NCBI GenBank assembly: GCA_001789205.1
Contig: MFYT01000076.1
Coordinates: 1 to 34,811, forward strand
DNA from: Candidatus Raymondbacteria bacterium RIFOXYA2_FULL_49_16
GTDB taxonomy: Bacteria; Fibrobacterota; OXYB2-FULL-49-7; XYB2-FULL-49-35
Length of the DNA: 34,811 bases
Direction of reading: 5' to 3'
Part shown: one piece after another, positions 1-34,811 of the stretch
Position numbering within the stretch: position 1 is the stretch's first letter
How the letters are laid out: the number at the start of each line of letters is the position of its first letter
Program-made: the position numbers and the translations under genes
Notes under the pieces: generated by a model
Database searches by the model: none
What the model saw: only the letters and a program-made list of their open reading frames with translations
What the model was told of the DNA's origin: nothing

Positions 1-62
1 GGGTTTGAAACCCGCCCCTACAGAATAATCGGTCAAACCCGCCTATACACCCACCATCGGTC
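1..62. repeat. GC-rich REP-like intergenic repeat, cut by window edge
   Basis: The first bases form a near-perfect palindrome (GGGTTT-G-AAACCC) followed by CGCCCCTAC. A second, degenerate copy of the AAACCCGCC...ATCGGT pattern follows within about 30 bases. This looks like a short dispersed intergenic palindromic element lying 3' of the dehydrogenase gene, where its hairpin could also help end that transcript. Only part of it is inside the window, so its full unit and copy number cannot be judged. Confidence 0.35.
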
Positions 63-824
63 TTATACGTAGACCATTTTTTTGGTCATGCCGCCGTCGA
101 TGACGAGGTTTGTTCCGGTAATAAAGGAATTCTCGGACGACACAAGAAAAGCCACGGCAGAGGCCACATCATTGGGAATACCCACTCTGCCCGCAGGGTG
201 CTGTAAGTGGTCAGCGTCCTTGAGTTTTACGGTCTCGCGCCTGCTTATTTTTTTCCATTGGGTCACATCGATCCAGCCTGGAGAGACGCAGTTGACCCGG
301 ATTTCAGGCCCCAGGCTTGCGGCGCAGGCATGGGTGAGGGAAACCAGGCCGCCTTTGGAAGCTGAATAAGCTTCAGTATCGCGTTCGGACATGACCGCCC
401 GGGTCGAGGCGATATTAACAATTGCGCCTTTGGTTTTTTTCAGGAATGGGGCTGCGTATTTTATAAAGAGAAAGGCGCCGGTAAGATTCACGGCAATGAC
501 CCGGTTCCACTCCTCCTCGGTAATCTGGAGAATGGATTTGTTTACGCTTGTGGCCGCATTGTTCACCAGAATGTCGATGGCCCCGTATTTTTTTATTGTT
601 TTTTCAACGCAGTTTTTTACCGAGACGGGGTCGGCCACGTCGGTCTGAATGAACCGGACCTCTCCCAGAGCCTTGACCGCTTTTTCGGTCTCTTTGCCAG
701 CCTCCGCGTCCACGTCCGCGATGACCACGTTTATACGGTTTCGGGCAAAGCGCTGGGCAATGGCTTTGCCAATACCCTGGGCGCCGCCGGTAATGATAGC
801 GGTCTGATTGTTATGGGTTGCCAT
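63..824 (-). CDS. SDR family NAD(P)-dependent oxidoreductase
   Basis: A 253-residue classical short-chain dehydrogenase/reductase, a soluble Rossmann-fold enzyme that oxidises or reduces a hydroxyl/carbonyl substrate with NAD(P). The cofactor-binding TGGAQGIG motif is at residues 12-19, the structural NNA at 88-90 and the conserved Asn at 113. The catalytic Ser is at 140 and the YxxxK pair is Tyr153/Lys157. The C-terminal ITGTNLVIDGG (about 235-245) is typical of the family. Length is normal. The start is supported by GGAGG five bases upstream. It lies 92 bases downstream of recD on the same strand and may be read through from it, but a functional link is not evident. The substrate cannot be told from sequence; the Asp39 region after the second beta strand (VVIADVD) would favour NAD(H), which is an inference. 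Confidence 0.93.
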   Translation of the reverse strand: MATHNNQTAIITGGAQGIGKAIAQRFARNRINVVIADVDAEAGKETEKAVKALGEVRFIQTDVADPVSVKNCVEKTIKKYGAIDILVNNAATSVNKSILQITEEEWNRVIAVNLTGAFLFIKYAAPFLKKTKGAIVNIASTRAVMSERDTEAYSASKGGLVSLTHACAASLGPEIRVNCVSPGWIDVTQWKKISRRETVKLKDADHLQHPAGRVGIPNDVASAVAFLVSSENSFITGTNLVIDGGMTKKMVYV

Positions 825-916
825 GGAACCTCCAATGTGTTATTTCTTTACAAGATACATTTCTAAGAGAGGAAAAGGCAAGGAAATTCATTGGGCGCTT
901 TGCGCCTTTGGCACAC

Positions 917-2428
917 TCAGCGCCCGATTAACGCCAGGGCTTCGCGCAGGCCAGAATCACGAATGGTCCGCGTTGTGATGCCGGTCTCGAGTACGGTGTC
1001 TGATGCGACAATTGCAACCCGCGTACGCGCACGGGTGATGCCCGTGTATATAAGCTCGCGGGTAATGACAGGGGAGGGTGTGTCTGACAGAACGAGCATT
1101 ACCTTGTCGAATTCCGACCCCTGGCTTTTATGCACGGTCATGGCAAAGACAGTCTCATGTTCGGGCAAACGGCCCGGGGCTATCCTTCGTATTGTGTTGC
1201 CAGGTAAAAGAAAACAGCAGGAGAGTCTTCCTGGATTGTTCGGGTCGGGCAGTATGAGTCCGATATCGCCGTTGAATAGTTTGAGGTTGTAGTCATTTTT
1301 TGTGATTATGATTGGTCTGCCGCAATACTGCGTTTCGCCCGATCCAGACCTGGAAACAAGTATTTCGCGCGCAAGGGCATTAATGGTTTGTTCCCCATAA
1401 GGGCCTTTTTTCAGGGCGCACAGGACCCTGAAACGGCCAAAGAGGCTGAATAATTTTACACTATCTGTCTGAGAATATGCCAGCGCATTGACTGCCTTAA
1501 AATACTCTGCGTATCCGGCAATCAGTGCGTCTCTGATATAATTTTTAAACCAGCCTGGCGTCTGTATCTCAGTGAACGCGATTGCCATGTCATTTTTTAA
1601 GGCAAGATACGGGAGTGTGTCTGCCGTGTTTCCTGCATTGACCAGCTTGCTCACGTATCCAATGCCGCTGTCAGGGCTGAACCGGTAGCTTGTTTCAAGA
1701 CGTGTTATCCAATCAGCGTTGGTTGCGCATATATCGGCCAGCACCGAACCAGCCTCCACAGAGGCCAATTGGTCCTTGTCGCCCAGGAGGACAAGGCGCG
1801 TTTGCGGCAATAGCGCCTCTATGAGTTTGACCATAAGCGCAATGTCGACCATTGAGGCCTCGTCAACCACCACCACGTCAGCAGGCAGGGGGTTTTCCGC
1901 ATTGTGAGTAAAAATTCCGGTATCATATTTTGGTTTAAGCAGCCGGTGTATGGTCGAGGCCTGAAGGCCGGGCAGGGTCTTCTGCACTGCTTCCTGAAGC
2001 CGGGAGGCGCCTTTGCCAGTAGGCGCAGCAAGGGCAATGCGAATAGCTGGATCTTTTTCCCGCATGGCCAAAAGGGTCTTTGCCACACCCGTGGTTTTGC
2101 CCGTACCCGGTCCGCCGGTAATAACAGTCAGAGAGTTCTTTTTTATAAAAGCGGCAAGGGTCTGTTCGTACTGGTAATACCGGTAAAAATATAGACGCTG
2201 CTTGTCAATTATCACCGGCTTGAATTCACCAGGTACGCCGACAGACGGTGATTCTTTCAGTTTGTGGGCCACGGCCATGGCTTCGGGGCCGGCTTTTGCC
2301 AGATCGAGGCACACATGTCCTGTTGCGGTATGGGAAGAGAGCAGGGCAAAGAGCGGTTCCAGTTCCTTGTGGTCTGGTCCTGCCAGGTATGCGGCAATGC
2401 GCCTGTCAAGGCTCGTGAGTTCAGTCAT
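917..2428 (-). CDS. recD: RecBCD exonuclease V alpha subunit (RecD)
   Basis: A 503-residue superfamily 1B helicase, the 5'-3' motor subunit of RecBCD, which unwinds and degrades linear DNA ends and prepares them for RecA. Walker A GGPGTGKT is at residues 105-112 and Walker B VVVDEAS at about 187-193. Next come LLGDKDQLASVEAGSVL (motif III), TVHKSQGSEFDKV (motif V) and ELIYTGITRAR (motif VI). It is about 100 residues shorter than the E. coli protein, mainly in linkers, with all helicase motifs present. The start codon lies inside the end of recB (8-base overlap), so translation is probably coupled. It is the last gene of a recC-recB-recD operon, the same relative order as in E. coli but without ptrA. 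Confidence 0.95.
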   Translation of the reverse strand: MTELTSLDRRIAAYLAGPDHKELEPLFALLSSHTATGHVCLDLAKAGPEAMAVAHKLKESPSVGVPGEFKPVIIDKQRLYFYRYYQYEQTLAAFIKKNSLTVITGGPGTGKTTGVAKTLLAMREKDPAIRIALAAPTGKGASRLQEAVQKTLPGLQASTIHRLLKPKYDTGIFTHNAENPLPADVVVVDEASMVDIALMVKLIEALLPQTRLVLLGDKDQLASVEAGSVLADICATNADWITRLETSYRFSPDSGIGYVSKLVNAGNTADTLPYLALKNDMAIAFTEIQTPGWFKNYIRDALIAGYAEYFKAVNALAYSQTDSVKLFSLFGRFRVLCALKKGPYGEQTINALAREILVSRSGSGETQYCGRPIIITKNDYNLKLFNGDIGLILPDPNNPGRLSCCFLLPGNTIRRIAPGRLPEHETVFAMTVHKSQGSEFDKVMLVLSDTPSPVITRELIYTGITRARTRVAIVASDTVLETGITTRTIRDSGLREALALIGR

Positions 2429-5400
2429 GGCTTCCCATTATAGTTGTGCGCAGGGTTTCAATTGTTTCCTTTTTTGGTTTGTTAAAAAAGATGCCGGTTT
2501 CCGGGTTGTCCGGGCTTACACCGCGCAGGAAGATGTAATAGACACCGCCGATATGGGTTGTATAATCATAGTTTTCGATTCTAACTGACAGAAACCGGTC
2601 TAGCGCAAGAAGATATATCTGGTATTGCAGGGTGTAAAAATTGCCGTCCATGGTTTTGGCTATTGTTTCAGCGTTGTATTCACATGTCGCAGCACCCAGG
2701 CGGTTGGATTTCCAGTCAACCAGGAAGAATTTTCCATTATACTCAAAGACAAGGTCCATGAACCCGTGCATAAAGCCTTTTAGCGGGTCGAAATCCAGGC
2801 CTTCCATGTTCAGTATGTTTTTGGAAAGCGCTGTAACAGGAAAATAGAATTCCAATTCCGTGAGCCGTTTGGCACGGGGTATTTGCGAAAGTGTGCACAT
2901 GGCGCTGGGTAGTGTTACGGTCAAAACCCCTGTGACCATTGCCTGCAGGGCAGGGGCAAAGGCATGATCAAAGCCATACTGCGCCATTTTTTGAAGTATC
3001 ATTGGGGCCAGATTGTCTGTGTGTGTAAAATCCAGTTCTTCAAAGAGTTCATGCATAAAAAGGCCTGTGCGCGCTCCCGCGGGAAAGTGGTGGATGTCCA
3101 CAGTGGCGTTCTTTTCATCCAGGACCAGCGGCGCATGCAACTGGTCGCGGTCAGGAAATTCAGCGTGGCTTGCATGGGCTGTAAGACCCGAAAAGCTGCT
3201 GACCTTCCAGCGTGAATCGATTTTTCTCGAGAAATGGCGCGCTTCACATGGCGGCAGGTCTTGGGACATGGTTTGAAAGGGTTCCGCTTCTCCCAGGGGA
3301 ATGGGCGCAATCTCAATTGAACCGTTGGATTGTCCGGCAATTTTCTCAAGCGCCTGCAGCATTTCTGAGCTCGAAAGGTTCGGGTAGCTACTGCCATGAA
3401 ATACGTGCGCTGGCGCGGATGTCTCTGCTTTTCTGAACATGCCCCAGGCGGCATAGCAGAGGTTTTGGGCGCGTGTAAGCGCTACGTACATGAGGCGGAT
3501 ACTCTCAGCCAGGCTCTCTTTATCGGCAATGGCCTGGTTCTGGGAAAAGGTCTCAGACCCAAAGTCCAGGAAGACCTTATTGGTGTCTTGCGGATCGTGG
3601 AACATGAGCGCCTTGTTTTTAGGCGGCTGAGTCCACAGGAAAGGGCAGAAGACAACCGGATATTGGAGGCCTTTTGAGGCGTGAATGGTCGCGATTCTAA
3701 CAGCGCTCGCATCGCGTTCCAGGCGCAGAAGATGTTCTTCCTGCATTCCATCAGTCTCAACCCTCTGCTTTGCCAGCCACACGAGCGTCTCCTGTATCGA
3801 AAACCGCATTTCAATTACTTTCTGATGGATCACTTCAGCGCAATGAAGCAGGTTGGTGAGCCGGCGCTCCCCATTAGGCAGCTGCAACAGGCGTGCTTTT
3901 ATGGAGCGCTGTTTTAAAAGCGCGCTGAACATTGCCATGAATCCGCGCGTACGCCAGAGGTCATTATATGCCATCAGTTCTTCGAATACTGTTTGATAGG
4001 CATTGGCATCATCGCTGGTGAGGGTAAAAAGTTCAGTTCCGGAATTGCCAAGCAGTATGGTTGAAAGCGCGTTTTTTATCGCGGAGTTATTCCCTGGCCG
4101 CGCAATGCCATTCAGGACCCGCTCCAACTCGGCAATTTCAGGGGTTTCAAAAAGATTGCCGGTTTGCTGAAGAACGCTGGTAATACCAACCCTGGTCAGC
4201 GCTTCCTGTATCAGCTGGGCCTCAGCATGTTTGCGTACCAGCACAGCAATGTCCGCGGCTTCAAGGGGGGCTGTTCCCAGTGTGGCGCGTCCCTCTTTTC
4301 CCATAGTGCATAAACGGGCGATTTCATTGGCCAAGGCTTCTGCAATGGCAACGCGCGCTTCTTCCACGGAAATAACCTCTGAGGTTTCGTATCCCAGTAA
4401 TTCAGGAGATAAAAACCAGAGTTTCATGGGCGCTATCCGCTGGTTTTTTATAACGAGTTTTTTAATCCTGGGATTGTTGTCCGATGCTTCTGATTCAGGC
4501 GGTTTGATTGCGTCATAGATAAAAGTGTCGGACCTGTTGAATATTGTGTTTACGGCTTTTACCAGCCCGGGTTCTGATCGGTAATTTGTGCTCAGTGTAT
4601 ACTGGTTTTCTACGGGAATGTGCGCGGCCGCGCCGAGATACGTAAAGATATCAGCGTTCCTGAAGCTGTAGATGGCCTGCTTGGGATCGCCGATGAGAAA
4701 CAGGGGCGTGGAATTTTCAGAACCAAACAAGGTCTTGAAAATCGTGTATTGCATCTGGTCCGTATCCTGAAACTCGTCAACTAACGCTGCTTTAAAGGTT
4801 CCTCGAATACCCTGTATAAGAAGTCCCGCGGTCTCCTGTTGCAGGGCCTTGTGGAGCGAACGGATGAGATCATTAAAAGAAAAGAGATGGAGACGCTCTT
4901 TCTTTTCAATCAATTCAGCTTCAGCCGATCGCATGAATTCGCGTTGCAAAGCAATGATCTGGTTTTCATAGGTGGATTTCAGCGCACCGGCCTTTTCCAG
5001 AAAAACGTCCCAGGCGAGGAAAAAAGCGTGGTGCGGGACTTTTTTGTTTTTTTTCACTCCTTTTGCTATTCCCCCTGTTGTCAGCTTGTCAGTATCCGCC
5101 GTAAGCCGCAGCCATGAGGTTGGGTCTGGATTGCGCAAAGAGGTTTCAAGATAGGCTGCAAGACGCGTTGAAATCGCGGGACTGTAAGAAACCGCGCTCA
5201 GTGTGTTGCTGTCGTTCAAGATTGCCGCAATGGTTTCTTTATCTTTGCTCCAAACTGTGCAGATTTTTTGATATGCTTCGCAATACGCGGCCTCTGTCAG
5301 ATAACAATCCGCAGCCGCGCAATCGGGAATCACTGCAAGGTCAGGGTGTTTCTGCAGCCTGTCCAACCGGTCCAGTAGAATAGTAATGGTCAGCCCCTTT

Positions 5401-5957
5401 TCCCGTGCAAGGAAGGAAGCAAAGAGCGGGGAAGCGGTATAGACGCGCTTCCGGTAGAAATCAGCCGCTGTTTCGCGGTAAAGCGCGCGAACGTCGGCCG
5501 CGAGTTCCGTCTCAAAGAGCATGCCGCTTTCAAAGGGAAACTGTTTGAGCATACGCTGGCAAAATCCATGGATGGTAAAAATGGCCGCTTCATCAAATGT
5601 GTTAAGCGCGGTAGTCAGAAATGCAATTCCTCTGGCCCGATCGTTTTTTTCACACCATTTTTCAAGGTAGTCCCCCAGGTCCTGATGTTCGAGGTCAGTA
5701 TATTTGTTTTTGCCGTCCGCCAGTATATCGATGCAGGTCCTTATTGTTGTGCGTATCCTTTTGCGCAGTTCTTCAGTCGCGTCGTTGGTAAAGGTTACCA
5801 CCAGAATTTGGCTGGCGGAAAGCTTCTGTTCCATGATAAGGCGCAGGAAAAGACGCGTTATATTATGCGTCTTGCCTGTGCCCGCATTGGCCTCAATAAG
5901 GTGCACGCCATTGAGCGGCTGGCAGGTAAGGGGGTTAAAAAGGAGTCTTTCTGTCAT
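2421..5957 (-). CDS. recB: RecBCD exonuclease V beta subunit (RecB)
   Basis: A 1178-residue UvrD-like SF1A helicase fused to a C-terminal nuclease; in the RecBCD complex it is the 3'-5' motor and the only nuclease. Walker A ANAGTGKT is at residues 23-30. The Walker B stretch LVDEFQDTDQ, the GDPKQAIYSFR motif, TIHASKGLQYPVVF and the YVALTRAQ motif VI are all present in order. The nuclease site appears intact: a His in TGLFMHELFEELDF, Asp1068 in GFMDLVF, and Asp1081/Lys1083 in VDWKSN match the E. coli metal ligands and catalytic lysine by motif. Its ATG overlaps the recC stop as ATGA (5954-5957), indicating translational coupling. Length matches the family (E. coli 1180). Confidence 0.97.
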   Translation of the reverse strand: MTERLLFNPLTCQPLNGVHLIEANAGTGKTHNITRLFLRLIMEQKLSASQILVVTFTNDATEELRKRIRTTIRTCIDILADGKNKYTDLEHQDLGDYLEKWCEKNDRARGIAFLTTALNTFDEAAIFTIHGFCQRMLKQFPFESGMLFETELAADVRALYRETAADFYRKRVYTASPLFASFLAREKGLTITILLDRLDRLQKHPDLAVIPDCAAADCYLTEAAYCEAYQKICTVWSKDKETIAAILNDSNTLSAVSYSPAISTRLAAYLETSLRNPDPTSWLRLTADTDKLTTGGIAKGVKKNKKVPHHAFFLAWDVFLEKAGALKSTYENQIIALQREFMRSAEAELIEKKERLHLFSFNDLIRSLHKALQQETAGLLIQGIRGTFKAALVDEFQDTDQMQYTIFKTLFGSENSTPLFLIGDPKQAIYSFRNADIFTYLGAAAHIPVENQYTLSTNYRSEPGLVKAVNTIFNRSDTFIYDAIKPPESEASDNNPRIKKLVIKNQRIAPMKLWFLSPELLGYETSEVISVEEARVAIAEALANEIARLCTMGKEGRATLGTAPLEAADIAVLVRKHAEAQLIQEALTRVGITSVLQQTGNLFETPEIAELERVLNGIARPGNNSAIKNALSTILLGNSGTELFTLTSDDANAYQTVFEELMAYNDLWRTRGFMAMFSALLKQRSIKARLLQLPNGERRLTNLLHCAEVIHQKVIEMRFSIQETLVWLAKQRVETDGMQEEHLLRLERDASAVRIATIHASKGLQYPVVFCPFLWTQPPKNKALMFHDPQDTNKVFLDFGSETFSQNQAIADKESLAESIRLMYVALTRAQNLCYAAWGMFRKAETSAPAHVFHGSSYPNLSSSEMLQALEKIAGQSNGSIEIAPIPLGEAEPFQTMSQDLPPCEARHFSRKIDSRWKVSSFSGLTAHASHAEFPDRDQLHAPLVLDEKNATVDIHHFPAGARTGLFMHELFEELDFTHTDNLAPMILQKMAQYGFDHAFAPALQAMVTGVLTVTLPSAMCTLSQIPRAKRLTELEFYFPVTALSKNILNMEGLDFDPLKGFMHGFMDLVFEYNGKFFLVDWKSNRLGAATCEYNAETIAKTMDGNFYTLQYQIYLLALDRFLSVRIENYDYTTHIGGVYYIFLRGVSPDNPETGIFFNKPKKETIETLRTTIMGSHD

Positions 5958-8900
5958 ATCTTTTCCACAGTGTTGCGCAGAGGCATGAATATGTTCCTGG
6001 CCAGCGCTTCAAATTCTTTTGTCAGGGGATTGGCGTGTCTGAAGCAGATTTCAAAATAGGGGTCACGAGATTCCGGTTCAATCATATATCCGCCATTCCA
6101 CTGGGCGCGGGCCCTCTCCAACGAAGGTACTTTTCCATTGGAATATGCCCATGCTGATTCAGGGAAAAAAGGCAGGGGCCGGGAAAGCCCGTACCAGTAG
6201 ATTGCGAGTAGTTCGTCGAGCAGTTCGCACGGTGCGTCCGGTTGCTTTATCCTGTAGGCTTTGTCGAGACAGAAGAGAAAGCTCTGGCCCGCATGGCCAT
6301 TGTTTTTGTCCGCAGCCAGGGCCAGATGAGATATCCATGCTTCGAGAAGATGCTTTGCTTTCATATTGGCTGGAAATATTTTTACCAGACCCGAATTTGA
6401 AAGGCCGTTTATTGTCCCCAGAAGAGTGCAGGGACCTGATGTATGGCTGACAGAGACCGGGTTTTTCCTGGATATTCCTGTATGCCGCGTAATAAGGCGT
6501 TTGAAACCATTGACCTGGTCCGCAAGGTCCTGAAAAGCGGCAGCCCCTGCCTTGCCGTGGGGGAGAATGCCTTGCGCCTTTGCAGCTGCAAAAGAATTTG
6601 GACCATTTTCTCCATTGTGAAGAAGTTCTAGTTTCAGAAAATAACCGTCCAGTCCCTGGATGTCATAGGGTTCTTCTGATTCAAAAAGTTCCGGACCCTG
6701 GTCACAATAGATGCCAAGCCGTTTCTGAAGAAGGAATTTGGCCGGATTTGTAAAAAATGCGATAAGGTCTCTGACGCGTACCTGTTTGAATTCATCGCCG
6801 GGTTCAGGCAGTTTTTCGCGAATAAAGGCTGGGATTTCTGATTTGGGGTGCAGCGCTGCTTTGCAGGCCCGGGCGTTTTCCTCAGAATAGGTGAAGATGG
6901 CATGGCCCGAGAAATATTTTTCGCTAAAAGCCTGGAGGGGATGGACAATCAGAGTTTGTTTTTCAATGCCGCACCTTGCTGCGTCCGTGTATCCTTTTTG
7001 GACATAATCGAGCAATTCGCTGACAACTACCGAAGGCGGGTGCATGGCGTTTGTCTGTACGTTCTGGCCCACGTAGCTGATATAGAGTGTCTTCCGGGCC
7101 GAGAGGAGCGCTTCAAGAAAGATATACCGGTCGTCAGCTTTGCGCGACCTGTCGCCGGAACGCGGTTCCCGGGCAATAAAGTCAAACCAGGGATGGCGGG
7201 TTGTACGGGGGAATGCCGTATCGTTCATGCCCAGCAGGCAAATGACCTTAAAGGGAATGCTCCGCATGGGCAGCATTTTGCAGAAGGTGATACCATGGGT
7301 CAGGAAACCATGGGAATGGCTCTCTTCGCCAAGCCGTGATGTCAGCCAGGACAAAACAACCGGCAGATCAAGCGGCGAGGAAAATCCGGCAAGGGCCTGC
7401 TTTTCGCCCAGCGTATTGATTGCCGTACGGATGCAGTGCAAGTCGTTTGCCGTATCAGAATCATCATGGAAAAAAGTTTCCAGCGACTGGTTGAGCAGCC
7501 CCCGCCATTCGTGCAGCATCATGCTTTTTCGGGTGCTTCTGGAAAATGCGACCAGATGATCAAAGAATGCGAGCAGATTTCCCAGAATCTGGCCATTGTT
7601 GCCTTCAATATGGTCGTAGGGAAGGGTATCGTTGAAAAAGAGGCGATTTTTGCCAGGCAGCATGTATCCGAGTAGCAGCCGTTCAATCCCAGCGGCCCAG
7701 GTGTTTTCCTTTGTCCGCGGCAGTCCAATCTCCTCCTTGTGCTGCGTATCAATGCCCCAGCGGACATTGACTTCGCGTACCCATGAAAGGCAACGGATTG
7801 CATCGTCAGCGCTAAGTCCGGCTTTTTTCCGCAATGGCTCTGATTCGAGGAGCGCCGCAATGGCCGGCGCCTCGAACCTGCTTGGGCAAAGGTTGAGAAG
7901 CGAAAGGAAGGCGCTGATAACGCCGCTCTCTTTTGAGAGCGTGCGGTCAGCAATGGAATAGGGAAGCCGCATGTGGCTGGCTGGCGGATTGTCGAACACA
8001 GCCCTGATGAACGGCACATAGGATTCAATGTCAGGGCTCATGATGATGATATCGCGCAAAACTAGGTCAGGATCGTTGTTGAGCAGGTCGAGCAGTTGGT
8101 CGTACAAAACCTCGGTTTCACGCATGGGACTGTGACAGGAATGGACCTGGATGGACCGGTCATCCAATGCGATTGGTGTTTTGACAGAGGATGGCCCGGA
8201 AAAACTGGTTATATCCGACTGTATCCGGGTCAGCAACGTATGGGCAGCCACTGATTGGGCGGCAGGGATGGGGGCTTCCATGATATCATGGTTGTACAAA
8301 ATATCGAAGAAATCCCTTCCCAATGCGCCCAATGATGCAAGCAGGGAATTGGCGTCTTCCAGATGCAGTTTGTCCACTGAAGCTCGTTCTTTGCGTAAAA
8401 TGCGCAGTTTTTCCCGGTTCGACTTGGAATCGCCCCAATACAGACCCGGCACAGGGTTCATGAGAAGAAGGAGTATCTCCATATGGCGGCTGAGTGCATC
8501 CAGCACTCTGATGTGGTATTCCGGAAGCGCGGAAATACCAAAAATAATTATTCGTGGTGCCAGGCCAAGAGCGCTGGTTTCTTCATTTTCCAGCTGCTGT
8601 ATGGTATTTGACAGCAATCGGGCCCGATGAAGGCCAGGGGCTGCGGCATGCACCAGTTTTCTCCATAGCTGGGCCTGCCAGAGATGTTCAGATATTGGGT
8701 TTTTGCCTTTTTCCCAGTCAAGGACCATATCGGGCCTGAAGATAGTATATTGGTCAAAGGTATCGGCGATTTTTCCTGAAAGCTGGAAAAGTTTGAGCCC
8801 TGAACGGCCGTTTTCAAGATAATGCTTTATGCTCGAGAACGAGGGAAGATCCAGACATTCGGGGAGCGTTTTCATAACCAGCCACGGGAGGTTTTCCTTG

Positions 8901-9172
8901 TTAAAAGAGTCCTGGTTTTCCGCAGGCAGGTTTGGATTCAAACTTTGGAATATTTCATGTACAAACGCGTTGGGAAAGGGAAAGCGAAGGTTCGCGCATA
9001 TGCCCAGCCGCGAGGCAAGTTCGAGGCTGATCCATCGTTCCATGCCCTTGGATTGGACCACAATGATCTCTTCACGCAGGGGGTCGTCGTATTGAGGTTC
9101 CCTGAGAACGTCCGATAGTTTTTCAACCAGTATTTCGAGCTGGTTGTTGGTGTAGAGCCGTATACCTGGCAT
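5954..9172 (-). CDS. recC: RecBCD exonuclease V gamma subunit (RecC)
   Basis: A 1072-residue subunit that scaffolds RecBCD, splits the duplex and, in characterised relatives, reads Chi. The N-terminus (IRLYTNNQLEILVEKL) and the IIVVQSKGMERWISLELA stretch at about 40-57 are typical of RecC. The MPMRSIPFKVICLLGMND block near the middle is also conserved. Family identity is further fixed by the operon partners. The start is chosen because it gives the expected N-terminus. No clear Shine-Dalgarno sequence precedes it, and an AT-rich stretch just upstream (about 9173-9200, reading TTAATATATATTTTACC on the minus strand) could hold the promoter. Which Chi sequence it recognises cannot be predicted from this window. 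Confidence 0.95.
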   Translation of the reverse strand: MPGIRLYTNNQLEILVEKLSDVLREPQYDDPLREEIIVVQSKGMERWISLELASRLGICANLRFPFPNAFVHEIFQSLNPNLPAENQDSFNKENLPWLVMKTLPECLDLPSFSSIKHYLENGRSGLKLFQLSGKIADTFDQYTIFRPDMVLDWEKGKNPISEHLWQAQLWRKLVHAAAPGLHRARLLSNTIQQLENEETSALGLAPRIIIFGISALPEYHIRVLDALSRHMEILLLLMNPVPGLYWGDSKSNREKLRILRKERASVDKLHLEDANSLLASLGALGRDFFDILYNHDIMEAPIPAAQSVAAHTLLTRIQSDITSFSGPSSVKTPIALDDRSIQVHSCHSPMRETEVLYDQLLDLLNNDPDLVLRDIIIMSPDIESYVPFIRAVFDNPPASHMRLPYSIADRTLSKESGVISAFLSLLNLCPSRFEAPAIAALLESEPLRKKAGLSADDAIRCLSWVREVNVRWGIDTQHKEEIGLPRTKENTWAAGIERLLLGYMLPGKNRLFFNDTLPYDHIEGNNGQILGNLLAFFDHLVAFSRSTRKSMMLHEWRGLLNQSLETFFHDDSDTANDLHCIRTAINTLGEKQALAGFSSPLDLPVVLSWLTSRLGEESHSHGFLTHGITFCKMLPMRSIPFKVICLLGMNDTAFPRTTRHPWFDFIAREPRSGDRSRKADDRYIFLEALLSARKTLYISYVGQNVQTNAMHPPSVVVSELLDYVQKGYTDAARCGIEKQTLIVHPLQAFSEKYFSGHAIFTYSEENARACKAALHPKSEIPAFIREKLPEPGDEFKQVRVRDLIAFFTNPAKFLLQKRLGIYCDQGPELFESEEPYDIQGLDGYFLKLELLHNGENGPNSFAAAKAQGILPHGKAGAAAFQDLADQVNGFKRLITRHTGISRKNPVSVSHTSGPCTLLGTINGLSNSGLVKIFPANMKAKHLLEAWISHLALAADKNNGHAGQSFLFCLDKAYRIKQPDAPCELLDELLAIYWYGLSRPLPFFPESAWAYSNGKVPSLERARAQWNGGYMIEPESRDPYFEICFRHANPLTKEFEALARNIFMPLRNTVEKI

Positions 9173-9308
9173 GTATTGGTAAAATATATATTAACCATGT
9201 GAAAGGAAAATGACTCTGGTAGATATTCAGACAGGGGTGTACGCTCAGTCTGCTTGTCTGGTGGCGCAGAGGCCGCAAGGATACGAGAGCTTTTTTTAAG
9301 GACTACAT

Positions 9309-9716
9309 ATGGCCGATGCATTTGATCCCACCCATCCGGTTGACATGAAGAGCACCCTGGGTGATATTACGGTGAGAAAGAGCGAAGGAGTTGATGGGGT
9401 TCATGATCCGGATGCGCCTGGTCAGGAACAAAAAAGGCACCATCACGAGCAGGAGCGGAAGGACGAGAACAAGGACCATTTCGAGCAATTGGCAAAAGAG
9501 ACGGAGATATACAACGAACAGCTTATTAGTAAGAAATCACCGTTCAGGTTTTGCATCTACCGGAAAGAGGAACAGGTGCTTATTGACCTTGTTATCCTCG
9601 ACTCGAATGGAAAGATCAGGAAGCTTGTTCAAAAGGACATTACCCACCAGGATTTTAAAAAGTGGATCAGGCATATTGAGGAAGGTGAAGGACTTCTTTT
9701 TGATGGGACAGTTTAA
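9309..9716 (+). CDS. charged hypothetical protein
   Basis: A 135-residue protein of unknown function that I do not recognise. Residues about 30-70 are very polar and probably helical, with a short His run (KRHHHEQER) and many Lys/Glu. Residues about 78-135 look like a small alpha/beta domain (FRFCIYRKEEQVLIDLVILD...). That tail has faint FlaG-like character, but not enough to name it. It has no signal peptide or membrane segment, so it is probably cytoplasmic. The start is supported by AAGGA six bases upstream. It is divergent from recC and its last four bases overlap the 3' end of the MutY-like gene on the other strand. Confidence 0.7.
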   Translation: MADAFDPTHPVDMKSTLGDITVRKSEGVDGVHDPDAPGQEQKRHHHEQERKDENKDHFEQLAKETEIYNEQLISKKSPFRFCIYRKEEQVLIDLVILDSNGKIRKLVQKDITHQDFKKWIRHIEEGEGLLFDGTV

Positions 9717-10537
9717 ATAGTGAATTTCCCGGATATTTTTTTTATTAAACCTTCTCTTAAAAGCTGATCCGCAATACAGACAAGTCTGTTTTTATTAACT
9801 TTAGATAAAATTTGTAATCTGTTTAATGATAAACTGTTATGTACAGACAATAGTCTGATTATCATTCCCCGTATCTCACGATCAGAGTCTTTGAATTTCG
9901 ATTGCCTTGAGTGATGTACGCTTCTGCGTGAGGGATTTTTAAACTTTTTTTTCAGCATGACGCCATAATCCATGAGTGCGTTGTACCAGGTCCGAGGATC
10001 TTTGCGAAAAAGCGTCTTTTCTACAAGAGGTACGAGTTCTTTGTCGTGAACTGTTTTTTTATTGTAAAAAAATTCATGGATAAATACGGTGCGTATGTTG
10101 GTTTCGATATACACCATAGGTTTGTTGAACGCATAGGCAAGTACGGCCGCGGCCGTTGCCATGCCAATACCGGGCAGCAACACCAGTTCCTCTGGATCAT
10201 CGGGAACAGAACCATCATATTTCTCCAAAATAATCCGGGCTGAGCGTTGCAGCATAAGTGCGCGCCGGTTATAGCCAAGGCCCTGCCAGGCAACGAGGAG
10301 TTTTCGCAGGGACGCCCGGGCAAGGGATCGCACATCTGGAAATGCGCGGATAAAAGCGGTGTATTTCAAAATGACCCGGTCAACCTGTGTTTGCTGGAGC
10401 ATGATTTCAGACACGAGGATTCTATATGGGTCTGGTGTGCGCCTCCAGGGAAGATCGCGTTTGTTCCTCCGGTAATGGGAGAGGACCTTGTTTTGAAAAA
10501 GAGTGATGGCCTGGACGGGTATTTTTTTATATTTCAT
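9713..10537 (-). CDS. MutY-like adenine glycosylase lacking Fe-S cysteines
   Basis: A 274-residue HhH-GPD base-excision glycosylase. The MutY/Nth signature is clear: PWRRTPDPYRILVSEIMLQQTQV at the N-terminus, the helix-hairpin-helix LPGIGMATAAAVLAYAF (121-137) and WYNALMDYG. Glu44 matches the MutY catalytic glutamate. Two departures from canonical MutY stand out. The Asp of the ILDGN motif is replaced by Glu145 (YIETN). The four-cysteine 4Fe-4S loop after the catalytic domain is absent; the only Cys is at 254. There is also no NUDIX-like 8-oxoG recognition domain; residues about 218-274 look like a small winged helix instead. It probably removes mismatched adenine or a related base, but activity and specificity are inferred. 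The start agrees with the family though no good ribosome site is visible. Confidence 0.85.
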   Translation of the reverse strand: MKYKKIPVQAITLFQNKVLSHYRRNKRDLPWRRTPDPYRILVSEIMLQQTQVDRVILKYTAFIRAFPDVRSLARASLRKLLVAWQGLGYNRRALMLQRSARIILEKYDGSVPDDPEELVLLPGIGMATAAAVLAYAFNKPMVYIETNIRTVFIHEFFYNKKTVHDKELVPLVEKTLFRKDPRTWYNALMDYGVMLKKKFKNPSRRSVHHSRQSKFKDSDREIRGMIIRLLSVHNSLSLNRLQILSKVNKNRLVCIADQLLREGLIKKISGKFTI

Positions 10538-10576
10538 TCATAGGAAAAGATACAATTTTTGGCAAAGGAAGTTGGA

Positions 10577-10894
10577 ATGAAGTATAAGCGATTTCATGCG
10601 GATAAGATGATTTTGCGCGATCACCTTGCGTACGACCGGACTGTTCTGGCCAATGAGCGCACCTTGCTGTCATATTTACGGACCGCGATAATGCTTTTGG
10701 CGACCGGCGCCACAGCCATAAAGCTTTTTCAGCCCGACCATGCGATATTTATCGCCGGGTGCGCCTTGTCCATTGGCGCAGTGGTAATTGGTCTTTTCGG
10801 CGTGCGCCGGTTTCTTGGCGTGCGACAGAGTCTTGCCAGGCTGTATTCCAAACAACTGGATGCGATTGGAGAAGGTCCGAGCGATAATATTTGA
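10577..10894 (+). CDS. DUF202 family membrane protein
   Basis: A 105-residue small inner-membrane protein. The conserved DUF202 motif is present near the N-terminus (LANERTLLSYLRTAIMLL), with a preceding LAYDRT. It is followed by a hydrophobic helix (about 26-45) and a second one (about 51-73), then a basic tail. The family has no firmly established biochemical role. I start it at ATG 10577 because AAAGGA sits seven bases upstream; a TTG at 10559 would add six residues. It is divergent from the MutY-like gene with only 39 bases between them, so both promoters must lie in or near that gap. Confidence 0.85.
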   Translation: MKYKRFHADKMILRDHLAYDRTVLANERTLLSYLRTAIMLLATGATAIKLFQPDHAIFIAGCALSIGAVVIGLFGVRRFLGVRQSLARLYSKQLDAIGEGPSDNI

Positions 10895-10926
10895 TATTTT
10901 GACACTTAAAATATATATTGTAGGCA

Positions 10927-11814
10927 ATGAAAACGGCGGATGGAATGACCAAAGCTTTCTTTCCCATTGACGGTAAAGGCGACGGCACATTTGTGATGGT
11001 AAGCAAGCGGAAAGCCCGGCTTGGCATGCCGCCCAATACCGAAACCATCTCCTTTATCCCTGAGAAGAAAGGACCCAAGACCCAGTGTCCTCCCTTTTCC
11101 GGCGACTATACTCTTTCAGCCAAAGGGACAGGCCTCAAACTCCTTGAGATGCGCGAATCGGACAAGGTCACTCCGGCATATGTGGCAAGGTTTCCTTCGG
11201 CAATAGACGAACGGGGGTTTGCCAAGGGGCTCGAGGAACTGGCCCGCGGCAACCACGAAGCCGCGCTTGCCTGTTTTAGAAAGAACGCCTACTTGGCTGA
11301 CGCGGCCTTTACCGCTGGCCTGCTTGCCTTCAGGGCCGGGGACTATGATACTGCGGAAAAATACCTCACCTCCGCGATTGAGGAACACTCGGAACTCGAC
11401 CTTGTTTTTATCAAATACGGTGTTTGTCTTTCAGCGGGCCTTGGGCTCAACCGGCGTCTAACCGCCTATCTCAGGCCCGATGTCCGCAGTATTCTTCTGG
11501 TGCTCGCCGAACTCTACCGGTGCCAGAAAAACTGGGTAAAGGCGCGCACTGCGCTCGAACGTCTGGTTGATCTGCATCCCGAGGACGCTCTCATCGTCCT
11601 TTTTTTATGTGAAATAATGCTTCAGACTGAGATAGAACATCCGAAAACAATTAAAAAAGCGCGCAATTACATGAAAGACGTCAGTTGCGAAGGTTCGTTG
11701 CGCGCCTGTTTCAATGGTTGCCGCTTGTTGATAGCAAGAAAATCAATAACTGGGAAAACCCTGCCAATTAAGAAAAACAGGCGTACAAAGCTGTATAGGG
11801 CCCGCGCGGTCTGA
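10927..11814 (+). CDS. TPR-repeat hypothetical protein
   Basis: A 295-residue protein with no signal peptide. Residues about 95-215 contain helical tetratricopeptide-like repeats (GLEELARGNHEAALACFRKN, AGLLAFRAGDYDTAEKYL, ELYRCQKNWVKARTALERL), a fold that binds other proteins. The N-terminal 90 residues match nothing I recognise, and the C-terminus is strongly basic (IKKNRRTKLYRARAV). It starts 32 bases after the DUF202 gene and ends 59 bases before the DUF5107-TPR lipoprotein, so the three may be co-transcribed. The start is uncertain: an in-frame ATG at 10945 is a second candidate and neither has a strong ribosome site. Function unknown; a partner of the following large TPR protein is a reasonable guess only. 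Confidence 0.75.
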   Translation: MKTADGMTKAFFPIDGKGDGTFVMVSKRKARLGMPPNTETISFIPEKKGPKTQCPPFSGDYTLSAKGTGLKLLEMRESDKVTPAYVARFPSAIDERGFAKGLEELARGNHEAALACFRKNAYLADAAFTAGLLAFRAGDYDTAEKYLTSAIEEHSELDLVFIKYGVCLSAGLGLNRRLTAYLRPDVRSILLVLAELYRCQKNWVKARTALERLVDLHPEDALIVLFLCEIMLQTEIEHPKTIKKARNYMKDVSCEGSLRACFNGCRLLIARKSITGKTLPIKKNRRTKLYRARAV

Positions 11815-11873
11815 CTTTCCCTTTTTCTCTCCTAAACCAATAAGCTATTTTAAAAAGGTCAAAGGAGTTTTCC

Positions 11874-14800
11874 ATGGCCAAATCCCTTGCCGTTTTCTAC
11901 GTTTTTTGCCTTCTCATTTTCACCTCCTGCACTCATAAGGTACACGTATGGGAATCAACAATGAAGGTGAAGACAAACGACGAACTCTACCCGAATTACG
12001 TCCCGGAATTTTCAGGCATGGACGGCAATGAGGTCTACCCGTACCGGCTCCATTCAAACATTGATTATACTGTTTGCGAAAAGGAGATGAAGACCCTGTG
12101 TCTTGAGAATGAATATATCAAAGTCATTGTTCTGCCCGAGTTCGGCGGCCACATCTACAAAGCCATTGATAAACTGACCGGCAAAAACATGCTCTGGGAG
12201 AACAAGGAGCTCAAACAAGCGCTTATCGGCCTCACCGGCGCGTGGTGCGCCTTTGGCGTTGAATTCAATTTTCCCAAGCGGGGCCATATACCCACTTCGC
12301 TCCAGCCGGTCAACTATGCCCTGCAGCGGCTTCCCGGCGGCGGGGCCGCTATCGTCATTTCAGACCGCGAATATATCGGCGATATGATCTGGACCGCAAA
12401 GGTCATTCTTCGTCCAAAGAGCCCAAGACTCGAGATAGGCGTCACACTCTACAATCCCACTGATTTCACCCGTCCCATCTATTTCTGGGCAAATACGGCT
12501 GTGCGCGCCAACGATAATGTGCAGTTTATCTTTCCCCAGCCGCGGAGTTCAACCCATGGCTCGCCTTGGATCCGGGATTGGCCATATGAAGAGGGCAATG
12601 ACCTGAGCTGGTACAAGAACCACAAGGAAAATTTCCTCTCGCGCTTCAACCGCGACGATTGCGAAAATTTCATGGGCTATTACGATTACAAGGATAAATT
12701 CGGCGCTTTTCACCTTGCCGACCGGAATGTGCTGCCCTACAGGAAGTTCTGGTCATGGGGCCAGACACCCGCGGGAAAGCAGTGGAATAAGAGGCTTTCT
12801 GAGACCGGAGGCGATTATGTTGAACTTCAGGCCGGTCTTTTTCAGGACCAGGAGACCATGGGTTTCTTTCCGCCCCACGCCTCGCTTTCTTTTACGGAAT
12901 ATTGGATGCCAATACGGCAATGCGGCGGTTTTCAGTATGGCACCGTGGATGCTGCGCTTTCCCTTGTGGTGGATTCGACCACGGACCCCTTGCGGCACAA
13001 AATCATCTTTGGCGCAAATACCTACGCTGATTTTGGCACGGGCAGAATTGAGCTGTGCATAGGCGATTCGGTCCTGCGCAAACAGGAGGTGCGGCTTGAA
13101 CCCGCGGTCTTCCATGCATTCAGATACGACTGTAAAAAGCAGGAGCGGCCTTATACTGTCCGGGTGCGCGACAAACAGGGCGGGGAAATTGTCTCCTTTA
13201 CACAGGGGAAGTACCGCCAGACGCATGATTGGACCAATGGCGAGATCACCTATTTCAAGCCCGATTCAACCGCGCTTAGTTCCGAGGAATACTGGCTTAA
13301 AGGACGATACGAAGAGATCAGATACGCTTTTCCAGCAGCCTTTGAATACTACCGTGCCGGGCTTGCCGCGTTTCCCCATTCACTGGTCCTCAACAAGGCA
13401 GCGGCAAACCTCCTCATCTGCACAGGCAGGGCTTCAGAGGCCTTTCCCTATCTGCACGAAGCCATGTTGCGCAAGGATTTTGACCCGGAAATCGATTATC
13501 TGCGCGCGCTTGCCTGTCTGCAGACAGGCGACAATGAACAGGCTGATTATTATTTCAGCAGCGCCGCACGTCTCCAGTACAATCAGGGAGGTTGTTTTTA
13601 CAACCGGGGTCTTATCAGGCTGAAAAAACAGGATTGGAAAGATGCGCGTTCTTTTTTTGAACAAGCCCTGGCTGTTAATTCCGAAGACCTGCTTGCCGCA
13701 ACCGGCGCCGCGATTTGTTATTCTCGGTGCTCTGATTTTGAAAATGCCCAGGAAATCGCTGAAGAGGTCCTCGATGTAAACCCCGTTTTTTATACTGTTT
13801 TTACGGTACTTCCTGAAAAACACCGGTATCGCCGCATGTATGCTTCAACACCGCGCGACGAATTGAAACAGTGGCTTTATTTGGCTGGCGACCTTGCTGG
13901 CTTTGGCGAATATGCCGCTGCCGGGGCGCTCCTCGACAGCGCGCCCGGGTTCAGGTCAGACCCGCTCTACTGGTATTATTGCGCATGGATTGCCTCGCAC
14001 ACGGATGGAAAGAAGAGTGATGCGTTTCTCGCCAACAGCCAGGGACTCGATGTCCAGACGTCGAGTCCTCATACACTTCTCGACAGGCAGGTCATTGATT
14101 TTGCCCTGTCAAAGAATCCGGAATCCCCCTGTGCGCTCCACTGCGCAGGTATGGCGCGTCTTGCGGCCGGTGAATTTTCCGAGGCGGCCAGCCTGCTCCA
14201 GAAAGCGGTGGCACTACAGGGACACAGCGCATTTACGAATGTGGTCCTCTCCATGGTCTATGGCAAACTCGGGCGTCCACCTGCTGAAATTATTGACCAG
14301 CTTGTTGCCGCGCTTCAGGCCCGGCCTGACATGCAGTATGCCGCACTCATGCTTTCGCGCGAATATACCCGCCAGGCGCGTCCCGCGGCTGACAGGCTCG
14401 CCATGCTTCTAAAAACACGTGAAGCTGCGGGCAAACAGGCCATTGAAGCACTCGACGAGGCCATTATTATCGCCTCTATTGAAATGGGCCAATTCGATGA
14501 GGCTGCCGGGATAATGGAAGGCAGGGAATTCAGCACATGGGAACATGGCACTGGCTTGCGTTCGGTTTGGTGGAATTGCCATCTGCTCTGGGCGCGCACG
14601 CTTATGCGCCAGGGTAAATACCAGGAGGCGCTTGATAAAATAGATACATCGCTTGTTTTTCCAAAGACAATCGGCGCGGATGAGACCAATTTCGGGCTTG
14701 AAGGGTACGAGAACAACTATCTGCGCGCTAAAATCCTGATGCTCATGAAGAGGACAGGAGAGGCGCAGGAGGCGTTCAAAGCGGCAGTTTCCTGGAATCC

Positions 14801-15095
14801 CAAGCAGAGAAGCGCTAATTCATCGCGTGGGGAGGACACCAGATACCAGCGTCTTTTCGCTGCCCTTTCAGCCAAACAGCTTGGCCAGTCTGAGCAGGCT
14901 GCGGACATTTTCAAGGATTTCAGGGAAGCAATGGCCAAGGGAAAGCGGCTGAACCGGCTCGCGGAGGTGTATTTCTATCATAGTACAGGAGAAAAAGCCC
15001 GGGCAGCACAGCTTGCGCGAGAATATATGGCAGATCACGAGGCGGATATTACGTATATCCTCATGAAGGAATACCTGGCTGGCAGGATTTTCTAA
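11874..15095 (+). CDS. DUF5107 domain TPR lipoprotein
   Basis: A 1073-residue exported protein. A hydrophobic signal (residues 4-18) ends at Cys19 (IFTSC), a plausible though not perfect lipobox, so it is probably lipid-anchored in the envelope. Residues about 55-390 form a DUF5107 domain, a beta-sandwich resembling the galactose-mutarotase superfold (VIVLPEFGGHIYKAIDKLTG, GAWCAFGVEFNFPKRGH, TRPIYFWANTAV). From about 450 to 1070 it is a long array of tetratricopeptide-like repeats. DUF5107-TPR proteins are common in FCB bacteria and usually suspected to act in carbohydrate binding or processing; no activity is shown by the sequence. The start is well supported by AAAGGAG six bases upstream, and a strong hairpin terminator follows the stop. 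Confidence 0.85.
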   Translation: MAKSLAVFYVFCLLIFTSCTHKVHVWESTMKVKTNDELYPNYVPEFSGMDGNEVYPYRLHSNIDYTVCEKEMKTLCLENEYIKVIVLPEFGGHIYKAIDKLTGKNMLWENKELKQALIGLTGAWCAFGVEFNFPKRGHIPTSLQPVNYALQRLPGGGAAIVISDREYIGDMIWTAKVILRPKSPRLEIGVTLYNPTDFTRPIYFWANTAVRANDNVQFIFPQPRSSTHGSPWIRDWPYEEGNDLSWYKNHKENFLSRFNRDDCENFMGYYDYKDKFGAFHLADRNVLPYRKFWSWGQTPAGKQWNKRLSETGGDYVELQAGLFQDQETMGFFPPHASLSFTEYWMPIRQCGGFQYGTVDAALSLVVDSTTDPLRHKIIFGANTYADFGTGRIELCIGDSVLRKQEVRLEPAVFHAFRYDCKKQERPYTVRVRDKQGGEIVSFTQGKYRQTHDWTNGEITYFKPDSTALSSEEYWLKGRYEEIRYAFPAAFEYYRAGLAAFPHSLVLNKAAANLLICTGRASEAFPYLHEAMLRKDFDPEIDYLRALACLQTGDNEQADYYFSSAARLQYNQGGCFYNRGLIRLKKQDWKDARSFFEQALAVNSEDLLAATGAAICYSRCSDFENAQEIAEEVLDVNPVFYTVFTVLPEKHRYRRMYASTPRDELKQWLYLAGDLAGFGEYAAAGALLDSAPGFRSDPLYWYYCAWIASHTDGKKSDAFLANSQGLDVQTSSPHTLLDRQVIDFALSKNPESPCALHCAGMARLAAGEFSEAASLLQKAVALQGHSAFTNVVLSMVYGKLGRPPAEIIDQLVAALQARPDMQYAALMLSREYTRQARPAADRLAMLLKTREAAGKQAIEALDEAIIIASIEMGQFDEAAGIMEGREFSTWEHGTGLRSVWWNCHLLWARTLMRQGKYQEALDKIDTSLVFPKTIGADETNFGLEGYENNYLRAKILMLMKRTGEAQEAFKAAVSWNPKQRSANSSRGEDTRYQRLFAALSAKQLGQSEQAADIFKDFREAMAKGKRLNRLAEVYFYHSTGEKARAAQLAREYMADHEADITYILMKEYLAGRIF

Positions 15096-15096
15096 T

Positions 15097-15128
15097 AACA
15101 AAGGCCGCGCTATTACGCGGCCTTTGTT
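15097..15128. terminator. bidirectional intrinsic terminator
   Basis: A 13-bp perfect stem (AACAAAGGCCGCG pairing with CGCGGCCTTTGTT) around a six-base loop, with a T-rich tail on the plus strand. It lies between the convergent DUF5107 gene and SGNH hydrolase gene and can serve both. Confidence 0.9.
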
Positions 15129-15148
15129 TATTTCTATGGTTTTTCCGT

Positions 15149-16684
15149 TTATTTTGCCAGAATGAGTTTTTTAGAAAAAACTTTTCCATTCACCTGCAGC
15201 AGCGTGACATACATGCCTGCGGCAATCCCGGAGGCGTTCCAGGTAAACTTTGCCGCGGCTTGTTTTCCTTTGATATTTCCGGAATAGAGCTGTGTTATCC
15301 GGCTGCCTGAGATGCCGTAGATGCCGAGTGATACCGCGTAGTTTTTTGCTCCTGCAAAAGTACAGGTGATCTCGGTTGACGGATTGAAGGGGTTGGGCGA
15401 GGCGGTAACACTGGTCCCGGTTATGGGAGTAGGCGCAGTCACAAGCCCCTCTTCAATAGAAGTCCAGGCAACCCTGGAAGAGTCCAAGGGTATACCGCGC
15501 GGGTAGTAAGAGCTGTTGCCAACAACAGGGGCCTTGGCGCCGCAATCGTAGAGGAACCCGACAAGATGGGCCAGTTCGTGCATGGCAATGTTCATGGCGC
15601 CTTTCCAATTGTGCAGGCCGTTTGTGTTTGCCGGCGGCGCGTCGTCCCAGCGATAGTGGACCGCGTCGTTTAACAGTGACCCTGCTGTCAGCGTTGCTGC
15701 CTCCATGTTAACGGCAGTCTGGCACCCTCCTCGCAGATCAGCGCAAGGTATGTTTTTACGTTTTGCCATGGCAACAATAGAGTCAGCATATTCAGGATAG
15801 AGGGCAAGCGCTGTGGCCGAACCCCAACCGCCTCCTGGTACGCCATCGGGAATCGCGAAGACAATGGGAATGATATTTCTGTTTAACAGCGTATCGCAAA
15901 TAGCCTCCATATTGCTTGAAAATGTGGCGGCAGATACTCCTGCCGCGGCATCATTGTGGCCAAAAGCGACGGTGGCGGCCCAGCCTCCGTCACAGTTATT
16001 TTGGATCGCGGTTGGCGTAATACCCACGCCCCACGATGCCTGCATGCCGCTGTTGTTTCCGTAATTGCTCCCATGTCCTCCAGTGCGCATAAAGCTTTGC
16101 CCGATATTTCCGCTGTTCAGAAGTTCTGAGCAAATAGTGCTGTTGTCGGGTTGGTACGCGCCCCAAAAACGAGGATAGTGCGTAGGTACAGGCCCTGTGC
16201 AGGCGGCAAGCATCTGATTACCCCAAAGTTGCTGATACGTTTGGCTATCGCCGATATGGAAAATCATGTGCCGGCAAGGACGCTCAGCCGTATGGGTGTT
16301 GTTAAAATCCATGTTTTTAAACAGGATATTCAGTTTTGTCGCATTATTTATGCCGTGTACAAACACTTTGAATGATTGCGTCGTCTCATCAATGCCAACA
16401 ACCGCTTTTACCGTTACATCGTTATAGTAGGCTTGTTCGTGCTCCGGGACCCATGCGATCAAACCGTCAGCATCAATGGTCATGCCTGCTGGCGCTATCT
16501 CAAGCGAATAAACCACATTTGATCCGCCAGGAGCATCTGTGGTTATCTGGTAACTATAGGCATGGTCCAGCGGCCGCCTGGCAAAAGCCACCAAAATTGG
16601 ATCTGACGTGATGGACAGGGCCGCACTATTGGCGGCCAAGAGGCCAGCTAATACTATGGCACTTATTGCAATCCGAGAAATCAT
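15149..16684 (-). CDS. secreted SGNH-hydrolase-like protein with T9SS-type sorting domain
   Basis: A 511-residue exported protein. A Sec signal peptide (about 1-22) is followed by a small Ig/cadherin-like domain (about 28-110) and then an SGNH/GDSL hydrolase-like domain (about 117-385). The SGNH blocks are visible: GDS with Ser147 as nucleophile, GHND with Asn244, and Asp340-x2-His343 as the acid/base pair. Such enzymes deacylate esters, often on polysaccharides; the substrate here is unknown. Residues about 424-511 form a T9SS type A-like sorting domain (SPNPFNPSTEI ... KKLILAK), predicting delivery to the cell surface or outside. The start was moved 17 codons in from the longest reading frame, because ATG 16684 follows a GGAGGA ribosome site and begins the signal peptide. 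A strong sigma70-type promoter lies upstream. Confidence 0.87.
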   Translation of the reverse strand: MISRIAISAIVLAGLLAANSAALSITSDPILVAFARRPLDHAYSYQITTDAPGGSNVVYSLEIAPAGMTIDADGLIAWVPEHEQAYYNDVTVKAVVGIDETTQSFKVFVHGINNATKLNILFKNMDFNNTHTAERPCRHMIFHIGDSQTYQQLWGNQMLAACTGPVPTHYPRFWGAYQPDNSTICSELLNSGNIGQSFMRTGGHGSNYGNNSGMQASWGVGITPTAIQNNCDGGWAATVAFGHNDAAAGVSAATFSSNMEAICDTLLNRNIIPIVFAIPDGVPGGGWGSATALALYPEYADSIVAMAKRKNIPCADLRGGCQTAVNMEAATLTAGSLLNDAVHYRWDDAPPANTNGLHNWKGAMNIAMHELAHLVGFLYDCGAKAPVVGNSSYYPRGIPLDSSRVAWTSIEEGLVTAPTPITGTSVTASPNPFNPSTEITCTFAGAKNYAVSLGIYGISGSRITQLYSGNIKGKQAAAKFTWNASGIAAGMYVTLLQVNGKVFSKKLILAK

Positions 16685-16737
16685 ATGTCCTCCAGTTTTA
16701 ATAATGTACGGTAAAAAAACGAAATTCCCCCGCAAGT

Positions 16738-16766
16738 AATATATATTTACTGTAATAAAATGTCAA
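16738..16766 (-). promoter_or_regulatory. sigma70-type promoter for the SGNH hydrolase gene
   Basis: On the minus strand the -35 is TTGACA (perfect consensus), followed by a 17-base spacer and TATATT. This gives a transcript start about 45 bases upstream of the chosen ATG, consistent with the revised start at 16684. Confidence 0.75.
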
Positions 16767-16784
16767 ATATGCCTATTGCTGTTT

Positions 16785-16814
16785 TTGGTTTAAAACGGCG
16801 TGTCATTTTATTAT
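16785..16814 (+). promoter_or_regulatory. possible promoter giving a near-leaderless transcript
   Basis: TTGGTT, an 18-base spacer and TATTAT. The predicted transcription start (about 16821) is only some 7 bases before the ATG at 16828, and no ribosome-binding sequence is present. The aldo/keto reductase mRNA may therefore be nearly leaderless. The -35 match is modest. Confidence 0.4.
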
Positions 16815-16827
16815 TTTTCAATACACT

Positions 16828-17877
16828 ATGCGCTACCGTTCACTTGGTAAAACCGGTCTGAAAGTCTCTGCTATTGGCATTGGCGGCATTCCTATTCAAC
16901 GGGTGAATTTTGAAGAGGCCCAAAAGACCCTGGTTTCCGGGTTTTCCAAAGGCATAACCCTCATCGATACTGCGCGGGCCTATACCAACAGCGAGGAAAA
17001 AATCGGCAGTATTTTGAGGGGCTATGACCGCAGGGAGGAAATCATTGTTGCGACAAAGTCAGGCTCAAAAACAAAAGACGGCATGCTCGCTGACGTGGAA
17101 AAGAGCCTTGTTCTTCTTGGCATTCCTGTCATTCATCTGTACCAGCTCCATGGAGTAAACAGTGAAGCCGATTTAAAGCAGGTCATGGCTCCTGATGGCG
17201 CATATAATGCGTTGGTCGAGGCAAAGAGAAACGGGAAAATAAAACATATAGGCATTACGAGCCATTCGTGCGATATTCTCCGCAAGGTAATTCCCCAGGG
17301 GTTTTTCGAAACAATACAGGTTCCAGTTAATTTTATCGAACAAAAACCAAATTTGGAAATCATCCAGCTGGCAGTTGATCATGGCTTGGGTGTGCTTGCC
17401 ATGAAACCAATGGGCGGCGGGGGAGGCGTTTTTTCCAATGCCGTTGCTTCGTTGAAATGGATATTGTTACATCCTGTTTCAGCCGCGATTCCCGGTATGG
17501 CGGATGTTGCCGAGGTGGAAGAAAATGTCCGCGCAGGTGATGGTGACCCCGCGTGCTCCAGTGCTGAACTGCAACAGCTCGAGAAAGACGCGGCAACGTG
17601 GAGCGGAAAGTTCTGCAGACGGTGCGACTACTGCCAGCCCTGTCCGCAGGAAATCATCATTTCCTTGGCTTTACGGCTCGATCGGTTTTACTCCAGATTC
17701 GGTTATCATATCATCTATGCAAAGCCCGATCAGATAACCTTGAGGGAGCGGGCGGCTTCCTGTATTGAATGCGGCGAATGTGAGAAGAAATGCCCCTATA
17801 CTCTGCCCATCCGGCAGATGCTTAAGGACGAGATAGCCCTCGTAAACACAAAGGCGGCAACGCTCGGTTTAGGCTGA
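16828..17877 (+). CDS. aldo/keto reductase with C-terminal Fe-S motifs
   Basis: A 349-residue protein. Residues 1-250 form an aldo/keto reductase barrel with the catalytic tetrad Asp47, Tyr52, Lys77 and His108. The C-terminal extension carries two cysteine clusters: Cys263/266/269/272 (CxxCxxCxxC) and Cys312/315/318/322 (CIECGECEKKCP), the latter a typical 4Fe-4S ligand set. This architecture belongs to the ferredoxin-like AKR group, in which an NADPH-type barrel may exchange electrons with Fe-S centres; the substrate is unknown. It is the first gene of a three-gene operon, with only two bases before the FAD oxidoreductase gene. No Shine-Dalgarno is visible, which fits the short-leader promoter proposed upstream. 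Confidence 0.93.
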   Translation: MRYRSLGKTGLKVSAIGIGGIPIQRVNFEEAQKTLVSGFSKGITLIDTARAYTNSEEKIGSILRGYDRREEIIVATKSGSKTKDGMLADVEKSLVLLGIPVIHLYQLHGVNSEADLKQVMAPDGAYNALVEAKRNGKIKHIGITSHSCDILRKVIPQGFFETIQVPVNFIEQKPNLEIIQLAVDHGLGVLAMKPMGGGGGVFSNAVASLKWILLHPVSAAIPGMADVAEVEENVRAGDGDPACSSAELQQLEKDAATWSGKFCRRCDYCQPCPQEIIISLALRLDRFYSRFGYHIIYAKPDQITLRERAASCIECGECEKKCPYTLPIRQMLKDEIALVNTKAATLGLG

Positions 17878-17879
17878 CT

Positions 17880-19256
17880 ATGAAATACGATCTGATAGTA
17901 GCTGGCGCGGGTATTGCGGGATGCTGCTGCGCAATGAAGGTGGCGCAGTCCGGCTGCACTGTCGCGTTACTCGATGCGCGTTCAAGAAATAAAATCGGCC
18001 ATCCCTGGGAAGTCACCATCGATGAGAACGTCTTTGGGACCGCTGGTATTAAACTGCCGGACCGGGAATTGTGGGAAGAACGGCCGGAATATACGGTTTT
18101 TTACGCCAAGGACATTAATCTTTCGGCAAAAGTTCATTACGATACTTTCCACAATTTCACCATCCGCCACGAAGCGCTGAATACGCTGCTGCTTGAGCGT
18201 GCGATAAAAAGCGGCGTCCATTTTCTGGGCGGTCACGAGATCGAAGACCTGATCATCGATGGGAATACCGTGTGCGGGATCAGGGGCGTCCAAAACCGCT
18301 TTCTCGTCAAACGTCCCTTTGAACTGCGCGGTAAAATCATCGCTGACTGCACTGGCGTCAATGCCTGCCTGAGGAAAAAGACCCCTCGCGAATTCAATAT
18401 CAAACACGATGTCCGCATCCAGGATTTCGCCTCAGCCTGGCAGGAAGTGCACCAATTGAAGAATACGCCCGGGACCCGGTTTGGGTCAGAGGTTTTTTTC
18501 CAGCCCGGCGTCTGCTTCACCCGCATTGGCAAATACCACGCCTATACCACAGTGCACATGCGCAGGAACAATACGGTGAATCTGATCTTCGGTACTTCGG
18601 TCTCCGAGTCGCGGCCAGCCTATTTCCTGTGCAAGGACTATGTAAAAAGCGCGCCCAACCTGGGAAAGAGGCTGGGAGGCGGAGGCGCCATGATCCCTCT
18701 GCGCAGGGGTTTGGACAATTTGGTGGGAAATGGTTTTATCCTTGCCGGCGACAGCGCGTGCCAGGTCATTCCAACCATGGGAAGCGGTGTGGCTTCGTCT
18801 TTGACGGCCGCCAGTATCGCGGCGCGCACCATTGTCAGCGCGATCAACAGCGGTGATGTCTCCCGGCGCAGCCTCTGGCAATACAATGCCGAATACCAGG
18901 GCGGCCTTGGGGCCATTCTTGCCAGTTATGATATTATAAGGCGTTTTATCCAGAGTCTTTCCATGGATGAAATGGAGAGACTTTTCGCGGCAGGGCTGGT
19001 CAACGACAATACTTTTGTAAAAACGTATTCAACAGCGCACATTTCACACCATATCGGCGATGTTCTGGATAAAATCGGGAGGATATTTGCCCATCCCGGC
19101 CTTCTTCCCGTGGTGCTCAGGTTCAGGCAGGCGCTCGATGATTCCAAGAAAGCGCTGTTTTTGTACCAGGAATACCCAAAACAGTACGATGAACGCGTTT
19201 TTATCGAATGGCAGGAAAAGACCAACCAACTTTTTTCAAAATACAGGACTTTCTAA
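17880..19256 (+). CDS. FAD-dependent oxidoreductase, geranylgeranyl-reductase-like
   Basis: A 458-residue flavoprotein. The N-terminal dinucleotide-binding motif is GAGIAG (residues 9-14, within DLIVAGAGIAGCC). IIADCTG is at about 153-159, and the FAD-pyrophosphate GDSACQVIPTMGSG motif is at about 290-303. This layout matches the PHBH-fold geranylgeranyl reductase/FixC-like family, which reduces isoprenoid double bonds or carries electrons. I do not see the YxWxFP-type substrate motif of well-known geranylgeranyl reductases, so the substrate is open. It sits two bases after the Fe-S aldo/keto reductase, a possible electron donor, and nine bases before aconitase. Confidence 0.85.
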   Translation: MKYDLIVAGAGIAGCCCAMKVAQSGCTVALLDARSRNKIGHPWEVTIDENVFGTAGIKLPDRELWEERPEYTVFYAKDINLSAKVHYDTFHNFTIRHEALNTLLLERAIKSGVHFLGGHEIEDLIIDGNTVCGIRGVQNRFLVKRPFELRGKIIADCTGVNACLRKKTPREFNIKHDVRIQDFASAWQEVHQLKNTPGTRFGSEVFFQPGVCFTRIGKYHAYTTVHMRRNNTVNLIFGTSVSESRPAYFLCKDYVKSAPNLGKRLGGGGAMIPLRRGLDNLVGNGFILAGDSACQVIPTMGSGVASSLTAASIAARTIVSAINSGDVSRRSLWQYNAEYQGGLGAILASYDIIRRFIQSLSMDEMERLFAAGLVNDNTFVKTYSTAHISHHIGDVLDKIGRIFAHPGLLPVVLRFRQALDDSKKALFLYQEYPKQYDERVFIEWQEKTNQLFSKYRTF

Positions 19257-19265
19257 CCGGAGAAG

Positions 19266-21500
19266 ATGCATATGGTCCACGATATAGCCATGATCAGGGA
19301 AGTGTATGCCAGGATGGGAGGGCGTTTGGCGGCCGCGCGCGCGCTTTTCAACAGGCCCCTTACGTTCGCGGAAAAAATCCTCTGTGTTCATTTTGCCCAG
19401 ACGCCCGCGAGTGCGCCTGTCCGCAAGGAGACCTATGTCTATCTTACCCCTGACAGGGTGGCCATGCAGGACGCCACAGCGCAGATGGCGCTTCTTCAGT
19501 TCATGCATGCGGGCCGCGCGCGCACAGCAGTACCGGCAACGGTCCATTGCGACCATCTGGTGCGTACCGAACATGGCGCTGGCCGCGACCTTGAGCGCGC
19601 CCTTGCGGAAAACGACGAAGTCTATGGTTTTCTGCGGAGCATTACCCGAAAATACGGTATCGGTTTCTGGAAGCCTGGAGCAGGGATTATTCACCAGATA
19701 GTGCTCGAGAACTACGCTTTTCCCGGCGGTCTCATGATTGGCACTGATTCGCATACGCCCAATGCGGGCGGTTTGGGCATGGCTGGCGTGGGTGTTGGCG
19801 GCGCAGATGCTGTGGATGTGATGGCGGGAATGCCATGGGAAGTGAAATGGCCGGGCATCATTGGCGTCCGGCTGACGGGCAGACTACAGACCTGGACCTC
19901 TCCCAAGGATGTTATCCTCTATCTTCTTGGAAAATTATCGGTCAAGGGCGGTACCGGAAAAATTGTGGAATACTACGGTGAAGGTGCTTCAGCGATCAGC
20001 TGCACTGGCAAGGCCACTATTGCCAATATGGGCGCTGAATTGGGCGCCACCTGTTCGCTCTTTCCCTTTGATGCAAAAATGGCTGTATTTTTACAGGCCA
20101 CCGGCAGACAAGAGGTTGCGGCGCTTGCGGACAAGCATTCCGCGATGCTTACAGCTGATCCTGAAGTCCTGGTGCAGCCTGAAGCGTTTTACGACACTGT
20201 CATTGAAATTGATCTTTCCACACTGGAACCGCAGGTAGTTGGACCGCATACACCTGATCTTGCCCGGCCCATTTCAAAGCTCAGGGAAGAGGCGCGGATC
20301 AACGGCTATCCTGAAGAACTTAGTGCAGGCCTGGTGGGCAGCTGCACCAATGCCTCGTACGAGGATCTTGGCAAGGCGGCGCATGTGGCCGCACAGGCGC
20401 TGAAGGCCGGGGTGAAATCACAAGCGGCCTTTTATATTACGCCAGGGTCTGAACTTATCAGGGCCACGGCTGAACGCGACGGATATCTGGCCACGCTGAC
20501 CGCGTTTGGCGGTATGGTATGCGCCAATGCGTGCGGCCAGTGCATTGGTCAGTGGACAAGAAACGATCCTGCAAAAGAACGGAAAAACTCAATTGTAACC
20601 ACTTTTAACCGGAATTTCGCGAAACGGAATGATGGCAGTCCCAATACCCTGGCGTTTATCGCAAGTCCCGAATTGGTCACTGCCATGGCAGCCTCGGGCC
20701 AGCTCACTTTTAATCCCAATGAAGAGACAATCGAAACCGCGAATGGAACCAGGATTAAGCTGGCGCCCCCTGCTGCGGCTGAACTGCCTTTGCGTGGATT
20801 TGTGCAGAGTACCGAAGGTTTGGTACAACCGCATGGCAGTACTGAAAAAGTTGATGTGCGGCCCGGAAGCGAGCGGTTGCAGCTTTTAGAACCATTTGCC
20901 CCCTGGGATGGAAAAGACCTGTCAGACCTTTCCGTGCTCTTGAAGATAAAGGGTAAATGTACTACCGACCATATTTCCCCCGCTGGCCCATGGTTAAAAT
21001 ATCGCGGTCACCTGGACCATATCAGCGACAACATGCTCACAGCCGCGACCAATGCCTTTACCGGCAAACCTGCCAAAGAGGCGCCGCAAAACGCCCGTGC
21101 GCTCAAGGCAGCGGGCAGAGGATGGGTGGTAATCGGCGACGAGAACTATGGCGAAGGATCGAGTCGCGAGCATGCCGCCATGTCGCCCCGGTTTTTAGGA
21201 TGCAGGGCTGTTATCGCAAAGAGCTTTGCCCGTATTCATGAGACAAACCTGAAAAAACAGGGGATTTTGCCGTTGACGTTTTCGGATCCCGGGGATTATG
21301 ATAAGGTTCGCGCTGACGATATGGTGGCCATTGAAGGTATTGTTTCGCTTATACCGGGTAAAAACCTGGAAATGGTTCTCAGGCATGCAAACGGCGGCAT
21401 GGATAGAATTTCACTTGCCCATACTTTGTCCACGCCCCAGATTGAATGGTTCAAGGCAGGTTCAGCCTTAAACTTAATCGCCCAGCAACAGTGTTGTTGA
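19266..21500 (+). CDS. aconitate hydratase, mitochondrial-type
   Basis: A 744-residue aconitase that isomerises citrate and isocitrate in the TCA cycle (cytoplasmic). The 4Fe-4S ligands are Cys360 (GLVGSCTNASYED), Cys423 and Cys426 (ANACGQCIGQW). The active-site stretch DSHTPNAGGLG begins at about residue 161. The swivel-domain motif GDENYGEGSSREHAA near the C-terminus is conserved. Length and domain order match the mitochondrial-type branch (about 750-780 residues) rather than AcnA or AcnB of enterics. A GGAGA lies just upstream; a second ATG two codons in is equally possible. It is the third gene of the reductase operon. The C-terminus ends in Cys-Cys, which is unremarkable for function. 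Confidence 0.96.
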   Translation: MHMVHDIAMIREVYARMGGRLAAARALFNRPLTFAEKILCVHFAQTPASAPVRKETYVYLTPDRVAMQDATAQMALLQFMHAGRARTAVPATVHCDHLVRTEHGAGRDLERALAENDEVYGFLRSITRKYGIGFWKPGAGIIHQIVLENYAFPGGLMIGTDSHTPNAGGLGMAGVGVGGADAVDVMAGMPWEVKWPGIIGVRLTGRLQTWTSPKDVILYLLGKLSVKGGTGKIVEYYGEGASAISCTGKATIANMGAELGATCSLFPFDAKMAVFLQATGRQEVAALADKHSAMLTADPEVLVQPEAFYDTVIEIDLSTLEPQVVGPHTPDLARPISKLREEARINGYPEELSAGLVGSCTNASYEDLGKAAHVAAQALKAGVKSQAAFYITPGSELIRATAERDGYLATLTAFGGMVCANACGQCIGQWTRNDPAKERKNSIVTTFNRNFAKRNDGSPNTLAFIASPELVTAMAASGQLTFNPNEETIETANGTRIKLAPPAAAELPLRGFVQSTEGLVQPHGSTEKVDVRPGSERLQLLEPFAPWDGKDLSDLSVLLKIKGKCTTDHISPAGPWLKYRGHLDHISDNMLTAATNAFTGKPAKEAPQNARALKAAGRGWVVIGDENYGEGSSREHAAMSPRFLGCRAVIAKSFARIHETNLKKQGILPLTFSDPGDYDKVRADDMVAIEGIVSLIPGKNLEMVLRHANGGMDRISLAHTLSTPQIEWFKAGSALNLIAQQQCC

Positions 21501-21520
21501 TAGGTGGGGATTCATAAAAA

Positions 21521-21550
21521 AAAGGGAGGACGTACAAACGCCCTCCCTTT
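21521..21550 (-). terminator. intrinsic terminator for the DNRLRE-like gene
   Basis: Inverted repeat AAAGGGAGG / CCTCCCTTT with a 12-base loop. On the minus strand the stem is followed by eight T residues (the A run at 21516-21523), a textbook terminator. On the plus strand only TTT follows, so it would be weaker for the aconitase operon. Confidence 0.85.
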
Positions 21551-21573
21551 AAAAATATTACCGGATTATTACG

Positions 21574-22473
21574 TTATTTCTGCAGCATCAGTTTGATCGC
21601 CTGGTTCTGATTGTTCGATGTTAACTTGGCTATATAGGTACCAGAAGGCAGGTTGGCCGTATTCCATTCAAATCTGCTGCCTGTGATGTTATTGAAATTT
21701 CCAACAACCTTTCCCGACATATTGAAAATCATTATACCAGCGGAAGAAACCGGCCGGGCGAATTGCAGTGTTGTGGTCGGGTTGAAGGGGTTAGGAAAGG
21801 CGGCCACATTGCAGATCGCGGCTGTTCTTTTACCTTCTGCATGGACTTCCTGGGAGTAACACCAGAGCATTGGGCCGTTGCCGCTTTCCTTGGACCAGAA
21901 GTGGTTGTTGATGCCGGACGATCCTTGATCGAAGATTACAATGCCTTTATAGACGCCGCTAATGAGACCTTGCAATATCTGGCCGGAAACCGGAAAGACA
22001 TGGAACTCCAGTTCTTGCTTTTGTCCGTTATAAATAACAGGATCCATCTGCGCGGCGAAATTGGCATTGGGTGTGCTGTTTGGCCAGGGTGTTGTGCCTG
22101 TTTGGTATTGATAACAAGAGCCGTTGGGATCGTTTGATCCGGTTACACCTGATCCTTCAAACCAATCGCAGGTTATGCCAGCGACAACCGCGTTATAGCT
22201 CATAAGAGTTGTATCTCCGGCAGTTGCGGTATTTGAAAGTATGATACTACCCGCCATGGGCGTAAAACCGATCAATGACATGTCCCAATTAGTCATTAGG
22301 ACGCCCTGGTTGTTTGATTTTATGCGTACAAAACTTTTTCCACCCCAGTTTTTGTCCTGGTCTGTGCCTGCTTCAAGGTAGTTGTCCCCGGTGATAATCC
22401 CAATCATGCTGTCGATTTGAGAGAAAGCCGATGTTGCGCAAACCAGAAGAATCGCCGCAAAGAACTGTTTCAT
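21574..22473 (-). CDS. secreted DNRLRE-like protein with T9SS-type sorting domain
   Basis: A 299-residue secreted protein. The Sec signal peptide ends near residue 18 (TSAFS-Q). Residues about 25-205 look like a DNRLRE-type beta-sandwich, as found on surface and carbohydrate-active proteins (YLEAGTDQDKNWGGKSF motif, then SLIGF and DWFEGSGVTG). The C-terminal 80 residues form a T9SS type A-like sorting domain (FPNPFNPTTTLQF at about 226-238, ending AIKLMLQK). No catalytic residues are recognised; adhesion or a structural role is a guess. Start supported by GGGAGG upstream. It converges on the aconitase gene, with a strong terminator between. Confidence 0.82.
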   Translation of the reverse strand: MKQFFAAILLVCATSAFSQIDSMIGIITGDNYLEAGTDQDKNWGGKSFVRIKSNNQGVLMTNWDMSLIGFTPMAGSIILSNTATAGDTTLMSYNAVVAGITCDWFEGSGVTGSNDPNGSCYQYQTGTTPWPNSTPNANFAAQMDPVIYNGQKQELEFHVFPVSGQILQGLISGVYKGIVIFDQGSSGINNHFWSKESGNGPMLWCYSQEVHAEGKRTAAICNVAAFPNPFNPTTTLQFARPVSSAGIMIFNMSGKVVGNFNNITGSRFEWNTANLPSGTYIAKLTSNNQNQAIKLMLQK

Positions 22474-22598
22474 TTTTCCTCCCCATCTGAATGAATATTT
22501 AAATTCCTTAATACCACCACGTTAGCGACTCTTTAATATAGTTAATTTATATTAAATTGCACAAATTTACCACTTTTTTTAATCGGATAAACTAAGCG

Positions 22599-22638
22599 AA
22601 AAAAAAGCATGTTTCCTTGTGAGAAACATGCTTTTTTT
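22599..22638 (-). terminator. intrinsic terminator
   Basis: GCATGTTTC and GAAACATGC form a 9-bp stem with a seven-base loop, extended by A and T runs on either side. On the minus strand eight T residues follow the stem. It lies just downstream of the secreted-protein gene ending at 22658. Confidence 0.9.
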
Positions 22639-22657
22639 GAAAACTGGAATGAAGCGG

Positions 22658-23782
22658 TTATTTCATCAGGATCAGTCTTTTGGAAACAACTGAATTGCCA
22701 ACCGTGAGGCGTGAGAAATAGACGCCAGAAGACATGTTCTGCGCGTTCCATACTGTTGAGCCTTTGCCGCTTACGCTGTTTGAATAAACTACTTTGCCGG
22801 CAGAGTTGAAAATCTTCAGCATGCCTTTTAAACCCAGCGTGTTATAGGTAATGGTGGTTGTGGGATTGAAAGGATTGGGATTGTTGTCAATGGCGATTTT
22901 ACCGGCAACTTCAGCTGCTTCATTTTCTACGCTAACCTGGGCAAGAGAGCCGTAAGCAAGAAGGTGCATGGTGTTGCCATCTGTGGTCCAAGGAACGTTT
23001 GCTACTGATACTGCGGTGCCGCCGTGCATTCCATCATAGCCCCCGCCTTCACCAGCGATTCCAGAGGTTTTGCCTGTGTCGCCAACACCAGCTTGTGAGA
23101 GGCAAACAATAGCCCATGCGCTGGTACTGCTGATGTTCTGTAGAATGTAGTTGACCTGATCAGTTACGTCTACCCTGAAAAATTGTTTGTCGAGAAGCGG
23201 GGAAGCATCGCCAGTGGTGCGACCCTGAGGAGAGGTAAAATTAATAATTTCTTCGGCACCGGCAATGGTAAGGTCGTAGCTAAGCGTATTCATGGGATCA
23301 AGGTCGGCCCACACAGCATCGTCGGGCATGGCGTCAGCAGATCCCCACATCATAATGCCAAAAGAGACATCCACAACACCACAACGGATTGCAACAGGGC
23401 CACCATTGCAGAGGGGGCCGTTTCCGCTTGGCCAATCGTCATATTCACCGCGTATAAAAGCGGAATCAACACTGCCGCCGATATTCTCGGTATTGTTTAG
23501 GTCGCCGGAGAAAATAACACCGCACCAGCCCTGATTGTCCAGAGGATTTGAGCCAAAGCTGAAACCTGTACCAGCATAGCCAAGGCCTGTGCTGTTGTTT
23601 GCTGTAACGATTTTTCCTTCGTGGACAAAGGCGTTTGCCGGAAGGTTTGGTCCTGGGTTGTCGGTAAGGCCATACCCATTGGTGGTCGCCTTGTACCAGT
23701 AGACATGCGATCCGCTGGCCAACTGTGCGTAGGTGCAGATGCTCATTGCGAGAACACCTACTGCGATCAGTGCTTTTTTCAT
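22658..23782 (-). CDS. secreted protein of unknown fold with T9SS-type sorting domain
   Basis: A 374-residue secreted protein. Residues 1-20 are a Sec signal peptide (MKKALIAVGVLAMSICTYAQ). The middle (about 25-290) is Gly/Asn/Asp-rich beta-type sequence with several Cys and Trp, probably a beta-sandwich of the kind found on surface proteins, but I recognise no family or catalytic motif. Residues about 301-374 are a T9SS type A-like sorting domain (NPNPFNPTTTITY ... VSKRLILMK). The start was moved 16 codons in from the longest frame, because ATG 23782 begins the signal peptide and follows AGGAGGA. It has a TTGACA promoter and a strong terminator, so it is probably a well-expressed single gene. 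Confidence 0.82.
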   Translation of the reverse strand: MKKALIAVGVLAMSICTYAQLASGSHVYWYKATTNGYGLTDNPGPNLPANAFVHEGKIVTANNSTGLGYAGTGFSFGSNPLDNQGWCGVIFSGDLNNTENIGGSVDSAFIRGEYDDWPSGNGPLCNGGPVAIRCGVVDVSFGIMMWGSADAMPDDAVWADLDPMNTLSYDLTIAGAEEIINFTSPQGRTTGDASPLLDKQFFRVDVTDQVNYILQNISSTSAWAIVCLSQAGVGDTGKTSGIAGEGGGYDGMHGGTAVSVANVPWTTDGNTMHLLAYGSLAQVSVENEAAEVAGKIAIDNNPNPFNPTTTITYNTLGLKGMLKIFNSAGKVVYSNSVSGKGSTVWNAQNMSSGVYFSRLTVGNSVVSKRLILMK

Positions 23783-23862
23783 GTACATCCTCCTCATTTT
23801 GGTTATGTGTTGAATCTTATCTGTTCCCACCCTTAAAGAACAACTAAAATTATTGATATAAA

Positions 23863-23889
23863 ATTATATAATAATATTGGCGGTGTCAA
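23863..23889 (-). promoter_or_regulatory. sigma70-type promoter for the secreted-protein gene
   Basis: On the minus strand a perfect TTGACA (23884-23889) precedes TATAAT (23863-23868) with a 15-base spacer; TAATTT two bases further gives a 17-base spacer. The surrounding AT-rich tract fits a strong promoter, leaving a leader of about 75 bases. Confidence 0.6.
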
Positions 23890-24029
23890 TACCTTTTTCG
23901 AATCTGCCAAGGTCCCTTACGCGATTAATCTAAGCTGAGAGGCTTGAGAATGTTGAAATAGTCGTTTGCGGTCATTGTGTAAATTATTATATTATGAAAT
24001 ATTTTGCATGAAGCAGGAAGGAGTCAGCA

Positions 24030-24346
24030 ATGTTTTATACGTGTCTGAAAATACTTTCAGCATGCCACGTTTTGGTGGCCTTACTCGTATTTCCAGTCAT
24101 TACCTTCGCCCAGGACAGCGTATTTACAGTTGACAGCCATACCCGTGCCTTGTGGCGGTTTAATGAGGGGGGTGGGGATACAGCGTATGATGAGTCGGGG
24201 TACGGGAATCATATGGGTTTAGTTGGAAGTTATGGTATATATCATTCAAGCGATACTTCAGGGATATCTTTTTAGGGATATCTTTTAATGGGGATGTTGG
24301 TTTTGGTAAAGTTCAAAACTTGAATTGGTTGCAACAAATTGAATAG
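24030..24346 (+). pseudogene. LamG-type secreted protein gene, frameshifted and truncated
   Basis: The first 81 codons encode a signal peptide (to about residue 27, ITFAQ) and the start of a LamG/concanavalin-like domain (LWRFNEGGGDTAYDESGYGNH). The frame then stops at a TAG created by a 14-base tandem duplication (24260-24273 and 24274-24287). Removing one copy restores the frame through ISFNGDVGFGKVQNLNWLQQIE to a second stop at 24344-24346. The LamG domain would still be far from complete, so the 3' part has been lost as well. AAGGAG precedes the start, as in an intact gene. I read it as a decaying pseudogene; a short secreted peptide is less likely. Confidence 0.7.
24260..24287 (+). repeat. 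14-bp tandem duplication
   Basis: Two adjacent copies of AGGGATATCTTTT (13 identical bases, then T or A). The duplication shifts the frame by +2 and introduces the TAG that truncates the LamG-type gene. Confidence 0.9.
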
Positions 24347-24387
24347 TTGCTTTTGTTTGTAGAATAAGTCAATTTTTATGGATACTT

Positions 24388-25194
24388 ATGAAAATATTTT
24401 TAATAATTATCAGCGCTCTTAATCTTGCTTTCTCGATGACTGCTCTCAGTCTTTTTCCGGCCTCAAATGAAGTTACAGGCTGGGATGCGGATATGCTTCC
24501 AGGCTGCATACAAGGCACAGCGTTTGATTCCGCCTCTTTGTATTCAAAGATTGATGGTGGTGCGGAGGAATATACTGATAGGGGGATGGTCGATGCGGCT
24601 TTTGGAGGATATTCTGATGGTGTGCTGAAATTGTGTATTGAGATTTATAACCAAACCACCGAGGCGAATGCTAAGGCTTTGTACGCTTTTTTTGGGGCCG
24701 GAGAATATCGGACGTATCCAAATATCGGTGACAGCGCTCGGATCGATACATCATTACCGTTCGATCTTGTACTCGAATGCATCCAGGATTCATTTTTCTG
24801 CAGGATCAGAATTGGGTATATTTCTCCAGAGTACGAGGCAGTTGCATTGGATTTTGCGCAAACCATAATGGCGCATGCCATAAGCGTTGAGCAAGGGTTG
24901 ACTGTTAAAAGAGATGCTATCCAGCTATTATCGTGTTTTCCCGATCCGGTAATACATGGATGCGTGTTCACTGCGCAGGCGAGAGGAGAACAATTCGCAC
25001 CAATACCTCTCTTGAAAATTTATAATTGTTCCGGCCAGTTGGTAAGCCAGCTTTCAGGTTCATTGAACAGGGGAGTTTATTCTTTCGTTTGGAAGGGCAA
25101 AGTTGGAGACGGGATGCGTCCGGCTCCTGGTATTTTTGTTGCAACAATACAGATTGGCGGTCAGCGCTTAATCAAGCGGTTTGTGCTCAAGTAA
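24388..25194 (+). CDS. exported DUF6599-like protein with sorting-type tail
   Basis: A 268-residue exported protein with a short signal peptide (about 1-18). Residues about 20-165 resemble DUF6599 (SLFPASNEVTGWD, LYSKIDGGAEEYTDRG, AFGGY). They are clearly paralogous to the protein at 28819-29307 in this window. Residues about 178-268 form a sorting-type or FlgD-like Ig tail (FPDPVIHGC, GVYSFVWKG, PGIFVATIQ, ending LIKRFVLK), a divergent relative of the T9SS tails nearby. Function is unknown; the family is found in exported proteins. Only a weak GGA precedes the start. It ends six bases from the convergent DUF362 gene. Family assignment is by motif recognition and is moderate. Confidence 0.75.
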   Translation: MKIFLIIISALNLAFSMTALSLFPASNEVTGWDADMLPGCIQGTAFDSASLYSKIDGGAEEYTDRGMVDAAFGGYSDGVLKLCIEIYNQTTEANAKALYAFFGAGEYRTYPNIGDSARIDTSLPFDLVLECIQDSFFCRIRIGYISPEYEAVALDFAQTIMAHAISVEQGLTVKRDAIQLLSCFPDPVIHGCVFTAQARGEQFAPIPLLKIYNCSGQLVSQLSGSLNRGVYSFVWKGKVGDGMRPAPGIFVATIQIGGQRLIKRFVLK

Positions 25195-25200
25195 TGCTAC

Positions 25201-26670
25201 CTAAATCAGTGTAATCGTATTACTCAGGATTTTCGTTCCCAGGTTGACGCTAACAACATAGCGGCCTGGAACCGCCCGCTTGCCGCGTGAATTGACCCCG
25301 GTCCATACGACCCGGTTGTTTATCCCAAGTATAGAAACTTCTTTACGCCAGATGATTTGACCTTTAATATCAGAGATTTCGACCACTGCCTGTTTTTGAT
25401 GGCTGTTTTGGGGTGCCAGGAAGTCGATATAGGCGTTTGGCGAAACGGGATTTGGATTTACCTGCATGGCGGCCTTTTCTTTCGAAGCGCTTGAGCTAAA
25501 CTTTTCACTTCCTGAATTTGTGATGACGCCGTTGATTATCTCACGATAATCCATATCTGCTTCGTCGATAATTCCAATATTATAGGGTGACGCACTCAGG
25601 CTGCTTGTTTTGCCAGCAGATGCTCTGAGATAATTAGGCATATCAGAAACATTATAGGTCTGGTTAAACTGCAATTTTCGCACTTTTACGCCGTGAAATT
25701 CGGCCGTGACCGGATCAGTACTCATAATTACGGTGTTCGGCCTGGTATCAGCAGTTGCTGGGTCTTTTGTCTGGGCATATATGAGAAAAGAATTAGCAGA
25801 AGCACTGGGTGAGGAGCCATAATGCCCATAAATGCTACAGAACGCAGTAAGAACTGTCTTGTTGTATACAGGTCCCACGCAATTGATGTCCCTGAGATAT
25901 GCGGGACAGCTGCTCGGGTCGGCAAAGGGATCGCCGGTCGAGTGGAAGTCTGTAGGGTAAGTGCCGTAATGGCTTTTAAATCCCATGGTATAGGATTCGG
26001 CATAAGTGCTATGACCGCGCAACGTGGGAATGTTTATCAGAAAATCACAATTATACAGCGTGTTAGAATATGGCCGATTACGCGCCCCAGCATCGTCTCC
26101 AGTACGGGTTGTCTGGCTGTCACTGGGAACCAGATTAACGTCTGGAAAATTTGTTGAGGTAAATCCTTTATTGGCCCAATCCGCACTTGCGTTTCCATCG
26201 TAAATATAAATACGATTTGCTGGAAAGTTGCCGCCAGGCAGGGACATTAGTTTTAGACCCTCAACAATTCCTTTGACTAGGAATGGATGTGGAGGAATTG
26301 TGGTGTCGGTCAGAATATTTATTTTAATGGCGATACGGCTGGTGACGCTCAGTGTTGCAGGAAAAATTGCTTTCCATGCTTCGCCAACATCCTGTATGCC
26401 GGTTAACAGCCTAATTGAATTGTCTATCATAGCCATCATTGTTGTTTCATCGGACAAAGTACCCCCGGTTTGATTGCAGGTTGGGTGTGGGTTGATTCTG
26501 TTTTCGTAGTTGAGTACCACTCTGCCAGGCCAGATGTTCAGCGGACTGGGGCTTGCCGGAACTTCTTTTGATGAAAGGCCAACAATTGCAGGAACAAGCG
26601 TAGAGGCCGCTGTTGCTGAGGCGCCGGTTTTTAAAAACGACCTTCGTGAGATTTTACCAGGACATTTCAT
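25201..26670 (-). CDS. Tat-exported DUF362 protein with T9SS-type sorting tail
   Basis: A 489-residue protein. The N-terminus has a twin-arginine signal (SRRSFLK, Arg9-Arg10) and an Ala/Thr-rich hydrophobic stretch to about residue 38, so it is predicted to be folded before export, possibly with a cofactor. Residues about 95-370 resemble the DUF362 domain (IAIKINILTD, PHPFLVKGIVEGL, CDFLINIPTLRGH, MGFKSHYGTYP). The extra ferredoxin domain seen in some DUF362 proteins is missing. Residues 403-489 form a sorting/FlgD-Ig-like tail (NPNPVSPNAYIDF ... GTKILSNTITLI) whose last residues lack the usual Lys/Arg. GGAG lies upstream of the start. The cofactor and reaction are unknown. Confidence 0.82.
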   Translation of the reverse strand: MKCPGKISRRSFLKTGASATAASTLVPAIVGLSSKEVPASPSPLNIWPGRVVLNYENRINPHPTCNQTGGTLSDETTMMAMIDNSIRLLTGIQDVGEAWKAIFPATLSVTSRIAIKINILTDTTIPPHPFLVKGIVEGLKLMSLPGGNFPANRIYIYDGNASADWANKGFTSTNFPDVNLVPSDSQTTRTGDDAGARNRPYSNTLYNCDFLINIPTLRGHSTYAESYTMGFKSHYGTYPTDFHSTGDPFADPSSCPAYLRDINCVGPVYNKTVLTAFCSIYGHYGSSPSASANSFLIYAQTKDPATADTRPNTVIMSTDPVTAEFHGVKVRKLQFNQTYNVSDMPNYLRASAGKTSSLSASPYNIGIIDEADMDYREIINGVITNSGSEKFSSSASKEKAAMQVNPNPVSPNAYIDFLAPQNSHQKQAVVEISDIKGQIIWRKEVSILGINNRVVWTGVNSRGKRAVPGRYVVSVNLGTKILSNTITLI

Positions 26671-26816
26671 ATTTTACTCCTTCGATTAATTCCATAGATT
26701 AATAATTAGTCGCGGAAACAGTTAAAAAGTTCATTCCCCCCGGAACAAACTGAACATATGGAAATATATATAAAAAAGTACATGAAAGATAGGGACTTTT
26801 GTTATTTTATATTATT

Positions 26817-27740
26817 ATGGGCAAAGCCATTCTATTTCTGCTCGCCACGATACTCTGTTCGTGCGCAAAAGATGCATGGCATACTTATGATACATCAAAT
26901 CTACCAATTAAAACCAACCTGATCCGGCAGGTAATCATTGGTCAGGAGGGGTTGTCGTGGATAGGGACATTTGGAAACGGACTGTACCAATGGAACAATG
27001 GCCTGTGGCGATCAATTTCCGCCATTGGTCCGCATGAATATATCTTTTGCCTTAAACAGGATACCAAGGGGGGGCTCTGGGTTGGCACTGCGCGGAGCGG
27101 GGCCTGGTATTTCGATGGCAAAAACTGGACAAACTATTCTACCTCACAGGGATTGCGCGACAACAATGTATGGGACCTGCTTGTTGAAGATGACGGCACA
27201 ATCTGGCTTGGGTCGCGCTATCATGGCATGTGCGTCATCTGCCCGGATACGCTCGCATGCCTGGGCCGGGCCCAGGGCCTGCCTGACAACCAGATAACCG
27301 CTGTGGCAAAGGACAGCACTGGCACAGTCTGGATTGGCACAGCAAACAGCGGTATGTGCGGCTTCAGGAACAGGCAGGCGGTGGATTACATGAACCGTCA
27401 TACTGGTCTCTCGGGAAACTATATCAGGGCCATTATATGCGACTCTCTGCCGCGATGGGTCGCTTCGTGGGACGGCGGGCTCGATTTTTTTAACGGAAAA
27501 TCCTGGGAACGCCAGCCGGTTGTTCAACCGCCGGTTGTGGTCCTGGCGTTTGACCCAAAGGGCAGGCTTTGGGCTGGCACCTGGGGCCATGGTGTTTTTA
27601 TCATGGGAAAAAAAGGCTGGAAAAACATTGATACCTTAAACAGCGGGCTTGCGGACAATCATGTGATAGATATCAGGTTTGATGAACAGGGCAAGGCGTA
27701 CATGGCCACATCCCGGGGTGTTGCGGTATACGACAGGTAA
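26817..27740 (+). CDS. beta-propeller (Reg_prop-like) lipoprotein
   Basis: A 307-residue exported protein. A hydrophobic signal leads to Cys16 (LCSC), a plausible lipobox. The rest is six or so repeats of the two-component-regulator propeller type: LSWIGTFGNGLYQW, LWVGTARSGAWYF, IWLGSRYHGMCVI, VWIGTANSGMCGF, RWVASWDGGLDFF and LWAGTWGHGVFIM. These blades normally form the periplasmic sensor of hybrid histidine kinases, but here there is no kinase, membrane helix or DNA-binding domain, so it is a free-standing propeller. Start choice is uncertain: ATG 26817 gives a clean lipoprotein signal, while TTG 26799 would add six residues; neither has a good ribosome site. It ends two bases from the convergent diguanylate cyclase gene. 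Confidence 0.82.
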   Translation: MGKAILFLLATILCSCAKDAWHTYDTSNLPIKTNLIRQVIIGQEGLSWIGTFGNGLYQWNNGLWRSISAIGPHEYIFCLKQDTKGGLWVGTARSGAWYFDGKNWTNYSTSQGLRDNNVWDLLVEDDGTIWLGSRYHGMCVICPDTLACLGRAQGLPDNQITAVAKDSTGTVWIGTANSGMCGFRNRQAVDYMNRHTGLSGNYIRAIICDSLPRWVASWDGGLDFFNGKSWERQPVVQPPVVVLAFDPKGRLWAGTWGHGVFIMGKKGWKNIDTLNSGLADNHVIDIRFDEQGKAYMATSRGVAVYDR

Positions 27741-27742
27741 GG

Positions 27743-28759
27743 TCATCCGTCCATGTAGATGCGGTTTTTCCCCAATTTTTTTGCGTAATAGAGATTGTGA
27801 TCAGCCTTGTTGATCAGGTCCATCAGTTGCTTCTCTACAGGCGTATCTATTTCTTTGCACGCAATGCCGATGCTGAGCGAAACCTCGATGCCCACGGGCA
27901 TTTTCTCTTTTGCAGCCGTATGGATTTTCCCCATGATCTCTATTACGCTTTTCCGGTCAATCTCGGGAAAAAAGAAAATAAATTCATCGCCCCCGTACCG
28001 GCCCACGATATCGGACGCCCGAGTATGTTTCATGAATGCCCTGCCGGCTGTTTCAAGCACTTTATCGCCTTTCTGGTGGCCGTGGGTATCATTTATAAAC
28101 TTGAAATTATCAATGTCCACCATGGCAACGCCCACCATGTAACGGTTGCGCTGGGCAAGATAGGCAAGGGGGACCACGGTGTTAAAAAAACTTTTCCGGT
28201 TGAAAACGCCGGTGAGTTTGTCCATGGTGCTTTCGCGCACGAGTTCGCTGTTCCGTTCGCGCATGGCGTTTATGGCCTCGTCCAATAGCAGGAGCGGCGG
28301 GTTGTCCTGAATGAAAGGGCGCACTTTATCGGTAAAAGTCCGGACATGCATTTCATAGTCGACCGCGGGTCTGGGCGCCCCGTCAAACGATGGGGCCATG
28401 AAGTTGAAGAGGCGTTCGAGTACCGGATATAACAGGTAGAATTCGAGGCGGTAGGCAAGGACAATGCTGTCAATATCGGCGGAGCTGGCTTTGTACTTCT
28501 GGTACATTGCGGCGGCTTTTTTCTCAATTGACGTAAGATCGTCGATTATTTTATCACGGTCATCAAAGAGCATGGGAACCATGCCGTTGTCCGCCAATTC
28601 AAGAAGATGCTTCCAGTAGCTTACATGTATTTGTTCATCTTTTCGCATCTGGTCCCATATTTCCCGGAGACGCGGGTCCGCAGCGCTGTCGTACAGTGAC
28701 GAGTATACAAGGACCGCGAGGCGGTCCAGTTCGAGACATTTTTCAATTATGGCCTTCAT
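27743..28759 (-). CDS. diguanylate cyclase with ferritin-like N-terminal domain
   Basis: A 338-residue cytoplasmic protein. Residues about 178-338 form a GGDEF domain that makes c-di-GMP from two GTP. The signature GGDEF is exact (256-260), DKLTGVFNRKSF starts it, and the RxxD inhibitory site (Arg247-Asp250) lies five residues upstream as in feedback-inhibited enzymes. Residues about 1-125 form a predominantly helical domain with rubrerythrin/ferritin-like spacing: Glu10 (helix 1), Glu42-x2-His45 (DEQIHVSYW, helix 2), Glu79 (helix 3) and Glu106 (helix 4). A second ExxH is missing, so the metal site, if real, is not a standard rubrerythrin one. An oxygen, iron or redox sensing role is an inference. 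It is transcribed away from a DUF6599-like gene. Confidence 0.88.
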   Translation of the reverse strand: MKAIIEKCLELDRLAVLVYSSLYDSAADPRLREIWDQMRKDEQIHVSYWKHLLELADNGMVPMLFDDRDKIIDDLTSIEKKAAAMYQKYKASSADIDSIVLAYRLEFYLLYPVLERLFNFMAPSFDGAPRPAVDYEMHVRTFTDKVRPFIQDNPPLLLLDEAINAMRERNSELVRESTMDKLTGVFNRKSFFNTVVPLAYLAQRNRYMVGVAMVDIDNFKFINDTHGHQKGDKVLETAGRAFMKHTRASDIVGRYGGDEFIFFFPEIDRKSVIEIMGKIHTAAKEKMPVGIEVSLSIGIACKEIDTPVEKQLMDLINKADHNLYYAKKLGKNRIYMDG

Positions 28760-28818
28760 GCTGGATAAAAAGTAAAATTTATACTGTTGTGAACGCGATA
28801 GAAATATATTTTACCGGT

Positions 28819-29307
28819 ATGATTAGAACCATGGTCCTGTGCGTACTTCCGGTCTTTTGCTTGAACGCGGTAGATCTGCTGCCGATTCCGGACAGCGTCC
28901 CTGGTTTGGACAGAAACGCAAAAACAGGGTGCGTGAACGGCACGGTTTCGTTTGCCGCTGATTTGTACAAGGCCATAGATGGCGGCGCTGAAGTGTATAT
29001 AGACAATGGATTTTGCGCAGGCGCCTTTGGCGGGTATCTTTTAAATGGCCAGGAAACCTGTATTGAAATATACGATCAGGGAAGTGCGAAAAACGCGCGC
29101 ATTGTGTACGATTCAACCACTACAGGGGAGTATAGGTTCCTGAAAGTACCGCTCATATGTTCACGTATAGATACTTCAAGCCCTTTTGCGACCATTTTTG
29201 AAGGCGTCCACGACCGGTTTTTCATCAGGCTCTCCCGGAACGCGCGTGACACGGTTTCAGAAAACATGCTTGTCCGCATTGCGCGGGAAATTTCCAAGAA
29301 AAAATAG
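28819..29307 (+). CDS. exported DUF6599-like protein (paralogue, no sorting tail)
   Basis: A 162-residue protein with a hydrophobic N-terminus (MIRTMVLCVLPVFCLNA), probably a signal peptide. The mature part resembles the DUF6599-like domain of the 24388-25194 gene: LLPIPDSVPGLD, LYKAIDGGAEVYIDNGF, AFGGY, CIEIYDQGSAKNAR, TTGEYR and ICSRIDTSSPF correspond segment by segment. Unlike that gene it stops after the domain (ISKKK) and has no sorting-type tail, so the two paralogues probably end up in different places. The start at 28819 is chosen for the signal peptide; a longer upstream frame from 28696 runs antisense through the cyclase gene and is unlikely. Function unknown. Confidence 0.72.
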   Translation: MIRTMVLCVLPVFCLNAVDLLPIPDSVPGLDRNAKTGCVNGTVSFAADLYKAIDGGAEVYIDNGFCAGAFGGYLLNGQETCIEIYDQGSAKNARIVYDSTTTGEYRFLKVPLICSRIDTSSPFATIFEGVHDRFFIRLSRNARDTVSENMLVRIAREISKKK

Positions 29308-29313
29308 CGGCGT

Positions 29314-30078
29314 TTAAAATACCGCAGGAATATGGTCCTGGTATTCGACAATAGCGCTGTTTTCATCAACAACGCCGTCGTGACAAGCATTGCATTGGGT
29401 CATGCCGTAACCATGGCTGTTGGTTTGCGTATTGTGGCACGACTGGCAGGTGAAAGTACTGTCCCACGCTGCTGATGCGTTCCAGGCAATATCCTCCATA
29501 TCAGATTCCTCGGGCAGATGGCATCCGATATTGGTGCAGGTCCGGTTTTGGAAGCTCATTCCCTGGGCGGAAACCGTGAGTCCGCCATTATTGTGGCCCA
29601 ATGCGGCAATGCCTGTATGGCAGGTGGCGCAGGCAATATGGTATGAGGCGCTGTCCACATGTTTTTGGTGTGCGCCCATGGAAAAGGCCGGGTTGTCGTG
29701 ACAGTCCGCGCATTGTTTTGATGCATTCCATCTCCAGACCATTGGCGCGTTAACCTTGGCTGCCCGTTTTTCAGCGTCAGCGTGGCAGGCGACATTCGTA
29801 CATGTTCCATTCGTGTAGGTTCCGCTGAACGTGAGGTCGACCGTGCCATTGTTGTGCACTGTGTCAGCTCCTTTGCCAGGTTCGGGGTGGCAGCTGTCGC
29901 AGGTCAGATTGATCCCTTCCGCAAGATGTATCTGGTGGCTGCCGGAGACCGGATTTATCAAATGGCAGGCGGAGCATTCATCAAAGGCGCCTTGGTCTGA
30001 GGGCTGGCTGCATTGTACGAACGCCAGTAGCGCCGCGATGGCAGCAATGGCACAAAAAGTCTTGCCAAGACCTTTCAT
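29314..30078 (-). CDS. octahaem c-type cytochrome (CxxCH and CxxxxCH motifs), possible lipoprotein
   Basis: A 254-residue exported cytochrome. There are six CxxCH haem sites (Cys35, 60, 123, 150, 211, 229) and two CxxxxCH sites (CTNVACH at 93, CTNIGCH at 181). The alternation of CxxxxCH with a following CxxCH is the pattern of the Geobacter-type cytochrome domain. The signal ends at Cys23 (LAFVQC); a lipid anchor is possible, but Gln at -1 is unusual. It would carry electrons outside the inner membrane, perhaps at the outer face of the outer membrane. The start at 30078 follows AGGAG and overlaps the previous gene's stop as ATGA, so the two cytochromes are translationally coupled. Confidence 0.9.
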   Translation of the reverse strand: MKGLGKTFCAIAAIAALLAFVQCSQPSDQGAFDECSACHLINPVSGSHQIHLAEGINLTCDSCHPEPGKGADTVHNNGTVDLTFSGTYTNGTCTNVACHADAEKRAAKVNAPMVWRWNASKQCADCHDNPAFSMGAHQKHVDSASYHIACATCHTGIAALGHNNGGLTVSAQGMSFQNRTCTNIGCHLPEESDMEDIAWNASAAWDSTFTCQSCHNTQTNSHGYGMTQCNACHDGVVDENSAIVEYQDHIPAVF

Positions 30079-30794
30079 CGTATGGCTCCTTTTCTCTCGT
30101 GGCAGTCTGCGCAAAAGGCGGGAAGCGCGTGGCAGACAGAGCAATCGCTCTGCTTGAATTTTACGTCAATTCCATGTGTGTACCGGTAATCGGGCCTGTG
30201 GATTTTTTGTCCTGTTGCACCTGAATGGCATTCGGTGCAGTCAGCGGTCCGGTGGCACATGGCACATTCGTCTTTTTTAAATACAGCTTCTGCGCCATGC
30301 TCATCACGATGCATCCAGTTGGCTGTGGCATGGTCATCGGGTTTTTCAGCGGTCTGGTGGCAGAAAAGGCAATTTATTGTCCGCATTGCCTTGCGATGGC
30401 ATTGGAGGCACGCCTTCATGTTGGGCAATGTATTTTCAATTTTTTCTGTTTTTAACAGGGGACCGTGGCAGGCTGCGCAGTCCATGGAATGTTTCTGGTG
30501 CGTCTTGTGGCTGAATTTCAGGTTTTCGCCTTTTATCTTATGAGGTATGCGAAAACTATTGTCTTTCAGGGCAAAGGGTTTTTCGTCGCTGAACTTCATG
30601 TCCTCGTGGCATTGGCCGCATGTTTTTGTGTCCACTTCAGGGAGGGAATCCATCGAAGGTGATCCACCTATTTTATCATGGCAGGCGTCGCATGCAAGGC
30701 CCGCTGACTCAACATGCTGGCGATGGGAAAAAAACTGCGTGCTACCCAGGGCAAGGATGAAACTGACGCAAACAATGAAGCAGGCTGATTTCAT
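30075..30794 (-). CDS. nine-haem c-type cytochrome, probably periplasmic
   Basis: A 239-residue exported cytochrome with nine CxxCH motifs (first Cys at 35, 59, 106, 129, 142, 177, 186, 218 and 228) and many extra His (for example at 97, 100, 102, 162, 166) that can be axial ligands. The signal peptide covers about residues 1-19 (ends LGSTQ). The close motif packing resembles cytochrome c3/c7-like and Geobacter OmaB-type electron carriers. It begins seven bases after the barrel gene stop and overlaps the next cytochrome gene by four bases, so it is the middle gene of a three-gene operon. A role as the periplasmic partner that loads an outer-membrane conduit is inferred from context. Confidence 0.9.
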   Translation of the reverse strand: MKSACFIVCVSFILALGSTQFFSHRQHVESAGLACDACHDKIGGSPSMDSLPEVDTKTCGQCHEDMKFSDEKPFALKDNSFRIPHKIKGENLKFSHKTHQKHSMDCAACHGPLLKTEKIENTLPNMKACLQCHRKAMRTINCLFCHQTAEKPDDHATANWMHRDEHGAEAVFKKDECAMCHRTADCTECHSGATGQKIHRPDYRYTHGIDVKFKQSDCSVCHALPAFCADCHERKGAIR

Positions 30795-30800
30795 GGGTAT

Positions 30801-32069
30801 TTACCTGTTGAATCTGTACAAGAGGCCTGCGAAAAGCCGGTTGTCGTATTCGAAATATCGATTTTTGAGAAGCTGATACTCGCTGTTTATTGCCAGATTT
30901 TGGAACAACACATAGCTGGCGTTCAGGCTGGCGGTAAACGATGTGCGCCTGGTTTTCATAGTAGTGAGGGTATATTGGGTGAGGCCTGTTCCAGCAGCCA
31001 GATCAAGGTTTTTCAGGGGTGTCACCGCGTATGCGGCAAAGACATCGACCGCGCTGGCATTGTTTCCCATCTTCCGGGAAAGCGCAAGGGAGGCGTTTTT
31101 GTAACGGAAATCAAAGTCAAACGAGTGTTTTGCCGAATCAGCATAGAGCAGCACGCCATATTGGAACACAAAATCGATATTATCGTTCAAAAGAAAACGG
31201 CAGGCCGCGCTGCCAGACATGTGTTTGCCATTGACATAATATTCGTAATATCTTGTTGAGTCGATTTTTTGGTCCTGGAGGCCGCCGGCGAGCAGGAAGA
31301 TAGTACGTTGATAGAGTTTTATTGTGCCGTTTCCCGAGAGACTTGCGACGCCGTGTGTATTGAAATCGTACACGCTGGTCAATGAGATGCGTGCGGGCTT
31401 TAAATACTGGGAAGTGACCCCGGCCGCCACAGAGCCTTGGTCAGTATCGCCTTTTTTCAGTACATCAGCATGTAAAACGGTTTTTGCCAATCCTGAAAAT
31501 TGTATGGTTCCGCCATACGAAGGGCCAACATCGCTGTTGAACAGGGCCTTTTCATAGGGCGTTGGCATGGAAAGGCCTCCGAACGCCGTAAGAGAAAAAA
31601 GCCCCTCTTTCTGGAAGGTGATTGCGCCACCATCGATGAAGATATTTCGCTCAATAAGGGGCGTGAATGTCCGTCCCGCAGAAAGGGACAACGGCAGATT
31701 TGGCGCGGCCCAGGTAAGCGCAAGTGATGTGAGTCTGTGGAGGTTTTTATAACTGTTTGGCCGGGCATTGGGGGTTTCTGAATACCGGTAGGCAAGGTCG
31801 AAAGTGAATGGTCCGTTATCGGCAGATATGATGGCTGTCGCATAGGGGAGGACATGCTCAAACACAAGGGGAGCATTTGCATTGTCATCATTCTCTTCTT
31901 CGTTGTCTTCAGCGCCTCCTGTTGGGGTCTGCTGGCTTGCCGACGTTATTGCGTCTCGTGTATTTACCGCCTCACCGCCAATGGAGAACAGGCCATGAAT
32001 GCCTTTTGCGTGCAGGAAAACCAGGAGGCCTGAAAGCAGGAGGCAGGCGGCAACAAGAGAATACTTCAT
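30801..32069 (-). CDS. predicted outer-membrane beta-barrel, porin part of a cytochrome conduit
   Basis: A 422-residue exported protein with a signal peptide (about 1-21, ending FLHA). From about residue 70 to the end it alternates hydrophobic and polar residues with frequent Tyr/Phe and Gly turns (for example FTFDLAYRY, SLSAGRTF, VDVFAAYAV, LAINSEYQL). It ends with aromatic-rich LFAGLLYRFNR, typical of barrels. A low-complexity acidic loop (EDNEEENDDNAN, about 54-65) follows the signal. I recognise no named family by motif. Two multihaem cytochromes directly downstream make it the likely sheath of a porin-cytochrome complex, comparable in size to the Geobacter OmbB barrel. Its ribosome site is weak (AGGAA close to ATG). 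Confidence 0.78.
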   Translation of the reverse strand: MKYSLVAACLLLSGLLVFLHAKGIHGLFSIGGEAVNTRDAITSASQQTPTGGAEDNEEENDDNANAPLVFEHVLPYATAIISADNGPFTFDLAYRYSETPNARPNSYKNLHRLTSLALTWAAPNLPLSLSAGRTFTPLIERNIFIDGGAITFQKEGLFSLTAFGGLSMPTPYEKALFNSDVGPSYGGTIQFSGLAKTVLHADVLKKGDTDQGSVAAGVTSQYLKPARISLTSVYDFNTHGVASLSGNGTIKLYQRTIFLLAGGLQDQKIDSTRYYEYYVNGKHMSGSAACRFLLNDNIDFVFQYGVLLYADSAKHSFDFDFRYKNASLALSRKMGNNASAVDVFAAYAVTPLKNLDLAAGTGLTQYTLTTMKTRRTSFTASLNASYVLFQNLAINSEYQLLKNRYFEYDNRLFAGLLYRFNR

Positions 32070-32691
32070 TTCCTATTAAAATAATATAAGTTGTGAAAAA
32101 AAGTATAAAAAAATGATAGCAGCATTTTGATTTTCCGGTTCGTGATGTGGCGAGACGTTGACTGCAAGGCGGGTCGAGGCGGGCAGATTTCCGGTGGGGG
32201 ACGAGGTTCAGATTCCTTCCAAAGGTTGCAGTGCTTGAGGATTTTCTGGATTACAGAATCCTGTTTTATACAGCTTACTTGTACCGAGTTGTCGAGGTAT
32301 TATCTTCATCAAACCGCACAGCAATCAACGCCGCAGACCCTGCACACGGCAGGACGTGGAAGGGACAGAATGACCCGGCCGCGGGCGTCAGTCCGTATGG
32401 AAAATCCGGCAAGAAAATCCTTGACCGAGTGTAGTAAGGAATCTATGTTAAACACCATGGGACCTCTCAATGAAGCAATTCATTGTAAAGGTTGTTGCGG
32501 GACGGGGGAATCCACGGAAAATGTCTTTCCCCATCCCGCTTCTTCTTACAAGAATATAAGGAAATCCGATGGATAACTGGCTGAATAAATGCTTCGCACT
32601 AAAGAAATTATAGCGCGAGAAACGAACCTAATTTATGTTACTATAAAGAGAGAAAGACCACCAGAAGAAGCAAAAGTGGGGGAGTAGGCAA
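32070..32691. other. gene-poor, GC-rich stretch with no convincing CDS
   Basis: Between the barrel gene and the HA-repeat gene there are about 620 bases without a credible gene. About 32107-32450 is noticeably GC-rich and flanked by AT-rich ends. Two overlapping frames there (32127-32576 and 32231-32434, plus strand) are short and rich in Arg, Ser and Cys with no known motif. The frames lack ribosome sites. There is a small hairpin near 32240 and a strong one at 32497-32539. It could be a non-coding RNA or the remains of an element; I cannot decide. Confidence 0.5.
32497..32539 (+). terminator. strong hairpin, terminator-like
   Basis: GCGGGACGGGGGAA pairs with TTTCCCCATCCCGC (14 positions, one central mismatch and a terminal wobble), with a 15-base loop and a TTCTTCTT tail. 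It resembles an intrinsic terminator for something transcribed on the plus strand, but the tail is not a clean T run. Confidence 0.5.
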
Positions 32692-33585
32692 ATGATCTTG
32701 GACGAGAAGCAGATAAAAAAGTTATGCAAAGTTAAGAGAAACCGGGACTGGCTCGACCAATACGGCATTGTTCTCGCATACAGGAGAAAATACGGCCGGT
32801 TCCCGCGTACAAGGACCGAATTTCCGCCTGAAAACAAAGTGGGAAGATGGTTTAACGATAGCGTAAGGGTATCCTATAAAAGAGGCCGCTTAAAGAAATG
32901 GCAGATCGGCCTTCTTAAAAAAATCAACTATGTATTTGAAACTCCGAACCACTGGGAGCAAAACTTCAGGGCCTTGAAGAAAGGGTGGGAAGATCACCCG
33001 GAATCATGGCCGTATGTGTATTATTACACCCCGCACCTGAAAAGGATCGAACAATGGTGCAAAAATCAGAGGATTAAGCATGTCGAAGGACGTCTTTCTC
33101 AACGAAAAATAGAAAAACTAAACGGGGTCCGCTTTCCCTGGGATCTGCCGAGTGAAGTTGCATGGATGAGCCATTATTCAAAGGCCATGAATTGGGTAAA
33201 GGAACACCATTGCATGCCGCAACGGTATTCATCTTCGGCGAATGAAAGATTTTGCGGGGTTTGGATAAGCAAGGAACGTTTTAAATCAAATAAAGGGATG
33301 CTGTCAAAAGACCGCGCGAAAAAGATAGAACTGCTGTGCAAAACGGCAAATTATTATCCGATAAGGGTCAGTTGGGAAGAATCATACAAGCAATACCTGA
33401 AATGGTATACAGAGCATGGAAAAAGACCCCGGAAATACGCAAAAGATATCAAAGAAAGAAGGCTGGGCAGCTGGATCGTAGCGCAGAACCTTAGATTGCA
33501 TAAAGGGCTTATGACAAAAGAACTTGCGGCCAAGCTGAAGCGGCTGATGAAAAGTGTGCAGTTTGGGGAGATGGCACAGACATAA
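32692..33585 (+). CDS. stand-alone helicase-associated (HA) repeat protein
   Basis: A 297-residue basic protein made of about four helicase-associated domain repeats (residues roughly 20-78, 88-145, 158-216, 228-286). The last is clearest: SWEESYKQYLKWYTEHGKRP, then LGSWIVAQNLRLHKGLMTKE. HA domains are three-helix modules thought to bind nucleic acid and usually hang on the C-terminus of SF2 helicases; here there is no helicase, nuclease or signal peptide. It probably binds DNA or RNA in the cytoplasm, but the partner is unknown. GGGGGAG and TAGG lie upstream of the start. Codon choice and composition look more AT-rich than in the neighbours, which would fit horizontal acquisition. The first and second repeats are degenerate. 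Confidence 0.8.
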   Translation: MILDEKQIKKLCKVKRNRDWLDQYGIVLAYRRKYGRFPRTRTEFPPENKVGRWFNDSVRVSYKRGRLKKWQIGLLKKINYVFETPNHWEQNFRALKKGWEDHPESWPYVYYYTPHLKRIEQWCKNQRIKHVEGRLSQRKIEKLNGVRFPWDLPSEVAWMSHYSKAMNWVKEHHCMPQRYSSSANERFCGVWISKERFKSNKGMLSKDRAKKIELLCKTANYYPIRVSWEESYKQYLKWYTEHGKRPRKYAKDIKERRLGSWIVAQNLRLHKGLMTKELAAKLKRLMKSVQFGEMAQT

Positions 33586-33592
33586 GAAAAGC

Positions 33593-33622
33593 TTGATAGC
33601 AAGCCAATAACAATGGTATAAT
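33593..33622 (+). promoter_or_regulatory. extended -10 promoter for the alpha/beta hydrolase
   Basis: TTGATA, an 18-base spacer and a TGG-TATAAT extended -10. It begins eight bases after the HA-repeat stop codon, showing that the hydrolase has its own transcription start. The leader (about 33630-33665) contains a small hairpin (TAGGA/TCCTA) and a second AT-rich one, with AGGA ten bases before the ATG. Confidence 0.75.
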
Positions 33623-33665
33623 GTAGGAGGGAAGTCCTATAATAAATTATTAGGAATTCTAAGAT

Positions 33666-34571
33666 ATGGATTATTCCGCTCCGTACCATCCATTCAAATC
33701 TCCAGCCGCAAAGCAGCGATACCTGGATTTCTACGACAAGAAGGCGCGTCATTGGCCTGTTCCAGCCGAGACACTCACAATTTCCGGAACCTACGGCGAA
33801 ACATTCGTAAGAATCTCAGGGGTGCCCGATGCCCCGCCAATCCTGTTGATCCCCGGCGCATCGGTCAGTTCGCTCATGTGGGCGCCGGTAATTGAACGCC
33901 TGTCGGGAGAATTCAGGGTTTATGCGGTGGATAACATATACGATTACGGCAGGAGCGTATACAGGCGCAAGATGACCAGGGCGGAAGATCTCATGGGCTG
34001 GCTGGATGAAGTCCTCGATTCGCTGGGTCTGGACGGCAAAGTGTCCCTTGCAGGTCTTTCCTACGGCGGGTGGATCGCCGCCCGATATGCCCTTCATGCG
34101 CCCTCGCGTATCGCTAAGCTGGTCCTTCTGGCGCCGGTGGGTATGGCGCCCGTAAGGATGCAATTCTGGATCCGCGTGGCGTTCCTCTTTTTACCGTTCC
34201 CATACTTCAAGCGAAGTTTCTGGAAATGGCTGTTCGCCGATCTGGCACGGAAAAAGGAATTCTACGGATCCCGGGCATCTGAAGAAGACGAGATATCCGT
34301 TGCCATGCAATCCTTCAAGATGAAGAACTCCGTCATGCCGTCGGTACTGACAGACGAGGAAGTGGCCGGCTTTCAGGTGCCGGTCCTGTTCATGATCGGT
34401 GAGAACGAGAGATCATTTTCTCCCACGGGCTCAGTCAAACGGCTGAAAGAAAAAGCGCCTGCTATCGTGATAGAGATCCTCAAAGACGCCGGACACGACC
34501 TTGTTTTTGTTCAACCTGAGATCGTGATTGAAAAGGTTTTACAATTTCTCCATAATAGAAAATTAGAATGA
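33666..34571 (+). CDS. alpha/beta fold hydrolase
   Basis: A 301-residue alpha/beta hydrolase, probably an esterase or related enzyme. The oxyanion stretch ILLIPGASVSS is at about 59-69. The nucleophile elbow GLSYGGW gives Ser132, and the catalytic His is His277 (DAGHDLVF). The acid is probably Glu246 or Glu248 (IGENERS), where Asp is more usual; this is worth noting. A hydrophobic cap/lid segment (RVAFLFLPFPYFK, about 170-182) may bind a lipid-like substrate or a membrane. No signal peptide, so cytoplasmic. Its stop overlaps the next ATG (ATGA), suggesting an operon with the following partial gene. The natural substrate is unknown. Confidence 0.88.
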   Translation: MDYSAPYHPFKSPAAKQRYLDFYDKKARHWPVPAETLTISGTYGETFVRISGVPDAPPILLIPGASVSSLMWAPVIERLSGEFRVYAVDNIYDYGRSVYRRKMTRAEDLMGWLDEVLDSLGLDGKVSLAGLSYGGWIAARYALHAPSRIAKLVLLAPVGMAPVRMQFWIRVAFLFLPFPYFKRSFWKWLFADLARKKEFYGSRASEEDEISVAMQSFKMKNSVMPSVLTDEEVAGFQVPVLFMIGENERSFSPTGSVKRLKEKAPAIVIEILKDAGHDLVFVQPEIVIEKVLQFLHNRKLE

Positions 34572-34811
34572 CCAGACTCGCAAGCACACATATGGATTCA
34601 ATTAAAATTCATTCTTTGTTGAATAATACCAATAATTTATCAGACAGTGAATTAAACACAATGAAAAATTGTTCTTTCAGAAATACTCTTGGCGAATATG
34701 TTTCCTGGTTCACCATGGGGAAAGCCAGCAATTCTATCACTGCAAAGAAGCACTTTTATGGTAAAGACAAACATCAATATATTCTGCAATTCATACCTGA
34801 TGGAAACGATA
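34568..34811 (+). CDS. partial hypothetical protein, runs off window
   Basis: A frame opens at ATG 34568, overlapping the hydrolase stop by four bases, and stays open for 81 codons to the window end. The protein starts MTRLASTHMDSIKIHSLL, is polar and Asn/Ser/Lys-rich, and shows no signal peptide or known motif. Composition is more AT-rich than the hydrolase. The overlap suggests translational coupling. An alternative start is the ATG at 34592. Function unknown. Confidence 0.55.
   Translation, partial: MTRLASTHMDSIKIHSLLNNTNNLSDSELNTMKNCSFRNTLGEYVSWFTMGKASNSITAKKHFYGKDKHQYILQFIPDGND

Follow-up and report, generated by a model that had tools for sequence, protein, structure and literature searches.

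Control of cyclic di-GMP (c-di-GMP) by a diiron centre is established through hemerythrin domains. In Bhr-DGC, the hemerythrin-GGDEF protein of Vibrio cholerae, the activity of the diferrous form is described as about tenfold that of the diferric form, and the ligands of the hemerythrin domain are given as five His, one Glu and one Asp (PMC9388753). The words ferritin and rubrerythrin do not occur in the main text of a review on c-di-GMP sensing (PMC8846402, word search). Among the matches listed in the open-licence literature there was likewise no study of a ferritin-like or rubrerythrin domain fused to a GGDEF domain or diguanylate cyclase. PDB entry 3EZU, a Geobacter sulfurreducens protein (NP_951600.1, which we take to be the product of GSU0542), is a full-length homologue of the protein described here and was released in 2008; the ferritin-like plus GGDEF architecture has therefore been public since that year and the domain combination is not new. 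The structure was reported with an unidentified ligand, and no metal is listed for it in the figure legend and Table 3 of PMC2954221; PMC4215984 also deals with this entry. No published function for the 3EZU protein was found in the open-licence papers searched.

Domain make-up and predicted fold

The window, by which we mean the whole analysed stretch of 34,811 nucleotides from Candidatus Raymondbacteria bacterium RIFOXYA2_FULL_49_16 (contig MFYT01000076.1; host assembly of 5.43 Mb), carries a minus-strand gene with its start codon at 28759 and its stop at 27743, encoding 338 amino acids, whereas a plus-strand reading of the same interval contains internal stops. An earlier sequence-only reading of the window had placed a ferritin-like domain fused to a GGDEF cyclase at exactly these coordinates. 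The gene is divided as follows:

27743 to 28759, minus strand: whole gene, ferritin-like domain, linker helix and GGDEF domain, 338 amino acids
28310 to 28759, minus strand: N-terminal domain, residues 1-150, predicted ferritin-like (AlphaFold2 pLDDT 93.5, fold comparison, family profile)
28226 to 28300, minus strand: linker helix, residues 154-178, running into the GGDEF domain (full-length model)
27761 to 28228, minus strand: GGDEF domain, residues 178-333 (PF00990, E 1.2e-37)
28010 to 28021, minus strand: codons of RASD, residues 247-250, the I-site (RxSD-type RxxD in 17/17 full-length rows)
27980 to 27994, minus strand: codons of GGDEF, residues 256-260

The GGDEF and RxxD motifs claimed earlier are thus both present. 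The domain scores above the curated cut-offs of the diguanylate cyclase profiles PF00990 (129.7 vs 23.8 bits) and TIGR00254 (151.2 vs 37.4 bits), and with the alignment to 3EZU over residues 4-335 (E 7.6e-49) this puts the fusion beyond chance. The catalytic and guanine-binding positions D215, D217, N223 and D232 are intact, their roles being presumed from PleD numbering. By the same numbering D232 matches the position at which a Hypr (cGAMP) cyclase has Ser, and its Asp suggests that the window protein is not of the Hypr type. The Asp versus Ser rule for these enzymes is that of PMC6456294. The host genome has eight PilZ matches, so c-di-GMP receptors are likely present. Our best reading of the protein is that of a predicted cytosolic diguanylate cyclase with a ferritin-like domain.

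In the AlphaFold2 model built from 26 aligned relatives, the N-terminal domain (N-domain) consists of helices 2-25, 29-57, 68-89, 95-108, 112-124 and 131-150. The four-helix domain proposed earlier was nearly right: an extra helix, 68-89, which holds Glu79, is predicted between helices B and C, and helix C is broken at about 109-112. In the full-length model (17 rows, pLDDT 91.4) helix 154-178 enters the GGDEF domain. Foldseek with the N-domain model returned 3EZU as the sole match below 0.001 (7.4e-4). VIA-align ranked 3EZU first (Z 14.3; 135 residues aligned at rmsd 2.6) and then 1VJX, a diiron-carboxylate protein of ferritin-like fold (Z 12.9; 139 residues at rmsd 3.0), followed by YciF, Dps and mini-bacterioferritin or bacterioferritin-type chains at Z about 10-12; as Z values of 11-13 are common among helical bundles, the sequence evidence matters for the assignment.

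The window N-domain alone had no significant Pfam match (Ferritin_2 at E 0.065-0.075, below the cut-off), and PF02915 (Rubrerythrin) did not match the window protein, which a profile does not place in that family. Among the 26 N-domains, 13 matched Pfam Rubrerythrin at E <= 0.1, the best at 4.1e-6, and that of L103 passed the cut-off (26.8 vs 22.8). Searched against the PDB, a 17-row N-domain profile matched the designed diiron protein 2HZ8 (2e-5), 1MFT (1.2e-4), EncB (3.3e-4) and 1VJX (4.2e-4), as well as 5C39 and 5N5E within the range 2e-5 to 4e-4; the same list includes likely chance matches (designed coiled coils, Mediator subunit 11), so its weaker rows prove little alone. A profile-profile comparison of the family with ten stand-alone ferritin-like proteins gave a match of 98.4% over 143 columns, which is not independent because the ten were found with the family's own profiles. 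The signal for helices C-D repeating A-B was weak (best local score 10.6 vs a shuffled mean of 8.6, equalled by 9/200 shuffles); its register pairs H45 with H138. Taken together, a ferritin-like fold is well supported for the modelled N-domain. The earlier description as rubrerythrin-like holds for the predicted fold, the Rubrerythrin matches of half the relatives and the diiron proteins matched by the family profile, but not for PF02915 in the window protein itself, nor for the full ligand set E, ExxH, E, ExxH.

Candidate metal site, family and neighbourhood

Conservation was read from alignment A6, 26 N-domains whose rows were picked by hand. It omits L138, L139 and L140, which nearly duplicate the L136 group, as well as the short L142-L144 and repeat loci for genes already present. 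The conserved positions are:

28724 to 28726, minus strand: D12 codon, acid of helix A (D or E in 22/26 rows)
28625 to 28636, minus strand: E42-x-x-H45 codons, helix B (E42 in 15/26, H45 in 26/26; gapless alignment to the ExxH of designed diiron proteins)
28442 to 28444, minus strand: E106 codon, helix C (24/26 rows)
28346 to 28357, minus strand: Y135-x-x-H138 codons, helix D (Y in 22/26, H in 21/26)

H45, E106, Y135 and H138 are invariant in the A5 set (17/17). Glu10, Glu42-x2-His45, Glu79 and Glu106, listed earlier as candidate ligands, all occur where they had been placed. E42, H45 and E106 proved conserved, whereas E10 (E in 3/26) and E79 (E in 10/26) did not, and half of the present set, D12, Y135 and H138 (three of the six), had been missed. 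Helix-face angles put D12 (+59 degrees), E42, H45, E106 and Y135 within 60 degrees of the hydrophobic side, with H138 at -71 degrees. E10 was rejected as a ligand because, besides its poor conservation, it points away from this face (-141 degrees); E79 was rejected on conservation, its inward angle of +48 degrees being slight counter-evidence. Position 111 is too variable (H, S, Y, D, Q, E; Tyr in the window protein) to be a certain ligand. Cys8 on helix A (codon 28736-28738), one turn from D12, is conserved in 15/17 N-domains and might join in metal binding or redox chemistry.

In the alignment with designed diiron proteins, a Glu stands opposite D12 and the ExxH opposite E42xxH45 with no gap, and E106 and H138 align with a helix C Glu and a helix D His that are invariant in the ten stand-alone ferritin-like proteins. 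The residue three before the helix D His is mostly acidic in those ten and Tyr in the 3EZU-type family, so that one usual bridging carboxylate is missing. Compared with the Rubrerythrin set, the helix A acid, the ExxH and the helix C Glu are present and helix D reads YxxH. Judging from these alignments, D12 with the ExxH is a putative ferritin/rubrerythrin-type half-site, and the second half-site would have Tyr where Glu is usual. From the alignment and the helix faces we infer that the residues cluster.

We then compared the site with the catalytic motif in alignment A7, which comprises every full-length row of the GGDEF type that was found (17). The full set (acid at 12, E42, H45, E106, Y135, H138) occurred in 10/10 rows with GG[DE]EF and in 0/7 rows with an altered motif (Fisher p 5e-5, which counts rows and not events, the seven altered rows representing about four lineages: L087; L147; the Geobacter pair L149/L150, close to 3EZU; and L108/L109/L131). 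An acid at position 66 follows the motif state as closely as the site set does, and general decay could therefore explain part of the link. In L108 (1507-2505), L109 (1012-2010) and L131 (965-1963) the site residues and GGDEF are both gone (DFSSF, NFSTF and SFSTF) and the RxSD I-site is kept; by their motifs these products may be c-di-GMP-binding proteins.

Counting matches that resemble the ferritin-like-GGDEF family and not short ferritin-like proteins, the family was present in 2/167 genomes of the window's phylum, in 9/395 genomes (10 places at E < 1e-20) of the phylum of a Geobacteraceae record and 3/141 of that record's order, and in 3/17 of the phylum of L007. The phylum of L006 (record labelled Nitrospirota; 245 genomes) yielded four full-length GGDEF proteins and six diverged stand-alone domains. 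Such a stand-alone form, about 192-193 amino acids long and carrying Lys42 and Cys135, is seen in L095 and L136-L141 and recurs in that phylum. L006 itself has no in-frame ATG, GTG or TTG around 4998 before 5100 though the homologous domain starts upstream, which leaves its start codon doubtful or points to a sequence error. In L103-L107 the same ferritin-like domain sits on a short four-Cys C-terminal stretch in place of GGDEF; the Cys residues are arranged as C-x2-C ... C-x2-C, a KIRD-like motif is also present, and family searches gave no informative match for this stretch.

Concerning the neighbourhood, a convergent Reg_prop (propeller) gene (26799-27740) adjoins the stop codon of the cyclase gene. 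Upstream, a plus-strand gene (28819-29307) runs divergently; the N-terminus of its product resembles a signal peptide, and no Pfam family matched (longer frame tested). Beyond this gene are minus-strand multihaem cytochrome genes (29314-30794). The redox link that had been drawn from this proximity found no support: the plus-strand gene intervenes, and no CxxCH ORF occurred in the loci of 15 relatives, four of them (L158, L160, L164, L167) shortened by contig ends. A common operon was rejected on the same two observations. A promoter and terminator scan was uninformative (7 promoter-like sites vs 5.6 expected). The host genome has four rubrerythrin matches; L172 (G000:C1:24832-25047), a rubrerythrin match with one internal TGA, lies beside intact ones. 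Elsewhere in the window, on the minus strand, three adjoining genes at 917-9172 (RecD-like, UvrD-helicase or RecB-like, and Exonuc_V_gamma/RecC) apparently form a RecBCD cluster, and two proteins at 21574-23830 carry Por_Secre_tail C-terminal sorting domains.

Proposed gating and alternative explanations

The best explanation of these data, which we hold with moderate confidence, is a diguanylate cyclase gated by a putative ferritin-like metal site. D12, E42-x-x-H45, E106 and H138 would bind metal, most likely two irons, with Y135 in or beside the site. A change of metal state, through oxidation by O2 or peroxide or through loss of metal, would shift the helical bundle; helix 154-178 would relay this shift to the GGDEF dimer, switching c-di-GMP synthesis, while binding of the product at RASD would limit output. 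What has been computed for such a protein is its domain make-up, its predicted fold, the conserved set and the loss of that set jointly with the catalytic motif. Metal binding, iron as the metal, the redox signal, the helix as its route and the sign of the effect are what we infer beyond this.

The putative site might instead take zinc, manganese or another metal and report how much of it is available instead of a redox state, as the zinc-binding CZB domain does in the cyclase DgcZ. The conservation of Cys8, H45, H138 and often H111 gives a His/Cys-rich set that could suit zinc, CZB is itself a helical bundle with three His and one Cys (PMC8846402), and the manganese peptide 5C39 is among the designed diiron-type relatives matched by profile. 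However, the carboxylates E42 and E106 are conserved alongside the His residues, which is the ferritin-like pattern, position 111 varies and is Tyr in the window protein, and the listed Pfam matches of the 26 N-domains include no CZB family; we consider this explanation unlikely. Equally improbable in our view is that metal is not involved at all, the N-domain being retained because it dimerises or binds an organic ligand and its polar residues being structural. The ligand seen in 3EZU (PMC2954221) and the persistence of the fold in several lineages that lack the site residues would fit this, but the site-less lineages also lack the catalytic motif (0/7 intact vs 10/10), so 3EZU-like members may be atypical, and the same residues are kept with the four-Cys output of L103-L107. 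A third alternative is a protein whose main role is to bind c-di-GMP at its RxxD and whose cyclase activity is slight or absent. This would agree with the RxSD/RASD found in 17/17 rows, even in the three without a GGDEF motif (L108, L109, L131); with every catalytic position of the window protein intact, it seems very improbable.

The metal-gated cyclase could be extended to a separate class of ferritin-like sensors, an idea we regard as doubtful though possible. In such a class Tyr would replace the second bridging Glu (22/26 rows) and at least two outputs, GGDEF and four-Cys, would be served; the Tyr would tune the redox properties or form a stable iron-phenolate chromophore, and several phyla would possess a c-di-GMP switch gated by O2 or peroxide.

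Relation to known systems

Compared with the window protein, 3EZU has the same domain order and a similar N-domain fold, but it carries Thr at 42, Gln at 106 and Tyr at 138, and DGDEF for GGDEF. Since its site is degenerate and the set is absent from altered-motif rows, the missing metal in that structure says little about the window protein. The ferritin-like-GGDEF family is uncharacterised, and its first structure dates back to 2008. Its predicted fold is well supported, and a metal-gated cyclase is a plausible reading.

Like the window protein, in which the diiron site is putative, Bhr-DGC has a helical domain of diiron type N-terminal to a GGDEF cyclase (PMC9388753). Its domain is a hemerythrin, whereas the 26 N-domains had no hemerythrin family in their listed Pfam matches (E <= 0.1); by analogy, the proposed gating would resemble that of Bhr-DGC with an N-domain that is probably not a hemerythrin. 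With rubrerythrin and ferritin-like diiron proteins (PF02915, 1VJX, EncB) the window protein shares the predicted fold, the helix A acid, the helix B ExxH, the helix C Glu and the helix D His, and it differs from them in the helix D Tyr, the extra helix 68-89, the lack of a rubredoxin part and the fusion to a cyclase. If the proposal is true, a second, unrelated diiron fold has been turned to signalling from the chemistry of peroxide and iron, and the family offers a natural comparison, with members with and without the site, a site-less crystal structure and a set of six residues that can be mutated.

What the first reader, a model, noticed from the sequence alone, without database searches (positions are those of the whole stretch)
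29314..32069. Compact barrel plus nine-haem plus eight-haem operon: candidate porin-cytochrome electron conduit
Seen: three co-directional genes with 6- and -4-base spacing. They encode a predicted outer-membrane barrel (422 aa), a nine-CxxCH cytochrome (239 aa) and a cytochrome with six CxxCH plus two CxxxxCH motifs (254 aa) that may be lipid-anchored. Known: Geobacter OmbB-OmaB-OmcB and Shewanella MtrCAB pair a barrel with periplasmic and surface multihaem cytochromes to export electrons. Inference: this is a small, diverged porin-cytochrome complex in a T9SS-bearing lineage, where such conduits are not well described. The proteins are small for the class and the lipobox is atypical.
Basis: partly seen in the sequence, partly recalled or inferred. 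Interest (0 to 1): 0.8.

Follow-up and report, generated by a model that had tools for sequence, protein, structure and literature searches.

The report
Outer-membrane electron conduit in a Fibrobacterota genome
Three adjacent genes encode a pore and two haem-rich proteins that very probably form a wire carrying electrons across the outer membrane, a known kind of device found here in a bacterial phylum thought to live mainly by fermentation and, in relatives, joined to several different electron sources.

Summary
The genes lie on the minus strand: barrel 32069-30801, nonahaem cytochrome 30794-30075, and a CxxCH/CxxxxCH lipoprotein cytochrome 30078-29314. The genome belongs to the phylum Fibrobacterota.

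The same three genes, in the same order, occur at 14 loci in 13 of 168 Fibrobacterota genomes (9 genera, 6 families), although the barrels share only about 15-30% identity. The third protein's lipobox cysteine is invariant in eight aligned copies. The same layout occurs in Ignavibacteria/Bacteroidota with a 400-aa, 14-haem cytochrome, matching the published Ignavibacterium album porin-cytochrome cluster. The barrel model has 21 strands, within the Pcc range.

I therefore call it a porin-cytochrome (Pcc-type) conduit, a new member of a known kind, not Mtr/Pio. Its size is normal for Pcc.

More interesting are the neighbours. In relatives the trio sits beside a Qrc/ACIII-like complex, a NiFe hydrogenase, an Rnf operon or a multihaem-cytochrome b, suggesting a swappable outlet. 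In the window genome the trio stands alone. Rnf with a tetrahaem cytochrome, and a cytochrome b-multihaem protein, lie on other contigs.

Electron transfer, direction and partners are inferred.

The parts
30801..32069 (-). Outer-membrane beta-barrel (porin component), 422 aa: signal peptide about residues 1-22, acidic N-terminal stretch about 40-70, predicted 21 strands over residues 77-418
   Evidence: profile matched in 14 of 168 phylum genomes; no Pfam, NCBIfam or PDB-sequence match
31629..31676 (-). Conserved barrel signature GR-x(12)-DG (residues 132-147)
   Evidence: present in 26 of 27 conduit barrels by script; the 27th, L016, is truncated and has it too by eye; background 24 of 154 ORFs, shuffles 16%
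30075..30794 (-). Nonahaem c-type cytochrome (periplasmic / barrel-inserted component), 239 aa, c7-like chain of nine CxxCH
   Evidence: all nine motifs invariant in 8 homologues
29314..30078 (-). Octahaem CxxCH/CxxxxCH cytochrome, predicted outer-membrane lipoprotein, 254 aa
   Evidence: (TIGR01904 over cut-off)
30010..30012 (-). Codon of the lipobox cysteine C23 (F-V-Q-C, atypical at -1 and -3)
   Evidence: aligned with the lipobox cysteine in all 8 homologues

Best explanation
The three genes encode a porin-cytochrome (Pcc-type) electron conduit across the outer membrane. The barrel is a sleeve, the nonahaem cytochrome is the wire that sits in or at the periplasmic mouth of the sleeve, and the octahaem lipoprotein is the outer-face cytochrome that passes electrons to an extracellular acceptor (a mineral, humic matter or a partner cell). 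In this genome the most likely feeders are a multihaem-cytochrome b quinol oxidoreductase (contig C64) and/or an Rnf complex with its tetrahaem cytochrome (contig C96). Shown: gene order, haem motifs, conservation of the trio, and the barrel family. Inferred: assembly, haem insertion, outward direction, and feeders.
For: Trio conserved in order at 14 loci of 13 Fibrobacterota genomes, 9 genera and 6 families. Barrel and nonahaem hit sets overlap in 13 of 14 genomes each, out of 168 (hypergeometric P about 2e-17, not corrected for phylogeny); the barrel-only genome G092 breaks at a contig end. Outside the phylum, the twelve loci inspected (L045-L056), found by the nonahaem sequence alone, all have a barrel-like gene beside the cytochrome; the Fibrobacterota barrel profile matches eleven of them above threshold, strongly in Ignavibacteria/Bacteroidota (64-85 bits) and weakly in Myxococcota, Planctomycetota and others, with L051 just below threshold; hhalign 99.3%, 94.8% and 88.7%. 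Barrel model: 21 strands, the best Foldseek matches are membrane beta-barrels. Lipobox cysteine invariant. c-type cytochrome maturation (CcsB over cut-off) is present in the genome. Same architecture as the I. album cluster IALB_1839-1838-1837: porin, 400-aa 14-haem, outer-membrane cytochrome with atypical motifs (PMC4245776).
Against: No complex was modelled. The barrel model is only moderately confident (pLDDT 63.5, pTM 0.55), pore closure was not established, and the nonahaem model is unusable (pLDDT 47). No feeder gene is adjacent in the window, and G000 has few other multihaem genes. No experimental data were found for this organism or its Fibrobacterota relatives. The lipobox of P0001 is atypical.
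Confidence: 0.85

Rival explanations
1. The trio is a conduit that runs inward: it takes electrons from outside (Fe(II), a partner cell, an electrode) into the periplasm, as PioAB and MtoAB are known to do.
For: The same anatomy serves inward flow in known systems (PMC6148476). Hydrogenase neighbours in some relatives could evolve as well as take up H2.
Against: Neighbours in relatives are mostly modules that can release electrons to the periplasm (Qrc/ACIII-like, Rnf, cytochrome b). No cytochrome bd was found in G000 to receive incoming electrons; other oxidases were not searched.
Confidence: 0.2
2. The barrel is an ordinary transport porin that happens to share an operon with two periplasmic redox cytochromes; there is no trans-membrane wire.
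For: No curated family names the barrel. Foldseek gives generic barrels, with MtrB only rank 15 at TM-score 0.33.
Against: Barrel and cytochrome co-occur and stay adjacent across the phylum and beyond. The barrel profile search of 168 genomes gave conduit loci wherever the contig allowed a look.
Confidence: 0.07
3. The trio is a remnant or a contaminant contig without function.
For: The trio stands without feeder genes, and the genome has few other multihaem proteins.
Against: All frames are intact; GC of the trio is 51% and of the contig 50%; the nearest relatives are Fibrobacterota (tree); genome contamination is given as 0.63%.
Confidence: 0.03

Closest known systems
Ignavibacterium album pcc cluster IALB_1839-1838-1837 (PMC4245776)
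   Same: Porin, then periplasmic multihaem, then outer-membrane cytochrome with atypical CxnCH motifs. Ignavibacteria/Bacteroidota homologues found here (L046, L049) have a 401-402-aa, 14-CxxCH middle protein, matching the published 400 aa and 14 haems.
   Different: The window's cytochromes are shorter (9 and 8 motifs).
Geobacter OmbB-OmaB-OmcB and ExtABCD/ExtEFG conduits
   Same: Three-part logic: barrel with 18-22 segments (21 for ExtE and ExtI), periplasmic multihaem, outer-membrane lipoprotein cytochrome. extEFG also sits in a hydrogenase transcriptional unit (PMC6148476).
   Different: No curated family relates the barrel to them. OmcB has 12 haems, the window lipoprotein eight motifs.
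Shewanella MtrCAB / Rhodopseudomonas PioAB
   Same: Functional principle only.
   Different: MtrB/PioB have 28 predicted segments and MtrA/PioA ten haems (PMC4245776). P0003 has no MtrB_PioB match. The nonahaem profile does not retrieve the solved Mtr complex.
GSU1996-type dodecahaem 'nanowire' and c7 cytochromes
   Same: P0002 is built of c7-like haem modules (3ov0 E = 3e-26).
   Different: Those are carriers without a known barrel partner (own knowledge).

Membership tests
Porin-cytochrome complex (Pcc) gene cluster | Gene for a porin-like outer-membrane barrel | tested here: met
   Signal peptide, 21 predicted strands, barrel matches in PDB; moderate model confidence
Porin-cytochrome complex (Pcc) gene cluster | 18-22 predicted membrane segments in the barrel | tested here: met
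   21 strands in the model against 18-22 in PMC4245776
Porin-cytochrome complex (Pcc) gene cluster | Periplasmic c-type cytochrome with 5-14 haem motifs | tested here: met
   Nine CxxCH, signal-like N-terminus, no lipobox; localisation itself is inferred
Porin-cytochrome complex (Pcc) gene cluster | Outer-membrane (lipoprotein) multihaem cytochrome | tested here: met
   Eight motifs; lipobox cysteine invariant in 8 homologues; outer-membrane placement itself is inferred
Porin-cytochrome complex (Pcc) gene cluster | Genes contiguous and conserved together | tested here: met
   14 loci in 13 genomes, plus Ignavibacteria/Bacteroidota
Porin-cytochrome complex (Pcc) gene cluster | Sequence similarity to OmbB/OmaB/OmcB | not tested
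   No reference sequence of these was at hand; Ignavibacteria porins are called OmbB-like in PMC7399161, which is indirect support only
[quoted passage not shown]
   Needs biochemistry or electrochemistry
MtrAB / PioAB / MtoAB | MtrB_PioB barrel family, 28 segments | tested here: not met
   No match at E <= 1 in Pfam or NCBIfam; 21 strands
MtrAB / PioAB / MtoAB | Decahaem MtrA/DmsE-type partner | tested here: not met
   Nine motifs; TIGR03508 only 15.2 bits against a cut-off of 192
TIGR01904 / PF09698 CxxxxCH-CxxCH cytochromes | Score over the curated cut-off | tested here: met
   51.1 bits vs 27; 32.6 vs 21.7

The most novel reading that the evidence does not exclude
In Fibrobacterota one conserved outer-membrane conduit serves as a standard outlet that has been wired in turn to different electron sources: quinol (Qrc/ACIII-like, cytochrome b), H2 (NiFe hydrogenase) and reduced ferredoxin through an Rnf complex and a tetrahaem cytochrome. 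The Rnf version would be a bacterial operon that links ferredoxin oxidation and ion pumping directly to an outer-membrane electron outlet, so that polysaccharide fermenters dispose of electrons outside the cell.
Probability: 0.35. Interest if true: 0.75.

Novelty: new member of a known kind. Interest (0 to 1): 0.5.

Why it matters
[quoted passage not shown] A conserved conduit in 13 of 168 genomes suggests that some lineages of these polymer degraders can respire on external acceptors or feed partner cells. My literature searches found no report of such a conduit in this phylum, though the library is partial. The changing neighbours make the question 'what feeds an outer-membrane conduit' testable by comparison within one phylum.

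Tried and rejected
The first nonahaem profile was too diverse for pattern search; a three-sequence alignment worked. Nonahaem structure prediction failed (pLDDT 47) and was not used. Fold search of the barrel gave only generic barrels; MtrB at rank 15 is not taken as kinship. PDB sequence searches with the barrel and with its profile gave nothing. Hits of the lipoprotein profile to photosynthetic reaction-centre cytochromes are taken as haem-motif similarity only. I considered Mtr membership and rejected it. I considered contamination and rejected it (GC and tree). The window genome was not available as a file, so its other genes were sampled by family searches.

Full report
OBSERVATION. The three genes are present as described, all on the minus strand. 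The barrel (422 aa) is 32069-30801. Six bases later comes the nonahaem (239 aa, 30794-30075). Four bases of overlap lead into the third gene (254 aa, 30078-29314). Motif counts are nine CxxCH, and six CxxCH plus two CxxxxCH; shuffled P0002 yields 0.13 CxxCH on average. P0002 carries 20 histidines and P0001 17, enough for a distal ligand at each motif. The window is the whole contig C76 of a 5.43-Mb genome (G000; completeness 100, contamination 0.63).

LINEAGE. The phylum is therefore Fibrobacterota.

WHAT THE PROTEINS ARE. P0002 matches Cytochrome_C7 and c3 families, and its profile matches Geobacter GSU1996 (3ov0; identity of that entry from own knowledge) and the ActA-type cytochromes of alternative complex III in the PDB. 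P0001 is a TIGR01904/PF09698 CxxxxCH/CxxCH protein. P0003 has no Pfam, NCBIfam or PDB-sequence relative. Its AlphaFold2 model has 21 strands over residues 77-418 (mean pLDDT 63.5, pTM 0.55), and the best Foldseek matches are membrane beta-barrels such as ushers, OprD-like porins, MOMP, VDAC and MtrB. I read it as an outer-membrane barrel of about 21 strands. I did not establish that it closes, or that it can hold the cytochrome.

CONSERVATION. The barrel profile finds 14 of 168 phylum genomes and the nonahaem profile 14, with 13 in common (P about 2e-17 without phylogenetic correction). In each of those 13 genomes the order is barrel, 8-11-haem cytochrome, CxxxxCH lipoprotein cytochrome; G165 has two such sets. 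That makes 14 loci in 9 genera and 6 families. The exceptions are informative. In G092 the barrel is cut by a contig end. G001, the only same-order relative, has a diverged barrel (52 bits) between a 12-haem lipoprotein and a 7-haem cytochrome. All nine haem motifs of P0002 are invariant in eight homologues, and the lipobox cysteine of P0001 is invariant.

BEYOND THE PHYLUM. A search by nonahaem sequence alone returned loci of Ignavibacteria, Bacteroidetes, Kofleriaceae/Polyangiaceae, Planctomycetes, Gemmatimonadetes and other Deltaproteobacteria. The twelve inspected (L045-L056) have a barrel-like gene beside the cytochrome; L057 was not inspected. Among 1,340 ORFs from all loci, the Fibrobacterota barrel profile picks out these barrels: 64-85 bits in Ignavibacteria/Bacteroidota, 9-19 bits elsewhere, L051 falling below the inclusion threshold. 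Profile comparisons give 99.3%, 94.8% and 88.7%; the last two are suggestive, not proof, since barrels share general patterns. A GR-x(8-16)-DG signature occurs in 26 of 27 barrels by script, and by eye in the truncated 27th, against 16% in shuffles and 24 of 154 other ORFs. It may occur in other barrels too; I did not test that. In L046 and L049 the middle protein is 401-402 aa with 14 CxxCH and the third carries CxxxxCH motifs. This matches the published description of Ignavibacterium album IALB_1838 (400 aa, 14 haems) and IALB_1837 (atypical motifs) (PMC4245776). PMC7399161 calls Ignavibacteria porins OmbB-like.

NEIGHBOURS IN RELATIVES. (a) G028/G089: molybdopterin-type subunit and a pentahaem in both, with NrfD and a QrcC-like Fe-S protein tested in G028, plus a 6-haem lipoprotein and genes that look like cytochrome c biogenesis. 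(b) G007/G019 and G065: NiFe hydrogenase; large subunit over the NCBIfam cut-off in G019 and G065. (c) G045/G053/G081, one genus: a tetrahaem cytochrome and then rnfC, D, E, A and B; RnfA and RnfE are over cut-off in G081, RnfC below it; rnfG was not checked. (d) G055 and the Ignavibacteria/Bacteroidetes loci: multihaem-cytochrome b proteins. (e) G165: two conduits and a 22-CxxCH protein. These are neighbourhoods, not shown couplings.

THE WINDOW GENOME. It has one trio. Elsewhere it holds CcsB and a ResB-like gene, an Rnf operon headed by a tetrahaem cytochrome 36% identical to the one joined to the conduit in G045, and a multihaem-cytochrome b protein 45% identical to the one near the L046 conduit. 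NrfD and cytochrome bd were not found, and the NiFe hydrogenase match is a 440-aa ORF aligned only at its two ends. In the nonahaem tree the window sequence sits with G028, G089 and G165b, while the Rnf- and hydrogenase-linked copies form another group, with modest support. So the feeder in this genome is a guess: cytochrome b and Rnf are the two candidates.

MECHANISM. Electrons from a periplasmic donor enter the nonahaem wire, cross inside the barrel and leave by the surface lipoprotein. Steps supported by sequence: secretion signals, haem motifs, lipid anchor by homology, barrel fold, co-conservation. Steps inferred: haem loading, complex formation, surface exposure, outward direction, donor and acceptor.

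COMPARISON AND NOVELTY. It meets every tested defining feature of a Pcc cluster and fails those of Mtr/Pio. It is a new member of a known kind. Finding it in Fibrobacterota, and the variety of neighbours, is new as far as my literature searches reach. Rnf linked to a multihaem cytochrome is itself known, in Desulfovibrionaceae operons (PMC11434368) and in Methanosarcina (MmcA; PMC11024163, seen as abstract only, the Rnf link from own knowledge); what I did not find described is Rnf joined to an outer-membrane conduit.

Noticed in passing
window 27743-28759 (-): GGDEF protein (129.7 bits) with an intact GGDEF motif and a weak ferritin-like N-terminal match, about 550 bp from the trio; c-di-GMP affects extracellular electron transfer in Geobacter, so a regulatory link is conceivable.
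   Followed up: no
window 24388-25194 (+) and about 28828-29307 (+): Two paralogous predicted secreted proteins; the second, beside the trio, has a sub-threshold match to DUF6599.
   Followed up: no
window 25201-26670 (-): Tat-signal DUF362 protein with weak FlgD-Ig/Por_Secre_tail matches at its C-terminus.
   Followed up: no
L082:575-2470 (G000 contig C96): RnfB appears fused to a GltD-like NAD(P)-binding oxidoreductase module (631 aa) in the Rnf operon headed by a tetrahaem cytochrome.
   Followed up: partly
L039, L040, L041 (G045, G053, G081): Barrel, multihaem, lipoprotein cytochrome, tetrahaem cytochrome and rnf genes run in one direction with overlapping or nearly touching ends: a candidate Rnf-to-outer-membrane operon.
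   Followed up: yes
L037:1-10513 (G165): Two conduit sets side by side with a 1075-aa protein carrying 22 CxxCH motifs and response-regulator genes.
   Followed up: partly
L083:6977-10193 (G001): The same-order relative has a different barrel-cytochrome set: 12-haem lipoprotein, diverged barrel, 7-haem cytochrome.
   Followed up: partly
L079:6033-7295 (G000 contig C64): Multihaem-cytochrome b561-type protein; the frame extends upstream to one more CxxCH and a signal-like stretch, but the listed ORF starts later, so the true start needs care.
   Followed up: partly
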